Assembly (NCBI RefSeq): GCF_030433855.1
Contig: NZ_JARUXC010000001.1
Span: forward strand, 372,001-436,000
Length of the DNA stretch: 64,000 nucleotides
From: Agreia sp. PsM10
Lineage (GTDB): Bacteria; Actinomycetota; Actinomycetes; Actinomycetales; Microbacteriaceae
Direction: 5' to 3'
In this document: one piece after another, positions 1 through 64,000 of the stretch
How the letters are laid out: each line of letters begins with the position of its first letter
How positions within the stretch are numbered: position 1 is the stretch's first letter
Notes under the pieces: generated by a model
What the model saw: the letters and a program-made list of their open reading frames with translations, nothing else
Told to the model about the DNA's origin: nothing
Database searches by the model: none
Translations under genes and position numbers: made by a program

Positions 1-402
1 ATCGCATCGGGAGCCGTCGAGATCGTCTCCCTCGCCAGAGAGGCCGGCCACCGCACGAAGATCGCCGTGCGTGCGACAGAGCCCGGCATCAACGCCAAGG
101 GTGCGTGCATCGGCGAGCTGGGCCAGCGAGTGCGCGCCGTCACGAGCGAGCTGGGCAACGAGAAGATCGACATCGTCGACTTCTCGACCGACCTGCCGAC
201 GTTCGTCGCGAACGCCCTGTCACCCGCCAAGGTGTCGAGTGCGTTCGTCATCGACGAGTCGTTGAAGGCGGTACGGGCCCTGGTTCCCGATTACCAGCTC
301 TCCCTCGCCATCGGCAAGGAGGGCCAGAACGCCAGGCTCGCCGCGAAGCTCACGGGTGCCAAGATCGACATCCAGCCCGATTCGGTGATGGACGAGGCCT
401 GA
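1..402 (+). CDS. nusA: Transcription termination/antitermination factor NusA, C-terminal part (5' end outside window)
   Basis: The open frame enters from the left edge and encodes 133 residues to a TGA. It carries the end of the S1-KH region of NusA: a first KH loop ([11 protein letters not shown]) and, near the C terminus, a second KH loop ([20 protein letters not shown]). NusA binds RNA polymerase and nascent RNA and modulates pausing, termination and antitermination. The protein stops soon after KH2 with no acidic repeats, as is usual for actinobacterial NusA. The downstream neighbours ylxR, infB and rbfA are the standard partners of nusA in this operon. The identification is secure; only the N-terminal part is missing because of the window edge. 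Confidence 0.96.
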
Positions 403-442
403 GGCCGCGTCATCACAGGGATCGATTCGGGGGAGGTGTAGT

Positions 443-760
443 ATGGAACCCGTAAGAACGTGCGTCGGTTGCCGCGCGCGTGCCGATCGATCCTCACTTC
501 TGAGGGTCGTCGCCCGGATTCCAGTCGTGGTCGTCGATGAGACGGCCGTTCTGCCCGGTCGGGGCGCGTGGGTGCATCCCCGCATCGAGTGCGTCTCCAC
601 AGCGCGAACACGCAAGGCCTTCGGCCGGGCGTTGCGCGTCACGACGGCACTCGACACGTCTCCTGTCCTCGAATTCCTCGAGCGGGAGACGACTCATCCA
701 TCAATCCGCAGACATTCAGTTTCTACAGAACAGGCTGAAACGTACATCGTGACCAACTAA
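443..760 (+). CDS. ylxR: YlxR family (DUF448) RNA-binding protein
   Basis: A 105-residue protein with the YlxR signature near its start (RTCVGCRARADRSSLLRVV) and a second conserved block (GRGAWVHPRIEC) around residue 40. YlxR proteins are small basic nucleic-acid-binding proteins encoded between nusA and infB; structures show an RNA-binding-like fold and roles in RNase P modulation or transcription have been proposed. A strong ribosome binding site (GGGGAGG) lies five to six bases before the ATG. It sits 40 bases after nusA on the same strand, so co-transcription is likely. The TAA stop lies inside the first copy of a short direct repeat that recurs before infB. Confidence 0.92.
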   Translation: MEPVRTCVGCRARADRSSLLRVVARIPVVVVDETAVLPGRGAWVHPRIECVSTARTRKAFGRALRVTTALDTSPVLEFLERETTHPSIRRHSVSTEQAETYIVTN

Positions 761-810
761 TGAGTGACAACTAATGAGCGGCTCCAAATGAGCCCCGCGC
801 ACAACTAATG
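754..810 (+). repeat. Three copies of a 9-bp direct repeat between ylxR and infB
   Basis: The sequence CAACTAATG occurs at 754-762, 768-776 and 802-810; the first two copies extend to CAACTAATGAG. The first copy contains the ylxR stop codon. Between the second and third copies lies a short hairpin (GGCTC, loop CAAAT, GAGCC). The repeats are AT-richer than the surroundings. Their function is unknown; they could be chance, a leader element for infB, or a protein-binding array. Confidence 0.5.
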
Positions 811-850
811 GTCTGCCCCTGTTTGGGAGCGGATCCCAGACAGGAGAATT

Positions 851-3673
<2,823 letters not shown>

Positions 3674-3725
3674 TCCTCACGGACAAAGATTCGCGTCGGC
3701 TTCCGACGAGAGAACGGAAAGCACC

Positions 3726-4217
3726 GTGGCTGATCCCGCCCGCGCCAGAAAAATGGCGGAGCGAATCCAGGTCATCGTGGCGAAGACGCTCGAGCGGGGG
3801 TTGAAAGACCCCCGCCTGGGCTTCGTCACCATCACCGACGTGAAGGTGACGGGCGACCTGCAGCACGCATCGGTCTTCTACACGGTGTACGGCTCAGACG
3901 AGGAGCGCGCAGACAGTGCGGCCGCTCTGAAGTCGGCCACGGGCATGCTGCGGAGCGAGGTGGGCAAGAACATCACCGCCCGCCTCACCCCGAGTCTGGA
4001 ATTCATTCCGGATGGCATTCCCGAGAACGCCCAGCTGATCGACGGCCTGCTGGCCGAGGCGCAACAGCGTGACGCTGAAACGCTCCGGCTCGCCCGCGAG
4101 GCGAAATTCGCCGGCGACGCAGACCCGTATGTGAAGCCCCGGCAGCTCGACGACGATGACGACGAGTTCGACGGCGACGACGAAGACGGTGAGCCGGCGA
4201 CGGCTCCCCGTCACTAG
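3726..4217 (+). CDS. rbfA: Ribosome-binding factor A
   Basis: A 163-residue RbfA, a KH-fold protein that binds the immature 30S subunit and helps 16S rRNA 5'-end maturation. The N terminus (ADPARARKMAERIQVIVA) and the block DPRLGFVTITDVKVTGDL are characteristic. The C-terminal 25 residues form an acidic Asp-rich tail, as in other actinobacterial RbfA. The start is GTG with GGAAAG upstream. A small hairpin (CGTCGG, loop CTT, CCGACG; 3694-3708) lies in the short gap after infB. The last four bases overlap the convergent panE gene. Confidence 0.95.
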   Translation: MADPARARKMAERIQVIVAKTLERGLKDPRLGFVTITDVKVTGDLQHASVFYTVYGSDEERADSAAALKSATGMLRSEVGKNITARLTPSLEFIPDGIPENAQLIDGLLAEAQQRDAETLRLAREAKFAGDADPYVKPRQLDDDDDEFDGDDEDGEPATAPRH

Positions 4218-5218
4218 CTCAGCAGTTCACGGAACACGGCGGCGACTTCCTCGACTTCGAGGAAGTCGCCGCTTTTCTCTACCCGGTGCACCAGCTCGGT
4301 CAGCATCTCGTTGAGAGGGGCCGACATTCCCGCGGCGTGTGCGGCGCGCACCACCGCACCGTTGAGGAAGTCGATCTCGGTCGGCTGCCCACGGCGGATG
4401 CTCTGCAGAGTGGATCCCGGATTGGGTGCGTCGCCCATGCGCCTCGCCATCACGCGCGGAAGAGCGCGCGCGATCGCGATCGGCGCGATCGAGAACGCGC
4501 GCAGCAGGGGCTGGCTGAGACCCTGCAACGAAGCGAAGTGCACGTGCGACGCGAATCCGATGCGCACCGCCTCCCGCATGCTCGCGGCCACGATGCCGCC
4601 GAGGACCGGATGCCGCAGGGTGGCCTGGGCCGAGAGGCCCGTGATGGCGGGCATCGCGTTGACCTGGTTGACGATCAGCTTCGACCACTGCGCACCTCGG
4701 AAGTCGCGCACGAGCCGCGTCGGCATGGCAGAGCCGAGCACCGTCTCGACCTCGTGGGCGACGCCCTGCCGTGCCGCGTCGTCGACGCCGACGAACGTGG
4801 GCCCGGCGGCCGTGACATCCACGTGCCCGGCGCGAAGGTAGCTGGCCGCGTACAGCGCGATCGCGCCGACGACGGGGGAGCCGGGCAGCAGCTCCTCGGC
4901 GATCCGCACGCCGTCGAGACCGTTCTGCACGATGACCACCGGCACTCCGGCGAGCCGGGAGGCGTTCGCCGAGATCGCGTCGGCCGCATCCTGCGCCTTC
5001 GTGCACACGAACGCCAGCTGCGGCGACTCCTCGAGCACGGCGGATGCGCGGGGGCGCGCCGTGTGCTCGCCCCAGCCGCCCGAGATCTGCAGGCCGGATG
5101 CCCGGATCACCTCGAGCTGTTCGCCCCGGGCCGTGATGGTGACGTCGTGCCCCGCACGGTCGAGGAGAGCCGCGATGGTGCCTCCGATCGCACCGGCCCC
5201 GATCACGGCGATTCGCAT
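4214..5218 (-). CDS. panE: 2-dehydropantoate 2-reductase (ketopantoate reductase) family protein
   Basis: A 334-residue protein of the ApbA/PanE family. The N terminus is an NAD(P)-binding Rossmann motif (RIAVIGAGAIGGTIAALL). The catalytic-type lysine lies in WSKLIVNQVNAMPAITG near the middle, and a helical C-terminal domain follows. PanE reduces ketopantoate to pantoate in pantothenate/CoA synthesis using NADPH. No other pan gene is present here, and the family also contains paralogues with other 2-oxoacid substrates, so the exact substrate is inferred. The ATG lies six bases after a TAGGCT hexamer, which suggests a leaderless transcript. It converges on rbfA with a 4-bp overlap. Confidence 0.8.
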   Translation of the reverse strand: MRIAVIGAGAIGGTIAALLDRAGHDVTITARGEQLEVIRASGLQISGGWGEHTARPRASAVLEESPQLAFVCTKAQDAADAISANASRLAGVPVVIVQNGLDGVRIAEELLPGSPVVGAIALYAASYLRAGHVDVTAAGPTFVGVDDAARQGVAHEVETVLGSAMPTRLVRDFRGAQWSKLIVNQVNAMPAITGLSAQATLRHPVLGGIVAASMREAVRIGFASHVHFASLQGLSQPLLRAFSIAPIAIARALPRVMARRMGDAPNPGSTLQSIRRGQPTEIDFLNGAVVRAAHAAGMSAPLNEMLTELVHRVEKSGDFLEVEEVAAVFRELLS

Positions 5219-5224
5219 ACGGCC

Positions 5225-5230
5225 AGCCTA
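5225..5230 (-). promoter_or_regulatory. -10 element for panE (leaderless geometry)
   Basis: On the minus strand TAGGCT is followed by six bases and the panE ATG, placing the expected transcription start at or next to the start codon. No good -35 is visible. Confidence 0.55.
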
Positions 5231-5249
5231 GGCGCTGGGGTGCGCCGGC

Positions 5250-5912
5250 CTAGCCCCACACATCAGTGACGAGTGTGTCCATCAGGTTCGGAGTCGAGAC
5301 GTTGGCCTGGCTCACGCGGATGAACACGCCGTCGCGCACGAGAACGGTCTGACCGACCTCGACGTTGTACTTGCTCTCCGTCTCGAACTTCGCACACGTC
5401 TGGGCGGAACCCTCCTGGGTGCAGCTGAACCCCTCGGCCGGCAGCGACTGCAGGTAGGGGGCCGAAACGGCGGGATCGACCTCGCCGATCTCGACGGACA
5501 GGTTCGTGATGTCGGCCTGCGGGTCTCTCCACACGCATCGGAGTTCGGTCGCCGACAACATCGCCTCGAGCAGCGTCGCATCGCTCGGTGCGGGGGTCGG
5601 CGAGATGGAGCCGGACGGCGTGTAGTACGGCCCATCCGGGGTTCCGACCACGGCAGGGTCGTTCAACGGCCAACTCCCGAACGTGGACGTGAAGGGCGTG
5701 GAGGCGATGAGCGAGGCGCAGTCGGTCGGGATCGTGTATGCGGCCCGCTCGGGAGCCGGGGGCGTGGTCTCGGGAACGGCAGGTTCGGCGCTCGACGTGG
5801 GGGGTGCTGCCGAGGCCGGGGGTGTCGTCGCCTGGCCGTTCGACGGTGCCCCCGCGCATCCGGTCAGCACGACCGCGAGAAGGGTGACCGAAACGCCGAG
5901 CAGAGCTCTCAC
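5250..5912 (-). CDS. Predicted secreted lipoprotein, function unknown
   Basis: A 220-residue protein starting with a lipoprotein signal peptide: basic start, hydrophobic core and lipobox LTGC around residues 16-19. A Pro/Ser/Thr-rich linker follows, then a globular domain with four cysteines (in DCASLI, ELRCVW, GFSCTQ and QTCAKF) that could pair as disulfides. I do not recognise the family; many actinobacterial lipoproteins have this layout. The GTG start was chosen because the signal peptide begins there, and because the upstream in-frame ATG at 5951 overlaps a -10-like TATGCT that would drive a leadered transcript. It lies between mutY and panE on the same strand. Confidence 0.72.
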   Translation of the reverse strand: MRALLGVSVTLLAVVLTGCAGAPSNGQATTPPASAAPPTSSAEPAVPETTPPAPERAAYTIPTDCASLIASTPFTSTFGSWPLNDPAVVGTPDGPYYTPSGSISPTPAPSDATLLEAMLSATELRCVWRDPQADITNLSVEIGEVDPAVSAPYLQSLPAEGFSCTQEGSAQTCAKFETESKYNVEVGQTVLVRDGVFIRVSQANVSTPNLMDTLVTDVWG

Positions 5913-5959
5913 TGTGTTACCGCTTTCGTCAATCGACCTGATGGCCAGCATAGGCCCGG

Positions 5960-6880
5960 TCACGAGGGCAGCGCGAAGCCGTCCGGCGTTCGGGCGATCA
6001 GGCCGTCGCGGACGAGCCCGTCGACGGCCCGCTCGAGCTGCACGCCGTCGTGCCAGACCGCATCCACCGCACCGACGGAGACGCCGTGGGCGCCGTCGCT
6101 CGCGCGAAGGAGCGCGAGAACCAGACCGCGCACCTGGCGGTCGGAGCCCTCGAACTTCTTCTGCACCTTCTTCTTCGGCCCACCCGTCTCGGGGAAGCCA
6201 GCCTGCAGCCAGGCGCAGGAGGAGCGCACGGGGCAGATGTCGCAGTCCGGTCGGCGCGCCGTGCACACCACGGCGCCGAGCTCCATGATGGCCGCGTTGA
6301 ATCGACGGGCGTCGTGCTCGTCGTGGGGCAGCAGGCGCTCCATGGCCTCGAGATCCCGACGCGCACTCGGCGGCCCAGCGTCGTCGCGTCCTTCGATCGA
6401 GCGGGCGATGACGCGGCGGGTGTTCGTGTCGACGACCGGATGCCTGTCGCCGTACGCGAAGACGGCCACGGCTCTCGACGTGTAATCGCCGATGCCCGGC
6501 AGCGCCCGTAACGCCCCGACGTCGGACGGCACCACGCCGTCGTGCGTCTCGGTGATCGCGACAGCGCAGGCATGCAGCCACAGGGCGCGTCGCGGATATC
6601 CGAGCGACTGCCACGCACGCACGGCCTCGCCGGGGGAGTCGGCGGCGAGGGCCGCGGGTGTCGGCCAGCGCTCTAGCCACTCCGCCAGGCGCGGAACGAC
6701 CCTCACCACGGGTGTCTGCTGCAGCATGAATTCACTGACCAGGATGCCCCAGGCCCCGAAGTCGGGAGCGCGCCACGGAAGGTCGCGGGCAGAGGCGTCG
6801 AACCACTCGATGAGGGCCCTTGCGTAGTCGCTCGTGCCGCTGTCATGTGTCGACCCTGTGGCACGGATGTTCGCATTCAC
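5960..6880 (-). CDS. mutY: A/G-specific adenine glycosylase MutY
   Basis: A 306-residue base-excision repair enzyme that removes adenine mispaired with 8-oxoguanine. The catalytic Glu motif EFMLQQTPV lies near residue 52, the helix-hairpin-helix (LPGIGDYTSRAVAVFAYG) and the catalytic Asp (VVDTNTRRVIAR) near 130-160. Four cysteines in CTARRPDCDICPVRSSC (spacing 6-2-5) form the iron-sulfur cluster site. Only a short segment follows the cluster, so the long NUDIX-like 8-oxoG-recognition domain of E. coli MutY is reduced, as is common in actinobacteria. The GTG start sits exactly six bases after TAGGCT. Confidence 0.93.
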   Translation of the reverse strand: MNANIRATGSTHDSGTSDYARALIEWFDASARDLPWRAPDFGAWGILVSEFMLQQTPVVRVVPRLAEWLERWPTPAALAADSPGEAVRAWQSLGYPRRALWLHACAVAITETHDGVVPSDVGALRALPGIGDYTSRAVAVFAYGDRHPVVDTNTRRVIARSIEGRDDAGPPSARRDLEAMERLLPHDEHDARRFNAAIMELGAVVCTARRPDCDICPVRSSCAWLQAGFPETGGPKKKVQKKFEGSDRQVRGLVLALLRASDGAHGVSVGAVDAVWHDGVQLERAVDGLVRDGLIARTPDGFALPS

Positions 6881-6886
6881 CTCAAC

Positions 6887-6892
6887 AGCCTA
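6887..6892 (-). promoter_or_regulatory. -10 element for mutY (leaderless geometry)
   Basis: TAGGCT on the minus strand ends six bases before the GTG start of mutY. The next in-frame starts do not fit this spacing, which supports the GTG. Confidence 0.55.
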
Positions 6893-6949
6893 GGTGCCGT
6901 CTCATGCTCATCGCCGGCGGACGCCGCAGGGCGCGGCAACGCTGGACGC

Positions 6950-6955
6950 TAGATT
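6950..6955 (+). promoter_or_regulatory. -10 element for the RraB-like gene (leadered)
   Basis: TAGATT lies 44 bases before the TTG start at 7000; the start itself has a strong AGGGGGAG ribosome binding site, so this gene looks conventionally leadered, unlike many neighbours. Confidence 0.35.
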
Positions 6956-6999
6956 CTGTTCTGACGGAACCTGCATTCATTGACCACAGGGGGAGCGGA

Positions 7000-7359
7000 T
7001 TGTCCGAGGTGGATGGAGGGATCGAGGCCAGCTTCGATCGCGAGTGGCAGACCTGGCTCGAGCAGAAAGCCGTTCGGCTGCGGGAGCGGGACGACCTGTC
7101 AGCCGAGCGAGAGGTCGTGCACACCGTGCTGTTCGAACGACGGATGTCTGCGAGACGTGCCGTGAGGATCATCCGCCGATCCCGATCGGTGCGCCTCACC
7201 CGCACGAACGGTCGACCGAGGTGGGTTCTGGACGCTATTGCGAGCGATGATCTGACCGACGAATCCGTTCGGCACTCCATCAAGTTCATGTTGACTGTCG
7301 CTGACGCGTGCAAGGGAGACTACGACGGCTTCGGTGCAATGGTCGTTCTCCCGGAGTAG
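7000..7359 (+). CDS. RraB-like (ribonuclease E inhibitor B) family protein
   Basis: A 119-residue soluble protein. Its pattern matches the RraB family: an N-terminal DREWQTWLEQK helix, then the signature RERDDLSAEREVVHTVLF, a mid-region with an aromatic strand (RPRWVLDAI), and an ending rich in acidic/aromatic residues (GDYDGFGAMVV) equivalent to the usual YDGWE segment. RraB proteins bind RNase E and alter its degradosome in E. coli; in actinobacteria the partner is not established. The start is TTG, chosen for the AGGGGGAG site six bases upstream; longer frames run back into mutY on the other strand. Confidence 0.6.
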   Translation: MSEVDGGIEASFDREWQTWLEQKAVRLRERDDLSAEREVVHTVLFERRMSARRAVRIIRRSRSVRLTRTNGRPRWVLDAIASDDLTDESVRHSIKFMLTVADACKGDYDGFGAMVVLPE

Positions 7360-7410
7360 ACCGCAGCTCGCACGCCCCGCCCTATCGACCCGGCCGGGCG
7401 AGGGCGTGCC

Positions 7411-7416
7411 TACACT
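7411..7416 (+). promoter_or_regulatory. -10 element for the kinase-like gene at 7423
   Basis: TACACT is followed by six bases and the GTG start, the leaderless spacing. Confidence 0.5.
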
Positions 7417-7422
7417 GGACGA

Positions 7423-8046
7423 GTGCCCCTCGACGCCTCATACGACCATGCTGCAGCACGTCAGTTCTTCGACGCCCAGGCTTCGGAGATCGCCCACAAC
7501 TACGGGAGGGGCCGAGCCGTCGTCGCCGTAGACGGAGCGGTCGGTTCGACGGAGTTCGGTCGCGAACTCGGAGCCGCCTTGGCCCGGGCGGGGCACACAT
7601 CCGTGTTCGCGTCTATCGATGATTTCGTGTCGTCGCCGGCCGACCGCATCGGTGCCCGCCAGACCCCGTCGGAGTACTACGAGCAGCGCTACGACTACGC
7701 GACCTTCAGACGAGTCCTCATCGACCCCTTCCGGCTGGGAGGCAGCACCGGTTTCGTCGTGGCCGCCTTCGACGAGGGGGCCTCGCGCAGCATCGAGCCG
7801 GTCTGGCGAACGGCGCCGCCCGATGCGATCCTCGTCGTCGCCGGTCCGTTCCTCGCGCGGCCGGAGCTGCGAGGCACGTTCAACTACACGATCTATCTTG
7901 AGACGCCGCGGCGACCGCGCGATCTCGTGCTCGACGAGGCGCTCGACCACTACGCCGGCGTGGCCGAGCCCCGCTTCACGGCCACGGCCATCGTCGACAC
8001 CACGGACCCCGAGCTTCCGCGTCGGGTCTTCGCCGACAGCTGCTGA
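7423..8046 (+). CDS. Uridine-kinase-like protein with a degenerate P-loop
   Basis: A 207-residue protein that aligns by eye along its whole length with bacterial uridine-kinase-like P-loop proteins: VVAVDG before the nucleotide loop, FASIDDFVSSPADR after it, then a YYEQRYDYATFRRVLIDPF block and VVAGPFLARPELR. The loop itself, residues 38-45, reads GAVGSTEF and lacks the Gly-Lys-Ser/Thr of a Walker A motif, so canonical ATP binding is doubtful. No frameshift is visible; the frame is intact and the codon use matches its neighbours. It could be a pseudokinase, a nucleotide-independent binding protein, or an early pseudogene. The GTG start fits the leaderless spacing. Confidence 0.6.
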   Translation: MPLDASYDHAAARQFFDAQASEIAHNYGRGRAVVAVDGAVGSTEFGRELGAALARAGHTSVFASIDDFVSSPADRIGARQTPSEYYEQRYDYATFRRVLIDPFRLGGSTGFVVAAFDEGASRSIEPVWRTAPPDAILVVAGPFLARPELRGTFNYTIYLETPRRPRDLVLDEALDHYAGVAEPRFTATAIVDTTDPELPRRVFADSC

Positions 8047-8069
8047 GCCGTCGGGGCCGGCCCTGCGTC

Positions 8070-8075
8070 TAGGCT
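8070..8075 (+). promoter_or_regulatory. -10 element for truB (leaderless geometry)
   Basis: TAGGCT is followed by six bases and the GTG start of truB, which lacks any ribosome binding site. Confidence 0.55.
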
Positions 8076-8081
8076 TGTCGC

Positions 8082-9050
8082 GTGCCAGATCCGTTCACCC
8101 GCCCTCGAGCCGAGCCGTCGACCCGAAGCGGCATCCTGCTCGTCGACAAACCCGGCGGCATGACGAGCCACGACGTGGTCTCCGCCACCCGACGTCTTGC
8201 AGGCACCCGCAAGGTCGGACACGCCGGCACCCTCGATCCGATGGCCACAGGGCTTCTCGTGCTCGGCATCAACAGCTCGACGCGTCTTCTGACGTTCGTC
8301 GTGGGACTCGACAAGGAGTACCTGGCCACCATCCGGCTCGGTGAGGGGACGACGACCGACGACGCGGAGGGCGAGGTGACCTCGACCGCCGCGGCGGGGG
8401 TCGTGGCGGGTCTCGGTGACGATGCGATCGGAACGCAGATCGGCCGGCTCACGGGCGACATCGTGCAGGTTCCCAGCACGGTGAGCGCCATCAAGGTCGA
8501 CGGCAAGCGCGCCTACGCTCTCGCGCGGGAGGGCGTCGACGTGCAGTTGAAGGCCCGTCCCGTTACCGTCAGCGAGTTCGAGGTGCTCTCGCGAACACCC
8601 GCGACGAGCGCGTCCGGCACCCCCGTCGTCGATCTCGAGGTGCGCGTCGTCTGCTCCTCGGGAACCTACATCCGAGCCCTCGCCCGCGACCTCGGTGCAG
8701 CCCTCGACACGGGCGGCCACCTGGTCGCGCTGCGCCGAACTCGAATCGGTCCATTCTCGGTCGACGCGGCGGCCGAGCTCGACACCGTGGTCGTGGCCGA
8801 CGCGCTGCAGTCGCCCTCGCAGGCCGCGTCGGAGCTCTTTCCGACGCTGCGGCTGAGTGAGGAGCAGACGATCGACCTCGGGCACGGCAAGAGGCTCGTG
8901 CTGGGCGACGTTCCGGATGCGTCGGGCCCGGTCGCCGCGATCGCACCCGACGACAGACTGGTGGGTCTGGTTGCGGTATCGCATGGCACAGCGAAGATCC
9001 TTGCCAACTTTCCGTCAGATGAACCCCAGACGAAGCCGGACGACGCATGA
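8082..9050 (+). CDS. truB: tRNA pseudouridine(55) synthase TruB
   Basis: A 322-residue pseudouridine synthase that makes the universal U55 of the tRNA T-loop. The N terminus has GILLVDKPGGMTSHDVV, followed by KVGHAGTLDPMATGLL, which contains the catalytic Asp. The RNA-contacting block VDGKRAYALAREG and the motif CSSGTYIRALARDLG lie further on. The C-terminal quarter is a PUA-like extension typical of actinobacterial TruB. The GTG start has no ribosome binding site but a -10 hexamer at leaderless distance. The stop overlaps the start of the next gene by four bases (ATGA), implying coupling. Confidence 0.96.
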   Translation: MPDPFTRPRAEPSTRSGILLVDKPGGMTSHDVVSATRRLAGTRKVGHAGTLDPMATGLLVLGINSSTRLLTFVVGLDKEYLATIRLGEGTTTDDAEGEVTSTAAAGVVAGLGDDAIGTQIGRLTGDIVQVPSTVSAIKVDGKRAYALAREGVDVQLKARPVTVSEFEVLSRTPATSASGTPVVDLEVRVVCSSGTYIRALARDLGAALDTGGHLVALRRTRIGPFSVDAAAELDTVVVADALQSPSQAASELFPTLRLSEEQTIDLGHGKRLVLGDVPDASGPVAAIAPDDRLVGLVAVSHGTAKILANFPSDEPQTKPDDA

Positions 9051-9415
9051 TCGAGTGGTTCACCACGGTGCAGGTCGTCGTCGCCGTCCTCGCCGGGGTC
9101 CTGTGTCTCGTGCTGGGCTTCGCCAAACGCGCGCCCAACGACATCACGCTCGGGGCGACGGCCCTCGTCGAGCTCCTGCTCGTCGTGCAGCTCGTGGTGG
9201 CGATCGTGGCTCCGGCCGTGGGCAACCCGCCGAGCGGGGATCCTCTCGAGTTCTACACCTATCTGGTCTCGGCGCTGCTGCTGCCGCTCGCCGGCGGTTT
9301 CTGGGCGCTCGTCGAGCGCAGCCGCTGGAGCACGGTGGTGCTGGGCGTCGTCTGCCTCGCCATCGCCGTGATGGTCTACCGCATGAACGTCATCTGGTTC
9401 GTGCAGCTCGCGTGA
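9047..9415 (+). CDS. Small integral membrane protein, function unknown
   Basis: A 122-residue protein with about four predicted transmembrane helices (roughly residues 6-26, 35-56, 72-92 and 95-115) and short loops. The start codon overlaps the truB stop (ATGA), so it is probably translated by coupling to truB. No catalytic motif or family is recognised. Its position between truB and ribF suggests a conserved but uncharacterised passenger of this operon. Confidence 0.75.
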   Translation: MIEWFTTVQVVVAVLAGVLCLVLGFAKRAPNDITLGATALVELLLVVQLVVAIVAPAVGNPPSGDPLEFYTYLVSALLLPLAGGFWALVERSRWSTVVLGVVCLAIAVMVYRMNVIWFVQLA

Positions 9416-9478
9416 TCGGTGCATCGGGCGCATCCAACGCGCCGGGCAGGGCCGCGGCACCGGTAAACTGAATCGGCC

Positions 9479-9928
9479 ATGGCACAGGACAAGACAATCG
9501 CACAACGCACAGGCCGCTCCTCAGGAGTCGGACGAGTGCTCATCGTGGTCTACGGCATCCTCGCTCTCGGAGCGACGGGCAGATCGTTCGTTCAGATCGC
9601 CGGTCTTCTCCGCGACTCCGAACCCGTGTCGCTCGCCTATTGGCTCTCGGCTCTGGCGAGCGTCGTCTACATCGTGGCGACGATCGCCCTCATCGCACCG
9701 GGCCGCGCGTGGTATCGAGTCGCCTGGGCGACGATCACCTTCGAGCTCGTCGGCGTGCTCGTGGTCGGAACGCTGAGCCTCACCCACCCCGAGTACTTCG
9801 CCCGGCCGTCGGTGTGGTCCTGGTACGGCAACGGCTACCTCTTCATCCCCCTGGTGCTGCCGGTGCTCGGCATGCTCTGGCTCAGGGCTCACCGGCCGTC
9901 CCGCGAGCCGGAGGGCACCGCGTCGTGA
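9479..9928 (+). CDS. Small integral membrane protein, function unknown
   Basis: A 149-residue protein with a basic cytosolic N terminus and about four transmembrane helices (roughly 20-40, 52-75, 80-102 and 113-135), ending in a charged tail. I do not recognise a family. A TAAACT hexamer nine bases before the ATG may be its own promoter with almost no leader. The stop codon overlaps the GTG start of ribF (9925-9928), so ribF is probably translationally coupled to it. Confidence 0.75.
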   Translation: MAQDKTIAQRTGRSSGVGRVLIVVYGILALGATGRSFVQIAGLLRDSEPVSLAYWLSALASVVYIVATIALIAPGRAWYRVAWATITFELVGVLVVGTLSLTHPEYFARPSVWSWYGNGYLFIPLVLPVLGMLWLRAHRPSREPEGTAS

Positions 9929-10854
9929 AGATCTTCACCGACCTCGCGTCCGTGTCGATCGACCGGGGGCGTTCCGCCGTCACTATCGGCAAATTCGACG
10001 GTGTGCACGCAGGCCACCGGGCCGTCATCCGGCAGCTTCTCGACGTCGCCGCACGAAACGACCTCAGCAGTGTCGTCGTGACCTTCGACCGTCACCCCCT
10101 CGACCTGCTTGCGCCGGGCAACTGTCCCGCGACTCTCGTGGGCACCGAGCGCAAGCTCGAGCTGTTGTCGTCGACGGGGGTCGAAGCGGCACTGGTCGTG
10201 GCGTTCGACAGGCCGTTCGCCGACCAGACACCCGAGGAGTTCGTGTCGCGCATCCTCGTCGACGCCCTGCATGCCAAGGTCGTGCTCGTGGGCAGGGACT
10301 TCCGCTTCGGGGTGCGCGGCACCGGTGATGTGGACGCTCTGCGACGCCTCGGCAAGGAGAACGACTTCACCGTCGAACTCATCGAGGACGTGCGGCTGGA
10401 GGACGACCGCCGCGTGTCGTCCACGTGGATCAGGGAACTGCTGCGCGACGGCGATGTCGAAGGGGCCGCCGGCCTGCTCGAGCACACTCCCACCGTGCGC
10501 GGCGTCGTGGTGCACGGCGCCGCCCGAGGGCGCGAACTGGGATTCCCCACGGCGAACCTGTCTCCCGAGTCGCAGGGTCTGATCCCGGCCGACGGCGTCT
10601 ACGCCGGATGGCTGACCGACCAGGGCGTGCGCTACAGGGCGGCGATCTCCGTCGGGAACAATCCCACCTTCACCGGCGTTCCGCAGAAGCAGGTCGAAGC
10701 CTTCGTTCTCGATCAGGACATCGACCTCTACGATCACGTCGTCGACGTGGAGTTCACCCATCGCATCCGCGGCATGGTCAAGTACACCGGCGTCGGGCCG
10801 CTCATCGAGCAGATGAACGACGACGTGCAGCAGGTCAGACGACTGCTCGCCTGA
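9925..10854 (+). CDS. ribF: Bifunctional riboflavin kinase/FAD synthetase RibF
   Basis: A 309-residue enzyme that phosphorylates riboflavin to FMN and adenylates FMN to FAD. The N-terminal nucleotidyltransferase domain has TIGKFDGVHAGHRAVI (residues about 19-34; many homologues have Asn or Val where this has Lys), VTFDRHPLDLL and GRDFRFGVRGTGD, then the STWIRELL segment. The C-terminal flavokinase domain begins near 190 with RGRELGFPTANL and includes GVYAGWL and ISVGNNPTF. The GTG start was chosen because it overlaps the upstream stop and begins just before the conserved domain; an open frame continues upstream but is unrelated. Confidence 0.95.
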   Translation: MKIFTDLASVSIDRGRSAVTIGKFDGVHAGHRAVIRQLLDVAARNDLSSVVVTFDRHPLDLLAPGNCPATLVGTERKLELLSSTGVEAALVVAFDRPFADQTPEEFVSRILVDALHAKVVLVGRDFRFGVRGTGDVDALRRLGKENDFTVELIEDVRLEDDRRVSSTWIRELLRDGDVEGAAGLLEHTPTVRGVVVHGAARGRELGFPTANLSPESQGLIPADGVYAGWLTDQGVRYRAAISVGNNPTFTGVPQKQVEAFVLDQDIDLYDHVVDVEFTHRIRGMVKYTGVGPLIEQMNDDVQQVRRLLA

Positions 10855-10873
10855 TCGGCCGACGCCGTGTCGG

Positions 10874-11851
10874 TCAGACCGAGCGATAGACGAGGGCTGC
10901 GGCACCGATCAGCGGACCGTCGGTGTCGAGACCGGTGGGAAGCACCTCGACGCGGCGTGCGTAGTCGAAACGCGAGTACCGGTCGATCGCCGTGCGGATG
11001 ATGTCGAACAGGTCGGGGGAGACGCGCGCGAAACCGCCCCCGATCACCACGACCTCGAGGTCGAGCAGCGTCGAGACGGATGCGATCGCGCGCCCGATGG
11101 CCGTTCCGCTGCGTGTCACGGCCGCCACGGCGATGCGATCCTTCGCCGCGTAGGCTCGGGCGAGGTCCTCTCCGGTCTCGCCCTCGAAGCCTCGGGCCTG
11201 CGCCCACGCGACCGTGTGCGGACCGGCGGCGATCTCCTCGAGCGTGCACGGGGCATCCACGTCGGTGAAACCGGGAACCTCGACCTGCCCGATGTGGCCC
11301 GCGTTGCCGGAGAACCCGGCGACCACGGAGCCGCCGGAGATGACGCCGCCACCGACACCGGTCGACACGATCATGCCCATCATGTTGTCGCGGCCCCGGC
11401 CAGCGCCCACCCAGTTCTCGGCCAGGGTGATGCAGAGGCCGTCGAGGCGGAGCACGGCCGGGGCCGAGTGTCCGAACTCGCGGGCGACCGCGGCGACGGT
11501 GTCGCGCAGCGGAAAGTCGCGCCACACCTGGAGGTTGACGGGGGAGACGAGCCCCTTCTCGCGGTCGATCGGCCCTGCGGCGCCGATTCCGATGCCACGA
11601 AGGGAGAGTGTGCCGGGGAGCGCCTGGAGCGAGGACCTGCAGACGGAGGAGACGGCCTCGGCGAGTTCGTCGGCTGATCGGTCGCGGCCCGTCGGATGCC
11701 TGAACCGGCTGCCCTCGAGGAGGGTTCCGGTCTCGTCGACGAGTGCGGACTCGACCTTGGTTCCGCCGAAGTCGACGGCGAGCACGACGCTCGTCGAGTG
11801 CTCTGTCGGCTCGGAGATCGACGCGGTCGGATTCAGGCTCTCTGCTGGCAC
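10874..11851 (-). CDS. ROK family sugar kinase (glucokinase-like)
   Basis: A 325-residue ROK protein. The phosphate-binding motif VDFGGTKVESALVDE lies near residues 25-40 and a second ATP-site motif (IVSTGVGGGVISGG) near 170. The family His occurs in GHIGQVEV. The usual ROK zinc site (CxCGxxGC) is absent: the region reads DAPCTLEEIAAGP with a single cysteine. No DNA-binding domain is present, so it is a kinase type rather than a repressor. Glucose, mannose or N-acetyl sugars are possible substrates; the context does not decide. The GTG start sits six bases after TAGGCT. Confidence 0.82.
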   Translation of the reverse strand: MPAESLNPTASISEPTEHSTSVVLAVDFGGTKVESALVDETGTLLEGSRFRHPTGRDRSADELAEAVSSVCRSSLQALPGTLSLRGIGIGAAGPIDREKGLVSPVNLQVWRDFPLRDTVAAVAREFGHSAPAVLRLDGLCITLAENWVGAGRGRDNMMGMIVSTGVGGGVISGGSVVAGFSGNAGHIGQVEVPGFTDVDAPCTLEEIAAGPHTVAWAQARGFEGETGEDLARAYAAKDRIAVAAVTRSGTAIGRAIASVSTLLDLEVVVIGGGFARVSPDLFDIIRTAIDRYSRFDYARRVEVLPTGLDTDGPLIGAAALVYRSV

Positions 11852-11857
11852 CGAACC

Positions 11858-11863
11858 AGCCTA
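11858..11863 (-). promoter_or_regulatory. -10 element for the ROK kinase gene
   Basis: TAGGCT on the minus strand ends six bases before the GTG start; leaderless spacing. Confidence 0.5.
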
Positions 11864-11906
11864 GGGCACCTCGCCCGCCACACGGTGAAGCCCGAGCCGG
11901 GGCTGG

Positions 11907-11939
11907 GTGTCGACGCCAGAGTGTCGACGCCAGAGTGTC
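11907..11939 (+). repeat. 14-bp tandem repeat in the divergent gap
   Basis: GTGTCGACGCCAGA occurs twice in direct succession (11907-11920, 11921-11934) followed by a partial third copy GTGTC. It lies between the divergent ROK kinase and SDR genes, about 45 bases before the SDR start, so it could influence that promoter or be a neutral duplication. Confidence 0.7.
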
Positions 11940-11981
11940 AATGCCTCGCCGTGCTCGCCGACGCGCCGTACCGTGAGGAAC

Positions 11982-13514
11982 ATGGATTCCTCCGCGCTGC
12001 CCCTCGTTCTCGTCACCGGTGCAACGGGGTACGTCGGAGGCAGGCTCGTGCCCCGCCTCATCGACGCCGGGTTCCGGGTGCGCGTCCTGGTGCGCGACCC
12101 CCTCAAACTCTCGGACGTTCCGTGGGCCTCCGACGTCGAGATCGTCACAGGCGACCTCGACGATGCATCGACGCTGCCCGCGGCCACCGATGGCGTCGAG
12201 GTGCTCTACTACCTCGTGCACTCCATGGGCAGGCCCGGCCACTTCCGCGAGCAGGAGGAGCGCGCTGCGCTGAACACCGCCCGCGCGGCGAAGGCCTCGG
12301 GGGTGAAGCGCATCGTCTATCTCGGCGGTCTGCACCCCGTGGAGGGCCGCCTGTCGGAGCATCTCGAGAGCCGCAAGCGCGTCGGCGAGATCCTGCTCGC
12401 CTCGGGCGTGCCCACGATAGCGCTGCAGGCCGGGGTCATCATCGGCTCGGGATCGACCTCGTTCGAGATGGTGCGCCATCTGACCGACGTGCTTCCCTAC
12501 ATGCCGGCCCCGCGCTGGGTGCGCAACCGCATCCAGCCCATCGCCGTGCGCGACGTGCTCTACTACCTCGTCCACGCGGCCTCCGTACCATCCGAGGTCA
12601 ATCGGGCGTTCGACATCGGCGGGCCGGATGTGCTCCGGTACGGCCAGATGATGAACGGATACGCCCTGGAGGCGGGGTTGAAGCAGCGGCCGATCGCCGC
12701 TCTGCCGGTGATGACCCCGTGGCTCGCGTCGCAGTGGGTGAACCTCGTCACCCCGATTCCGCGTGCTCTCGCGGTGCCCATCATCGCCTCGCTGCAGTTC
12801 GACTGCGTGGCGCACGACGACGACATCCGGCAGCTGATCCCCGATCCCGAGGGGGGACTCACCTCGTACCGTCGTGCTGTTCGTCTCGCGCTCGGCAAGA
12901 TGAAGGCGGGCGAGGTCGAGACGAGCTGGCAGAACGCCGTCGTGCGGGGCGCGGCGAGCGATCCGCTGCCCTCCGATCCGGAATGGGCCGGACACACCGT
13001 GTACCTCGATGTCAAACAGCGCAGGAGCAGTGCAGGCGCCTCCGAGCTGTGGAAGGTCATCGAGGGAATCGGCGGCGACAACGGGTGGTACTCGTTCCCG
13101 CTCGCATGGGCTGCCCGCGGGTGGATGGACAAGCTGGTCGGTGGCGTCGGTCTGCGTCGCGGCCGTCGCAGCGCCACTGAACTGCACAGGGGAGACGCGC
13201 TCGACTTCTGGAGGGTGGAGGCGATCGAGCGGGGGTCGCTCCTGCGGCTTCGAGCGGAGATGAAGGTTCCCGGCCTCGCCTGGCTCGAGATGCGCGCCTC
13301 CGAAGCAGACGACGGTCGTGGGTCCGTCTACGACCAGCGGGCGGTGTTCTTCCCCCGCGGCCTGGGAGGCCGTCTGTACTGGTTCGCCATCCTCCCGTTC
13401 CACGGCGTGATCTTCAACGGCATGGCGAATCGCATCACCGCGACGGCGGAGAAGGCGACCCGTGATCGGCGCAGTCCGGCCTCGCCTCCGCGGGAGGCTG
13501 TTCCCTCCCCCTGA
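11982..13514 (+). CDS. SDR family oxidoreductase with C-terminal DUF2867 domain
   Basis: A 510-residue two-domain protein. Residues 1 to about 290 are an atypical short-chain dehydrogenase/NAD-dependent epimerase with the Rossmann motif VLVTGATGYVGGRLVPRL, the NVYYL-like segment VLYYLVHSMG and RIVYLGGLHP. Residues from about 340 form a DUF2867-type domain (DFWRVEAIERGSLLRLRAEMKVPG, then a C-terminal WFAILPFHGVIFNGM segment). The biochemical function of this fused family is not known; NAD(P)H binding and a quinone or lipid-like substrate are plausible. The ATG was chosen over an upstream one because GAGGAA and a TACCGT hexamer precede it and conserved sequence starts there. Confidence 0.78.
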   Translation: MDSSALPLVLVTGATGYVGGRLVPRLIDAGFRVRVLVRDPLKLSDVPWASDVEIVTGDLDDASTLPAATDGVEVLYYLVHSMGRPGHFREQEERAALNTARAAKASGVKRIVYLGGLHPVEGRLSEHLESRKRVGEILLASGVPTIALQAGVIIGSGSTSFEMVRHLTDVLPYMPAPRWVRNRIQPIAVRDVLYYLVHAASVPSEVNRAFDIGGPDVLRYGQMMNGYALEAGLKQRPIAALPVMTPWLASQWVNLVTPIPRALAVPIIASLQFDCVAHDDDIRQLIPDPEGGLTSYRRAVRLALGKMKAGEVETSWQNAVVRGAASDPLPSDPEWAGHTVYLDVKQRRSSAGASELWKVIEGIGGDNGWYSFPLAWAARGWMDKLVGGVGLRRGRRSATELHRGDALDFWRVEAIERGSLLRLRAEMKVPGLAWLEMRASEADDGRGSVYDQRAVFFPRGLGGRLYWFAILPFHGVIFNGMANRITATAEKATRDRRSPASPPREAVPSP

Positions 13515-13559
13515 AAGGGGTGCCGCGTATCATGGCTGGAGAGCACTTACGGAGGCACG

Positions 13560-14135
13560 ATGACTGACAAGCCTGTGACCGCATTCGTCGGAGACAGCAT
13601 TACCGCAGCAGGAGCCTGGCAGGAGTGGTTCGCCGATGTCGATGCCCGCAACTTCGGGGTCGACGGCGAGACGACCGACGGGCTTCTCGAGAGACTCGAT
13701 GCAGTGATCGAGAGCGACCCGCAGACTGTCGTGCTCCTCATCGGCACGAACGACCTGGCGGAGCGTCGCGGCATCGAGCGCATCGTCCGCAACATCGAGA
13801 GCGCCCTCGTGCGCCTGCACCAGGAGCTGCCGGACGCACGCATCCTGCTGCAGTCCGTCCTTCCCCGCGGGCGAGAGTACGCCGAGAACATCAGAGAGAT
13901 CAACCGCCACATCTGGCAGTTCGCTGCAACCCAGAGAGTGCACTACCTCGATCTGTGGCCGGCGATGGCCGACGCCGACGGCGAATTGAAGGCAGAATTC
14001 ACCGATGACCGTCTGCACCTCAATGAGGCCGGGTACGACGTCTGGCTGTCGGAGCTCCGGCCCGCATTCGAGAGGGTGAACGATCTTCCCCCCATGTCTC
14101 GTCCGATCAGGCTGCCCGACCTCTCCGCGCAGTGA
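13560..14135 (+). CDS. SGNH/GDSL family hydrolase
   Basis: A 191-residue cytosolic (no signal peptide) SGNH hydrolase. Block I is AFVGDSITAAGAW with the nucleophilic Ser near residue 13; block III is LLIGTNDLAERRG, providing the Gly-Asn of the oxyanion hole; block V is DRLHLNEAGYDVW, with the catalytic Asp and His. Family members are esterases, lipases or carbohydrate deacetylases; lack of a secretion signal favours an intracellular small ester. The ATG has a near-ideal ribosome binding site (GGAGG). It precedes the flavin oxidase gene by 28 bases, so the two may be co-transcribed. Confidence 0.87.
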   Translation: MTDKPVTAFVGDSITAAGAWQEWFADVDARNFGVDGETTDGLLERLDAVIESDPQTVVLLIGTNDLAERRGIERIVRNIESALVRLHQELPDARILLQSVLPRGREYAENIREINRHIWQFAATQRVHYLDLWPAMADADGELKAEFTDDRLHLNEAGYDVWLSELRPAFERVNDLPPMSRPIRLPDLSAQ

Positions 14136-14163
14136 CGCGCGCCCGGCAATCGGAGCACAGGCC

Positions 14164-15654
14164 ATGACCGTGGATCGTCGCACGTTTCTGGTGGGCGCAG
14201 CGACCGGCGCAGCCGTGCTCGCCCTCTCGGCCTGCGTCGGTCCGCCCCGGCCGACACCCACCACGGCCACGGGAACACCCACGCCGACACCGGGTGCGGT
14301 TCCCAGTCCGAACGGATTCATCCGCTCGAACTGGTCGGCGGACCCCTTCTCGCTCGGCAGCACCAGCTACCTGCCCACGGGTTCGGCTCCCGACGCCCGC
14401 GAGGTGCTCGGCGAGAGCGTGTCCGACAGGATCTTCTTTGCCGGCGAGGCCACCAGCACGGAGTTTCCCGGCACCCTGAACGGTGCCCAGAGCTCCGGCG
14501 CGCGGGCGGCCGCCGACGTCCTTCAGGCGGCGTCCGACGGCGAACGCATCGGCATCATCGGCGCAGGGCTCGCGGGCGCGGCGGCAGCCAGGGCGCTCGT
14601 CGCTGCGGGTTACGAGGTCCTGGTGTTCGAGGGCCGCGACCGGGTGGGCGGCAGGGTGGATGCGCACGGGCCCGGAGACTGGCCGGTGGTCGTCGACCTC
14701 GGCCCGTCGTTCGTGCGGGGCGTCGACTCCTCGACCCTCACGGACTCCCTCGCAGAGCTCGACGTGGTGACCGTTCCCGTCGACGCGACCTCGCGCGTGC
14801 AACTGACCGTCGCATCCGATGCCGTGCCCGACAATGCCGTCGGACCGGATGCGCTGGCCGCTGCCGTGACCTGGGGCGCGATGCAGAGCAGAGACCCGAG
14901 CCTCAGCGCATCCCTCGCCGGTTCGGGCGGTTCGTCGGTCGACGGCACCGCCGACGAGATCGGAGTCAGCCCTGCATCTCGCGTGGCCGAGTACGTCGAC
15001 CGCACCGTCGTCACGGTGCTCGGAGCGGACGCGGTCCAGCTGTCGACCTGGTACGGGCTCGATGACGCGGCGCAGGGGGAGGGCGGCGACGCCTTCGTCG
15101 TGGGCTCGGCCCTGCCTCTTGTGACAGAGCTTCTCGACGGAGCAGACGTGGCCCTGTCGACGCCGGTTCGCGAGGTGTCGGTCGACGACGACGCGGTTCG
15201 CCTGAAGATGGCCACCGGCGAGTCGCTCCGGGTCGACCGAGTGATCGTCACGGTGCCGCTCGGCGTGCTGCAGTCGGACTCCATCACCTTCGACCCCCCG
15301 CTTCCCTTCGCCCACAGATCCGCGATCGCCTCCCTCGGATCGGGCACCGTCGAAAAGGTCTGGCTGCGCTACGACACCCCGTTCTGGACCGAGGAGGCAG
15401 CCTTCTGGAGCCTGGTGGTCGATTCGCCCCCGTACGGTGCCGACGAGGCGCCCTCGCCGGCCGCGACGCCGACGCCTGATACTGAGGACTCGATCCTGAT
15501 CCGTCAGTGGATCAACCTCATGCCCCTGACAGGCGATGCCGTGCTGATCGGCCTGATCGGGGGCAGCGACGCGCTCGCGCTGTCGGAGCTCGGCGACGAC
15601 GACGTTCGGGAGATCGCCCTGGCGAGTCTTCAGCCCTTCCTTCCCGCGTCCTGA
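14164..15654 (+). CDS. Circularly permuted FAD-dependent amine oxidase, predicted Tat lipoprotein
   Basis: A 496-residue flavin monoamine-oxidase relative with its segments in unusual order. Residues 1-24 are a twin-arginine signal (RR at 5-6) ending in lipobox LSAC, so it is likely exported folded with FAD and lipid-anchored. After a Thr/Pro-rich linker comes NWSADPFSLGSTSY, then FFAGEATSTEFPGTLNGAQSSG around residues 91-110: in ordinary family members this FAD-contacting stretch is the C terminus. Only afterwards comes the dinucleotide-binding motif IIGAGLAGAAAARAL (GAGLAG at 133-138) with VFEGRDRVGGRVDAHG, normally at the N terminus. The protein ends at LASLQPFLPAS, just where a canonical protein would run into the W-DP segment. 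All expected parts are present once. The substrate is unknown. Confidence 0.8.
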   Translation: MTVDRRTFLVGAATGAAVLALSACVGPPRPTPTTATGTPTPTPGAVPSPNGFIRSNWSADPFSLGSTSYLPTGSAPDAREVLGESVSDRIFFAGEATSTEFPGTLNGAQSSGARAAADVLQAASDGERIGIIGAGLAGAAAARALVAAGYEVLVFEGRDRVGGRVDAHGPGDWPVVVDLGPSFVRGVDSSTLTDSLAELDVVTVPVDATSRVQLTVASDAVPDNAVGPDALAAAVTWGAMQSRDPSLSASLAGSGGSSVDGTADEIGVSPASRVAEYVDRTVVTVLGADAVQLSTWYGLDDAAQGEGGDAFVVGSALPLVTELLDGADVALSTPVREVSVDDDAVRLKMATGESLRVDRVIVTVPLGVLQSDSITFDPPLPFAHRSAIASLGSGTVEKVWLRYDTPFWTEEAAFWSLVVDSPPYGADEAPSPAATPTPDTEDSILIRQWINLMPLTGDAVLIGLIGGSDALALSELGDDDVREIALASLQPFLPAS

Positions 15655-16304
15655 CGGCCTCTCCTCGAGAGTGCGATCAGACCGGCCGCGAGGCCCATGA
15701 TGACGAGCAGGATGGCGCCGGAGTAGGCGGCGAATTCCAGAGGGCCGGACACCTGGCCGGGGTCGAGGAAGAAGTAGGGGTACCAGCCCACGATCGCGCC
15801 GCGGATCATGGTGAATCCTCCCCACACGAGCGGGTAGATGAGCACGAGCCAGAGTCGTCTCCAGGCGATAGGGGAGCGTCCGGGAGCGAAGATCCAGTCG
15901 ATGATCACGTACGACGGAATCCAGAAATGCAGCAGCTGGCTCGACCACGGAACGACGATCCGGTAGTTGTAGTCTCCGGCCTGGCTCACGATGAGCCCGA
16001 AGACGATGCCGGAGATGATCGTGAAGGTGGCCGTGAGCATCCGGGCCGTCATGATCCAGCCCGGGTCGGTCGATCTCCTGAATGACAGCCAGGCCCCGAG
16101 GCACATCACCACGACTCCGGCCGCATTGCTCTGGTTGGTGAAGTACGCGAAATAGTTTGCTTTGGAGAAACTGCTGAACCCAAGGATGTACTGGTAATCG
16201 CCGACGAGGGCGACGATTCCCACGATCGCCACGACGACGCGCGCCACCCCGAAGGCGGTGCGCGCTCTGCTCTGGCCGGAAGTCGGCCCGGTTCGACGCC
16301 GCAC
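15630..16304 (-). CDS. Pr6Pr-like multi-pass membrane protein
   Basis: A 224-residue protein with about six transmembrane helices. Features such as YFAYFTNQSNAAGVVVM, the charged loop before helix 3, HFWIPSYVIIDWIFAPGR and the tail WGGFTMIRGAIVGWYPYFFLDP resemble the Pr6Pr / FAR-17a-AIG1-like membrane family, whose role is poorly known; related eukaryotic proteins hydrolyse fatty-acid esters of hydroxy fatty acids using Thr and His residues. The GTG start lies five bases after the M20 peptidase stop, so the two are probably one transcript. Its 3' end overlaps the convergent flavin oxidase by 25 bp. Family assignment is by pattern only. Confidence 0.68.
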   Translation of the reverse strand: MRRRTGPTSGQSRARTAFGVARVVVAIVGIVALVGDYQYILGFSSFSKANYFAYFTNQSNAAGVVVMCLGAWLSFRRSTDPGWIMTARMLTATFTIISGIVFGLIVSQAGDYNYRIVVPWSSQLLHFWIPSYVIIDWIFAPGRSPIAWRRLWLVLIYPLVWGGFTMIRGAIVGWYPYFFLDPGQVSGPLEFAAYSGAILLVIMGLAAGLIALSRRGRQDAGRKG

Positions 16305-16309
16305 GCCGA

Positions 16310-17668
16310 CTAGAGTCGCTCGATCAGGGTTCTGTAGAACCGGATTCCGGACAGGAACGTGGCCACGTGCATCCGTTCGTCGATGGCGTGCAGGGTCGCG
16401 CGCTCGTCGGAGGACATCTCGAAGGGCGTGAATCGATAGACGAACGGGCTGATCGCAGTGAAGTGTCTGGCGTCGCTCGCCCCGAGCATGACGTAGGGCG
16501 ACACGATCGCGCGCGGGTAGACGGCGGAGACGGCCTCGGAGATGAGCTGCCACGCCTCACCCGACGAGGGGGAGACGGGGGACGGCTCGCTCGGCGTGCT
16601 CGCTGCGACCACGACGAGAGGGTCGTGGATCGCGCGCCTGATATGCCTCAGGGTCTCGTCGACGGTGGAGTCTATGGCGATGCGGGTGTTGACCACGGCG
16701 ACGGCCCTCTCGGCCAGCGCGTTGGCGGAGTCGCTCGCACGCAGCTGCGTCACCGCCGCGGTGGTTCGCACCATAGCGTTCGTCTCGTCGCTGAGACGGG
16801 CGAAGAGGGCGAGCAGGGGGCGCCTGAAAGTGTCGACGCGGGTGAAGACGAAGCGCAGCAGCGGCGTCGAGTGCGCCCCGATCGTGCGGATCATCTCGAT
16901 GTTGGGAGCGGTGAGCGATGCGGGAAAGCGCCGGGCGTTCAGACGCACGAGTGCCCGGGCCAGCCGGGCGGTCGCCGTCATGCGCGGGGGAGTCGATGCG
17001 TGTCCGCCGGACTGCTCGACCGTCAGCGAGATGTTCGCCATGCCCTTCTCGCTGACCCCGACGACCGCGCTCGGGCGATGGACCCCCGGGAACACCTTCT
17101 CGATGACGGCACCGCCCTCGTCGAGAACGAGACGGGGGCTGACACCCCTTCTCGCGAGTTCGGCCACGAGGCTCGCCGCTCCGGAGCCCGCCGTCTCCTC
17201 GTTGTGCCCGAAGCTGAGATAGATGTCGTGTTCGGGAACGAAGCCCGCGCCGAGGAGCTGCTCGACCGCTTCGAGGATGGCGGCGACCGCTCCCTTGTCG
17301 TCGAGGGTGCCTCGCCCCCAGACGATCGCATCGGCACCCGCGCCGGTGACGACCGCGTCGAACGGCGGATGCGTCCAGGCCGTCGGATCGTCGGCCGCGA
17401 CCACGTCGTAGTGGGCCATCAGCACGGCCTCCCGCCCGGACTTTCTGCCCGCCCAACGCATGAGGAGGGCATGGCCGTCGACCACATCGACGACGAGTTC
17501 GCGGTGCACGAGCGGATACAGCTGCCCGAGCGCGCCGATGAACTCGTCGAACCGCGCCCAGTCGATGCGTGATTCGTCGAGCCGAGAGACGGTCGGGATC
17601 CTCAGGAGGGTGCGCAGGTGCTCGAGCGCATTCGCGTCGTCGTGCCGCCCGGTCGCCTCGTCTTCCAC
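16310..17668 (-). CDS. M20 family metallopeptidase (carboxypeptidase S-like)
   Basis: A 452-residue di-zinc hydrolase. Metal and catalytic residues appear in order: VLMAHYDVVAADD (His and Asp), WGRGTLDDKGAVAAIL (bridging Asp), GHNEETAGSGAA (catalytic Glu pair), VLDEGGAV, and a C-terminal GASDARHF with the last His ligand. The dimerisation domain occupies about residues 210-320. Length and motifs resemble CPS1-like peptidases that release C-terminal residues or cleave N-acyl amino acids. No signal peptide. The GTG start is six bases after TAAAGT, whose bases overlap the psuK stop, so it may have its own promoter as well as read-through from the psu operon. Confidence 0.88.
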   Translation of the reverse strand: MEDEATGRHDDANALEHLRTLLRIPTVSRLDESRIDWARFDEFIGALGQLYPLVHRELVVDVVDGHALLMRWAGRKSGREAVLMAHYDVVAADDPTAWTHPPFDAVVTGAGADAIVWGRGTLDDKGAVAAILEAVEQLLGAGFVPEHDIYLSFGHNEETAGSGAASLVAELARRGVSPRLVLDEGGAVIEKVFPGVHRPSAVVGVSEKGMANISLTVEQSGGHASTPPRMTATARLARALVRLNARRFPASLTAPNIEMIRTIGAHSTPLLRFVFTRVDTFRRPLLALFARLSDETNAMVRTTAAVTQLRASDSANALAERAVAVVNTRIAIDSTVDETLRHIRRAIHDPLVVVAASTPSEPSPVSPSSGEAWQLISEAVSAVYPRAIVSPYVMLGASDARHFTAISPFVYRFTPFEMSSDERATLHAIDERMHVATFLSGIRFYRTLIERL

Positions 17669-17674
17669 ACGACG

Positions 17675-17680
17675 ACTTTA
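17675..17680 (-). promoter_or_regulatory. -10 element for the M20 peptidase gene, overlapping the psuK stop
   Basis: TAAAGT on the minus strand ends six bases before the GTG start; its TAA is the stop codon of the upstream kinase gene. Confidence 0.45.
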
Positions 17681-18619
17681 CGCGGTGGGCCGGGGCCTCG
17701 CTCCGATACTCGACACGGCGAGGGCGGCGGCATCGAGGCCTGCCGACAGCGCCCGCGAGAGAACGTCTGTTTCTCGCGACGATTCCCGGAGCAGGACGGC
17801 GAGAAAGGATGCGCAGAACGCATCGCCCGCGCCGGTGGTGTCGAGCGCGGAGACGGCCTTGCTCGAAGCGGTGAGTCGGATGCCGTCCCGCGTTCCGAGC
17901 GCCACCCCGTCGCGGCCCAGCGTGAGGGCAACGAGCGGAAAACGGGCGACGAGCGCGTCGAGCATCTCGGCCGGATCGTCTTCTCCGGTGAGCGCCCGAC
18001 CCTCGTCGAGGTTCGGAACGATGATGTCGCTGCCGTCGATCGCCTCGAGGAATCTCTCGCCGCCGAAGTCGCCGATGAACCCCGCCGACCCCGGGTCGAC
18101 GCTGACCGTCACACCCGCATCGTGCGCGCGGCGGATGAGGTCGGGGAAATCCTCCACCCGCGGATGCCGGAACACCGAGTAGCCGGTGAAATGCAGGTGA
18201 CCGGCCCTCGAGAGGCGGTCGGCGCCGATGTCGCGGGGAGTGAGCGCGGCGTTCGCGCCACGCTGGGTGAGCATCGTGCGCGCACCGTCGGCCGAGACGA
18301 TCACCACGATGGCCCCGGTGGGGAGGTCGGGTTCGCCCAGGAGGTGAGGGCTGACTCGTGCCTCGACCAGAAGTGCGCGGTGCCTGTCGAGATCGGTGAC
18401 GTGCACGCGGCCGATGAAGTCGACATGGCACCCGGCCCAGGCGAGCCACGCGGCAGAGTTGGCCGCGGAACCTCCGGCCGTTCGAACGATGCTGGCGGGC
18501 GTGTCGGTGTCGGGCCGGATGTCGCCGGTCGGCGTCACGATGATGTCGTCGATGACGTCGCCGAAGACGATCACCCGCGGAGATCCCGCGGCGGCGTGCG
18601 CGGAACCGTGCTCAACCAC
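17678..18619 (-). CDS. psuK: PfkB family carbohydrate kinase, likely pseudouridine kinase
   Basis: A 313-residue ribokinase-type enzyme. The N terminus has VIVFGDVIDDIIV, then the substrate loop TAGGSAANSAAWLAWAG, and near residue 255 the PfkB signature DTTGAGDAFCASF with the catalytic Asp. It overlaps psuG by eight bases; psuG cleaves pseudouridine 5'-phosphate to uracil and ribose 5-phosphate, and its usual partner is a PfkB-type pseudouridine kinase. The assignment of substrate therefore rests on context. The GTG start at 18619 was chosen because it fits the overlap and begins about 15 residues before the conserved fold; the open frame upstream is antisense-like noise. Confidence 0.8.
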   Translation of the reverse strand: MVEHGSAHAAAGSPRVIVFGDVIDDIIVTPTGDIRPDTDTPASIVRTAGGSAANSAAWLAWAGCHVDFIGRVHVTDLDRHRALLVEARVSPHLLGEPDLPTGAIVVIVSADGARTMLTQRGANAALTPRDIGADRLSRAGHLHFTGYSVFRHPRVEDFPDLIRRAHDAGVTVSVDPGSAGFIGDFGGERFLEAIDGSDIIVPNLDEGRALTGEDDPAEMLDALVARFPLVALTLGRDGVALGTRDGIRLTASSKAVSALDTTGAGDAFCASFLAVLLRESSRETDVLSRALSAGLDAAALAVSSIGARPRPTA

Positions 18620-19535
18620 GGACGGGCGCACCCTCGCTCCACGCCGTGGCGATCTCCGCGGCGAGTCGAACGTTGTTGCGTGCGATGTCGAGATTGACCT
18701 CGAGGCTTCGTCCGCCCGAGGCGTCGACGATGTAGCCGAGCAGGAAGGGCGTGACCGCCTTGCCGTGAACGCCGGCGGCCTCCGCGGCCTCGAATGCCTG
18801 GGCGAGGACGCGGTCGTGCTCCTCCGGGTCCCACTGCTGCTCGAGGGGGATCGGATTGGCGACGACGATGCCCTGGCCGTGGCCCAACGCATCCTGATTG
18901 CGCATGACCGCGGCGATCTCGGCCGCCGAATCGACCGACCAGTCGATCGTGTGGCCCGACTCTCGGAGCCAGAAGCTCGGGAAGTTCGTGGTGCGGTACC
19001 CGATGACGGGGACCGACAGGGTCTCGAGCCGCTCGAGAGTGGCCGGAATGTCGAGGACGCTCTTGACCCCCGCCGACACCACGGCCACGGGCGAGATCGC
19101 CAGCGCGGAGAGATCGGCCGACTCGTCGAAGGTCTGGTCGGCCCCGCGGTGCACACCGCCCAGCCCGCCCGTCGCGAAGACACGCACGCCCGCCTTCGCC
19201 GCGAGATAGGCCGTGGCGGCGACCGTCGTCGCTCCGCTGATGCCCTTGGCGGCCAGAATCGGCAGGTCGCGTACGCTCGCCTTCGCCATGTCCTCCGACG
19301 CGATGCGCTCCACGCCGTCGGCCTCGAGGCCGATACGGGGGATGCCGTCGAGGACGGCGACCGTGGCCGGGGTGACGCCCTGGGAGAGAAGGATCTGTTC
19401 GAACTCCCTTGCGGCCGCGAGGTTGCGGGGTCGCGGGAGGCCGTGCGAGATGATCGTGGACTCGAGCGCGACCACGGGGCGCCCGTCGGCCAGTGCCTCG
19501 GCGACGGCAGGGGAGACGATGAACGGCGAGGTCAT
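18612..19535 (-). CDS. psuG: Pseudouridine-5'-phosphate glycosidase
   Basis: A 307-residue PsuG, which reversibly splits the C-C glycosidic bond of pseudouridine 5'-phosphate to uracil and ribose 5-phosphate in the breakdown of modified RNA nucleosides. The N-terminal block ALESTIISHGLPRPRN is diagnostic, as are TPATVAVLDGIPRIGL, the DLPILAAKGISGATTVAAT segment containing the catalytic-type Lys, and VFATGGLGGVHRGA. The length fits the family. It lies between the small hypothetical gene and psuK with gaps under ten bases, forming a compact operon. Confidence 0.94.
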   Translation of the reverse strand: MTSPFIVSPAVAEALADGRPVVALESTIISHGLPRPRNLAAAREFEQILLSQGVTPATVAVLDGIPRIGLEADGVERIASEDMAKASVRDLPILAAKGISGATTVAATAYLAAKAGVRVFATGGLGGVHRGADQTFDESADLSALAISPVAVVSAGVKSVLDIPATLERLETLSVPVIGYRTTNFPSFWLRESGHTIDWSVDSAAEIAAVMRNQDALGHGQGIVVANPIPLEQQWDPEEHDRVLAQAFEAAEAAGVHGKAVTPFLLGYIVDASGGRSLEVNLDIARNNVRLAAEIATAWSEGAPVRG

Positions 19536-19543
19536 GCCCCGGG

Positions 19544-19951
19544 TCAGCCGAGTCGGCCGCGCAGCGCGGCGACGGGGTCGGCGGCCTGCAGGACTCCCGG
19601 ACCGAAACGCAGAACCGTGACCGTGTGGGAGACCGGGCCTGCGCCGGCGGAGAGACGCGTGGCGATGGTGGCGCGCTCCCAGGTGAGGATCGCCTCCTGG
19701 GCGAGCTGCACGGTCAGGGCGAGGGGCTGCGTGTTGCCGACCCGCTGGGCCGGGAGGGTGTAGCCGCCGAGGGCCGCGAGGGCGTCGTAGATGTCGGACA
19801 CCTCCCTCTGGGGCAGCGGTGCGGATGCCTGCGGCTGGAACACGGCGACGAACAGGCGGGCGGCGAGTTCGACGGGGTCCGCGTTCCAGACGCCTTCCGG
19901 GCCGGAGAACAGGGCGGGGGACGGGGCGCCGAAGGGCACAGGAGAGGTCAT
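19544..19951 (-). CDS. Hypothetical protein, first gene of the psuGK operon
   Basis: A 135-residue soluble protein rich in Ala, Leu and Pro, with no signal peptide or obvious motif. An N-terminal Pro-rich stretch precedes a helical region (residues about 25-100) and a short strand-like end. I do not recognise the family. It is eight bases upstream of psuG and its ATG sits six bases after TAGGTT, so it is probably the first, leaderless gene of the operon. Possible roles include a regulator or accessory factor for pseudouridine breakdown, but nothing in the sequence shows this. Confidence 0.65.
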   Translation of the reverse strand: MTSPVPFGAPSPALFSGPEGVWNADPVELAARLFVAVFQPQASAPLPQREVSDIYDALAALGGYTLPAQRVGNTQPLALTVQLAQEAILTWERATIATRLSAGAGPVSHTVTVLRFGPGVLQAADPVAALRGRLG

Positions 19952-19957
19952 AAGGAA

Positions 19958-19963
19958 AACCTA
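19958..19963 (-). promoter_or_regulatory. -10 element for the psuGK operon
   Basis: TAGGTT on the minus strand ends six bases before the ATG of the first operon gene; leaderless spacing. Confidence 0.5.
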
Positions 19964-20018
19964 GCGTCGTGGCCCGCCGTGGACAATCGTCGTGACGGTG
20001 AATGTCGCCGCCGTCGTC

Positions 20019-20024
20019 CAGACT
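20019..20024 (+). promoter_or_regulatory. -10-like element for the epimerase gene
   Basis: CAGACT is followed by six bases and the ATG at 20031. It keeps the key A2 and T6 of a -10 but not T1, so this is weaker evidence. Confidence 0.35.
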
Positions 20025-20030
20025 GGTGTC

Positions 20031-21041
20031 ATGACTCCCGAAGCCTCAACCGTTCACGACCCGGGCCGTGCAGTGATCGCCGGGGCCGGGGGATTCATCG
20101 GCCAGGTGCTGCAGCGTGAGCTCCGGTCCGAAGGCTACGAGGTCGTGCTCATCGGCCGATCGGGGTCGGCGGTCAGGTGGCACGACACCGCCACGATCGA
20201 CCGTGCCGTCGACGGGGCCGCGCTCCTGATCAATCTGGCGGGCAAGAGTGTGAACTGCCGCTACACGGAGCGCAACCGGGTCGAGATCAGACGCTCGCGC
20301 GTCGAGACCACGAGACTGCTCAGGCAGTCCATCGCCCGCGTCGCCTCCCCGCCGCCGCTCTGGCTGAACTCGAGTACGGCGACCATCTACCGGCACGCAG
20401 AGGATCGACCGCAGACCGAGGCGAGCGGTGAGATCGGCTCGGGATTCTCCGTCTCGATCGCCACCGACTGGGAGCGCGAGTTCTTCGACGGAGACCTTCC
20501 GAAAACCCGGCGGGTCGCCCTCCGCATGGCGATCGTGCTCGGACGGGGCGGCGCCCTCGAGCCGCTCGAACGCGTCGCTCGGCTCGGGCTCGGCGGCACC
20601 CAGCACGACGGCTGGTGGTTCCGGTCTCTCTTCGGTTCGGCCGCGCGTCGTCGGGCGGGCGTCTGGCATCAGAAGCAGGGAACCAAGGGCCTCCAGAAAT
20701 TCAGCTGGGTGCACATCGACGACGTCGTCGGTGTCGTCCGGTTCATCCGCGACAGGCCGAACATCTCCGGCGTCGTCAACGTGAGCGCCCCGGAGCCGAG
20801 CGACAACAAACGCCTCATGGCCCTGCTGCGCCGCAACGTCGGAGCTCCTGTGGGCCTGCCCGCCTATCGCTGGATGCTCGAGCCGGCGATGTGGCTGCTC
20901 CGGACCGAGACGGAGCTCGTTCTGAAGAGCCGTTGGGTGCTGCCCGAGCGACTGCAGAACGCGGGCTACGTGTTCCGGCACAGCACTCTCGAGCAGGCGC
21001 TCGACGAGCTCGCGCGGCCCGCTTCCCGCGCGACGCGTTAA
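20031..21041 (+). CDS. TIGR01777-type NAD-dependent epimerase (YfcH/SulA-like SDR)
   Basis: A 336-residue atypical SDR. The nucleotide motif is AVIAGAGGFIGQVLQRELRS; LINLAGKSVNCRYTERNR and LNSSTATIYRHAEDRPQTE are characteristic of the TIGR01777 family, as is the C-terminal DUF1731-like segment (GAPVGLPAYRWMLEPAMWLL ... KSRWVLPERLQNAGYVFR). The family's substrate is generally unknown; E. coli YfcH is a member. The internal ATG at 20031 was chosen over one at 19992 because conserved sequence and a -10-like element fit it. It diverges from the psu operon with a gap of about 80 bases. Confidence 0.82.
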   Translation: MTPEASTVHDPGRAVIAGAGGFIGQVLQRELRSEGYEVVLIGRSGSAVRWHDTATIDRAVDGAALLINLAGKSVNCRYTERNRVEIRRSRVETTRLLRQSIARVASPPPLWLNSSTATIYRHAEDRPQTEASGEIGSGFSVSIATDWEREFFDGDLPKTRRVALRMAIVLGRGGALEPLERVARLGLGGTQHDGWWFRSLFGSAARRRAGVWHQKQGTKGLQKFSWVHIDDVVGVVRFIRDRPNISGVVNVSAPEPSDNKRLMALLRRNVGAPVGLPAYRWMLEPAMWLLRTETELVLKSRWVLPERLQNAGYVFRHSTLEQALDELARPASRATR

Positions 21042-21053
21042 GCTGACGGCACG

Positions 21054-21410
21054 ATGTCGCAGCGCTATCCGAACCCGTCCTTCGCCCGCCTCGCCCTCGC
21101 GCCCGGACTCCTGGCGGCGATCCTGCTGCTCGCGGGTGTCGCTCTGGTCGAGAGCGACTGGTTCACGATCTTCCGTTACGCGATCAGCATTCTGGCGGCC
21201 ATCATCGGCGTCTTCGCGTTCCAGGCCCGCCAGTGGTGGTGGCTTCCCGCGCTTGCGGCCATCGTGGTCGTGTGGAACCCCATCGTTCCCCTGCAGCTGG
21301 AGCTGCTCGTGTGGCAGATCCTCCACCTCGTGGCGGCGGTGGTGTTCGTGGCCGCAGGTCTGCTGATCAAGGTGCCCCAGGCGCCAGACCCCGCGTCCAC
21401 GCGGCGCTGA
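21054..21410 (+). CDS. Small membrane protein (DUF6804-like)
   Basis: A 118-residue protein with about four hydrophobic segments (roughly 15-33, 42-58, 62-80 and 84-106) and the conserved-looking WWWLPALAAIVVVWNPIVP followed by LELLVWQILHL. This matches small actinobacterial membrane proteins I associate with DUF6804, function unknown. It follows the epimerase after 12 bases; a TAAGCT hexamer nine bases before its ATG overlaps the epimerase stop and may act as a promoter. Confidence 0.6.
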   Translation: MSQRYPNPSFARLALAPGLLAAILLLAGVALVESDWFTIFRYAISILAAIIGVFAFQARQWWWLPALAAIVVVWNPIVPLQLELLVWQILHLVAAVVFVAAGLLIKVPQAPDPASTRR

Positions 21411-21420
21411 CCGCCCCGAG

Positions 21421-21447
21421 CGGCCGTGTTCGCGGCCGTGTTCGCGG
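21421..21447 (+). repeat. 12-bp tandem repeat upstream of the SNF2 helicase
   Basis: CGGCCGTGTTCG occurs at 21421-21432 and 21433-21444 and then begins again. It lies just before a -10-like TAGACT at 21452-21457, so it covers the expected -35 region. Confidence 0.55.
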
Positions 21448-21545
21448 TGTCGTAGACTTTGTCGAGGCCGGGTTGCATCGCTCTCCCCGTCGACCGTGAC
21501 CATGTCATGTTGCTCGACGCCCACACCCGGCCCGCACGACCTCAC

Positions 21546-21564
21546 CGATCCCGGCTCGGGATCG
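21546..21564 (+). terminator. Hairpin with T-rich tail in the helicase leader (terminator or attenuator)
   Basis: An 8-bp perfect stem (CGATCCCG, loop GCT, CGGGATCG) is followed by TTATT, the closest thing to an intrinsic terminator with a U-tract in this window. It lies about 65 bases before the helicase start and about 90 bases after a possible TAGACT -10. It could end the upstream transcript, or attenuate the helicase gene. Confidence 0.5.
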
Positions 21565-21629
21565 TTATTGAAGCCTCGTCGTCCACTGAGGGAGCACGGA
21601 CGGCGGAGCCCACACTCCACAGGAGGAGC

Positions 21630-23750
21630 ATGTCTCGATCCGGCGGACGCCGATCACCCAAGAGCGTCGACAACACCGGCCTCATTCCGATCCTCGCGCG
21701 CAAGGTGCGGGAGGTCGAAGCGGCGGCGCAACGCGGCAAGGTCGCGCCCTCGAACCGCACGAAGTTCCTCGTCGTCGCACTCCTCGCTCGCGAGGAGCGC
21801 ACAGCCGTGCGAAACAACCCCGACCTGGCCGAGTCCGACCGCGCGGAGCAGATCAAGCGTCTCGACGGCATCGGTTCGATCCTCGCCAAGACGGCGGCCC
21901 GCGACACCTCGTTGATCACGCTGCTCGAGAACGATGCGCCGATCTCTCCGGTCGCGCAGAAGCTGCGACGCCAGTACCTCGAAGATGCCGGGATCGACGT
22001 GCCCGACGAGGTCGTCGAAGCGCCGAAGCAGACCACGATGCTGCCGCCCGAGCTGGCGGAGCGCCAGGTGATACCCCAGTCGGTCAAGGCGCGTCAGCTC
22101 GCGAATCCGTTCCTGGCACCCGATTTCGCGTCGTTCGAGACGCAGAAGCACTCGACGCACGGGCGACTCTCGAACTGGGAACTCCTCGGACCCCTTTTCC
22201 GCGCATTCGAGTACGGCGCGGGCGGCCAGGTGGCCAGCATGGAGCTGCCCGAGGCGCCGCGCATCGATCGGCTCTCCCCGCCCGGGCAGGAGCTCATGCG
22301 CCACCAGGCCCGCTTCGTGGCGAGCGTCGCCCAGGGGCACCGATCCTTCCTGCTTGCCGACGAACCCGGCCTCGGAAAGACCGCGCAATCCCTGCTGGCC
22401 GCATCCGTCGCCGATGCCTACCCGCTGCTCGCGGTCGTGCCCAACGTCGTGAAGATGAACTGGGCGCGTGAGGTCGAACTCTGGACTCCGCACCGTCGTG
22501 CCACGGTCATCCACGGCGACGGTGCCGGACTCGACGCCTTCGCCGACGTCGTGATCGTGAACTACGAGGTGCTCGACCGGCACCTCGCGTGGCTCAGCAC
22601 GCTCGGATTCCGCGGCATGGTGGTCGACGAGGCACACTTCATCAAGAACCTGTCGTCGCAGCGGTCGAAGCACGTGCTCGCCTTGGCCGAGCGCATCCGG
22701 TCGCAGGCGCCCGGCGGAAACCCGCTCATGATGGCGCTCACGGGAACTCCGCTCATCAACGACATCGACGACTTCCGGGCCATCTGGCAGCTTCTCGGCT
22801 GGATCGACGGCACCAAGCCGACTCCGCAGCTGATGGAGAGACTCGAGGAGACCGGGCTCACCCCGGCGGACTTCGGGTTCTTCTCCGAGGCGCGCGAGGC
22901 GGTCATCGACATGGGGATCGTGCGGCGACGCAAGCTCGACGTCGCAGCCGATCTCCCGGCGAAGAGGGTCGTCGACCTGCCTGTGGAGCTCGACGACGAC
23001 CTCGGTCGCTCGATCCGCGAGGCGGAGGCGGAGCTCGGTCGCCGGCTCGTCACCCGGTACACGCGGCTGCTCGCCGCTCGCACGAAGTCGGATCCCGACG
23101 CCGACGTCTCGACCGAGAACCTCATGCGCGCGGTCGCGAGACAGGAGATCGAGGAGTCCAAGGCCCAGGGCGGAAGCGGGGACAACGTCTTCACGATGGT
23201 GCGGCTCATCGGCCAGGCCAAGGCGTCGCTTGCCGCGGATTACACGGCTCAGCTCGCCCGATCGGTCGGCAAGGTCGTGTTCTTCGCCAAGCACATCGAC
23301 GTCATGGATCAGGCCGAGGAGGCATTCGCCAAGGCAGGCCTGCAGACGGTGTCGATCCGTGGAGACCAGTCGGCGCTGCACAGGCAGAGGGAGATCGACG
23401 CGTTCAACAACGATCCCTCCGTCGCCGTCGCCGTCTGCTCCTTGACCGCCGCCGGAGTGGGACTGAATCTGCAGGCCGCGTCGAACGTCGTTCTGGCAGA
23501 ACTGTCGTGGACCGCCGCGGAACAGACCCAGGCGATCGACCGGGTGCACCGCATAGGCCAGGAGGAACCGGTCACCGCGTGGCGCATCGTCGCCGCCCAG
23601 ACCATCGACGCGAAGATCGCGGAGCTCATCGACAGCAAGCAGGGCCTCGCCGCCCGAGCCCTCGACGGAAGCGACGAAGAGGTCTCGTCGGGCGACAGCG
23701 TGCAGCTCGACGCGCTCGTGCACCTGCTGGAGCAGGCGCTCGAGAACTGA
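21630..23750 (+). CDS. SNF2/SWI2-family DEAD-box helicase-like ATPase
   Basis: A 706-residue ATPase. Residues 1 to about 195 are a charged helical N-terminal region with no recognised domain. The SNF2 core follows: Walker A LADEPGLGKTAQSLL (DEPGLGKT at 244-251, where most members have DEMGLGKT), motif II MVVDEAHFIKN, motif III MALTGTPLINDI, motif V ICSLTAAGVGLNLQAAS-like segment and motif VI TQAIDRVHRIGQEEP. SNF2 ATPases translocate on double-stranded DNA without strand separation; bacterial members act in repair, transcription recycling or defence. No nuclease or methylase neighbour is present, so a housekeeping role is more likely. The ATG has an excellent ribosome binding site (AGGAGG) and a leader of about 165 bases. 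Confidence 0.9.
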   Translation: MSRSGGRRSPKSVDNTGLIPILARKVREVEAAAQRGKVAPSNRTKFLVVALLAREERTAVRNNPDLAESDRAEQIKRLDGIGSILAKTAARDTSLITLLENDAPISPVAQKLRRQYLEDAGIDVPDEVVEAPKQTTMLPPELAERQVIPQSVKARQLANPFLAPDFASFETQKHSTHGRLSNWELLGPLFRAFEYGAGGQVASMELPEAPRIDRLSPPGQELMRHQARFVASVAQGHRSFLLADEPGLGKTAQSLLAASVADAYPLLAVVPNVVKMNWAREVELWTPHRRATVIHGDGAGLDAFADVVIVNYEVLDRHLAWLSTLGFRGMVVDEAHFIKNLSSQRSKHVLALAERIRSQAPGGNPLMMALTGTPLINDIDDFRAIWQLLGWIDGTKPTPQLMERLEETGLTPADFGFFSEAREAVIDMGIVRRRKLDVAADLPAKRVVDLPVELDDDLGRSIREAEAELGRRLVTRYTRLLAARTKSDPDADVSTENLMRAVARQEIEESKAQGGSGDNVFTMVRLIGQAKASLAADYTAQLARSVGKVVFFAKHIDVMDQAEEAFAKAGLQTVSIRGDQSALHRQREIDAFNNDPSVAVAVCSLTAAGVGLNLQAASNVVLAELSWTAAEQTQAIDRVHRIGQEEPVTAWRIVAAQTIDAKIAELIDSKQGLAARALDGSDEEVSSGDSVQLDALVHLLEQALEN

Positions 23751-23752
23751 AC

Positions 23753-24799
23753 CTAGACCAGGTCGGGCACGCGTTCGCCGGCCGGAGGCGGGGGCGGCGG
23801 AGTGCCGTCTCCGAATGGGCGGCCGCCGAGACTCTCGCGACCCGACGGCTCGAGCCAGCCCGTCGCATCCGGCCCTACGGGCACGATCTGCGTCGGGTTC
23901 AGGTCGGTGTGCACGATGTAGTAGTGCTGCTTGATCTGCTCGAAGTCGATGGTGTCTCCGAAACCGGGGGTCTGGAAGAGGTCGCGCGCGTAGGCCCAGA
24001 GGACGGGCATCTCGGTGAGCTTCTGCCTGTTCGTCTTGAAGTGGCCGTGGTAGACCGCGTCGAAACGCACGAGCGTCGTGAACAGCCGGATGTCGGCCTC
24101 CGTGATCGTGTCGCCCACGAGATACCGTCGGCGGCTGAGGCGGTGCCCGAGCCAGTCAAGCCGTTCGAAGAGCGTGCGGTAAGCGCGCTCGTAGGACTTC
24201 TGCGAGCCCGCGAAGCCGCACCGGTAGACGCCGTTGTTCACGTCGGAGAACACCACGGCATTCACCTCGTCGATCTCCGCGCGCAGGTGCTCGGGGTAGA
24301 GGTCGGGAGCTCCCTCCCGGTGCCAGGCCGTCCATTCCGTGGCGAAGTCGATGGTGATCTGCGGGTAGTCGTTCGTCACCACCTTCCCGGTCGGCACGTC
24401 GACGAGGGCGGGCACGGTGATGCCGCGGGGGTAGTCGGGGTACCGGGCGAGGAAGGCGTCCTGCAGGCGCGGGATCCTCAATACGGGGTCGAGACCGTCG
24501 GGGTCGAGATCGAAGCTCCAGCTGCGCTTGTCGTGCACAGGGCCTGCGATGCCCAGCGAGATGGCGTTCTCGAGTCCGAGCAGGCGCCGCGAGATGACGG
24601 CGCGATTCGCCCACGGGCAGCCCCGGGCGACGATCAACCTGTACCGGTCCGCCTCGGCGGGCCACAGCATCCGGCCCTGGGCGTCGTGGCCGGACTCCGT
24701 GCCCGAGGCGGTGATGCGGTCGTCGATGTAGTTGGTGTCGCGGGTGAACTCCGATCCGGGGGTCACGTAGGAGCCGGCCGTGCTCAGGTCGTCGTTCAT
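23753..24799 (-). CDS. Glutathionyl-hydroquinone-reductase-like (ECM4/Xi-class GST) protein
   Basis: A 348-residue Xi-class glutathione-transferase-fold protein. The thioredoxin-like domain has the catalytic motif ARGCPWANRAVI with the CPWA cysteine, preceded by FTRDTNYIDDRI; the helical domain includes YRCGFAGSQKSYERAYRTLF and RRRYLVGDTITEADIRLFTTLVRFD. These enzymes reduce glutathionyl-(hydro)quinones; actinobacteria use mycothiol rather than glutathione, so a mycothiol-conjugate substrate is an inference. The ATG at 24799 was chosen; a TTG 24 bases upstream also extends the frame. TAACCT at 24823-24828 on the minus strand may be the -10. It converges on the helicase gene with a two-base gap. 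Confidence 0.83.
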   Translation of the reverse strand: MNDDLSTAGSYVTPGSEFTRDTNYIDDRITASGTESGHDAQGRMLWPAEADRYRLIVARGCPWANRAVISRRLLGLENAISLGIAGPVHDKRSWSFDLDPDGLDPVLRIPRLQDAFLARYPDYPRGITVPALVDVPTGKVVTNDYPQITIDFATEWTAWHREGAPDLYPEHLRAEIDEVNAVVFSDVNNGVYRCGFAGSQKSYERAYRTLFERLDWLGHRLSRRRYLVGDTITEADIRLFTTLVRFDAVYHGHFKTNRQKLTEMPVLWAYARDLFQTPGFGDTIDFEQIKQHYYIVHTDLNPTQIVPVGPDATGWLEPSGRESLGGRPFGDGTPPPPPPAGERVPDLV

Positions 24800-24864
24800 A
24801 TCTCGTTCACATCCATGTGGCAAGGTTAACCGCCCTTGCCGGGGTATGTGCTGGAGAGGTGACT

Positions 24865-25998
24865 ATGAAAAAGCCGAGTGTGTCGCAGGCCCTCCGGGCG
24901 ATGTCGTCTCTCCGACCGGGTTCGCATACCCCCGCACCTCCCGCGCCGCCGCCCAGTGCGGAGCCGCATCCCAAGCACAACAGCACCGTCGACAACGCCG
25001 TGTACGCCGAGGGGCGTCGCGTGCTGTCGCCGACCAGCCTCGAGGACACTCTGGCCGGATGCTCCCGGTACGCCTCGTCGATGGCCTGGATCGGACTCTA
25101 TCGGCCCGACGAAACCGAGCTCGCAGCCATCCAGAAGGAATTCGACCTGCACCCGCTCGCCGTGGAGGACGCCATCGGAGCCCACCAGCGGCCCAAGCTC
25201 GAGCGCTACGGCGACACCCTCTTCGTCGTCCTCCGGGCTGCGAGCTACTCGGATGAACGCGAGGAGGTCGACTTCGGCGAGCTCCACCTGTTCGTCGGCC
25301 CCAACTTCGTGGTCTCCGTGCGGCACAGCGAATCGCCCGACCTCGCCGTTGTGCGCCAGCGCATGGAGGCGGAGCCGGAGCTGCTCGCCCTCGGCCCCGT
25401 CGCCGTGCTGTACGGCATTCTCGACGCTGTCGTCGACCAGTATCTGCCCGTCGTGTCGGGTCTGGAGAACGACATCGACGAGATCGAGGCCCAGGTCTTC
25501 GCCGGCGACGCCGAGGTGTCGCGAAGGATCTACGAGCTCTCGCAGGAGGTGCTCGATTTCCAGAGGGCGACGCTGCCCCTCGTCGGGATGCTCGAGACGC
25601 TGAGAGAGGGATTCGACGCGTTCGAGACGAACCTCGAGCTGCGACGCGCGCTGCGAGACGTGGCCGATCACGTGGCTGTCGTGAACGATCGGGTCGACGG
25701 GTTCCGCAGCACCCTCCGTGAGATCCTCGCCGTGAACGCGACCCTGGTCGCCCAGCGTCAGAACGAGGACATGAAGGTTCTCGCCGAGGCCAGCAACCGG
25801 CAGAACGAGGAGGTGAAGAAGATCTCGGCGTGGGCGGCCATCTTCTTCGCGCCGACCGTGATCTCCGGCATCTACGGTATGAATTTCGAGGCCATGCCCG
25901 AGTTGCAATGGCAGTTCGGATACCCCGTCACGATCGGCGTCATGCTGATCGCGATGACCGGGCTCTACGTCATGTTCAAGCGTCGAGGGTGGCTCTGA
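24865..25998 (+). CDS. corA: CorA family magnesium/cobalt transporter
   Basis: A 377-residue CorA. A Pro-rich N terminus is followed by the cytosolic funnel domain (WIGLYRPDETELAAIQKEF, then HPLAVEDAIGAHQRPKLERYGDTLFVVLR), a long helix (about residues 230-315), and two transmembrane helices at the C terminus. The selectivity motif YGMNF (GMN at 338-340) and the loop EAMPELQWQFGYP lie between the helices; the tail is basic (FKRRGWL). CorA forms a pentameric Mg2+ channel. The ATG has GGAGAGG upstream; an in-frame GTG/ATG further upstream was rejected. It diverges from the quinone-reductase-like gene. Confidence 0.93.
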   Translation: MKKPSVSQALRAMSSLRPGSHTPAPPAPPPSAEPHPKHNSTVDNAVYAEGRRVLSPTSLEDTLAGCSRYASSMAWIGLYRPDETELAAIQKEFDLHPLAVEDAIGAHQRPKLERYGDTLFVVLRAASYSDEREEVDFGELHLFVGPNFVVSVRHSESPDLAVVRQRMEAEPELLALGPVAVLYGILDAVVDQYLPVVSGLENDIDEIEAQVFAGDAEVSRRIYELSQEVLDFQRATLPLVGMLETLREGFDAFETNLELRRALRDVADHVAVVNDRVDGFRSTLREILAVNATLVAQRQNEDMKVLAEASNRQNEEVKKISAWAAIFFAPTVISGIYGMNFEAMPELQWQFGYPVTIGVMLIAMTGLYVMFKRRGWL

Positions 25999-26031
25999 CG
26001 CCACCGAGCGACGCGGGCGGCCGCGCACGAT

Positions 26032-26037
26032 AGAATT
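26032..26037 (+). promoter_or_regulatory. -10 element for the Stealth gene
   Basis: TAGAAT about 57 bases before the TTG start at 26094; the intervening leader contains a GAAAGG ribosome-binding-like site. The same hexamer occurs before rpsO. Confidence 0.35.
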
Positions 26038-26093
26038 ATTGGCAGCACAGACTGGGGCCGCCTGGGTACTGCTCAGAAAGGCTTGATATCTAC

Positions 26094-27716
26094 TTGACCG
26101 GAAGCTCCGCCACTCACAACATCGACCTCGACGAGAGCGTCGAGGCCTTCACCCCCGAAGAGCTCTTCACCGCAGCCACGGGGGTGCACGGTGCACCCCG
26201 CTCATGGCCCGAGCTGCACGGCAGGCCCGACGTCGTCGTCAAGAAGGGTCTCGCGACCCTCATCAACACGTCGCTGACCCCTCACCAGGCGCTCGTCGAA
26301 GACCTGCTCTTCATCCGCGACGCGTTCATCGCGGCCGGTATCGATTTCGTGCTGGTTCGCGGCAACGACGAACGGCCCGTCCTCGTGGTGGATGCGCCGC
26401 TGAGGCGCCGGGTCGAGAAGGCCCTCGCGGTCGCGTGCGCGAACGAACCGTTCTACTCCCGAACGGTCGGCGGTCGGCGCAGGCCGCCCGTGCTGCTCGG
26501 CGACGGCCTGCTCTCCGAGAAGCGCAAGGCGAAGATCTTCCGCCTCTTCCGTCCGAGGCTCGAGCCGCTCGGCGGCCTCGCCTACGGCTCGTCGACCGGC
26601 ATCGAGCTGCAGTTCTGGAGTATCGAGGGCGACGACTACATCTGCCCCGTCGAGAATTCCCTGACCCGCCGGGTGCTCCCGCTGGTCGAGGCGATTCCCG
26701 CCACCGTCGAGCTGTTCGGCCGCAGCTGGGACACCTTCCAGGGCATGTTCGAACCGCACGCCACAGACGTGACGTTCGACATCGACGTGGTGTTCTCCTG
26801 GGTCGACGGCAACGACGTCGAGTACCAGAAGGCGCGTGCCGCGCGCATGGAGGGCGTCGTGGTCGGCGAGGGCGACGAGGCGGATGCTCGCTACCGCCAG
26901 GTCGACGAGCTCAAGTACGCCCTCCGCTCGGTCTACCTCTTCGCGCCCTGGGTGCGCAATATCTTCATCGCGACCGACTCGCCTCGACCCGCCTGGCTCG
27001 ACGATCACCCCCGCGTGCAGCTCATGCGCAGCGAGCAGTTCTTCGCCGATCCTTCCGTCCTGCCCACGCACAACTCGCAGGCCGTCGAGAGCCAGCTGCA
27101 CAACATCCCCGGGCTGAGCGAGCACTTCCTGTACTCCAACGACGACATGTTCTTCGGCCGTCCGGTTCAGCCCTCCCTGTTCTTCTCGTCGGGCGGGGTC
27201 ACCAAGTTCATCGAGGCGACCACGCGCATCGGACTGGGATTCAGCGATCCGAGCCGCAGCGGATTCGAGAACTCCGCTCGGGTCAACCGCGACCTGCTGC
27301 AGAAGAAGTTCGGGCACGTGATCACGCGCCACCTCGAGCACACGCCCGCGCCGCTGCGCAAGAGCGTCATCTCGCTGCTCGAGGCCGACTTCCCCGAGGA
27401 GTTCCGGCGCACGGCGGCGAGTCGTTTCCGCTCGAAGTCCGACATCTCGGTCACGAATTCGCTGTACCACTACTACGCACTGCTCGAGGGGCGCGCCGTG
27501 ACCCAGGAGGACGCGAAGGTCCTCTACGTCGACACCACGCTCAAGAGCGGCCTGGGCCGACTTCCCGCACTTCTCCGTCGTCGTCAGTACGACCTCTTCT
27601 GCCTCAACGACGGCAGTTTTCCCGAGGTTCCCGCTCAGGAGCGTGCCGCGCTGATGGTCGATTTCCTCGAGAAGTACTTCCCGATCGCCGCCCCGTGGGA
27701 GAAGACGACCAACTGA
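26094..27716 (+). CDS. Stealth family sugar-phosphotransferase
   Basis: A 540-residue protein with the four Stealth regions: CR1 DIDVVFSWVDGNDVEYQ (from about residue 229), CR2 RYRQVDELKYALRSVYLFAP with NIFIATDSPRPAWL, CR3 NIPGLSEHFLYSNDDMFFGRP, and CR4 near the C terminus (CLNDGSFPEV). Stealth proteins transfer hexose-1-phosphate to make phosphodiester-linked polysaccharides, as in capsules and cell-wall polymers. About 220 N-terminal residues precede CR1 and are not recognised. No other glycan gene is adjacent, which is unusual for a polymer-synthesis enzyme. The start is TTG and the exact start is uncertain. Confidence 0.87.
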   Translation: MTGSSATHNIDLDESVEAFTPEELFTAATGVHGAPRSWPELHGRPDVVVKKGLATLINTSLTPHQALVEDLLFIRDAFIAAGIDFVLVRGNDERPVLVVDAPLRRRVEKALAVACANEPFYSRTVGGRRRPPVLLGDGLLSEKRKAKIFRLFRPRLEPLGGLAYGSSTGIELQFWSIEGDDYICPVENSLTRRVLPLVEAIPATVELFGRSWDTFQGMFEPHATDVTFDIDVVFSWVDGNDVEYQKARAARMEGVVVGEGDEADARYRQVDELKYALRSVYLFAPWVRNIFIATDSPRPAWLDDHPRVQLMRSEQFFADPSVLPTHNSQAVESQLHNIPGLSEHFLYSNDDMFFGRPVQPSLFFSSGGVTKFIEATTRIGLGFSDPSRSGFENSARVNRDLLQKKFGHVITRHLEHTPAPLRKSVISLLEADFPEEFRRTAASRFRSKSDISVTNSLYHYYALLEGRAVTQEDAKVLYVDTTLKSGLGRLPALLRRRQYDLFCLNDGSFPEVPAQERAALMVDFLEKYFPIAAPWEKTTN

Positions 27717-27750
27717 TCGACCCTGCAGGCCGCCCAGCCGATCTGCACGA

Positions 27751-28707
27751 TCAGGGAGTCAGCGCCGGCTCCTGTGCGACCAGCTGCGGAACGGTGAGGA
27801 CCTCGTCGACGGGCAGCGCGACCGCGCGGGCGGGCCGGATGACGACGTTCTCGCGTTCGAGGATGCGCGCGGTCTCCTCCGCCGACGTGTACGACGTCGT
27901 GCTGTAGGAGCCGATCGGCACGACCGTGTGCAGGATGGTGTTCTCGTACACGTGCACGAGGTTGAATCCCTGCGCCCCGTCGCGTGCCCGGGTGCCGCCG
28001 ACGGGCACGTTGAGGTCTTGCGTGTAGCAGGTCGCCGACGCAACCGAGACGGGGATGCCGGCGAACGTGGCCGTGCTCGAGTAGTGCAGGTGGCCCGCCA
28101 GAATCGATCGCACGTCTGTTCCCTCGAGCACCTCGGCCAAGGCCGACTGGTCTCGCAGCTCCACGAGCACGGCGAGGTCGAGAACGCTCGGAACGGGAGG
28201 GTGGTGCAGTGCGAGGATCGTGCCATGCGGCGCGGGGGAGGAGAGCTCCTCCGCGAGCCAGTCCAGCTGCTCGGGGGCGATCTCGCCGTGGTGGGCACCG
28301 GGAACGCTCGAGTCGAGGGCGATGATCCTGAGGCCGTTCACGTCGTGCACCCGGTCGACAGGCTTCATCGAGGGCAGCTGACCGAGCAGGCCGGCGCGGA
28401 AGGACGCCCGGTTGTCGTGATTGCCCATGACCCAGATGAGCTGGGCGCCCAGTCTTGCGGCGACGGGCTCGACCATGGCGCGCAGCTTCTCGTACGCGCG
28501 GGGGTCGCCCTTGTCGGCGAGATCGCCCGTGAAGACGATGGCCTCGGGGCGGGCTTCGGAGCTCTCGAGTTCTTCGAGCAGCTGCGCCAGGTGCGCCTCG
28601 GCGTCGACGGCGCCGTAGAGCAGGCCGTCACCGCCGATGAAGTGCGTGTCACTCAGGTGCAGGATGAAGTGATCGGGGCGGGAGTACTCGGCGGTTCTGA
28701 CAGGCAT
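27751..28707 (-). CDS. Class III cyclic-nucleotide-phosphodiesterase-type metallophosphoesterase
   Basis: A 318-residue metallophosphoesterase with the metal-binding blocks in order: [14 protein letters not shown] (D, H), [13 protein letters not shown] (GD), VMGNHDNR (NHD), ALHHPPVPS (H) and LAGHLHYSS (GHxH). Length and motifs resemble Mycobacterium tuberculosis Rv0805 and E. coli CpdA, which hydrolyse 3',5'- or 2',3'-cyclic nucleotides; the true substrate here is unproven. The ATG at 28707 has GAGG nine bases upstream; a longer frame from 28758 was rejected. The gene's leader holds a 7-bp hairpin. Confidence 0.83.
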
Positions 28708-28726
28708 GTCAACCTCGGGTGTATGC

Positions 28727-28747
28727 CGGAGGTTCGCTCGACCTCCG
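28727..28747 (-). terminator. Hairpin between ptrB and the phosphodiesterase gene
   Basis: CGGAGGT, a 7-base loop TCGCTCG, and ACCTCCG form a perfect 7-bp stem about 70 bases after the oligopeptidase stop and 20 bases before the phosphodiesterase start. It could terminate the maltokinase-peptidase transcript or act in the phosphodiesterase leader; there is no U-tract. Confidence 0.4.
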
Positions 28748-28815
28748 TGCGGTTGCACCTAATTAACCATGTTCGACTGAACGATGGGTAAACGGCGCGC
28801 AGATTCGGCGGTATT

Positions 28816-30942
28816 TCAGAGCGGCCGTGCGGTTGCCAGCCCGAGTCGATCGAGCACCCAGGCGTATTCCTCGGCGACCTCTTTCCAGCGCTCGTAGCGC
28901 CCGCTGACGCCGCCGTGCCCGGCTGTCATCTCGGTGAGCAGCAGCACGGGCGCACCCGCCTGTCGGAGCCTCGCGGTCCACTTGGCGGGCTCGACGTACA
29001 GCACCCGGGTGTCGTTGAGACTCGTCACGGCCAGGATCGGGGGATAGGCCACGTCGTCGCGCACGTTCTCGTAGGGAGAATACGACTTCATGTACGCGTA
29101 GACATCGGGGTCGTGCAGCGGGTCGCCCCACTCGTCCCACTCGATGACCGTCAACGGAAGCTCGGGGTCCAGAATCGAGGTCAGGGCGTCGACGAACGGT
29201 ACCTGGGCCAGGATGCCCGCGAAGCGGTCGGGGGCCATGTTCGCGACCGCGCCCATGAGCAGTCCACCCGCGCTTCCTCCCTGAGCGACCATGAGCTCCG
29301 CCGTCGTCCTGCCTGAACGGATGAGTTCGTCGGCGACGGCGACGAAGTCGGTGAAGGTGTTCCTCTTCGTCAGGGTCTTGCCCTGCTCGTACCAGTGGCG
29401 GCCGAGCTCACCCCCTCCGCGAACGTGCGCGATGGCGAAGACCACTCCTCGGTCGAGGAGCGACAGGCGCGGCACCGAGAAGCCGGGGTCGATGCTCGCC
29501 TCGTACGAGCCGTAACCGTACAGGAGCGTCGGCCGCGGCATCCGGGGCCCGTCGACGCGACGCCGCACGATGGAGACGGGGATGCGTGCGCCGTCGTCCG
29601 CGGTCGCCCAGACGCGCTCCTGCTCGTAGTCGAGCGGGTCGTAGTCGCCCTGAACGGCCTGGCGCTTCAGCAGCGTCATCGAGCCGTCGGTCACGGAGTA
29701 GTCGAAGACGGTCGACGGGGTCACGAACGAGGTGTAGCCGAGCCGCACCGTGTGCTGCGTCCACTCTGGGTTGCCCCCGGTGCCGACCTGGAAGAGGGCT
29801 TCGTCGAAGGGGATCTCCTCGATGGGACCGAATGGATGCTCTCCCTCGCCGAGCCGGATGACGGCGACGCGCGTCAGGCCGTCGCGGCGATACTCGAGCG
29901 TCAGGTGATCGGCGAAGGCGTCGACCTCCTCGATACGCAGGCCCGGGCTCGGCGCGACCACCGTGCGCCGTGCCGCCTCGTCGCGCGGGTCGGCCACGGG
30001 CACGTCGACCACCTGGAAGTCCTCGGCTCCGTCGTTGTGCACGATGAGCAGGCGGTCCTCGCCCGACACCACCGCGTGCTCGACCTGGTACTCGATTCCC
30101 TCGCGGCGGGGCCACACGACCTGGAACTCGCCCTCGATGTCACTCGTGTCGAGGATGCGCACCTCGCTCGTGATCTTCGAGGCGATGTCGAGTACGAGGT
30201 AGCGACCGCTGCGGGTGAGCCCGACGCCGACCCAGAACCTCTCGTCGGGCTCGGTGAAGACCGCGACGTCGTCGGAGGGATCCGTGCCGACCGTGTGCCG
30301 CCAGATGGTGTCGGGGCGCCACGAGTCGTCGACGGTCGGGTAGAAGACGACGCTCGCGTCCGGCGAGAACGTGGCCCCCGGGAAGGTGTCGGGCACGATG
30401 TCGGCACGGTTCACGCCCGTGTCGAGATCCCGGATGCGGAGTGTGTAGCGCTCGTCGCCCGTGGTGTCGACCGAGTAGGCGAGCAGGCGTCCATCCGTCG
30501 ACACGTCGAAGCTGCCCAGCGAGTAGAAGTCCGTTCCCTCCGCCTCGATGTTGTCGTCGAGCAGCACCTGTTCGCGGTCGTCGTGCGCCGCGAGGTCGGG
30601 TGGCGTCCAATCGTCGTCGCCGGAGATCGGGATGCGGCAGTGGATGCCGTACTGCCGGCCCTCGACGGTGCGGGAGTAATACCAGAACCGGCCATGACGC
30701 ACCGGTACCGACAGGTCGGTCTCGAGCGTGCGCGCCTTGATCTCGTCGAAGATCGACTGTCGGAGTGCCTCGAGATGCGCGGTCGACGCGCGGGTGAATG
30801 CGTTCTCCGCGTCGAGATAGGCGCGGACCGCGGGGTCGTCCTTCTGGCGCAGCCATTCGAACTCGTCGATGACCGTGTCGCCGTGGTGGGTGCGCTCCGA
30901 CGGGCGGCGCTCCGCTCGAGGAGCGTCGGGGAGGCGCGTCAT
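28816..30942 (-). CDS. ptrB: Oligopeptidase B-type S9 family serine peptidase
   Basis: A 708-residue prolyl-oligopeptidase-family enzyme. An N-terminal segment (APRAERRPSERTHHGD, then DEFEWLRQKDDPAVRAYL) and a seven-bladed propeller precede the C-terminal alpha/beta-hydrolase domain with nucleophile motif AQGGSAGGLLMGAV, the Asp segment LNDTRVLYVEPAKW and the catalytic His in AGHGGVSGR. Oligopeptidase B cleaves short peptides after Arg/Lys in the cytosol. The ATG overlaps the maltokinase stop by four bases (ATGA), so the two genes are translationally coupled. The open frame extends upstream but without homology. Confidence 0.92.
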   Translation of the reverse strand: MTRLPDAPRAERRPSERTHHGDTVIDEFEWLRQKDDPAVRAYLDAENAFTRASTAHLEALRQSIFDEIKARTLETDLSVPVRHGRFWYYSRTVEGRQYGIHCRIPISGDDDWTPPDLAAHDDREQVLLDDNIEAEGTDFYSLGSFDVSTDGRLLAYSVDTTGDERYTLRIRDLDTGVNRADIVPDTFPGATFSPDASVVFYPTVDDSWRPDTIWRHTVGTDPSDDVAVFTEPDERFWVGVGLTRSGRYLVLDIASKITSEVRILDTSDIEGEFQVVWPRREGIEYQVEHAVVSGEDRLLIVHNDGAEDFQVVDVPVADPRDEAARRTVVAPSPGLRIEEVDAFADHLTLEYRRDGLTRVAVIRLGEGEHPFGPIEEIPFDEALFQVGTGGNPEWTQHTVRLGYTSFVTPSTVFDYSVTDGSMTLLKRQAVQGDYDPLDYEQERVWATADDGARIPVSIVRRRVDGPRMPRPTLLYGYGSYEASIDPGFSVPRLSLLDRGVVFAIAHVRGGGELGRHWYEQGKTLTKRNTFTDFVAVADELIRSGRTTAELMVAQGGSAGGLLMGAVANMAPDRFAGILAQVPFVDALTSILDPELPLTVIEWDEWGDPLHDPDVYAYMKSYSPYENVRDDVAYPPILAVTSLNDTRVLYVEPAKWTARLRQAGAPVLLLTEMTAGHGGVSGRYERWKEVAEEYAWVLDRLGLATARPL

Positions 30943-32363
30943 ATCAAGGCGACCAGTCTCGAGATGGCGGTCACGGGGATCGGCAGCCAGGCGGGGCGGT
31001 TGCGCGCCTCGTAGATGGATTCGTAGAGGGCCTTGTCGATCTCGAAGGCGTCGAGCAGGACCCGGAAACGCTCGATGTCGACGCCGGCCCGGTCGGAGTA
31101 TCCCTCGAGGAACGCCGTGCGAGAGGCCTGCGCCCAGCTCTCGGCGGACGCGCCGGGGTGCGACTGCTCGAAGGACCCGGCCACATAGTCGAACGATCTG
31201 AGCATGCCTGCGACGTCGCGCAGCGTCAGGTCGGGGCGCGATCTCTCCGCCAGCGGCCTCAGCGGCTCGCCTTCGAAGTCGAGGAGAACCCATCCTCGAT
31301 CGGGCACCGCGACCACCTGTCCCAGGTGATAGTCACCGTGGATGCGCTGGAGCCTGGGCCACTCGGCGGCCTCCGCTCCCGCGATGATCGCATCGACCGC
31401 CGACTCGTACACACCGAGCTCGGGCACCTCGGCGACGGCGGCGCCCAGGCGGCGGCGCATGCGGGATGCCACTCCCGCCCGCTCCTCGGCCGTCGCGGCC
31501 ACCGTCGGCATGATGTCTGCGAGAACGGCGTGCACCTCGGCCGTCGCGGCCCCGAGGCTGCGAGCTCGATCCGAGAAGTCCTCGTTCTGCTCGACCGCGT
31601 CGAGTGCGACGCGCCACGCGTCGCGCACTCCGGGGAGGAACCGCTGCGCGAATGCGAGGTGGCCGCCGTCGACCGGCGAGTCGGGTGATGCCTCAGCGCG
31701 CCAGGTGCCCGAGACGAAGCCCACCGACGGCGGAACCAGTGTGCACCCGGCCTCCGCGAGCGCCGACTGCACGATGATGTCGGGGTTCTCGCCGTGGTGC
31801 AGCGTTCTGAAGACCTTGCAGATGATCGGAAGAGATGGCTGGCCGGACGCGTCGACCGTATCGAAGATGATCGAGGTGTTCGACTGCTCGCCCCGAAGGA
31901 CCTGCGAATGAGCGAACGACGAGTGCGAGGCCGTGGGATGGCGATGACCTGCCGCGGAGGCTCCGGCGGACCGATCGTTCTGCGTCCCGACGCCTCCGTC
32001 GAGGATGAACGCCAGAAGGGCGGCGCAGTACGCGGGATCGTGCGGGGCGTCATAGACCCAGAGCGGGGCCGGCGCATCGTCTACGCTGCCGTCGACCGTG
32101 CCTACGAGAGTCGCCTCCGACGCATCCGGTCGCGGCGCCGAGCGGTAGGCGAGAGGCACCTGGTACAGCGTGGATGCCGCGCCTGAACTGTCGCGCAGCA
32201 GATGCGTGACGAAGGCGGTGCCGTCGGGCCCGGGCGGCAGAAGCCATTCGCCCACGAGCACGAGGTCGGGATTCGACCCGGCACTCTGGTACCAGCGTTG
32301 ACGCGCGACCCATTCGGGGAGGGTGTTCGGACGGCGATCAGGACGGACAACACCAACGGTCAT
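30939..32363 (-). CDS. mak: Maltokinase
   Basis: A 474-residue maltokinase (Pep2/Mak), which phosphorylates maltose to maltose 1-phosphate for GlgE-dependent alpha-glucan synthesis. An N-terminal cap domain (LPEWVARQRWYQSAG, as in the maltokinase N-terminal cap family) is followed by a kinase-like fold with LRGEQSNTSIIFD, RIHGDYHLGQVV (catalytic Asp loop) and VLLDFEGEPLRPLAERSRPDLTLRDVAGML. No treS, glgE or glgB is adjacent in this window, so its partners lie elsewhere or it works alone. The ATG lies six bases after TAGGGT. It is coupled to the peptidase downstream. Confidence 0.88.
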   Translation of the reverse strand: MTVGVVRPDRRPNTLPEWVARQRWYQSAGSNPDLVLVGEWLLPPGPDGTAFVTHLLRDSSGAASTLYQVPLAYRSAPRPDASEATLVGTVDGSVDDAPAPLWVYDAPHDPAYCAALLAFILDGGVGTQNDRSAGASAAGHRHPTASHSSFAHSQVLRGEQSNTSIIFDTVDASGQPSLPIICKVFRTLHHGENPDIIVQSALAEAGCTLVPPSVGFVSGTWRAEASPDSPVDGGHLAFAQRFLPGVRDAWRVALDAVEQNEDFSDRARSLGAATAEVHAVLADIMPTVAATAEERAGVASRMRRRLGAAVAEVPELGVYESAVDAIIAGAEAAEWPRLQRIHGDYHLGQVVAVPDRGWVLLDFEGEPLRPLAERSRPDLTLRDVAGMLRSFDYVAGSFEQSHPGASAESWAQASRTAFLEGYSDRAGVDIERFRVLLDAFEIDKALYESIYEARNRPAWLPIPVTAISRLVALI

Positions 32364-32369
32364 TCCTTG

Positions 32370-32375
32370 ACCCTA
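32370..32375 (-). promoter_or_regulatory. -10 element for the maltokinase gene
   Basis: TAGGGT on the minus strand ends six bases before the ATG; leaderless spacing. Confidence 0.5.
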
Positions 32376-32418
32376 CCTCGGCCGCCTCCGTGGTCAGGGG
32401 GGCTTGCCCGCACGGGAT

Positions 32419-32424
32419 TAGGCT
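32419..32424 (+). promoter_or_regulatory. -10 element for the aldo/keto reductase gene at 32431
   Basis: TAGGCT ends six bases before the ATG, mirroring the divergent maltokinase promoter in the same 67-base gap. Confidence 0.5.
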
Positions 32425-32430
32425 CGAATC

Positions 32431-33270
32431 ATGACGAGTGCACCCTCACACCTGCTGGCCGATGGCAATCACCTCCCCTCCGTGGGGCTGGGAACCTACC
32501 CGCTCACGGGTCCGGATGCGGTCGCCGCCGTGAGCGCGGGGCTTCGGGCCGGCTATCGACTGGTCGACAGCGCCGTGAACTACGGGAACGAGGACGCCGT
32601 CGGCGAGGCGATCCGAACCGCCGAGATCCCGAGGGATGAGATCGTCGTCACGACGAAGCTGCCCGGACGAGACCAGGGCTATGAGAGCACTCTCGCGTCT
32701 TTCCAGTCTTCACTCGACAGGCTCGGGCTCGAGCGCATCGACCTCTACCTCATCCACTGGCCGAACCCCGGCGACGACCGGTATGTCGACAGCTGGCGGG
32801 CCATGGTGCATCTGCACGAGCAGGGCCTCGCCCGGTCGATCGGGGTCTCCAACTTCACCGAGGAGTACCTGACACGACTCCAGTCCGAGACGGGCGTCCT
32901 TCCCACGGTGAACCAGGTGGAACTGCATCCGTACTTCCCGCAGCTCGCGCTGCGCGAGTTCCACGAGCTGCACAACATCCGCACCGAGTCGTGGAGCCCC
33001 CTCGGCAAGGGCTCCGATGTGCTCGCCTCGCCTGTGATCGTTCGCGCGGCACGGACCCACGGGGTGACGGAGGCCCAGGTCGTTCTGCGCTGGCACGTGC
33101 AACTGGGCAGCGTTCCGTTGCCGAAGTCGGCAGATCCCACACGTCAGGACCAGAACCTCGACATCTTCGGCTTCGAGCTCACGTCTGAGGAGATCGCCGA
33201 GATCACCCTGCTGGGCAGGCCGGACGGCCGGCTTTTCGGGGGAGACCCTGTGACTCACAGCGAGCAGTGA
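32431..33270 (+). CDS. Aldo/keto reductase (2,5-diketo-D-gluconate reductase-like)
   Basis: A 279-residue NADPH-dependent AKR with a complete catalytic tetrad: Asp and Tyr in RLVDSAVNYGNE, Lys in VVTTKLPG and His in YLIHWPNP. NADPH-binding sequences near the C terminus include VPLPKSADP with the Lys/Ser/Asn-type phosphate contact region. The short length and lack of extra loops match the AKR5-type family that reduces small carbonyls such as methylglyoxal and diketogluconate. It diverges from the maltokinase gene; leaderless start. Confidence 0.88.
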   Translation: MTSAPSHLLADGNHLPSVGLGTYPLTGPDAVAAVSAGLRAGYRLVDSAVNYGNEDAVGEAIRTAEIPRDEIVVTTKLPGRDQGYESTLASFQSSLDRLGLERIDLYLIHWPNPGDDRYVDSWRAMVHLHEQGLARSIGVSNFTEEYLTRLQSETGVLPTVNQVELHPYFPQLALREFHELHNIRTESWSPLGKGSDVLASPVIVRAARTHGVTEAQVVLRWHVQLGSVPLPKSADPTRQDQNLDIFGFELTSEEIAEITLLGRPDGRLFGGDPVTHSEQ

Positions 33271-33282
33271 CAGCAGGCCCGC

Positions 33283-34152
33283 TCAGTCGAGCGAGCCGAT
33301 GATCGCCTCGATGATTGCGCGGGCCTCGTCGCCCGCCGACCCCGACGTCATGGCGAAGACGTGGTCGGCACCCGTGAAACTCGTCAGCTCGAAGTCGAGG
33401 CCGGCCGCCTCGGCCCGGGCCTCGAGAACGAGCGTGTCCGGATACAGGATGTCGTTGGTTCCGGCGAGCACGGTCGTCGGTGCGAGGCCCGTGAGAGTCC
33501 CGTTCACCGGGCTCAACCGGTATCCGGAGGGATCGTCGCCGTGGGCCCAGGCGAGGCCGTTCGGCACCAGCGCCTCGCGGTCGAGCAGCACGTCGGTCGC
33601 GTCGACGGCCGGGATGGCGGGGTTCGTGAGGGTCAGATCGAGCCAGGGCGAGAGCAGAACGATGCGATCGGGCTGGGCGATTCCCTGCTCGAGCAGGCTC
33701 TCCGCGAATCCGAGCGCGAATCCGCCGCCGGCGGACCCTCCCATCAGCACGATGGGCGAATCGGGATGCGATCGGCGCAGCTCGAGGTAGACATCCATGA
33801 TCTGTTCGTACGCCACCCGGTAGCCGTGCTCCGGTGCCAGCGCGTAGATCGGCATCGTGACGGTCGCGTCGACGGTGTCGAGGATCTGCTCGAAGAACGG
33901 GGCGTGCAGTGCCGACGCCTCGTGCACGTACGAGCCCCCGTGAATGAAGAGGACCTGCACGTCGGAGGCCTCCTCCGCGCTCGAGAACACCTCCGAGGTC
34001 ACGCCCGCGACGAGGACCTGGTCGGGCGGCTGCGCTGCGGATGCGGCCGCGACGCGATCGGCGTCGTCGCGGCCCTGCCACGCCTGCCCGCAGGCCACCA
34101 CCACGAGGGTGACCAGGAGCATTCCACACAGAGCGACGAGAAGACGACGCAT
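33283..34152 (-). CDS. Alpha/beta hydrolase (HSL-like), membrane-anchored or secreted
   Basis: A 289-residue esterase. The N terminus is a signal or anchor (MRRLLVALCGMLLVTLVVVACG), with VACG as a possible weak lipobox. The oxyanion motif HGGSYVHE, the nucleophile elbow MGGSAGGGFA, the Asp in GTNDILYPD and the His in GADHVFAM identify an HSL/alpha-beta hydrolase-3 fold. Substrate unknown; export suggests environmental esters. The start at 34152 was chosen because the signal begins there; longer frames start at 34227 and 34275. It converges on the aldo/keto reductase and diverges from the phosphate transporter. Confidence 0.8.
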   Translation of the reverse strand: MRRLLVALCGMLLVTLVVVACGQAWQGRDDADRVAAASAAQPPDQVLVAGVTSEVFSSAEEASDVQVLFIHGGSYVHEASALHAPFFEQILDTVDATVTMPIYALAPEHGYRVAYEQIMDVYLELRRSHPDSPIVLMGGSAGGGFALGFAESLLEQGIAQPDRIVLLSPWLDLTLTNPAIPAVDATDVLLDREALVPNGLAWAHGDDPSGYRLSPVNGTLTGLAPTTVLAGTNDILYPDTLVLEARAEAAGLDFELTSFTGADHVFAMTSGSAGDEARAIIEAIIGSLD

Positions 34153-34264
34153 CGGCGATCCAGTCCATCTGCTCGGGACCCGCCGCAGAAGTTGACCGTG
34201 CGGATCGAAGAATGCCAGTATCGACATGCCCGTGAACAGGGCAACCCTAGACACCCTAATAGTG

Positions 34265-34282
34265 TGTGAACTCATCGCGAAC
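34265..34282. promoter_or_regulatory. Possible PHO box upstream of pit
   Basis: TGTGAAC, four bases, CGCGAAC on the plus strand reads on the minus strand as GTTCGCG, ATGA, GTTCACA, i.e. two GTTCAC-like heptamers at 11-base period, the layout of actinobacterial PhoP-binding direct repeats. A weaker similar pair lies at about 34312-34330. The adjacent gene encodes a phosphate transporter, which makes this plausible. One unit deviates at two positions, so this remains a candidate only. Confidence 0.35.
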
Positions 34283-34339
34283 GAATGCGGTGTTATTCGT
34301 CTTACGCGAACGTGTGTGCACCTCTAGAGAGAGTCGCTG

Positions 34340-35533
34340 GTGGATCTCACCCTCATCGTTGTCCTGGTCGTCGTTCTGGCCCTCTTCTTCGATTTCACGA
34401 ACGGTTTTCACGACACCGCGAACGCCATGGCGACGCCGATCGCGACGGGTGCGCTGAAACCCCGGATGGCCGTCGGGCTCGCCGCCGTTCTGAACCTCGT
34501 CGGTGCGTTCCTGAGCACGGAGGTGGCCCGCACGATCTCGGGCGGACTGATCAGGGAGGGTGACGGAGGCATCCAGATCACTCCGGAGATGATCTTCGCC
34601 GGGCTCATCGGCGCGGTCTGCTGGAACATGGTCACCTGGTTGTTCGGTCTGCCGTCGAGTTCGTCGCACGCCCTGTTCGGCGGACTCATCGGGGCCGCGA
34701 TCGTCGGAGCCGGCGTCGGCGCAGTGGATTTCAGCGTCCTGGTCTCCAAAGTCGTCCTGCCCGCGCTCGTCGCGCCCATCGTGGCCGGATTCGTGGCCTT
34801 CGCCGCGACGCGGCTCGCCTACGCGATCACGCGTGACCCTGCCACGGGCCGCGGGCTCGGAAGAGGCAACTTCCGGTACGCGCAGATCTTCTCCTCGTCG
34901 CTCGTCGCGCTCGCCCACGGCACGAACGACGCCCAGAAGACGATGGGTGTGATCACCCTCACCCTGATTGCGACCGGCTCGCAGGCCGTCGGCACGGGGC
35001 CGGAGTTCTGGGTCATCGCGGCCTGCGCCCTGGCCATCGCACTCGGCACCTACACGGGCGGCTGGCGGATCATCAAGACGATGGGAACCGGACTCACCGA
35101 CATCAAGCCGGCACAGGGCTTCGCGGCGGAGACGTCGACCGCCGCCACCATCCTCGCCTCGAGCCACCTGGGCTTCGCGCTCTCGACCACCCAGGTCGCC
35201 TCGGGCTCCGTGATCGGCTCGGGACTCGGACGCAAGGGTGCCTCCGTGCGCTGGCGCACCGCGGGCCGCATCGGGGTGGGATGGCTGCTGACGCTGCCCG
35301 CCGCTGCCGCGGTCGGTGCGATCGCCGCCCTGCTCGCCACCATCGGTCCGGTCGGCATCGTCATCGACGCCGTGCTCGGCCTGGGAGTGATCGTCGCCAT
35401 CTTCGTCATCTCGTCGCGCGATCAGGTCACGAGCGGCACGGTCGTCAGCGAGGTCGACGCGGCGGTGGGCGCCGTACGCACCCCCAAGGCCACGCGCAGG
35501 AACCTCAAGAAGAAGAGGCAGGCAGCCGAATGA
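34340..35533 (+). CDS. pit: Inorganic phosphate transporter, PiT family
   Basis: A 397-residue membrane protein with about 10 transmembrane helices. The two PiT signatures are present: FDFTNGFHDTANAMATP near residues 15-31 and ALAHGTNDAQKTMGVI near residue 191, plus SSSHALFGGLIGAA. It is a low-affinity metal-phosphate/H+ or Na+ symporter. The GTG start follows a GAGAG site. Its TGA overlaps the ATG of the next small gene, so they are coupled. The divergent upstream region contains a possible PHO box. Confidence 0.92.
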   Translation: MDLTLIVVLVVVLALFFDFTNGFHDTANAMATPIATGALKPRMAVGLAAVLNLVGAFLSTEVARTISGGLIREGDGGIQITPEMIFAGLIGAVCWNMVTWLFGLPSSSSHALFGGLIGAAIVGAGVGAVDFSVLVSKVVLPALVAPIVAGFVAFAATRLAYAITRDPATGRGLGRGNFRYAQIFSSSLVALAHGTNDAQKTMGVITLTLIATGSQAVGTGPEFWVIAACALAIALGTYTGGWRIIKTMGTGLTDIKPAQGFAAETSTAATILASSHLGFALSTTQVASGSVIGSGLGRKGASVRWRTAGRIGVGWLLTLPAAAAVGAIAALLATIGPVGIVIDAVLGLGVIVAIFVISSRDQVTSGTVVSEVDAAVGAVRTPKATRRNLKKKRQAAE

Positions 35534-35826
35534 TCGACTGGGCAGCATTCGCCATCGTGGCCGCGGCCGCGCTCGTGTCGGCGTCGGTCGTCGTGAGCCT
35601 GTTCGCCTTCGGGCTCCGCCTCTTGAACGTGGGACGAGGTGTCGACGCCGACGACAGTCCGGGCGCCAGCGAGACCACCGCATCCGGCTCGGTCTCGGTC
35701 GTGCCCGCGCAGCAGGAGGGCCGTCCCCGGTGGGCGACGTTCGCCGCGGTGATCTGTTTCGGCCTCTGCATCCTGGCCGTGCTCTTCGGCATCTACCTGA
35801 TCGTGCCGTTCTTCCACGCAAGCTGA
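35530..35826 (+). CDS. Small membrane protein coupled to pit
   Basis: A 98-residue protein with two predicted transmembrane helices (about 5-30 and 69-92) separated by a Ser/Asp-rich loop of about 35 residues. No family is recognised. The ATG overlaps the pit stop (ATGA), implying translational coupling and perhaps a small partner subunit of the phosphate transporter. That is inference from arrangement only. Confidence 0.72.
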   Translation: MIDWAAFAIVAAAALVSASVVVSLFAFGLRLLNVGRGVDADDSPGASETTASGSVSVVPAQQEGRPRWATFAAVICFGLCILAVLFGIYLIVPFFHAS

Positions 35827-35851
35827 GGCGAGGAGCGCTAGTGTCGGGGCC

Positions 35852-37246
35852 ATGGATTCCTCGACGGCCATTCCCGATCTCGTCGCCGCCGTTCGCGGCC
35901 GTTTCGATTCGGGTCGCACGCGCTCTCTGACATGGCGGCTCGAGCAGCTGTCGGGTCTGCGCGACTTTCTGATCGAGCGCGGGCCGGAGCTCGAGAAGGC
36001 CCTTCGTTCCGACCTGGCGAAGAACCCGAGCGAATCGCAGCTCACCGAGATCGGCGTCGTTCTCTCCGAGGTGACCCACACCCTCTCGCAGCTTCGAACA
36101 TGGCTGCGGCCACGCCGAGTGGGGGTGCCCCTCGCCCTGGCGCCGGCCACCGCGTCGGTGATGCTCGAGCCGTTGGGCGTGGTGCTCATCATCTCGCCGT
36201 GGAACTATCCGGTGCAGCTCCTGCTCGCGCCACTGGTCGGTGCCCTCGCCGCCGGCAATGCCGTCGTGCTCAAGCCCAGCGAGCTCGCTCCCGCGACGTC
36301 GGCCGTGATGGCCCGGTTCCTGCCGCGTTATCTCGACGATCGCGCCGTCGCGGTGGTCGAGGGGGCGGTCGACGAGACCACCGAGCTGCTCGCGCAGCGG
36401 TTCGACCACATCTTCTACACCGGCAACTCGCGGGTTGCACGAATCGTCGCGCAGGCCGCGGCGAAGAACCTCACTCCCGTCACCCTCGAACTCGGCGGCA
36501 AGTCGCCCGTCTACGTCGATGACACCGTCGACATCAACGCCGCGGCCAAGCGCATCGCGTGGGGCAAGTTCCTCAACGCCGGGCAGACGTGCGTGGCGCC
36601 CGACTACGTTCTGGCGACGCCGGATGTCGCGGCTCGCCTCGTCGACGCCCTGCGCGTCGCGATCTCCTCGCTCTATGGCGAAGACGCGCACAAGACCGCC
36701 GACTACGGGCGCATCGTCAATGACGCCCAGTTCGCGCGGCTCACCGGTCTCCTGCATGATCGGCAGGCCGCCATCGGCGGTCGATCCGAGGCGACGGAGC
36801 GGTACATCGAGCCGACGGTGCTGGTCGATGTCGGCCTGGACGACGAGGTCATGACGCAGGAGATCTTCGGACCTGTCCTGCCGATCGTGACCGTCACCGG
36901 TCTCGACGACGCACTCGCCGTCATCCGTGCCGGCGACAAGCCGCTCGCGCTCTACGTCTTCAGCGATGACAAGGATGCCCGCCGTCGGTTCCTGACCGAG
37001 ACGTCGTCGGGCGCCATCGGCTTCGGGGTGACCGTGGCCCATCTCAGCGTGCCCGGGCTGCCGTTCGGCGGCGTGGGGGAGAGCGGCACGGGCAGCTATC
37101 ACGGTCGGCGGAGCGTCGAGACGTTCAGCCACGAGAAGGCCGTGCTGTCGAAGCCGCTCGCGCCGGACACGCTCGGCCTCGTGTATCCGCCTTACACGCC
37201 GAAGCGCAGCTCCTTCATCAGAGGCCTGCTGCGCAGGCTGAGTTAG
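35852..37246 (+). CDS. NAD(P)-dependent aldehyde dehydrogenase (ALDH3-like)
   Basis: A 464-residue aldehyde dehydrogenase. The substrate-binding Asn is in ISPWNYPVQL, the general-base Glu in TLELGGKSPVYV and the catalytic Cys in NAGQTCVAPDYV; the C-terminal GGVGESGTGSYHGRRSVETFSHEKAV is typical. Its short N terminus and the C-terminal end KPLAPDTLGLVYPPYTPKR place it near class 3 enzymes, which oxidise medium-chain and aromatic aldehydes. A TAGTGT hexamer is seven bases before the ATG. It could oxidise aldehydes produced by the amine oxidases in this window, but it is 14 kb from one and not in its operon. Confidence 0.92.
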   Translation: MDSSTAIPDLVAAVRGRFDSGRTRSLTWRLEQLSGLRDFLIERGPELEKALRSDLAKNPSESQLTEIGVVLSEVTHTLSQLRTWLRPRRVGVPLALAPATASVMLEPLGVVLIISPWNYPVQLLLAPLVGALAAGNAVVLKPSELAPATSAVMARFLPRYLDDRAVAVVEGAVDETTELLAQRFDHIFYTGNSRVARIVAQAAAKNLTPVTLELGGKSPVYVDDTVDINAAAKRIAWGKFLNAGQTCVAPDYVLATPDVAARLVDALRVAISSLYGEDAHKTADYGRIVNDAQFARLTGLLHDRQAAIGGRSEATERYIEPTVLVDVGLDDEVMTQEIFGPVLPIVTVTGLDDALAVIRAGDKPLALYVFSDDKDARRRFLTETSSGAIGFGVTVAHLSVPGLPFGGVGESGTGSYHGRRSVETFSHEKAVLSKPLAPDTLGLVYPPYTPKRSSFIRGLLRRLS

Positions 37247-37300
37247 GGTTGTTGCCGGCGGCCACGAGCCTCCTTCCCAAGCAATGGAGCTGATATTCAC

Positions 37301-38857
37301 ATGACGAATGCCTCGACGACCGCGCCCACGACGGCCGCAGAGAGACTGGCCGCGCAGACCTCCGCAGAGACGGCCGCGCACCCCTCGAAGGCCACCCGCT
37401 TCCGCACCGAGACCGACTCCCTCGGAAGCGTCGACATTCCGTTCGACGCGTTCTGGGGCGTGCACACGGCCAGGGCACTCGAGAACTTCCCCATCAGCCG
37501 TCGCCCCATCTCCGTATACCCCGATCTGATCGACGCACTGGTGATCGTGAAGCAGGCGGCCGCGCGGGCGAACGTCGAGATCGGCGTGCTGACCGCCGAG
37601 AAGGGCGCGATGATCGACGCCGCCTGCGAGGCGATCCGCCAGGGGGAGTACCACGACCAGTTCGTCGTCGGCGTGATCCAGGGCGGCGCGGGCACGTCGA
37701 CGAACATGAACACGAACGAGGTCATCGCCAACGTGGCCCTGCAGCTGGCCGGTGAGGAGAAGGGGCGCTACGACCTGCTGCACCCCCTCGACGACGTCAA
37801 CCGCAGCCAGAGCACGAACGACACCTACCCCACGGCGGTCAAGCTCGCACTCGTCTTCTCCCTGCAGCGGCTGCTGGTGGAGCATGCGCTGATGCGCGAC
37901 TCGTTCGGCGCCAAGGGCAAGGAGTTCGCGGGCGTCCTGAAAGTGGGTCGCACCCAGTTGCAGGACGCCGTGCCGATGACGCTCGGCCAGGAGTTCCACG
38001 GCTTCGCCACCACCCTGACCGAAGACCTCGAGCGCATGGAGGAGACCGTTCCCCTGCTCTGGGAGATCAATCTCGGCGCCACGGCCATCGGCACCGGAAT
38101 CACCGCCGATCCTCGCTACGTCGAATCGGTGCGCGCCCACCTGAGCGCGCTCACCGGTTACGAGCACATCACCGCCGTCGACCTCATCGAGGCCACCAGC
38201 GATGCGGGCGTGTTCATGCAGCTCTCCGGCATCCTCAAGCGCAGCGCAATCAAGCTCTCGAAGATCTGCAACGATCTGCGGCTGCTCTCCAGTGGCCCGC
38301 AGGCCGGATTCGGCGAGATCAACCTTCCCCCCAGGCAGGCGGGGTCGAGCATCATGCCGGGCAAGGTGAACCCGGTGATCCCCGAGGTCGTGAACCAGAT
38401 CGCCTTCTCCGTCGCGGGCGCGGACCTCACCGTGACCATGGCGGCCGAGGGCGGCCAGCTGCAGCTGAACGCGTTCGAGCCCGTCATCGCCCATTCCCTG
38501 CTGCAGAGTCTCGCGTGGATGAGGCAGGGATGCCGCACCCTGCGTATCAACTGCATCGACGGCATCACGGCCAACCACGAGAGACTCGACGCCATGGTCG
38601 CGTCGAGCGTGGGCGTCGTCACCGCCCTCACCCCGTACATCGGATACGCCGCAGCCTCGTCGCTGGCGCACGCCGCCCTGCTCACGAAGCGCAACATCGC
38701 CGACCTCGTCGTCGAGGCGGGCCTCATGGATCGGGAACGCGTGCTGAAGCTGCTCTCGCCCGCCCGGCTCTCCGGCCTGGAACCCGTGACCGACGTGCTG
38801 CAGGTGATCGCGCAGGCCGAAGCCGAAGCCGAGGCCTCTACTCGCCAGGAGCCGTAG
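37301..38857 (+). CDS. aspA: Aspartate ammonia-lyase
   Basis: A 518-residue member of the fumarase/aspartase superfamily, which interconverts aspartate with fumarate plus ammonia. Motifs: TNMNTNEVIAN and VNRSQSTNDTYPTAVKLAL (substrate loops), VGRTQLQDAVPMTLGQEF and the mobile Ser loop GSSIMPGKVNPVIPEVVNQ. An N-terminal extension of about 35 Ala/Thr-rich residues precedes the conserved FRTETDSLGSVDIPFDAFWG; such extensions are common. The loop NRSQSTND and the substitutions around the active site favour aspartase over class II fumarase. The ATG has AATGGAGC upstream; gene end overlaps yihY by 20 bp. Confidence 0.88.
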   Translation: MTNASTTAPTTAAERLAAQTSAETAAHPSKATRFRTETDSLGSVDIPFDAFWGVHTARALENFPISRRPISVYPDLIDALVIVKQAAARANVEIGVLTAEKGAMIDAACEAIRQGEYHDQFVVGVIQGGAGTSTNMNTNEVIANVALQLAGEEKGRYDLLHPLDDVNRSQSTNDTYPTAVKLALVFSLQRLLVEHALMRDSFGAKGKEFAGVLKVGRTQLQDAVPMTLGQEFHGFATTLTEDLERMEETVPLLWEINLGATAIGTGITADPRYVESVRAHLSALTGYEHITAVDLIEATSDAGVFMQLSGILKRSAIKLSKICNDLRLLSSGPQAGFGEINLPPRQAGSSIMPGKVNPVIPEVVNQIAFSVAGADLTVTMAAEGGQLQLNAFEPVIAHSLLQSLAWMRQGCRTLRINCIDGITANHERLDAMVASSVGVVTALTPYIGYAAASSLAHAALLTKRNIADLVVEAGLMDRERVLKLLSPARLSGLEPVTDVLQVIAQAEAEAEASTRQEP

Positions 38858-39884
38858 AGCGCGCCTCCGCCTCCCGCAGCATCTGCGAGAGGCGGCGCAG
38901 CTCGCGGCCGTCCGAGAGGTCGGCCGACCAGCGTCGGGCCAGGATGCTGTTGCGCGCGGTGTCGCGCAACGGCACCTGGATCGTCTCCTCGGCCGGCAGC
39001 CCGGCCAGCAGCTGACGCGCCCGGGTGAGCTCGGCATCCACCTCGACGCCGATCATCAGCACGACCGACGAGATGTACAGCCAGATGAGGGCCGCGATGG
39101 GAACACCGAGCCAGCCGTACAGCCGGTCGTAGTTCGCGAACGTCGCGAGGTAGAGGCCGAAACCGACCGCTGCCAGGGTCCAGATGGCGACGGTGAAGGT
39201 GGCCCCGACCGACAGCCAGCGCAGTCGCGGGCGATGCAGGTTGGGCGTGCCGTAGTACAGGAACCCGACCGTGAAGATGGCCACGAGCGCCAACGGAATC
39301 CACTTGAGTGCCGACCAGAGGTCGGCGACGATGCCGGGCCAGCCCAGGGAGTCGACGAGCGCCCCGGCCACGGTCGGCGTGAGCCCGACGATGACGCCGA
39401 TCACGAGGTAGCACGCGATCAGTCCCGCGGCCACGCCGAGCATCAGGATGCGGTTCTTCGTGAGCCGGCGCCCTTCCTCCACCTCGTAGACATTGTTCAT
39501 GGCGCGGCCGAACGCCGTGGCGAATCCGGAGACGGTCCAGAGAGTCAGCACCGTTCCGATGAGCAGCGCCCACCCCGAATTCGGCAGCAGCGAGAGCTGG
39601 TCGAAGATCGCGCGGACGGCCTGCGACGTGTCCGGCTGGGAGAGGCGCCCGACCACGTCGAGGATCAGCTGGATCGTCGCATCCCCGTTGTCGAACAGGG
39701 CCAGGCCGGAGACGATGGCGAGGGCGGCGGGAAAGAGAGACAGCGCGGAGAAGAACGTGATCGCCGCAGCCGCGTCGATGTCACGGTGAAGGATGAATCC
39801 GTGCCAGGTGCGGCGGATGGCGTATCGGGTGGCCCTGCGATCGAGCTGCCTGCGGGTGAGAAGGGGATCACCCGCGCGCGTCAT
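38838..39884 (-). CDS. YihY/virulence factor BrkB family membrane protein
   Basis: A 348-residue membrane protein with about six transmembrane helices between residues 45 and 300. Motifs: ITFFSALSLFPAALAIVSG in helix 1, SGWALLIGTVLTLWTVSGFATAFGRAMNNVYEV, GFLYYGTPN and LYGWLGVPIAALIWLYISSVVLMIGVEVD. The family was long mis-annotated as ribonuclease BN; its function is unknown. The cytosolic C-terminal tail is basic/acidic and about 50 residues. The ATG is six bases after TACTAT. It converges on aspA. Confidence 0.9.
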   Translation of the reverse strand: MTRAGDPLLTRRQLDRRATRYAIRRTWHGFILHRDIDAAAAITFFSALSLFPAALAIVSGLALFDNGDATIQLILDVVGRLSQPDTSQAVRAIFDQLSLLPNSGWALLIGTVLTLWTVSGFATAFGRAMNNVYEVEEGRRLTKNRILMLGVAAGLIACYLVIGVIVGLTPTVAGALVDSLGWPGIVADLWSALKWIPLALVAIFTVGFLYYGTPNLHRPRLRWLSVGATFTVAIWTLAAVGFGLYLATFANYDRLYGWLGVPIAALIWLYISSVVLMIGVEVDAELTRARQLLAGLPAEETIQVPLRDTARNSILARRWSADLSDGRELRRLSQMLREAEARSTAPGE

Positions 39885-39890
39885 GATTCG

Positions 39891-39896
39891 ATAGTA
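39891..39896 (-). promoter_or_regulatory. -10 element for the yihY gene
   Basis: TACTAT on the minus strand ends six bases before the ATG; close to consensus and at leaderless spacing. Confidence 0.55.
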
Positions 39897-39927
39897 GAGG
39901 CGCCCCGCACAGCGCCGTGACACGGCC

Positions 39928-39933
39928 TAGCAT
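39928..39933 (+). promoter_or_regulatory. -10 element for the FAD-linked oxidase gene
   Basis: TAGCAT ends six bases before the ATG at 39940; leaderless spacing. It lies 32 bases from the divergent yihY -10. Confidence 0.5.
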
Positions 39934-39939
39934 GGCCGT

Positions 39940-41370
39940 ATGCACGTTGCCGAGACCGCGCCGCAGGCGATCCTCGATCTGCTCGATGCCGAGGTGGGCG
40001 AGGCCGTGTCGACGGATCCCGCGCTGCTGCAGTCCGTTCGCACAGACAAGTCGGGCTGGGTCGCGCCGGGCACACCCCTCGCGGTCGTCCGCGCACGCAC
40101 TGTCGATCAGGTGCAGGCGGCCATGCGCATCGCCGCGCGGTTCCGCATTCCTGTCGTCCCTCGCGGAGCAGGCACGGGCCTGGCAGGGGGAGGCGTGGGC
40201 ACCGACGGAGCGCTCGTCATCTCGACCGAGCTCATGACCGACGTCGTCGAGGTGAACCTCGCCGATGAACTCGCCGTCGTGCAGGCCGGCGTCGTCAACC
40301 AGCACCTGAGCGACCTCGTGGCGCCGCACGGTCTCGTCTTCTCTCCGGATCCCGCATCCAAGGCCATCTCGACGATCGGGGGCAACATCGCCACGAATGC
40401 CGGCGGGCTCCTGTGCGCGAAGTACGGGGTGACCAGGGAGGCGATCCTCGGTCTTCTCGTTGTGCTGCCCGACGGGTCGCTGCTGCGCACCGGCCATCGC
40501 AGCGTCAAGGGCGTCACGGGCTACGACCTCACGGCCCTCTTCACCGGCTCCGAGGGCACGCTCGGCATCATCGTCGAGGCCACGGTGCGGCTCCGGCCGA
40601 TCCCGCCGGGCGACGTGGTGACGATCGGCGCGTTCTTCGCCGACCTGGCTGCTGCCGCCTCCGCTGCCGCGGCCATCACCGCCGCCCGCATCAGGCCGGC
40701 GGTCATGGAGCTCATGGACTCCGCCTCGCTCATCGCGATCGACGCATACTCCGGCACACGGCTGGCCGACGGCGGCGCGGCGTACCTCCTCGTGCAGACG
40801 GATGCCCGCGGTGCGGCCGACGAGGCGTCGGCGATCGCCGAGATCCTCACGCGGGCAGGGGCGGAGGTGAGGCTCGCACGCGACGCCGCCGAGGGCGAGG
40901 CCCTGCTCGCCGTGAGGCGCAACTTCCATCCGGCCCTGGCCGCCAGGGGAGAGGTGCTCATCGAGGACGTCTGCGTTCCCCGCTCCCGGCTCGTCGAGAT
41001 GTTCGCGGCCATCGAGGACATCTCGAAGCGCCACGGCATCTCCATCCCGACCGTCGCGCACGCGGGCGACGGCAACCTGCATCCGAACTTCGTGCTTCCC
41101 GAGCGGCCGGCGCACCCGATCGACGGCCCTGCCGGCGGCGGGGTCGGCGTCGACGAGCAGTGGGTGCCCGATGCGGTGTGGGCGGCGGCCGACGAGCTCT
41201 TCCAGGCGGCCGTGGCGCTCGATGGCACGCTGACAGGAGAGCACGGGGTGGGGGTTCTTAAAAAGCGATGGCTCGAGAACGAGATCGGCCCTCATTCCCT
41301 CGCGCTCCAGCGCGGCATCAAGGCCGTGTTCGACCCGCAGTCGATCATGAATCCCGGCGCGGTGTTCTGA
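39940..41370 (+). CDS. FAD-linked oxidase, GlcD/D-lactate dehydrogenase-like
   Basis: A 476-residue VAO-fold flavoprotein. The FAD-binding half has VPRGAGTGLAGGGVG, TIGGNIATNAGGLLCAKYG, SVKGVTGYDLTALFTGSEGTLGII; the C-terminal half carries the metal/substrate motifs HAGDGNLHPNFVL and GEHGVGVLKKRWL. Family members oxidise D-lactate, glycolate or D-2-hydroxyacids and feed electrons to the respiratory chain. No glcE/glcF-like FeS subunit is adjacent, so it is a single-subunit type; the substrate is undetermined. Confidence 0.9.
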   Translation: MHVAETAPQAILDLLDAEVGEAVSTDPALLQSVRTDKSGWVAPGTPLAVVRARTVDQVQAAMRIAARFRIPVVPRGAGTGLAGGGVGTDGALVISTELMTDVVEVNLADELAVVQAGVVNQHLSDLVAPHGLVFSPDPASKAISTIGGNIATNAGGLLCAKYGVTREAILGLLVVLPDGSLLRTGHRSVKGVTGYDLTALFTGSEGTLGIIVEATVRLRPIPPGDVVTIGAFFADLAAAASAAAAITAARIRPAVMELMDSASLIAIDAYSGTRLADGGAAYLLVQTDARGAADEASAIAEILTRAGAEVRLARDAAEGEALLAVRRNFHPALAARGEVLIEDVCVPRSRLVEMFAAIEDISKRHGISIPTVAHAGDGNLHPNFVLPERPAHPIDGPAGGGVGVDEQWVPDAVWAAADELFQAAVALDGTLTGEHGVGVLKKRWLENEIGPHSLALQRGIKAVFDPQSIMNPGAVF

Positions 41371-41437
41371 CGCATCGGCCTCCCCGAATCATCGCCGTGC
41401 CGCTAGGCTCGGTGGCCTGTCCCCGATGAGGAGTCCC

Positions 41438-42784
41438 GTGACCCAGCATTACCAGCCCGGCTACTACCCGCAGCAGCAGGCCGCCCCTGCCTTCGCCCCC
41501 GCTCCTCAGCAGGCGGTGAACCCCGTGTACGCCGACCAGGCGGTGTGGAGCGCGCCCACCCCTCCGACGCAGAAGTCGACGGGCCTCGTGCTGTCGATCA
41601 TCGGCATCAGCGTTCTGGGCTTCATCTTCCTCGCCGTTCTCGTCTACATCCTCATCGGCCTCGGCCCGTTCGCACTCTTCGTCTGCGGTCTCGTGGCGCT
41701 CATCCCGCTCGCCGTCGTCATCCTCACCATCACGTGGATCGACCGGTGGGAGCCGGAGCCGCGAGGGGCCCTCTGGTTCGCCTTCCTCTGGGGTGCGGCC
41801 GCATCCGTCGCCATCGCCCTGCTCGTGGGTCTCGGGGTGCAGCTCGCGGTCTACTACGCCACCCAGGGACAGGGCGGCGTCGGCGACTTCTTCTCCGCTG
41901 TCATCCAGGCGCCGTTGGTCGAGGAGAGCGCGAAGGGGCTCGGCGTGCTGATCCTGTTCTTCGTGCTGCGCCGTCACTTCGACGGACCGGTCGACGGTCT
42001 CGTCTACGGGGCCACGGTCGCAGCCGGCTTCGCCTTCACCGAGAACATCCTCTACTTCGGCTCGTCGCTGATCGAGTCCGGGGGCATCGGACTCGGGTTC
42101 ACCTTCTTCCTGCGCGGCATCATGTCGCCCTTCGCCCACGTGATGTTCACCGCATGCACCGGCGTGGCCCTCGGCTTCGCTTCGCAGAAGAAGGGCTGGC
42201 TCCCCGGCATCGGCTTCTTCTTCATCGGGCTCGTCCCCGCCGTTCTGCTGCACGCCCTCTGGAACGGGTCGTCATTCATCGTCGAGGGCCTGGGCGGCTT
42301 CTTCCTCGTCTACGCGCTCGTGCAGGTTCCCCTCTTCGCCCTGGCCATCGTCGCCGTCGTGTTCCTGCGCAAGCGCGAAGCCGCACTCACGCGGGTTCGA
42401 CTCGACGAGTACGCGGCGGCCGGATGGTTCACGCCCGAGGAGGTGGCGATGCTGTCGACCGGCACAGGTCGGCGGCAGGCACGCACCTGGGCGAAGGCGC
42501 AGGGCGGAGACAAGGGCACGGTCATGCGACGGTTCACCCAGGATGCGACGCGCCTGGCCTTCGCGCGCCAGCGCGTCGTCACAGGCCGCGACGGAATCGG
42601 GGGCCGCCGAGACGAGGCCGACCTTCTGCAGGCCGTGGCCGCAGACCGCGCCGTGCTGCTGTCGACAGGGCCCCAGGCGGCGGTGCTCCCGCCGCAGGAG
42701 CAGTATCCGCAGTCTCCCGGGCAGTACTCGCCGCCGGCCGCGCCGCCGCAGCAGCATGGACAGCAGGGCCCGCCCGTCATCTGA
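41438..42784 (+). CDS. PrsW family intramembrane metalloprotease
   Basis: A 448-residue protein with a Pro/Gln-rich N-terminal tail (about 45 residues), about eight transmembrane helices, and a Pro/Gln-rich cytosolic C-terminal tail. PrsW signatures: APLVEESAKGLGVLILFF, AAGFAFTENILYFG, FAHVMFTACTGVALG and LLHALWNGSSF, giving the conserved EE, E and His residues of the presumed metal site. Founding member PrsW cleaves an anti-sigma factor in Bacillus; related enzymes include CAAX-type proteases. The substrate here is unknown. The GTG start was chosen for GAGGAG six bases upstream; a TAGGCT -10 lies further up. Confidence 0.88.
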   Translation: MTQHYQPGYYPQQQAAPAFAPAPQQAVNPVYADQAVWSAPTPPTQKSTGLVLSIIGISVLGFIFLAVLVYILIGLGPFALFVCGLVALIPLAVVILTITWIDRWEPEPRGALWFAFLWGAAASVAIALLVGLGVQLAVYYATQGQGGVGDFFSAVIQAPLVEESAKGLGVLILFFVLRRHFDGPVDGLVYGATVAAGFAFTENILYFGSSLIESGGIGLGFTFFLRGIMSPFAHVMFTACTGVALGFASQKKGWLPGIGFFFIGLVPAVLLHALWNGSSFIVEGLGGFFLVYALVQVPLFALAIVAVVFLRKREAALTRVRLDEYAAAGWFTPEEVAMLSTGTGRRQARTWAKAQGGDKGTVMRRFTQDATRLAFARQRVVTGRDGIGGRRDEADLLQAVAADRAVLLSTGPQAAVLPPQEQYPQSPGQYSPPAAPPQQHGQQGPPVI

Positions 42785-42787
42785 CGG

Positions 42788-42804
42788 CGGGGGCGGCGCC
42801 CCCG
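42788..42804 (+). terminator. Hairpin after the PrsW gene
   Basis: CGGGGGC, loop GGC..., GCCCCCG form a 7-bp GC-only stem with a 3-base loop four bases after the PrsW stop. It has no U-tract. A TAAACT -10-like sequence for helR follows at 42812-42817. Confidence 0.4.
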
Positions 42805-42848
42805 GAGCCGAGTAAACTGGTTGGCCGCTGTCAAGGAGTGTCAAAAAA

Positions 42849-45131
42849 GTGGTTTCAACCGAGCTCGCCCAGGAACGTCGCTATGTCGAGGGGCTGTACA
42901 CCCGCCTCGACGCCCTGAGGGCCGAGGCGCGCACGGCGCTCGAGAGGGTGCGGCGCGAGAGCGTGGGCGGCAACCACCAGAGCCGCTCCGAGCGGGATGC
43001 CTACGCCCGGCTCTACGAGGACCGCATAGCTCAGCTCGACGAGGTCGACGACCGGCTGGCCTTCGGACGGCTCGAACTGGTGGACGCCGACACCGCCGAC
43101 GCTGCGGACGACCCCGACGACAGCTCGCCGTTCCGCTACATCGGTCGCATCGGTCTGCGCGACGAGCAGCTGAGGCCGATCCTGCTCGACTGGCGGGTGC
43201 CGCAGGCCGCGGCGTTCTACCAGGCCACCGCCGCGACGCCGCTCGGTGCCCGTGCCCGACGGCACCTCATCACCGAGGGCCGAACGGTCACGCGCATCGA
43301 CGATGAGATCTTCGACGCGGAACTGCTCGTCGAGCAGGCCGACTCGCTGCAGGGAGAGGCGGCGTTGCTCGCCGCCCTCACCAGCCAGCGCACGGGCCGC
43401 ATGTCCGACATCGTCGCCACGATCCAGGCCGAGCAGGACAGGATCATCCGGTCCGAGCTCGGGGGAGTGCTCGTCGTGCAGGGAGGCCCCGGCACGGGAA
43501 AGACCGCCGTGGCTCTTCACCGCGCCGCCTACCTGCTCTACTCCCACCGCGAGCGACTCGCGTCATCCGGTGTGCTCGTGGTCGGCCCGTCCAGGGCCTT
43601 CCTGCAGTACATCGAGGCCGTGCTGCCGAGCCTCGGCGAGACGGGTGTCGTCGTCTCGAGCGTCGGCGGCCTCTATCCGGGCCTCGAGGCGACGCACGAC
43701 GACGCCCCCGAGACCGCGCGGGTGAAAGGTGCGGCCGAGATGGCCGCTCTCATCAAGCGGGCCGTGCGCTCGCGCCAGCGCGTGCCCGCCGAGGCGATCG
43801 ACCTCGAGGTCAACGGCGAGAGGCTCACCCTCGAACCGGGGCTCATCTCCTCTGCGATGCAGCGGGCGTGGGAGAGCCGTAAGCCGCACAACGAGGCGCG
43901 GGTCGTCTTCGTCAAGAGCGCACTCAACCAGCTGAGCCGGCTCCTCGCCGACCAGCTGCGCTCGCACGGCAACACCGTCGACGACGCCGACCAGGCCGTG
44001 CTGCGCGAAGACCTGCGCACGTCGCACGACGTGGTGGTGGCGCTCAATACGGCCTGGCTGCCGCTCACGCCCGAGAAGCTTCTCCAGGACCTCTACGCCC
44101 GGCCCCAGTGGCTGGCGTCGCTGACTCCGTCGTGGAGCGAGGCCAGGCGCGCCCTTCTGCGCCGCGACCGCGATGAGCCGTTCACCATCTCCGACGTGCC
44201 GCTGCTCGACGAGGCCGCAGAGCTGCTCGGCGAGTACAACGCTCAGAACGCCGCCCTGAAGCGCGAGGAGAAGCTGCAGAAGAAGCGCGACATCGAGAAC
44301 GCCGAGAACGCGATCCGCAACATGCAGGTCGAAGGCCTCGTGCACGCGGAGGATCTGGCCGCGGGATTCGCCGAGCGCAGTGTGCGCGGCACGACGGCCG
44401 AGCAGGCCGCCGCCGACAGAACCTGGACCTATGGGCACATCGTCGTCGACGAGGCGCAGGAGCTCTCGGCGATGCAATGGCGTGTGCTCGCCCGTCGCTG
44501 CCCGTTGCGCTCCTTCACCGTCGTGGGCGACATGGCGCAGGCGAGCGCGGCGGCCAGCGCCCGCAGCTGGCAGGACGCCGTGCGGCCGCTCGTCGGCTCG
44601 TCACCGCTCGGAGAGAGATGGCGGCTCGAGGAGCTCACGGTGAACTACAGGACGCCGGCGCAGATCGCGGCCGAGGCCGAGCAGATGGCCGAGCGCAACC
44701 ACCTGCCCATCACGCGTGCCACCGCGGTGCGCGAGAGCGAGTGGCCCGTCACGACGACCACGGTGGAGCTCAGCCCGGCTGGGCGCCCCGCCGATCCCGA
44801 CGCGCTCGGCGACGCGGTGATCACCGTGATCGAAGACGACCGCGACATCGATTCCCGGGGCACGGTCGCGGTGATCGCGACCGAGGCGACGGTGGATGCG
44901 CTGTACCCCGCCCTGTCGGAATCCTTCGGCCGCGACATCGGGCTCGGCGCCCAGGGCCTCAACCGATCGATCGCCGTCCTGACGGCGCAGGACGCCAAGG
45001 GCCTGGAGTTCGACGCGGTCGTCGTCGTGGACCCCGACGGCATCCTCGCCGAGTCGACCCGGGGGGCATCCGGCCTCTACGTCGCGATGACCAGGCCCAC
45101 GCAGCGGCTGCACCTCGTGCGCCCGGTGTGA
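42849..45131 (+). CDS. helR: HelD/HelR family RNA-polymerase-recycling ATPase
   Basis: A 760-residue UvrD-like ATPase of the actinobacterial HelD class. An N-terminal coiled-coil (residues about 1-75) precedes the RNA-polymerase-channel-type arm and domain 1A with Walker A GGPGTGKTAVALHRAAYLL (GGPGTGKT at 212-219), the Walker B HIVVDEAQELSAMQW near 535, VVGDMAQASA and the C-terminal helicase motifs (LTAQDAKGLEFDAVVVVDP, LYVAMTRPTQRLHLV). HelD-class proteins release stalled RNA polymerase from nucleic acid; Streptomyces and mycobacterial HelR confer rifamycin tolerance. GTG start with AAGGAG ten bases upstream. The gene name is assigned by family resemblance; other superfamily-1 ATPases are less likely. 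Confidence 0.8.
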   Translation: MVSTELAQERRYVEGLYTRLDALRAEARTALERVRRESVGGNHQSRSERDAYARLYEDRIAQLDEVDDRLAFGRLELVDADTADAADDPDDSSPFRYIGRIGLRDEQLRPILLDWRVPQAAAFYQATAATPLGARARRHLITEGRTVTRIDDEIFDAELLVEQADSLQGEAALLAALTSQRTGRMSDIVATIQAEQDRIIRSELGGVLVVQGGPGTGKTAVALHRAAYLLYSHRERLASSGVLVVGPSRAFLQYIEAVLPSLGETGVVVSSVGGLYPGLEATHDDAPETARVKGAAEMAALIKRAVRSRQRVPAEAIDLEVNGERLTLEPGLISSAMQRAWESRKPHNEARVVFVKSALNQLSRLLADQLRSHGNTVDDADQAVLREDLRTSHDVVVALNTAWLPLTPEKLLQDLYARPQWLASLTPSWSEARRALLRRDRDEPFTISDVPLLDEAAELLGEYNAQNAALKREEKLQKKRDIENAENAIRNMQVEGLVHAEDLAAGFAERSVRGTTAEQAAADRTWTYGHIVVDEAQELSAMQWRVLARRCPLRSFTVVGDMAQASAAASARSWQDAVRPLVGSSPLGERWRLEELTVNYRTPAQIAAEAEQMAERNHLPITRATAVRESEWPVTTTTVELSPAGRPADPDALGDAVITVIEDDRDIDSRGTVAVIATEATVDALYPALSESFGRDIGLGAQGLNRSIAVLTAQDAKGLEFDAVVVVDPDGILAESTRGASGLYVAMTRPTQRLHLVRPV

Positions 45132-45161
45132 CACACGCGATTACCCCGTGAGAGAACGCTT

Positions 45162-45190
45162 TTGACCGGCGCACCCGGGAACGGTTGGAT
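45162..45190 (+). promoter_or_regulatory. Full promoter for the FKBP gene (leaderless)
   Basis: TTGACC (45162-45167), 17-base spacer, TTGGAT (45185-45190), then six bases to the ATG at 45197. This is the clearest -35/-10 pair in the window. Confidence 0.6.
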
Positions 45191-45196
45191 GGTGTC

Positions 45197-45568
45197 ATGA
45201 CCGAAAACATGAACACCAAGCCCGAGATCGATTTCCCCGAAGGTCCCGCTCCGACCGAGCTCGTCATCGAGGACATCGTCGTCGGCGACGGTGCAGAAGC
45301 GACGCCCGGCGCAACCGTCGAGGTGCACTACCTCGGGGTCGAGTACGAGACCGGCGAGGAGTTCGACTCCTCGTGGGGTCGCGGCGAGACCATCAGCTTT
45401 CCGCTGAACGGCCTCATCGCGGGCTGGCAGGAGGGCATCCCGGGAATGAAGGCCGGCGGCCGACGCAAGCTCACCATTCCGCCGCACCTGGCCTACGGTC
45501 CCGCGGGTGGGCACTTCCTCGGCGGAAAGACCCTGGTCTTCGTCATCGACCTGATCAGCGTTCCGTAA
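45197..45568 (+). CDS. FKBP-type peptidyl-prolyl cis-trans isomerase
   Basis: A 123-residue single-domain FKBP without signal peptide. The FKBP active-site residues are present: VEVHYLGVEYETGEEFDSSWGRGE, FPLNGLIAGWQEGIPGMKAGGRRKLTIPPHLAYGP and LVFVIDLISV. It isomerises X-Pro bonds in the cytosol and may assist folding. The ATG at 45197 was chosen over one 12 bases upstream because a canonical -35/-10 pair places the transcription start on it; no ribosome binding site is present. Confidence 0.92.
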   Translation: MTENMNTKPEIDFPEGPAPTELVIEDIVVGDGAEATPGATVEVHYLGVEYETGEEFDSSWGRGETISFPLNGLIAGWQEGIPGMKAGGRRKLTIPPHLAYGPAGGHFLGGKTLVFVIDLISVP

Positions 45569-45586
45569 CCAGCGATCGTGGCCGGG

Positions 45587-46321
45587 CTACGCGAGCAGGG
45601 GAGCCAGTGAGCGTCCCGAACTCGCGAGTTCGGCCACGATCCGTTCGGGGCTCTCGATGCGCGTGCGGGGGCCGGAGAAGCAGAGCCCGGCCACAAGCAT
45701 GCCGTTGGAGTCCCTGATCGGCACCCCGATGCATCCGAAGCCGGGAACGAATCGCCCGATCTGGCTCGAGTAGCCGCGGGCGAGCGCCGCGGCGAGATCG
45801 TCGTCGATCCCGCGGCCCGCATGAGCCGCCCGGGCACTGACACGGCCGAGGCTCCTCTGCTCCGCGAGCAGCAGCAGTCCGATGGCCGACGCGTCGAATT
45901 CGCGCAGCACTCGCAGCTCGTCGCTGAACGGGAAGTCGGGGTCGCTGTCGACGATGCTGATGCTGTCGTCGCCGTAGCGCACGACATGCACGCCGCCGCG
46001 CATCCGCTGGCGCAGCTCGGCGATCACCTCGCGAGCCGCCTGCGGCGGGCGCGCAGGCGCCACCTGGCCGACGAGCTCCGCCACCTTGCGACCCAGCGCG
46101 AAGCCGCGCAGGTCGGGCATGCGCACGAGGTACTCGTCCTGCACCAGCAGGTTGAGAAGCCGGTAGGTCGTGGCCCGGGGCAGGCCGAGGCCCTCGGAGA
46201 CCTCCCGCGCGGTGACGCCGGCGCCCGCCCTGGCGACCTCCTCCAGCACGGTCAGCGCGCTGTGGATCGCCTTCGGCTGCCGCGCCCGGAGTTCGCCGGA
46301 TGCCCCGAGAGGATCAACCAC
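45587..46321 (-). CDS. IclR family transcriptional regulator
   Basis: A 244-residue IclR-type regulator. The winged helix-turn-helix spans about residues 15-75 (ALTVLEEVARAGAGVTAREVSEGLGLPRATTYRLLNLL), and the effector-binding GAF-like domain follows with RGYSSQIGRFVPGFGCIGVPIRDSNGMLVAGLCFSG. IclR proteins bind palindromes near the genes they control, often as ligand-responsive repressors. The GTG start overlaps the APC permease stop by eight bases, so it is made with that permease; it probably controls the divergent amine-oxidase operon through the inverted repeat at 47858-47881. The small-molecule effector is unknown but may be an amine or its acid product. Confidence 0.87.
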   Translation of the reverse strand: MVDPLGASGELRARQPKAIHSALTVLEEVARAGAGVTAREVSEGLGLPRATTYRLLNLLVQDEYLVRMPDLRGFALGRKVAELVGQVAPARPPQAAREVIAELRQRMRGGVHVVRYGDDSISIVDSDPDFPFSDELRVLREFDASAIGLLLLAEQRSLGRVSARAAHAGRGIDDDLAAALARGYSSQIGRFVPGFGCIGVPIRDSNGMLVAGLCFSGPRTRIESPERIVAELASSGRSLAPLLA

Positions 46322-47789
46322 CGAGCACGTCCTCCCTCGTGGGCTCGTCGTACGCGCCCACGCTGCGACGCCGGTCGGGATACCGGACTCCGAGCAGCGC
46401 ATGACCGGTCACGGCGAGCAGCACGATCGCGACGACGATGACCACGCCGGGCCACTGCGGTGTCGCCAGTTCGGCGACGAGGTAGACCGTGAGAACGACA
46501 GCCAGGGCGACGGCGGCCGCCGACGCGCGCACGAACGGCCACACGGTAGCCTCGCCTATGCGCGCGAGGAAGACCGGCACGGCCGCGCACACGAGGATGT
46601 AGGCCGCGATGTACCCTCCGGCGGCCCCGACGATGAAGAAGCTCATGGCCTGCCAGGCGTCGTTGCCCGCGGCGATCACCAGCACGGGAACGAGGGTGAG
46701 GATCGGCAGGGTCACGCAGATCGCGACGATCGGCGTCGAGAATCGGCGATGCGTGCGTCCGAACGCGGAGGGGAGGAGGCCCTCCCGGCCCATGGCGAAG
46801 ACGACGCGAACGAGCGCCGTGGTGGAGCTGACGGCGCAGGCGAAGAACGACGCGGCGATGCTCAGGTCGAGCAGCAGCCCCATCCATTCCACGCCGTACG
46901 CGGTGGCAAGGTCGTTCACCGGCGACCCGCTGTCGATGAAGTCGCGGCCCAGGCCGGAGAAACCGACGAATTGCGTGTACGAGGCCACGAGGTAGAGCAG
47001 GCCGGAGACGATCACGGTCCACACGATCGACCTGGGGATCGTGGCGAAGGGCCGGCGGGCCTCGACGCCGAGCGTCGCGGAGCTCTCGAACCCGACGAAG
47101 GCCGTGATGGCCAGCACGGCTCCGATGGCGAAGTCGCCGGGAGTGGTATCGCCGAGCGAGAGCAGGGACCAGTCGATTCCGGGCCCCTGCGTCGACAGCA
47201 GGGCGACGACCAGAACGAGGATGATGCCCACCGACAGCGTCTCGACCAGAAGTGTCACCCTGGTCGAGATGCGGATGCCTCGGGCGAGCACCACGAACGA
47301 GAGGCCGCCCATGGCGACGATCAGGATGCTCACCAGCAGGCCCGACGATTCGGCTCCGGGCACGAAATGGCCGACCAGGATGGCCAGGTAGTACCCGGCG
47401 CCCGCGAGGGAGAACATGGCGATGAAGCCGTAGCCGATCAGCAGCGTGACACCCGTGACGAATCCGGCGCCGCCGCCCAGACCCTTCGACACGAAGGTGA
47501 AGAGCGAGCCCGGCGCAGACAGACGACGGGTGAACTGATTGACGGTCGTGGCGACCAGCAGACACAGGAGCAGGGCGGCGAACAGCGCCAGAACCGTCGC
47601 CTTGCCCGCGGCGGCGGCGACCATGAGCGGAACGGTCGTCGCTGCGGCCGACGGAGCGACCGCCGACACCGACTGGGCGAGCACGTCGTAGAAGCCGACG
47701 CTCCTCCGAGCGAGTCCGGCCATGGGGGAGTGATCGCCCAGGCCCTCGACGGGGCGGGGATCGGCGATCGCGCGTTCGAGAGCTGTCAC
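46314..47789 (-). CDS. APC superfamily amino acid/amine permease
   Basis: A 491-residue transporter with about 12 transmembrane helices. APC motifs include the early FYDVLAQSVSAVAPSAAATTVPLM, GFVTGVTLLIGYGF and the helix 6 segment AVLAITAFVGFESSATLGVEARRPFATIPRSIVWTV, typical of amino-acid/polyamine/organocation carriers. It is the promoter-proximal gene of the minus-strand operon with the IclR regulator. The GTG start is six bases after TAGCGT. Substrate unknown; context with a copper amine oxidase suggests an amine or amino acid. Confidence 0.88.
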   Translation of the reverse strand: MTALERAIADPRPVEGLGDHSPMAGLARRSVGFYDVLAQSVSAVAPSAAATTVPLMVAAAAGKATVLALFAALLLCLLVATTVNQFTRRLSAPGSLFTFVSKGLGGGAGFVTGVTLLIGYGFIAMFSLAGAGYYLAILVGHFVPGAESSGLLVSILIVAMGGLSFVVLARGIRISTRVTLLVETLSVGIILVLVVALLSTQGPGIDWSLLSLGDTTPGDFAIGAVLAITAFVGFESSATLGVEARRPFATIPRSIVWTVIVSGLLYLVASYTQFVGFSGLGRDFIDSGSPVNDLATAYGVEWMGLLLDLSIAASFFACAVSSTTALVRVVFAMGREGLLPSAFGRTHRRFSTPIVAICVTLPILTLVPVLVIAAGNDAWQAMSFFIVGAAGGYIAAYILVCAAVPVFLARIGEATVWPFVRASAAAVALAVVLTVYLVAELATPQWPGVVIVVAIVLLAVTGHALLGVRYPDRRRSVGAYDEPTREDVLGG

Positions 47790-47795
47790 GGACCG

Positions 47796-47801
47796 ACGCT
47801 A
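47796..47801 (-). promoter_or_regulatory. -10 element for the minus-strand APC permease-iclR operon
   Basis: TAGCGT on the minus strand ends six bases before the GTG; leaderless spacing. Confidence 0.45.
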
Positions 47802-47857
47802 ACCCGCACGCGTTGCGCACACGTTCCGATCGTGTTTCGGCTTCGAGTTGTGCAAAT

Positions 47858-47881
47858 GAGACACCGCGGACCCGGTGTCTC
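47858..47881. promoter_or_regulatory. Perfect 9-bp inverted repeat, candidate IclR operator
   Basis: GAGACACCG, six bases, CGGTGTCTC; with one interruption the match extends by AAA/TTT on the outside. It lies in the 225-base gap between the divergent APC permease operons, 57 bases beyond the minus-strand -10. Its symmetry and length suit a dimeric regulator, and the IclR gene is in one of the two flanking operons. A weaker inverted repeat (ACACG N7 CGTGT, about 47819-47835) lies nearby. Confidence 0.6.
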
Positions 47882-48014
47882 GTTTCGGATGCGGAGAGCT
47901 TCATCCGAGCGGAACGCGTCGGCAACGAGCCCCGGCGATGCTGGATCGCGGACGAGCGAATCGTTCCATCCGAGACCACCACCAGACACGTCCTCACCCA
48001 GGGAGCACATCGAC

Positions 48015-49502
48015 ATGACCTCAACACGCGATCAGGCAGAGGCAGGCCTCGGCGGCCTGCCTGCCACCAGACAGAGTCTCAGCGGATCGCTGGGAGTGGG
48101 GTCCATCGTCTTCATGGTGGTGGCCGCCGCTGCTCCCCTCACGGTCATCGGCGGTGCCGCCCCGCTCGGCATCCTGCTCGGCAACGGTGTCGGCTTTCCG
48201 AGCCTCTACGCCGTCTCTGCGGTCATCCTCGTGTTCTTCGCCGTCGGCATGGTGGCGATGACGCGCAAGGTCCCCAAGCCGGGAGCGTTCTTCACCTACG
48301 TGGGCTACGGCCTCGGCAAGCCCGCAGGACTCGCGACGGCCTACCTCGCGCTGCTGACGTACACCACCATCCAGATAGCCGTGCACGGCTACGTCGGATA
48401 CATCCTCGAGGTCACGGTGGCGGGCATCGGGGGACCGGACATCCCCTGGTACGTCTACTCGATCGCATCCATCGTCATCGTGGGCGTGCTGGGCTATCGG
48501 CACATCGATCTCAGCTCGAAGGTCCTGGGCGTGCTGCTCGTCGCCGAGGTGGGCATCGTGCTCGTGCTCGTGGGCGCGGTCGTCTTCTCGGGCGGCGCGG
48601 CAGGCCTCTCGCTCGAACCGTTCGAACCGAACAACGTCTTCTCGGGATCGCCCGGAGTGGGACTCATGTTCGCCATCGCGGCGTTCATCGGGTTCGAGGC
48701 GACCGCCATCTTCCGCGACGAGGCCAAGAACCCCGATCGCACGATTCCCCGGGCCACCTACACCGCCGTGATCGGCATCGGCATCTTCTACACGCTGGCG
48801 TCCTGGGCGATCGTGATGGCCTGGGGCCCGGACAACGTGCTCGCCGCCGCGGCCGAGGATCCGGGTGCGATGGTGATCGTGACCACCCTGAACTACCTCG
48901 GCGTTGTCGGGGAGATCGTCATCAACGTGCTGCTCATCACCAGCATGTTCGCCTGCGTGCTGTCGTTCCACAATGTGATCACGCGCTACCAGCACACCAT
49001 GTCGAACGCCGGGCTGCTCCCGGCCCGGGTCGGTGCGGTGCACTCCCGGCACCTGTCGCCTCATCTGTCGTCGCTCGTCCAGTCGGGCACGGCGCTCGTG
49101 CTGATCGTCGTGTTCGCGCTGCTCGGCCTCGACCCGGTGCTCCAGGTGTTCACCTGGTTCTCCGGCGTGGCCACACTCGCGATCGCCCTGCTCATGGCCC
49201 TCACCAGTGTCGCGGTGATCGTCTTCTTCGCCCGCACGAAGTCGGACAGGCGGCTCTGGAACACCGTCATCGCTCCGGCCATCGGCTTCCTCGGCCTCAT
49301 CGGCTCGGCCGTCGTGATCGCTGCGAACTTCCCGATGCTCGTGGGCGATGTGGATGGCGACGGCGCTCCCGCGTTCGGCGTCATCAGCGCCGTGCTGCTG
49401 GCCCTCATCGTCATCTTCCCGCTCATCGGGGTCGTGCAGGCGCTCGTCCTCCGCAAGCGGAGCCCCGAGACCTACGACGCGATCACCGACGCGATCGCCT
49501 GA
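48015..49502 (+). CDS. APC superfamily permease in the amine oxidase operon
   Basis: A 495-residue carrier with about 12 transmembrane helices. Features: LGVGSIVFMVVAAAAPLTVIGG in helix 1, PKPGAFFTYVGYGLGKPAG, and helix 6 FAIAAFIGFEATAIFRDEAKNPDRTIPRATY. It resembles the minus-strand permease in type but not closely in sequence. The first gene of the plus-strand operon, it precedes the copper amine oxidase by 71 bases and is likely the uptake system for its substrate. The ATG at 48015 has AGGGAG upstream; the open frame runs far upstream, antisense to the other permease, and was ignored. Confidence 0.9.
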   Translation: MTSTRDQAEAGLGGLPATRQSLSGSLGVGSIVFMVVAAAAPLTVIGGAAPLGILLGNGVGFPSLYAVSAVILVFFAVGMVAMTRKVPKPGAFFTYVGYGLGKPAGLATAYLALLTYTTIQIAVHGYVGYILEVTVAGIGGPDIPWYVYSIASIVIVGVLGYRHIDLSSKVLGVLLVAEVGIVLVLVGAVVFSGGAAGLSLEPFEPNNVFSGSPGVGLMFAIAAFIGFEATAIFRDEAKNPDRTIPRATYTAVIGIGIFYTLASWAIVMAWGPDNVLAAAAEDPGAMVIVTTLNYLGVVGEIVINVLLITSMFACVLSFHNVITRYQHTMSNAGLLPARVGAVHSRHLSPHLSSLVQSGTALVLIVVFALLGLDPVLQVFTWFSGVATLAIALLMALTSVAVIVFFARTKSDRRLWNTVIAPAIGFLGLIGSAVVIAANFPMLVGDVDGDGAPAFGVISAVLLALIVIFPLIGVVQALVLRKRSPETYDAITDAIA

Positions 49503-49573
49503 CGCCCGACCCCGGGCATCCGCTCCTCACCACAACGACCCGCCCCAGAACGACACAGAAAGACGGCATCATC

Positions 49574-51613
49574 ATGACCCTGATCGAACCGAAGACCGAC
49601 TCGTCGGCTCCCTCGACGACCCCGTCGCCCGGCCCGCTCGCCAGCCTCGGCACCGACGAATTCGCGCGCATCCAGCAGATCGTGCTGGGCAGCGGCCTCA
49701 CGACGCCCAGCACCCGGTTCGCCTACGTGGGCCTCGAGGAACCGCACAAGAACGAGGTGCTCGCATTCCAGGCGGGCGACGGCCCCAGACCCGATCGGCG
49801 CGCCCGCGTCATGCTGCTCGACATGACCACGGGGCACTCCACGGACTCGGTGCTCTCCGTGACCACGGGCGAGATCCTCAGCACGACGGTGCTCGACGGA
49901 AGCACGGGCCAGCTGCCCATCCTCATCGAGGAGTTCGACGCGATCGGCCCGATCGTGGCCGCCGACCCGAGGTGGGTCGACGCCCTTGCGGCCCGGGGAT
50001 GCACGGTCGAGAGCGTGATGTGCGTGCCGCTGTCGGCGGGGTCCTACGGATTTCCCGAAGAGCAGGGACGGCGCATCGTGCGCGTCCTCGCATTCCGTCA
50101 GGACTACCCGGAGGATCACCCGTGGGCGCACCCGGTCGACGGTCTGTGCGCCTACGTCGACGTCGCGGCCCGCACGATCACACGACTGATCGACAGCGAG
50201 ATCATGCCCATCCCCGCCGAGGGAGGCAACTTCGACGACCCCGCCCTGCAAGGGGAGCCGCTCACGACGCTGAAGCCGATCGTCATCTCGCAGCCGGAGG
50301 GACCGAGCTTCACGGTCGACGGCGAGACGGTCAGCTGGGCGAACTGGACCTTCCAGGTCGGCTTCGACTCCCGCGAGGGACTCATTCTTCGCCAGCTCAG
50401 CTACACCGATGCGGGCCAGGCGCGCCCCGTGATCTACCGGGCCTCCATCAGCGAGATGGTCGTTCCCTACGGCGACCCGTCGCCGGTGCGCTTCTGGCAG
50501 AACTACTTCGACACGGGCGAGTACCTCTTCGGACGGTTCACGAACTCCCTGGCCCTCGGATGCGACTGCGTGGGCGAGATCCACTACTTCGACTGCGTGC
50601 TCTCAGACGAGCTGGGCAATCCGTTCACGATCGAGAACGGCATCTGCATGCACGAGGAGGACTACGGAACCCTGTGGAAGCACAGCGACATGTTCACGGG
50701 CTCGAACGAGGTGCGCCGGCAGCGCCGCCTCGTGATCAGCTTCTTCACGACGGTCGGCAACTACGACTACGGCTTCTACTGGTATCTCTACCTCGACGGC
50801 ACGATCGAGTGCGAGGCGAAGCTCACCGGCGTGCTCTTCACATCGTCGTACCCCGGAGCCGGGTACCCGTACGCGAGCGAGGTCGCACCCGGCCTCGGCG
50901 CGCCGTATCACCAGCATCTCTTCAACGCACGGCTCGACATGATGGTCGACGGCCTGGCCAACGCCGTCGACGAGGTCGAAGCCGTGCGGCTGCCGGTCAG
51001 CGAACAGAACCCCCACGGGGGCGCTTTCACCAACAGCACCACCAGGCTCACGGAGCCGTCCGACGGCAGGCTCGCCAGCTCGTCGACCGGGCGCGCCTGG
51101 CACATCGTGAACACCGAGAAGACGAACAGGCTCGGGGGCCAGACGGGCTACGTGCTCTATCCGGAGGAGAACCCCACGCTGATGGCCGACCCGTCGTCGT
51201 CGATCGCGCAGAGGGCGGCCTTCACCACGAAGCACCTGTGGGTCACGCCCTACGACCCGAGCGAGAAGTACGCCGCCGGCGACTTCGTGCACCAGAACCC
51301 GGGCGGCGCCGGGATTCCGGCGTACACGAACACGGATGCCTCGATCGACGGGCAGGACATCGTGCTCTGGCACACCTTCGGCCCGACCCACTTCCCGCGC
51401 CCGGAGGACTGGCCCGTGATGCCGACCGACTATGCCAGGTTCACCCTGAAGCCCTACGGCTTCTTCGAGCGCAATCCCACGCTGAACGTTCCCGCCAACG
51501 AGCCGGTGCACGCGTGCTCGCACGGGCACGACCAGACGGCGCACGTCGAGCATGCCGGGCACGACCACGAGGCGCACCCCCACACGGCGCACGATCACGC
51601 GGCGCACGGATGA
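49574..51613 (+). CDS. Copper-containing primary amine oxidase
   Basis: A 679-residue CuAO: primary amine + O2 + H2O to aldehyde + H2O2 + NH3. Catalytic base Asp313 lies in YFDTGEYLFG, the Tyr that becomes the topaquinone cofactor is Tyr397 in TTVGNYDYG, and copper ligands are His446 and His448 (HQHLFNARLDM) and His606 (THFPRPEDWPVMP); the spacing matches Arthrobacter globiformis phenylethylamine oxidase. N2/N3 domains precede the catalytic domain. The last 34 residues contain 12 histidines, an unusual metal-binding tail. No signal peptide is visible. It follows the APC permease and overlaps a membrane-protein gene by four bases. Likely substrates are tyramine, phenylethylamine, histamine or similar, undetermined. 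Confidence 0.95.
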   Translation: MTLIEPKTDSSAPSTTPSPGPLASLGTDEFARIQQIVLGSGLTTPSTRFAYVGLEEPHKNEVLAFQAGDGPRPDRRARVMLLDMTTGHSTDSVLSVTTGEILSTTVLDGSTGQLPILIEEFDAIGPIVAADPRWVDALAARGCTVESVMCVPLSAGSYGFPEEQGRRIVRVLAFRQDYPEDHPWAHPVDGLCAYVDVAARTITRLIDSEIMPIPAEGGNFDDPALQGEPLTTLKPIVISQPEGPSFTVDGETVSWANWTFQVGFDSREGLILRQLSYTDAGQARPVIYRASISEMVVPYGDPSPVRFWQNYFDTGEYLFGRFTNSLALGCDCVGEIHYFDCVLSDELGNPFTIENGICMHEEDYGTLWKHSDMFTGSNEVRRQRRLVISFFTTVGNYDYGFYWYLYLDGTIECEAKLTGVLFTSSYPGAGYPYASEVAPGLGAPYHQHLFNARLDMMVDGLANAVDEVEAVRLPVSEQNPHGGAFTNSTTRLTEPSDGRLASSSTGRAWHIVNTEKTNRLGGQTGYVLYPEENPTLMADPSSSIAQRAAFTTKHLWVTPYDPSEKYAAGDFVHQNPGGAGIPAYTNTDASIDGQDIVLWHTFGPTHFPRPEDWPVMPTDYARFTLKPYGFFERNPTLNVPANEPVHACSHGHDQTAHVEHAGHDHEAHPHTAHDHAAHG

Positions 51614-52167
51614 TCGAGGCGCTGCACGTCGGAGCCCTCCTCCCCGCGACGGTCGGCCTGTGCTGCACCGCGGCCTCGCCACGGCAGCGGGGCCTCTCCG
51701 CCGCCGCGAACTGGACGCCGGCCGTCGTGATGACCGCGGCGATGGCCGACGTCGCTCTCGGCTCGCGTCTGATTCCGGTGGTGCTCTGGACCGTCCTGCT
51801 GGTGGCAGCATCGGTCATGCCCGCGGTTCAGCTGAGACGCGACGGCGGGCGGGCAGGCCGGCCCGTGGCGAGGCACGCGACGGAGATGGCCGTCCACCGC
51901 TCTCTCGGAACCCTGCTGATGGGCGGCCTCATGCTCGTGATGGCGACCCCGGCGTCGGGCGCGGGCGTCGCGTCCGCCGCACACCATGCCGGCGGGGGCG
52001 GCGGCGTCGAGTGGATGCTCGGTGCCGCCTCGATCGCGTTCGTCGCGCTGAGCGCGTGGCTGCTCGGCCGGGTTCTGCGCGCGCCCCGGCCGGCCCGGAT
52101 CGTGGTGCTGGAGGTCGTCTCGATGTCGCTGTCCGTCGGCACGACGGCCGTGGCACTGCTCGTCTGA
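51610..52167 (+). CDS. Membrane protein coupled to the copper amine oxidase
   Basis: A 185-residue protein with about five hydrophobic segments (roughly 5-20, 30-48, 55-75, 98-118 and 134-180 containing two). It contains a mid-protein VHRSLGTLLMGGLMLVMA helix and a His-His pair before a Gly-rich loop (AAHHAGGGGG). Its ATG overlaps the amine oxidase stop (ATGA). I do not recognise the family, although the His/Met-containing helices would be compatible with a copper-related role; this is speculation. Confidence 0.7.
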   Translation: MIEALHVGALLPATVGLCCTAASPRQRGLSAAANWTPAVVMTAAMADVALGSRLIPVVLWTVLLVAASVMPAVQLRRDGGRAGRPVARHATEMAVHRSLGTLLMGGLMLVMATPASGAGVASAAHHAGGGGGVEWMLGAASIAFVALSAWLLGRVLRAPRPARIVVLEVVSMSLSVGTTAVALLV

Positions 52168-52175
52168 ACCGAGCG

Positions 52176-53561
52176 TTACGGCGTGGGTGCGAGGGCGTCG
52201 TACTCGCGGAGCGACCGGTGCAGCGCGATGGCGGCGAGAGAGAACACCACGACCACGACGCCGCCGAGGAGCGGTGGAAGCCACAGGAGCGCGGTTGCCG
52301 CCGCCAGCCCGACGTAGGCGTCTCCGAGTCTCGGCCCTCCGGTCACGACCACGGTGAACACGCCCTGGATGCGACCGCGCATGATGTCGGGAACGGCGGA
52401 CTGCATCATGGTCTGCCGGAAGATGGCGCTGACGTTGTCGGCCGCACCGGCGCCGGCCAGGGCGATGCTCGCCAGCGCGAGCGCGGGAAGATTCGCGTCC
52501 TCGAAGGCCGACGTGATGCCCTCGACAGGCCCGTGGTCCATCACGAGCAGCACAAGACCGAACGCAGCGATGAACGCGCCGTACACCGCCACGGCACACC
52601 CGATGGCCCTGCCCTGCAGGCGCACGTGTCCGAGCCTTCCGGAGAAGACCGACGACAGCAGCGCTCCCACCGCGAAGGCGGCGGAGAGGATGCCCACGGT
52701 GATCGCGCCGCCGCCGATCAGCAGGGCACCCACGGCCGGAAAGACGACCCGCGGCATGCCGAAGGTCATCGCCACGATGTCGATGAGGAACGACATGCGG
52801 ATGTTCGGGGCCCGCTTCAGGAACGCGAGGCCCTCCCAGACGGCCGCGAAACCGGCCCGCCGGCTGCCTCCCTCCGGAACGATGCGAGGCAGCGTGACCA
52901 CACCCGTGAACGCCGCGATGAACAGCACGACGTCGACCGTGTAGGTCCACTGGAATCCGACGGTGGCCACGAGCACGCCGGCGAGAGCCGGGCCGACGGT
53001 GACCTGCACGCCGAAGCTGATGCCTCCGAGCGCGGAGGCTGCCGGAAGCAGATCGGGCGTGAGCAGCCGGGGCACGATGGCCGAGCGCGTGGCGCCGATG
53101 ACCGTGGTGGCGACGGCCGTGACGGTGGTGAGCGCGTAGAACATCCACAGCTCGTCGATGTGGTTCCAGGCGAGCAGAGCGAGCCCGACGGTGGAGCCCC
53201 ACGCCAGGAACTCGGCGACGAGCACAACGGTCCGCCGGTCGAAGCTGTCGGCGAGCACCCCGCCGTACACCCCGGCGATGATCATCGGAACGAGCGCGAA
53301 GACCCCGACGAGCGAGACCGCGGTCGTCGAGCCGGTGATGTCGTAGATGTGAAGGCCCACGGCGATGACGGTCATCTGGCCGCCGATTCCCGCGATCAGG
53401 CCTCCGAGCCACAGCCGGAAGAACGCCGGGCTGCGGCGGAACGGGGCGAGGTCGACGAAGTGGGTGCGGCGGTTCTGCGTCTCCGACGGGGGAGACGCTT
53501 CTGAGGAGGGCTTACTCACTGCGGCGGGGATCCGATCATCTGTGTTCTGTCCATCCTGCAC
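52176..53561 (-). CDS. MFS transporter (drug-efflux/DHA-like)
   Basis: A 461-residue major-facilitator protein with 12 predicted helices and an N-terminal basic/Ser-rich tail. The MFS signature is seen as LADSFDRRTVVLVAEF after helix 2, with the reference glycine/arginine pattern, and SGRLGHVRLQGRAIG after helix 8. It resembles antibiotic/multidrug exporters. The GTG start lies 11 bases after the LysR stop, so it is in the lysR operon and probably controlled by it. Confidence 0.86.
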   Translation of the reverse strand: MQDGQNTDDRIPAAVSKPSSEASPPSETQNRRTHFVDLAPFRRSPAFFRLWLGGLIAGIGGQMTVIAVGLHIYDITGSTTAVSLVGVFALVPMIIAGVYGGVLADSFDRRTVVLVAEFLAWGSTVGLALLAWNHIDELWMFYALTTVTAVATTVIGATRSAIVPRLLTPDLLPAASALGGISFGVQVTVGPALAGVLVATVGFQWTYTVDVVLFIAAFTGVVTLPRIVPEGGSRRAGFAAVWEGLAFLKRAPNIRMSFLIDIVAMTFGMPRVVFPAVGALLIGGGAITVGILSAAFAVGALLSSVFSGRLGHVRLQGRAIGCAVAVYGAFIAAFGLVLLVMDHGPVEGITSAFEDANLPALALASIALAGAGAADNVSAIFRQTMMQSAVPDIMRGRIQGVFTVVVTGGPRLGDAYVGLAAATALLWLPPLLGGVVVVVFSLAAIALHRSLREYDALAPTP

Positions 53562-53571
53562 GACGATCGGC

Positions 53572-54426
53572 TCACGCCGTGCGGTTGAGTGTGCGGCCCA
53601 TGATGGCCGAGATGAGCGCGTCGACCGGCTCGGCCGGTGCCGCGGGGTTGCGCAGCAGCGTGAGGTCGACCTCACCGAGCACGGGCAGGGCGAAGCGCGT
53701 GCCGACGACGACCAGGTCGTCGGGGATCAGCGAGCGGGGGAACACGGCGACGCCGAGGCCGGCCCGTACGGCCGCGAGCAGGCCGTTCACCTCCCGCGTA
53801 TTGCAGGTGATACGCCACCGCCGGCCCGCCCGCTCGAGCGCCTCGATCGCGCTGGTGCGGCTGACGGTCGTTCCCTGGTAGGTGATGAGGGGAACGGGAG
53901 CACCGAGTTCGACGATCGTCTTCTCCTGTCCCACCCAGACGAGCTGGTCCCGCCGCACGACGGTGCCGTCCGTGGTCTCCGGCTTCTGCTTGATGAAGAT
54001 GAGATCGAGCGACCCGGCGTGCAGCTTGCGGAAGAGCGGGGCCGACTGGTCGACGGTGAGCTCGAGGTTGATCTGCGGGTAGAGCTGGCGGAAATGCCTG
54101 AGGATGCGGGGGAGCTGGGTGATGGCGAGGTCGTCGGCGGCGCCGAACCGCAGCTTGCCCTTCATGGCCGAGCCGCTGAAGTAGTCGTCGGCCGCGCTGT
54201 GCGCCGCCAGGATCGTGCGCGCGAATCCCGCCATCGCATCCCCGTTGTCCGTCAGGGACACGTCACGGGTGTCGCGCGCCACGAGCAGTCGTCCGGATGC
54301 CTGTTCGAGCCGCCGGACGTGCTGGCTGACCGTGGGCTGGCTGATTCCCAGACGCTGGGCCGCCAGGGTGAAGCTCGATGTCTCGGCGACGGCGAGGAAG
54401 GTGCGGAGAAGGGTGGGGTCGAACAT
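53572..54426 (-). CDS. LysR family transcriptional regulator
   Basis: A 284-residue LysR regulator. The N-terminal winged helix-turn-helix (LLRTFLAVAETSSFTLAAQRLGISQPTVSQHVRRLE) is followed by a type 2 periplasmic-binding-like effector domain (KLRFGAADDLAITQLPRIL; GLGVAVFPRSLIPDDLV). It sits between two MFS genes: one downstream in the same operon, one divergent. LysR regulators bind the divergent gap and usually control both sides. The start at 54426 has GAGG in a ribosome-binding position; an ATG nine bases upstream has a TACCTT -10 at near-leaderless distance, so the start is uncertain by three codons. Confidence 0.9.
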   Translation of the reverse strand: MFDPTLLRTFLAVAETSSFTLAAQRLGISQPTVSQHVRRLEQASGRLLVARDTRDVSLTDNGDAMAGFARTILAAHSAADDYFSGSAMKGKLRFGAADDLAITQLPRILRHFRQLYPQINLELTVDQSAPLFRKLHAGSLDLIFIKQKPETTDGTVVRRDQLVWVGQEKTIVELGAPVPLITYQGTTVSRTSAIEALERAGRRWRITCNTREVNGLLAAVRAGLGVAVFPRSLIPDDLVVVGTRFALPVLGEVDLTLLRNPAAPAEPVDALISAIMGRTLNRTA

Positions 54427-54508
54427 ACGCCTCATTCGAAAAGGTAATGGGAGTTATAGGGTCAATTTACTCGGGGAATGATCGGGCGGGGCAATAGCGT
54501 TGAGGAAT

Positions 54509-54525
54509 CGGATGCCCGGCATCCG
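54509..54525. promoter_or_regulatory. Perfect 7-bp inverted repeat in the LysR-MFS divergent gap
   Basis: CGGATGC, CCG, GCATCCG in the 143-base gap between lysR and the plus-strand MFS gene. It could be part of a LysR binding site or a leader hairpin for the MFS gene. Confidence 0.35.
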
Positions 54526-54569
54526 CACCCATACGAAACCGCCTCCTTCATCTCGCACCTGGATTACTC

Positions 54570-55886
54570 GTGACACCGCCTCCCTCCGACCCGTTTCCCG
54601 TTACCGCTCCCATGCCCGTCCTGGCCTCCGCCCCACCGTGGAAGGACACGTTCTCGTCGCTGAGGGTGCCGAACTTCCGCCTCTTCACCTCCGCGAACAT
54701 CGTGGCCATGACCGCACTCTGGATCCAGAGGATCGCCCAGGACTGGCTCGTGCTCGAACTCTCCGGCAGCGTCGCCGCTGTCGGAATCACCGTCGCCCTG
54801 CAGTTCGCGCCGATGCTCTTCCTCGGCCTCTACGGCGGCGTCCTCGTCGACCGGTACTCCAAGCGGATGCTCCTGGCGATCACGCAGAGCGTGTCGCTCC
54901 TCGCGAGCGTCGCCCTTGCCGTGCTCGCGTTGACCGGGGTCGTCGAGGTGTGGCACATCATGCTCGTCGCCCTCATCGTCGGTCTCGCGACCGTGATCGA
55001 CAACCCCACCCGCCAGGTGTTCGTCAACGAACTCGTCGGTCCGAAGTACCTGCGCAACGCCATCAGCCTCAACTCGTCGGTGTTCCAGCTCGGAGCGCTC
55101 ATCGGGCCCGCGATCGGAGGCGTGCTCCTCGTGTCGGTCGGCGCCGGCTGGTCGTTCGCGATCAACGCCGTCGCCTGCCTGGGTGTGGTCATCACCGTGC
55201 TGATGCTGAACCCGAAGACCCTGTATCCCGCACCGGTCGCGCCCCGGGCCAAAGGCCAGCTCCGCGAGGGCCTCTCCTACGTCTTCGCCAAGCCCACCAT
55301 CCTCTGGACCGTGGTGATGGTGGCGTTCGTGGCGGTCTTCGCGCTGAACATGCCCGTACTCCTCGCGGCGTACGCGTCCGACGTCTTCGACACGGGCCCC
55401 GGTGGCTACGGTCTCTTCAACTCCCTCGTCGCGGTGGGTGCGCTCGCCGGAGCCGTCCTCTCGACGCGACGCACGAGCATCCGGCTTCGCGCCGTGGTGA
55501 TCACGGGTCTCGCGTGGGGAATCGTGCAGGCGATCGTGGCAGGCGCGCCCTCCGAGCTCGTCGTCGGCATCCTTCTCGTGCTCGTCGGGTTCTGCACGCT
55601 GCAGTTCCTCACCGGAGCGAACCAGCTGATCCAGCTCTCGAGCAACGTCTCGATCCGAGGCCGGGTGATGTCGGTGTACGTGCTCGTACTGCTGGGAGGA
55701 CAGGCGCTCGGTGGGCCGCTCATGGGATGGCTCGTCGAGAGCTACGGCCCACAGTTCGGCATGCTCGTGTCGGGCGTCGTTCCGGCCGTCGCCGCCCTCG
55801 TCGTCGGAATCGTGCTGGCCAGGAGCGGCAGGCTCACCGTGCGGCTGCGCCGTCGGCTGCCGATCGTGGCCATCGTGCAGCATTGA
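54570..55886 (+). CDS. MFS transporter
   Basis: A 438-residue major-facilitator protein with 12 predicted helices. A short Pro-rich N terminus leads into FRLFTSANIVAMTALWIQRIAQDWLVLEL, which is typical of the enterobactin-exporter/macrolide-efflux-like (DUF894-like) branch, with the loop LVDRYSKRMLLAITQ. It is divergent from lysR and likely under the same regulator. The GTG start lacks a good ribosome binding site; CTGGAT five bases upstream could be a -10, again suggesting a leaderless message. Confidence 0.87.
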   Translation: MTPPPSDPFPVTAPMPVLASAPPWKDTFSSLRVPNFRLFTSANIVAMTALWIQRIAQDWLVLELSGSVAAVGITVALQFAPMLFLGLYGGVLVDRYSKRMLLAITQSVSLLASVALAVLALTGVVEVWHIMLVALIVGLATVIDNPTRQVFVNELVGPKYLRNAISLNSSVFQLGALIGPAIGGVLLVSVGAGWSFAINAVACLGVVITVLMLNPKTLYPAPVAPRAKGQLREGLSYVFAKPTILWTVVMVAFVAVFALNMPVLLAAYASDVFDTGPGGYGLFNSLVAVGALAGAVLSTRRTSIRLRAVVITGLAWGIVQAIVAGAPSELVVGILLVLVGFCTLQFLTGANQLIQLSSNVSIRGRVMSVYVLVLLGGQALGGPLMGWLVESYGPQFGMLVSGVVPAVAALVVGIVLARSGRLTVRLRRRLPIVAIVQH

Positions 55887-56015
55887 GCAGCATCGAGCGG
55901 CGCGAATCGTTCTTCTGCTAGAATCTCAAGGTTGCCGTCTGACGGCCGCGGATAAAGAGAGCCCGCACATTCTGTGACGGGCACCGCGCAATGAGGAGAA
56001 AGGGGATCACCAACT

Positions 56016-56285
56016 ATGGCTCTTGAAGCTGATGTCAAGAAGGCGATCATCGAAGAATACGCAACCCACCCCGGTGACACCGGATCCCCCGAGGTCCAGG
56101 TCGCGATGCTCACGCGTCGCATCAAGGACCTCACGGAGCACCTCAAGGAGCACAAGCACGACCACCACTCGCGTCGTGGCCTCCTGCTCCTGGTCGGACA
56201 GCGTCGCCGACTGCTGGGTTACCTGGCCGATGTCGAGATCGAGCGCTACCGTGCTCTGATCGAGCGTCTCGGCCTGCGCAGGTAG
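56016..56285 (+). CDS. rpsO: 30S ribosomal protein S15
   Basis: An 89-residue S15, the primary 16S rRNA binder of the 30S platform. Signature: [17 protein letters not shown], then [32 protein letters not shown]. It has a strong ribosome binding site (GGAGAAAGGGG region) and is followed by a terminator. A -10-like TAGAAT lies at 55919-55924, about 95 bases upstream, giving a leader that could serve S15 autoregulation. pnp follows 2.9 kb later, separated by five unrelated genes, whereas in many bacteria rpsO and pnp are adjacent. Confidence 0.97.
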
Positions 56286-56323
56286 TCAGTACCCGCGTCG
56301 ATAGTTAGCCGCATTTCTTGACG

Positions 56324-56357
56324 ATGGGCCGTTCTCCTTCACAGGAGAACGGCCCAT
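56324..56357 (+). terminator. Terminator after rpsO
   Basis: A 15-bp perfect stem (ATGGGCCGTTCTCCT paired with AGGAGAACGGCCCAT, loop TCAC), about 40 bases after the rpsO stop. It lacks a U-tract but is the strongest hairpin in the window; it could serve the convergent gene at 56383 on the other strand as well. Confidence 0.75.
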
Positions 56358-56382
56358 TCGCGTTGTGCGGCCGCGCTGAGGA

Positions 56383-56670
56383 TCAGACGCGGTCGTCGTC
56401 GCCGAGTTCGGCCGCGCTCTCCGCCTCGTAGTCCTCGTCGTCGAGGTCGTCGTTCGTCTCGTCGGGATCGTCGATCTGCAGGGTGTCGATGTCGTTCTCG
56501 ACACCGAATTCGGTGTCGGCGCCGTCGAGCAGTCCCTCGTCGAGGCTCTCCTCGTCGTCGACCGACGGGTCGCCCGGATTCGTGAACTCGGCGTCGCCGC
56601 GACCATCGAGTTCGCTCGACACCTCGAGCAGGTCTTCGTTGCTGTATTCGTCTCGCTCTTTGTCAGTCAT
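56383..56670 (-). CDS. Small acidic hypothetical protein
   Basis: A 95-residue, strongly acidic protein (long runs of Asp/Glu, very few basic residues after the first 25) with no hydrophobic core, probably disordered. It begins MTDKERDEYSNEDLLEV. I do not recognise a family; such proteins are common and uncharacterised in Microbacteriaceae. Its ATG sits six bases after TAGAGT. Lack of aromatic and cysteine residues and low complexity argue against an enzyme. Confidence 0.6.
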   Translation of the reverse strand: MTDKERDEYSNEDLLEVSSELDGRGDAEFTNPGDPSVDDEESLDEGLLDGADTEFGVENDIDTLQIDDPDETNDDLDDEDYEAESAAELGDDDRV

Positions 56671-56676
56671 ATCTCG

Positions 56677-56682
56677 ACTCTA
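56677..56682 (-). promoter_or_regulatory. -10 element for the acidic protein gene
   Basis: TAGAGT on the minus strand ends six bases before the ATG; leaderless spacing. Confidence 0.45.
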
Positions 56683-56720
56683 GAACAGCGGATGCACACG
56701 ATCCACCAAGACTCGTGCGG

Positions 56721-56726
56721 CAGGAT
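56721..56726 (+). promoter_or_regulatory. -10-like element for the VanZ gene
   Basis: CAGGAT ends six bases before the ATG at 56733; it keeps A2 and T6 but not T1, so it is a weak match. Confidence 0.3.
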
Positions 56727-56732
56727 CGACAC

Positions 56733-57200
56733 ATGTTCCGACGTCACCCCGTGCTCTCCGTGCTCACGGTGCTCTACCTCGCGGGGGTCGCCTGGGTGAC
56801 GCTGGGGCCGGAGCCCTACGACTCGGACACGAGCGGGGTGCTGTGGCGTTTCCTCCATTTCTTCGCCCGGTACGAGGCCACCGACTGGATCACGTTCGAT
56901 CGGGTGGAGTTCACGGCCAACATCGCCATGTTCGTCCCCCTGGGAATCTTCTTCGTGCTGCTGTTCGGTCGGCGGAACTGGTGGCTCGCCATCCTTCTGT
57001 GCGGTGCGCTGTCGTGCGCGATCGAGGTCTCGCAGGGCGCGCTGCTTCCCACCCGAGTCTCCGACCTGGCCGACGTGATCGCGAACACCTCCGGCGGCGC
57101 GATCGGCGCCGTCCTGGGCGTCGTGTTGATGTCGATCTCCCTGGCCCGTCGCAGCCGACGCGGTCGTGTTCGCGCGAACGCCGCGCACGCGCTTGGATAG
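56733..57200 (+). CDS. VanZ family membrane protein
   Basis: A 155-residue protein with about four transmembrane helices and the VanZ pattern: VTLGPEPYD after helix 1, FTANIAMFVPLGIFFVLLF in helix 2, ILLCGALSCAIEVSQGALLPTRVSDLADVIANTSGG linking helices 3 and 4, with the typical SxxIE(x)Q and RxxDxxDxxxNxxG-like residues. VanZ proteins are associated with glycopeptide tolerance in enterococci; most members, including this one, have unknown roles. The start at 56733 was preferred to one 18 bases upstream. Confidence 0.85.
   Translation: MFRRHPVLSVLTVLYLAGVAWVTLGPEPYDSDTSGVLWRFLHFFARYEATDWITFDRVEFTANIAMFVPLGIFFVLLFGRRNWWLAILLCGALSCAIEVSQGALLPTRVSDLADVIANTSGGAIGAVLGVVLMSISLARRSRRGRVRANAAHALG
57193..57198 (+). 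promoter_or_regulatory. -10 element for the first HIRAN-like paralogue
   Basis: TTGGAT ends six bases before the ATG at 57205 and overlaps the VanZ stop. The same hexamer precedes the third paralogue at the same distance. Confidence 0.5.
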
Positions 57201-57204
57201 GGTC

Positions 57205-57636
57205 ATGAGATTCTTTTCGTTCGGTCGACTCAACGATCCGCACCTCGCGAAGACCGATCAGGGCACGGGCTCGCTCGACGACTACCTCTACGACCTCGTG
57301 CCTCGCAGCAAGCGCGTGCGCATCCAGCTCGCCGACAGCGACCCCTGCCAGGACGCGCTGCGCACCGTGATCGAGCAGGGCGTGACAGAGACCGAGGCGT
57401 TCATCACGCGCCGGAGCGCGGCCGACGAACGAACGGATGCGCCGACGCCGGTGCGCCTGTTCGTGAACCAGCGGCCGACCCCGGTCGTCGGATTCGTGCC
57501 CCGCGGCCTCGAGGCGCCGGTCGAGGCCGCCCTCGGGCGCCTGGCGGACTCGGGAAAGTCGACGCGCATGGAGGCGACGATCCGGGAGACCAAGAACGGG
57601 CTCAGGGTCGACCTCGCCATCGGCCTCACCCGCTGA
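57205..57636 (+). CDS. Hypothetical protein, HIRAN-like paralogue 1
   Basis: A 143-residue soluble protein. It shares with the next two genes an N-terminal GTGSLDDYLYDLVPR segment (paralogue 2 has GTGSLADYTYNLFPR) and a C-terminal GFVPRGLEAPVEAALGRL (from residue 96). The spacing of a small-residue strand, a Gly-aromatic-Val-Pro-Arg turn and a following amphipathic helix resembles HIRAN domains, which bind single-stranded or modified DNA ends and are found in helicases and as stand-alone proteins. That link is by eye and unproven. It starts five bases after VanZ stops. Confidence 0.6.
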   Translation: MRFFSFGRLNDPHLAKTDQGTGSLDDYLYDLVPRSKRVRIQLADSDPCQDALRTVIEQGVTETEAFITRRSAADERTDAPTPVRLFVNQRPTPVVGFVPRGLEAPVEAALGRLADSGKSTRMEATIRETKNGLRVDLAIGLTR

Positions 57637-57694
57637 AGCCCGACTCCTCAGAGCCTGCTCGATCGCGCATCTTCCCTCCTGCGCCGCGGAGGGG

Positions 57695-57700
57695 TTGAAT
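57695..57700 (+). promoter_or_regulatory. -10 element for the second HIRAN-like paralogue
   Basis: TTGAAT ends six bases before the ATG at 57707; leaderless spacing. Confidence 0.45.
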
Positions 57701-57706
57701 GGCGAT

Positions 57707-58132
57707 ATGGTCATCGGCGATCCTCGGAGCTCGGGCGCTCCCGACAGGCACGACGCCGGTACGGGCTCGTTGGCCGATTACACCTACAACCTCTTTCCCC
57801 GGTTCACGAGCGTGGTGCTGAGGGTGGCCGGCAGCACTCCGTTCCAGTCCGAGCTGCGCGAGCTGCACGAATCGCCGTCGCCGCCGCATGAGGCCTTCGT
57901 CGAGCGGAGGCCCCCGGCCGAGGATCGCGTCGATGCACCGATGCCCGTGCGCCTCTGGATCGGATCCGAGCTGAGCGGGATGGTGGGGTACGTTCCTCGG
58001 GGCCTCGAAGCGCCCGTCGACGCGTGCCTGGGCCGACTCTCCGACAGAGGCAAGGGGCCGCGCATCCCGTGCACGATCGTCTCGACCCGACACGGACTGA
58101 GGGTCGAACTCGGCATGGGGCGGGCGTACTGA
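57707..58132 (+). CDS. Hypothetical protein, HIRAN-like paralogue 2
   Basis: A 141-residue soluble protein clearly homologous to the preceding gene: AGTGSLADYTYNLFPRF, a middle VDAPMPVRLWIG that matches TDAPTPVRLFVN, GYVPRGLEAPVDACLGRL (from residue 94) and an end GLRVELGMG matching GLRVDLAIG. The pair diverged substantially, so the duplication is not recent. No catalytic motif is seen. Each paralogue seems to have its own leaderless promoter, suggesting independent expression. Confidence 0.6.
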   Translation: MVIGDPRSSGAPDRHDAGTGSLADYTYNLFPRFTSVVLRVAGSTPFQSELRELHESPSPPHEAFVERRPPAEDRVDAPMPVRLWIGSELSGMVGYVPRGLEAPVDACLGRLSDRGKGPRIPCTIVSTRHGLRVELGMGRAY

Positions 58133-58160
58133 CGCGTCGGTCCCTCCGACACGGACGTGC

Positions 58161-58166
58161 TTGGAT
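58161..58166 (+). promoter_or_regulatory. -10 element for the third HIRAN-like paralogue
   Basis: TTGGAT ends six bases before the ATG at 58173; leaderless spacing. Confidence 0.5.
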
Positions 58167-58172
58167 TGACGG

Positions 58173-58811
58173 ATGCATCCCCGTCCTCGCAAGCTCCCTC
58201 TGTTCTCCTGGGAGCCCTTCCTCCTGGGCGTCGTGATCCTCGCGGCCCTCACCGCGTCGCTCACGGTGAGGCTCGTCGTGATCGGAACGATCGTGGGAGT
58301 GCTCGCCGCGCTCGTGGCCCTGCCCGTGATCGTGCAGCTCGTCAGGCTCGGGCTCAGGTCCGGGGGAGACCGCAACTCGTCGTCGAGACTCGTGAACCTC
58401 GACGGATTCGTCCTGCGCGCTGTCGCCACAGACGGAACCCTCATGCTCGACGAGACGAACAGGCGCCAGGACTCGATCGACCTCGCCCTCGGATGGACCG
58501 AGCGCTCCTTCACCGTCGTGCTCTGGCCCTCGGCCACCCGGTGGCTCGGTCGCGAACTGCGCACCGAGGCGTACTTCATCGGGGGTCCGCGACCCGCCCG
58601 GGCGGGATTCCTGCCCCGCGGAACCGATGCATCCATCGGCGAGGCCCTCGAGCGCCTTCGTGATTCGGGCGTGCTCGTCACCGTGGACGCTCGCGTCTTC
58701 GGCGACGGCAAGCTGCCCGATCCCACGCGGCCGTTCACCCGTCTCGCCCGGCCACTCACCGTCGAGGTCGGCCGGCCCGTCGACGACGCACTGGCAGACA
58801 TCCGGCCCTGA
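58173..58811 (+). CDS. Hypothetical membrane protein with HIRAN-like C-terminal domain, paralogue 3
   Basis: A 212-residue protein. Two predicted transmembrane helices occupy residues about 12-35 and 37-58 ([20 protein letters not shown], then [17 protein letters not shown]). The cytosolic part carries the shared motif [18 protein letters not shown] from residue 145, followed by a strand with VTVDARV and an RPFTRLARP tail absent from the other two. It looks like a membrane-tethered version of the same domain. Function unknown. It is followed by a 338-base leader of pnp. Confidence 0.6.
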
Positions 58812-59149
58812 TCAGCCCCCGCCTGCTAGGATCGGCTTGTTGCTCCTCTGTGAGCAGCGCGAATAAATCAATACACGAGCACCAATGCGGAGCAGGCCGG
58901 CAGGACGCTGGTCACCGGTGGTGGGTTTCGGAACGCGACGCGGTCCGAGGTTTTCTACTGTTGGCCAGACATGCGCCCCTACTCTCAGGGTTCCAATGCG
59001 CGTACGTGCACGGGTCTCGCAATCGGCGAGCACCCCCATGTCGCTCTGTCACCCCACTCCGCTGTACGCATCGCGAGAGCCCACACGGGGCCGCGAATCC
59101 CCTGGGCCTGCATGGCAGGGGGAGACAAAACAAAAGGAGAAACCCCCAT
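58812..59149 (+). other. Intergenic leader upstream of pnp (338 bases)
   Basis: No convincing gene on either strand. It begins with a -10-like TAGGAT at about 58830 and a small hairpin (TGCTC...GAGCA). A longer interrupted stem (TTTCGGAAC ... GGTCCGAGG with a GCGACGC loop) occurs around 58926-58951. A purine-rich ribosome binding site (AAGGAGA) precedes the pnp ATG. Such long leaders of pnp in other bacteria are sites of PNPase autoregulation; here that is untested. Confidence 0.5.
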
Positions 59150-61423
59150 ATGGAGGGTCCAGAAATCAAGTTCGCCGAAGCCGTTCTCGACAACGGCAAG
59201 TTCGGCACCCGCACGGTCCGCTTCGAAGCGGGCCGTCTGGCTCAGCAGGCACAGGGCGCAGTCGCGGCCTACCTCGACGAGGAAACCATGCTGCTGAGTG
59301 CCACCAGCATCGGAAAGCACCCGAAGGACAACTTCGACTTCTTCCCGCTCACCATCGACGTCGAAGAGCGCAGCTACGCCGCCGGAAAGATCCCCGGATC
59401 GTTCTTCCGCCGCGAGGGCCGCCCCTCGACCGAGGCCATCCTGGTCTGCCGTCTCATCGACCGCCCCCTGCGCCCGTCGTTCGTCAACGGCCTCCGCAAC
59501 GAGGTCCAGGTCGTCATCACGGTGCTGAGCATCGCGCCCGACGAGTTCTACGACACCCTGGCGATCAACGCGGCCTCCGCGTCGAGCCAGATCTCGGGCA
59601 TCCCGTTCTCGGGTCCCATCGCCGGCGTGCGCCTCGCGCTCATCGGTGACCAGTGGGTCGCCTTCCCCAAGTACTCGCAGCTCGAGGAGGCCGTCTTCGA
59701 CCTCGTCGTCGCCGGCCGTGTCGTCACCGACGCTCAGGGCAACGAAGACGTCGCGATCATGATGGTCGAAGCCGAGGCCACCGAGAACAGCTGGAACCTG
59801 ATCCAGGCCGGCGCCACGAAGCCGAACGAGGAGATCGTCGCCCAGGGCCTCGAGGCCGCCAAGCCGTTCCTCAAGCAGCTCGTCGCCGCCCAGGCCTCGC
59901 TCGCCGCGCAGGTCAACAAGGCCGTTCGCGACTACCCCGTCTTCCCCGCCTACAGCCAGGCCGGATACGACGCCGTCGCGGAGCTCGCCTACGACGAGCT
60001 CGTCTCGATCTACCAGATCGCCGACAAGACCGAGCGCCAGGACGCCGACGACGCTCTGAAGGAGCGCGTCAAGCTGGCGATCAACGACAAGGTGACCGCG
60101 GGCGAGCTGTCCGGCGACATCCCGCCGATGGTCTCCGCCGCCTACAAGTCGGTCACGAAGACGGTCGTCCGCGGCCGTATCCTCACCGAGGGCATCCGCA
60201 TCGACGGTCGCGGCCTGGCCGACATCCGTCCGCTCGACGCCGAGGTGCAGGTCATCCCGCGCGTGCACGGATCCGCCATCTTCCAGCGCGGTGAGACCCA
60301 GATCCTGGGCGTCACCACGCTGAACATGCTCAAGATGGAGCAGCAGATCGACTCGCTGAGCCCGATCAAGAAGAAGCGCTACCTGCACCACTACAACTTC
60401 CCGCCATACTCCACCGGAGAGACGGGTCGTGTCGGTTCGCCGAAGCGTCGTGAGATCGGGCACGGCTTCCTCGCCGAGCGCGCGATCGCGCCGGTTCTGC
60501 CGAGCCGCGACGAGTTCCCTTACGCGATCCGCCAGGTGTCCGAGGCTCTCGGATCCAACGGATCCACGTCGATGGGCTCCGTCTGCGCCTCCACCCTGTC
60601 GCTGCTGAACGCCGGTGTGCCGCTGCGCGCACCCGTGGCCGGAATCGCCATGGGCCTCGTCTCCGACACCATCGACGGAGAGACCCGTTACGCGGCGCTC
60701 ACCGACATCCTCGGTGCAGAAGACGCGCTCGGCGACATGGACTTCAAGGTCGCCGGAACGAGCGAGTTCATCACCGCGATCCAGCTCGACACGAAGCTCG
60801 ACGGTCTGCCCACGAGCGTGCTCGACGGCGCCCTGAAGCAGGCGAAGGCCGCGCGTACCGCGATTCTGAACGTCATCAACTCCGCGATCGACGCGCCCGA
60901 CGAGATGGCACCGACCGCGCCCCGCGTGATCAGCGTCCAGATCCCCGTCGACAAGATCGGCGAGCTGATCGGCCCGAAGGGCAAGACGATCAACGCGATT
61001 CAAGACGAGACCGGCGCCGACATCTCGATCGAGGAAGACGGCACCGTGTACATCGGCGCCGTCGATGGTCCCTCCGCCGAGGCTGCGCGTGCGCAGGTCA
61101 ATGCGATCGCCAACCCGACCAACCCCGAGGTGGGCGAGCAGTTCCTCGGAACCGTCGTGAAGATCGCGACGTTCGGTGCATTCGTCTCGCTGCTCCCCGG
61201 CAAGGACGGCCTGCTGCACATCAGCGAGGTCCGCAAGCTCGCCGGTGGCAAGCGCGTCGAGAACGTCGAAGACGTGCTCGGCGTCGGCCAGAAGATCCTG
61301 GTCGAGATCACCAAGATCGACGACCGCGGAAAGCTGTCGCTCGCTCCCGTGGTCGCCGACGACGCAGACACCGAGGGCTCCGCTGCCGCCAGCGAGGGCC
61401 CCGAGGCTCCGGCCGAAGGCTAG
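59150..61423 (+). CDS. pnp: Polyribonucleotide nucleotidyltransferase (PNPase)
   Basis: A 757-residue 3'-to-5' phosphorolytic exoribonuclease that also makes heteropolymeric tails. Two RNase PH-like domains surround an all-helical linker: the first has [20 protein letters not shown], the second [38 protein letters not shown] and [21 protein letters not shown]. The KH domain carries IGPKGK (from 607) and the S1 domain starts near residue 660 ([28 protein letters not shown]). A Glu/Ala-rich tail ends the protein. ATG with AAGGAGA nine bases upstream. It forms part of RNA turnover with S15 as its neighbour group. Confidence 0.97.
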
Positions 61424-61433
61424 TCACCCGTCA

Positions 61434-61471
61434 ACGAATGCCCGTCCCACTCCGGTGGGGCGGGCATTCGT
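61434..61471 (+). terminator. Terminator after pnp
   Basis: A 16-bp stem with one G-T wobble: ACGAATGCCCGTCCCA (61434-61449), loop CTCCGG, TGGGGCGGGCATTCGT (61456-61471). It lies 10 bases after the pnp stop; no U-tract, as usual for GC-rich actinobacteria. Confidence 0.75.
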
Positions 61472-61507
61472 CGTTCGTGCATTCGTCCTTCCGGGCTGCG
61501 GCCCAAC

Positions 61508-61513
61508 TACACT
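61508..61513 (+). promoter_or_regulatory. -10 element for the aldo/keto reductase gene at 61520
   Basis: TACACT ends six bases before the ATG at 61520; leaderless spacing. Confidence 0.5.
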
Positions 61514-61519
61514 GCCTTC

Positions 61520-62452
61520 ATGACGCCGAACAACGACGCCAGTACCTCTGCGGCCCTGCCGCCTGCCCGATTCCGGCTCGCGATCGACGGCAGCATCTTC
61601 GGATGGGCCTCGGGAGTCGAGGCCACGGCCGCCGTTCTCGACGCGTTCCACGACGCGGGCGGTCGCCTGATCTCCACGGCAGACCACTACGCGGGCGGCC
61701 GCAGCGAGGTGATGATCGGCAACTGGGTGCGTACGCGCACCGTGCGTTCGCAGGTGTTCCTCGCCACCAAGATCGGTCGCCATCCGGATGCGCCGGGGCT
61801 GAGCGCCCACAGCATCGCAGCGGCGGCCGACGCCTGTCTCGAACGACTCCAGACCGACCACATCGATCTGCTCTCGTTCGATGGAGATCATCCCCAGACG
61901 CCTCTGGAGGAGAGCCTCACCGCCGCCGCCGCTCTCATCGACAGTGGCAAGATCCGCGCCCTCTCCGCATCGTCGTACTCGGGCGCGCGCCTGCTTCAGG
62001 CCACGAAGGCGGCCGACGAACTCGGACTGCCTCGATTCAGGGCCGTGTTCAGCCCATACAGCCTCATGACCCGTCGCCCCGTCGAGAACGACCTGCTCCC
62101 GGCCGTGTCGACCCTCGGCATAGGCATCTTCGCGCGGCTGCCCCTCGCGAACGGCTTCCTGACCGGCGCCTACCGCAGCCACAACGATGTCCCCGAGTCC
62201 ATCATGTTCGCCGATGCAGCCCAGCATCTCGGTCGGGCTGGCTTCAGGGTGCTCAAGGCGCTCGAGCAGGTCGCATCGGAGCAGGGTGCATCGCTCGGCG
62301 CATGCGCCCTGGCCTGGGTGCGCTCCAGACCCAACGTCATCGCACCCGTGGTGCGGGCGGCGTCGGCCGATCAGGTCGCCGAGCTCGTGGCATCCATCGA
62401 TCTCGTTCTGCAGCCGCACCAGCTCGCCACCCTCGATCGCGCGTCGGAGTGA
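61520..62452 (+). CDS. Aldo/keto reductase family protein with altered catalytic tetrad
   Basis: A 310-residue AKR-fold protein. Tyr57 (STADHYAGGRSE) and Lys84 (LATKIGRHP) of the AKR tetrad are present, but the Asp of the usual IDTA motif is Ser52 and the usual catalytic His is Asp121 in IDLLSFDGDHP. Other family segments (SASSYSGARLL, FSPYSLMTRRPVENDLLP, GASLGACALAWVRSRPNVIAPVV) are intact, so it is a real AKR barrel. It may bind NADPH with altered or lost reductase activity, or act on a different substrate. Leaderless start. Confidence 0.8.
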   Translation: MTPNNDASTSAALPPARFRLAIDGSIFGWASGVEATAAVLDAFHDAGGRLISTADHYAGGRSEVMIGNWVRTRTVRSQVFLATKIGRHPDAPGLSAHSIAAAADACLERLQTDHIDLLSFDGDHPQTPLEESLTAAAALIDSGKIRALSASSYSGARLLQATKAADELGLPRFRAVFSPYSLMTRRPVENDLLPAVSTLGIGIFARLPLANGFLTGAYRSHNDVPESIMFADAAQHLGRAGFRVLKALEQVASEQGASLGACALAWVRSRPNVIAPVVRAASADQVAELVASIDLVLQPHQLATLDRASE

Positions 62453-62468
62453 CATAGGCTGGGGCGCG

Positions 62469-63866
62469 ATGAACACCGCCGTGCCTCTGCCCTTGACCCT
62501 GCCTGAACTCCGCGTCGAAGCCTCGGGCGGTTCGCTGGTCCGCCGCACGATCCTCCCGTCGGGCGTGCGCATCCTCACCGAGAAGATGCCCGGCGCCCAG
62601 AGCGCCACGGTCGGCTACTGGGTCGCCGTGGGCTCGCGCGACGAACGCGGCAGCGTGCTGGCGGGGCCCACGGCGGCCGCCGTTCCCTCGCGTTTCGGCT
62701 CGACGCATTTTCTCGAGCACCTGCTGTTCAAAGGAACGCCGACGAGATCGGCTCTCGACATCGCCGTGGCCTTCGACGCCGTGGGCGGCGAGCACAACGC
62801 CGCAACCAGCAAGGAATACACCTGCTACTACGCCAAGGTGCGAGACCAGGACCTGCCGATGGCGATCGACGTGATCGCCGACATGCTCACGTCCTCCCTG
62901 ATCGAGCACGGCGAATTCGAGACGGAACGCGGCGTCATCCTCGAGGAGCTGGCCGAGGCATCCGACGACCCCTCCGACGTCGCGGGCGAGCGATTCTTCG
63001 AGGCCGTCCTGGGGGATCATCCGCTCGGCCGACCCGTGGGAGGCAGCGCCGAGACCATCCGCGCCGTCACCCGTGATGCGGTCTGGCAGCACTACCTCGA
63101 GAACTACCGCCCTCAAGACCTCGTCATCACGGCCGCGGGCGCCGTCGATCACGACGAGCTCGTGTCGAGGGTCACGGCGGCGCTCACCGCCGCGGGATGG
63201 GATCTGGAGCGCACCGCCGATCCTGTGGCCCGTCGCGAATCGACGGGAGCCGTCGTGCGCCGGGGGTCTCCTCTCGTGGTGGTTCAGCGCCCGAACGAGC
63301 AGGCGAGCCTCATCGTCGGCACCTCTGGTTTCACGGCGAACGACGAGCGCCGCTCCGCGCTCAGCGTGCTCGGCTCCGTGTTCGGCGGAGGCATGTCGTC
63401 GAGGCTCTTCCAGGAGATCCGCGAGAAGCGGGGGCTGGCCTATTCGGTCTACTCGTTCGCTCCGTCGTACTCCGACGCCGGACTCTTCGGCATGAACGCG
63501 GGCTGCACCCCGGCGCGTGTCGGCGAGGTCGCCGAGCTGATGATCGACCAGCTCCACCTGCTCGCCGACGACGGGATCACGGCGGAAGAACTGCGGCGCG
63601 CACACGGGCAGCTGTCCGGTTCCGCAGCGCTGGCGCTCGAAGACTCCGACACGCGGATGTCGCGGCTCGGCCGCGCGGAGATCACCCAGGGCGAGTTCGT
63701 CGATCTCGACGAGGCCCTGCGACGGCTCGACCGGGTCACGCCGAGCGACGTGCAGGAGCTGGCCCGCGAGATCGCCTCCCGTCCGCTCTCCATCTCCGCC
63801 GTCGGAGCCATCGCAGACGGCGCGTTCGACGGCCTCGAGGCGACGCTCGCGGGAGCCGCATCGTGA
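62469..63866 (+). CDS. M16 family peptidase (processing-protease-like)
   Basis: A 465-residue M16 insulinase-family zinc peptidase. The inverted metal motif HFLEHLLFKG (HxxEH) is near residue 80, the third ligand Glu in ERGVILEELAEASDD, and the second domain runs from about residue 240 (RPNEQASLIVGTSGF ... GGGMSSRLFQEIREKRGLAYSVYSFAPSY). It resembles mitochondrial-processing-peptidase-like bacterial PqqL/YmxG proteins encoded near pnp in many Gram-positives. A TAGGCT hexamer is eight bases before the ATG. The stop overlaps the next gene's GTG start (GTGA). Confidence 0.93.
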   Translation: MNTAVPLPLTLPELRVEASGGSLVRRTILPSGVRILTEKMPGAQSATVGYWVAVGSRDERGSVLAGPTAAAVPSRFGSTHFLEHLLFKGTPTRSALDIAVAFDAVGGEHNAATSKEYTCYYAKVRDQDLPMAIDVIADMLTSSLIEHGEFETERGVILEELAEASDDPSDVAGERFFEAVLGDHPLGRPVGGSAETIRAVTRDAVWQHYLENYRPQDLVITAAGAVDHDELVSRVTAALTAAGWDLERTADPVARRESTGAVVRRGSPLVVVQRPNEQASLIVGTSGFTANDERRSALSVLGSVFGGGMSSRLFQEIREKRGLAYSVYSFAPSYSDAGLFGMNAGCTPARVGEVAELMIDQLHLLADDGITAEELRRAHGQLSGSAALALEDSDTRMSRLGRAEITQGEFVDLDEALRRLDRVTPSDVQELAREIASRPLSISAVGAIADGAFDGLEATLAGAAS

Positions 63867-64000
63867 GCCGCACGCTCTACCTCGTGCGGCACGGCGAGCA
63901 ACAGGATGCCGAGTACGGCATGGACGACGGCCCCCTGTCGCCGCGGGGCCAGCGGCAGGCGCGGCTCATTGCGGAACGCCTCGGGGGCGTGCCCTTCACG
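63863..64000 (+). CDS. Histidine phosphatase family protein, N-terminal part (3' end outside window)
   Basis: The first 46 residues of a phosphoglycerate-mutase-like histidine phosphatase: RTLYLVRHGEQQDAEYG with the catalytic RHG, then DGPLSPRGQRQARLIAERL, typical of the family. The GTG start overlaps the M16 peptidase stop by four bases, so it is translationally coupled. Possible activities include phosphoglycerate mutase, sugar or nucleotide phosphatases; the fragment cannot decide. Confidence 0.9.
   Translation, partial: MSRTLYLVRHGEQQDAEYGMDDGPLSPRGQRQARLIAERLGGVPFT

Follow-up and report, generated by a model that had tools for sequence, protein, structure and literature searches.

The locus examined here lies in a window of 64,000 nucleotides (the whole stretch of Agreia sp. 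PsM10 DNA that was analyzed) and holds one uninterrupted frame, from ATG to TGA, that encodes a flavoprotein with an unusual order of parts (Table 1). By pattern, its N-terminus combines the elements of a Tat lipoprotein signal between residues 5 and 24, namely a twin-arginine motif (R5-R6-x-F-L), a hydrophobic stretch, and a lipobox cysteine (L-S-A-C24). The FAD segment that follows contains W57, G65, S66, T67, FAGEAT at residues 92-97, and G112, while the body carries the Rossmann motif GAGLAG at residues 133-138 and Lys398, and aligns with PF01593 positions 1-366 over residues 136-494. In a preliminary description of this DNA, the arginine pair (residues 5-6), Cys24, FAGEAT, GAGLAG, and the end of the protein at residue 496 had been placed at these same positions, which proved exact to the residue.

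Table 1. Features of the permuted flavoprotein locus and its convergent neighbor (window coordinates).
Feature	Coordinates	Strand	Basis
Circularly permuted PF01593 flavoprotein gene, 496 aa plus stop	14164..15654	+	ORF, profile
Tat signal peptide with lipobox (RRTFLVG...LSAC, Cys24)	14164..14235	+	sequence
Thr/Pro-rich linker, residues 25-45	14236..14298	+	sequence
Relocated C-terminal FAD segment, residues 46-120 = PF01593 369-443	14299..14523	+	profile, PDB matches
Short linker, residues 121-126, old C-terminus to old N-terminus	14524..14541	+	sequence, relatives
Body, Rossmann motif to substrate-domain end, residues 127-494	14542..15645	+	profile
Convergent ORF, Pr6Pr membrane-protein domain (NF038065, domain 15663-16154)	15630..16553	-	profile

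Taken whole, the protein scored 201.9 bits against PF01593, for which the curated cut-off is 19.8, and it thus belongs to this family. Searched separately, residues 45-126 matched model positions 369-443 (E 5.9e-17) and residues 127-496 matched positions 1-366 (E 2.2e-42), so that just two model positions fall between the two pieces. The usual order of PF01593 is not kept, as the C-terminal segment leads. Each segment occurs once in an altered cyclic order, and both orders are found among homologues with matching boundaries, i.e., two sequence hallmarks of a circular permutation. This rearrangement easily escapes notice, since profile searches that align sequentially recover chiefly the body (best stretch 136-494). 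The preliminary description had read the protein as carrying a C-terminal-type segment ahead of the Rossmann part, and as a circular permutation rather than a truncation; the complete PF01593 domain bears out both points.

Comparison with solved structures led to the same picture. Residues 45-126 aligned with the C-terminal portion of each of the best 60 of the 61 matched sequences, and the best match was to LSD2 residues 700-773 of 776 (E 3.1e-12). The whole protein aligned with LSD2 (4gu0) in three pieces in permuted order, with query residues 126-166, 295-413, and 45-119 corresponding to LSD2 residues 336-376, 512-630, and 699-773. A profile built from 31 permuted rows (A1), in which the segment occupies approximately positions 1-74, matched 103 distinct PDB sequences at E <= 1e-10. 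Among the best 60 of these 103, none had its best stretch starting before profile position 69, and the solved structures listed thus include no visible permuted relative. Within the 64-kb window, tblastn found no second copy of either part (next matches at E 0.63 for the segment and 1.1 for the body), and a profile search returned no further match to the segment and one further weak match to the body, on the minus strand (E 0.00071). Further matches in the Agreia sp. PsM10 genome were partial and weak (E 4.9e-5 to 9.4e-4). All parts are thus present once and in a single frame, as had been proposed.

We next consider how far this arrangement extends. In a sample of the family that we take to be Microbacteriaceae from the placement of Agreia, Cryobacterium, Leifsonia, and Agromyces, a relative was detected at E <= 1e-40 in 98 of 299 genomes, spanning 30 of 85 genera. 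Among loci with a named source, those closest to the window come from Agreia. All 98 matches start at query residue 1-5 and reach residue 302 or beyond. The segment precedes the body in 30 of the 30 loci that were read, while the order in the other 68 is deduced from match spans. At that stage, the loci collected included 92 ORFs with both pieces, 43 permuted (four of them, L034, L035, L037, and L038, being genes counted twice) and 49 canonical. The preliminary description had called for a homologue search that preserves segment order, and by this measure the permuted form is widespread. A sequencing, assembly, or frame artefact, for which no sign was found, is accordingly refuted by many independent genomes with the same order; among them, Agreia sp. 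Leaf283 has a permuted relative of 95% identity (L034). Together with the single frame, this leaves the artefact reading with practically no weight. That the same rearranged form occurs in many other bacteria indicates a real natural variant.

Beyond this family, permuted relatives were detected in several lineages. The Actinomycetota sample yielded matches in 25 of 396 genomes (E <= 1e-40), 11 of them permuted, five from the family of the window and six from other families. The class of G393, presumably Acidimicrobiia, had 19 matches in 247 genomes, with 8 permuted, of which three were already in the phylum sample, one is interrupted by a stop (L176), and one is a GNAT fusion (L191). Alphaproteobacteria (the class of G301) had 25 matches in 385 genomes and 3 permuted forms, and the phylum of G1290, presumably Myxococcota, had 57 in 235 at E <= 1e-30 and a single permuted form (G1320), the order there being read in 20 loci and G1320 and judged by profile span in the remainder. 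In Chloroflexi (the phylum of G1288; 28 of 201 genomes with a match), none was permuted by span and no permuted ORF was found in 15 loci, and the phylum of G1291, which includes Pseudanabaena (8 of 98), had no permuted ORF in these 8 loci. Further permuted loci came from Geminicoccaceae (L043), Nitratireductor (L045), Sphingomonadaceae (L046), and Acidimicrobiales (L044). Two genomes carry both orders, G142 (L126 permuted, L147 canonical) and G1265 (L191 permuted, L178 canonical).

Some candidates were set aside or stand apart. One locus (L221) appeared permuted by profile span (16-419) and was rejected, as neither L221 nor L260 contains a permuted ORF. Haloarcula sequences, considered as archaeal permuted forms, were likewise rejected because their order is canonical. 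They were the only two matches among 72,556 plasmid records (L261 and L262, both at 4812-6176), and these canonical relatives have a Tat-type signal and are annotated as FAD-dependent oxidoreductases. For the interrupted relative in L176, which comes from a draft genome, the break is a TAG stop. No intermediate with the segment at both ends and no ORF with two segment copies was found among the loci examined, and the extra C-terminal FAGEAT copy that the preliminary description had named as evidence against permutation was likewise absent from these homologues. One locus of the alphaproteobacterial sample (L164) has two canonical amine oxidase-like ORFs in tandem, an arrangement from which a permutation could start.

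To compare the two forms, we used 55 permuted and 90 canonical proteins, from which ORFs lacking one piece, with a short segment or one below 20 bits, or with an incomplete body had been dropped, and in which identical rows were merged; L145 and L176 are counted as permuted but stand outside the 55 because they failed these filters. Permuted proteins run from a Tat signal, mostly with a lipobox, through a segment that often displays V/IPxP and contains W..D, GE, and SG, to a short linker and a GxGxxG-led body that ends at the stop. In canonical proteins, with a Tat signal in some and a lipobox in few, the GxGxxG part comes first and the segment last. Canonical relatives start and finish at the permutation points, and the V/I-P-x-P at the segment start is often identical. 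By pattern, 46 of the 55 permuted proteins have both Tat motif and lipobox. Both are also recognizable by eye in L044 and L127, which the pattern missed, whereas L043, L045, L158, and L160 have the arginine pair without a lipobox, L046 has no clear signal, and L177 is cut off at a contig end. In L191, a GNAT domain stands where the export signal would be; this gene (L209:5505-7544) joins a GNAT acetyltransferase domain (PF00583) to a permuted amine oxidase in one frame.

A Tat-type signal was also recognized by pattern in 36 of the 90 canonical proteins (26 without and 10 with a lipobox), and 14 more have no room ahead of the domain for a signal. Export is thus common to part of the normal-order relatives. 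Canonical bacterial and archaeal proteins such as L178, L132, L047, and the two Haloarcula sequences combine a Tat-type signal with the same segments and a similar boundary sequence, and several canonical Tat-type relatives have a lipobox like that of the window protein but the normal segment order. The preliminary description had proposed a permutation with a new signal peptide. The permutation stands, but the signal need not be new, since so many canonical relatives already carry one; relative to these, the segment now sits between signal and domain.

Importantly for the reading of the locus, a front segment followed by an incomplete domain could also be the remnant of a broken or degenerate oxidase, in which a C-terminal fragment of one copy was fused to a truncated second copy and the product does not fold properly. 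The protein does stop where a canonical segment would start, and constraint on the active-site Tyr and Lys is relaxed in the family of the window (see below). However, relatives with the same span occur in 98 of 299 family genomes, all 30 loci read are permuted, and other phyla have the form as well. Further, both pieces are under purifying selection. Against four Agreia orthologues (L034, L035, L037, and L038), dN was 0.012-0.133 and dS 0.309-1.097 for the segment, and 0.019-0.142 and 0.267-1.095 for the body; signal and linker gave dN 0.058-0.118 and dS 0.545-1.241. The FAD motifs include six positions without any change across all 55 permuted proteins (Gly133, Gly135, the Glu that follows the second strand, the Arg of GGR, Glu95, and Gly112), and Gly107 is kept in 52 of 55. 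Column entropies of the permuted proteins (45 non-redundant) correlated with those of 80 canonical proteins over 71 segment columns (Spearman 0.786) and 327 body columns (0.668), and segment consensus letters were equal at 46 of 72 positions. This pattern is the one expected if the segment still packs on FAD, although it falls short of proof. Together, selection and breadth make a broken oxidase highly improbable.

A further alternative is that the segments act in trans, with the front segment of one molecule completing the FAD site of another in a domain-swapped dimer. The linker between profile envelopes is only 0-4 residues long in the 17 permuted proteins compared, and the old termini both lie in the FAD domain, which suits an arrangement in cis; we therefore regard exchange between molecules as very unlikely.

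The active site tells a more nuanced story. Among known PF01593 enzymes, LSD1/LSD2, spermine and polyamine oxidases, and MAO-A/B share all domain parts and the FAD-binding motifs with the window protein, which differs from them in having the C-terminal FAD segment first. The Lys of their lysine-water-flavin motif is present as well, as K398 aligns with the LSD2 Lys. In contrast, the aromatic-cage Tyr of LSD2 aligns with Thr67. We take the Lys398 and Thr67 columns to be the numbered sites of LSD1 and MAO-B, the latter column presumably including Tyr761 of LSD1; in the column that we assume to hold the flavin-linking Cys of MAO-B, the window protein has Ser66. In published work, the active-site Lys is given as Lys661 of LSD1 (PMC3184146) and the aromatic cage of MAO-B as Tyr398/Tyr435 (PMC13155685).

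Across the comparison set, the Lys is replaced in 22 of the 55 permuted proteins and in 15 of the 90 canonical ones. Permuted proteins from beyond the family of the window retain Tyr in 16/16 and Lys in 15/16 cases, and canonical rows in 84/90 and 75/90, whereas permuted proteins within the family (near-identical Agreia rows included) have Tyr in 1/39 and Lys in 18/39. The permuted form as such thus allows a normal active site, and this site was most likely altered within the family of the window after the permutation, as judged from the distribution of these residues. With both residues relaxed in the family and only Lys left in the window protein, the substrate of the latter may have changed. 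These losses argue against a standard mechanism of amine oxidation across the family, while the window protein has Lys398, and we put the chance that it oxidizes amines at slightly better than even. Of the name "flavin amine oxidase" given in the preliminary description, PF01593 membership is secure; the amine oxidase label is uncertain for this lineage, as the window protein has another residue in place of the Tyr and 21 of 39 family proteins lack the Lys.

The genomic context bears on the same question. In the window, the Pr6Pr ORF and the oxidase gene overlap by 25 bp at their 3' ends. A Pr6Pr gene adjoins the oxidase tail to tail in 18 of 18 family loci compared, at least five of them from Agreia. 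All 12 oxidase-positive genomes tested have such a gene on the opposite strand no more than 1.2 kb away. The pairing is real, and any partner role of the Pr6Pr protein is only guessed. Together with the loss of Tyr and Lys in a family that keeps its FAD motifs, this context raises the possibility that the permuted flavoprotein is no longer an amine oxidase, its scaffold being re-used for a different redox or binding function, perhaps with its Pr6Pr neighbor. Yet the window protein retains Lys398 and Thr104, and Pr6Pr is common in the family anyway (of 20 genomes tested that had no listed oxidase match, 17 carry it somewhere), so that the pairing may be synteny. We consider such re-use plausible, if short of an even chance.

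Other neighbors were less consistent. No neighbor was common to most of 14 loci outside the family. One group of similar ORFs lies near the gene in L045, L209, L211, and three family loci. A GDSL hydrolase gene 28 bp upstream is common only to four same-genus loci among those compared. A gene with riboflavin kinase/FAD synthetase domains (PF06574, PF01687; window 9472-10854) lies approximately 3.3 kb upstream of the flavoprotein gene, probably by chance.

We then evaluated the origin of the permutation with trees built on sequences rearranged to a common order. A quick tree of 107 rows, which left out canonical rows with a segment below 55 bits and many near-redundant permuted rows, implied 5 changes of arrangement, as did a careful tree of 51 rows picked from one of its clades. 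None of 200 bootstrap trees of the 51-row set (0%) had a single change, and the starred branches force only one. Holding all 23 permuted rows together lowered lnL by 40.5 (AU p 0.0417), and holding together 20 core rows, a group named post hoc with L177, L180, and L191 left free, gave an AU p of 0.0711. A 44-row tree implied 4 changes (bootstrap 3-6). Two permuted groups were well supported, i.e., the family rows with L123, L127, and L129 (100/100 in the 51-row and 44-row trees) and L044, L259, L158, L160, L046, L043, and L045 (99/91 in the 44-row tree); their union was not. The backbone is weak, branches are long, and the AU result is borderline; the history may have involved a single origin with transfer, multiple origins, or reversals. 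A more specific scenario, in which permutation occurred repeatedly at the same hinge and the Microbacteriaceae scaffold lost its amine-oxidase site to become a membrane-anchored flavoprotein working with Pr6Pr, appears rather unlikely.

To our knowledge, no large two-domain flavoenzyme has been described in which a natural circular permutation cuts through the FAD domain. Among the open-access PMC titles and abstract openings listed, none reported a naturally permuted flavin amine oxidase. Natural circular permutations are likewise found in other protein families, such as saposin homologues and DNA methyltransferases (studies cited in PMC2213659). The same source includes the FAD/NAD(P)-binding fold in its list of folds that align non-sequentially, and the term "amine oxidase" is absent from the main text searched.

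Overall, segment order, completeness, conservation in many genomes, selection, and invariant FAD motifs are established for this protein. We hold it very probable that the gene encodes a circularly permuted PF01593 member that is exported folded through Tat as an outer lipoprotein. A canonical order of signal, Rossmann motif to substrate domain, and C-terminal FAD segment would have become one of signal, FAD segment, short linker, and Rossmann motif to substrate domain. The old termini, both within the FAD domain, would now be joined, and the new ones would fall within the loop that connects the substrate domain to the FAD segment, presumably a hinge tolerant of cutting. Such a change may have arisen by in-frame tandem duplication with loss of the outer parts, or by an internal move. 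The permuted chain is predicted to adopt the usual two-domain shape and to bind FAD non-covalently; sequence patterns point to export by Tat in the folded state and to a lipoprotein anchor outside the membrane, where the protein would carry out extracellular oxidation of an amine-like substrate.

A variant of a known enzyme family, this arrangement is widespread and under selection. With the permuted form fixed and widespread, its normal-order relatives allow direct comparison, sometimes within one genome, and thereby provide a natural test of how segment order relates to folding, to cofactor loading before Tat export, and to the evolution of the active site.
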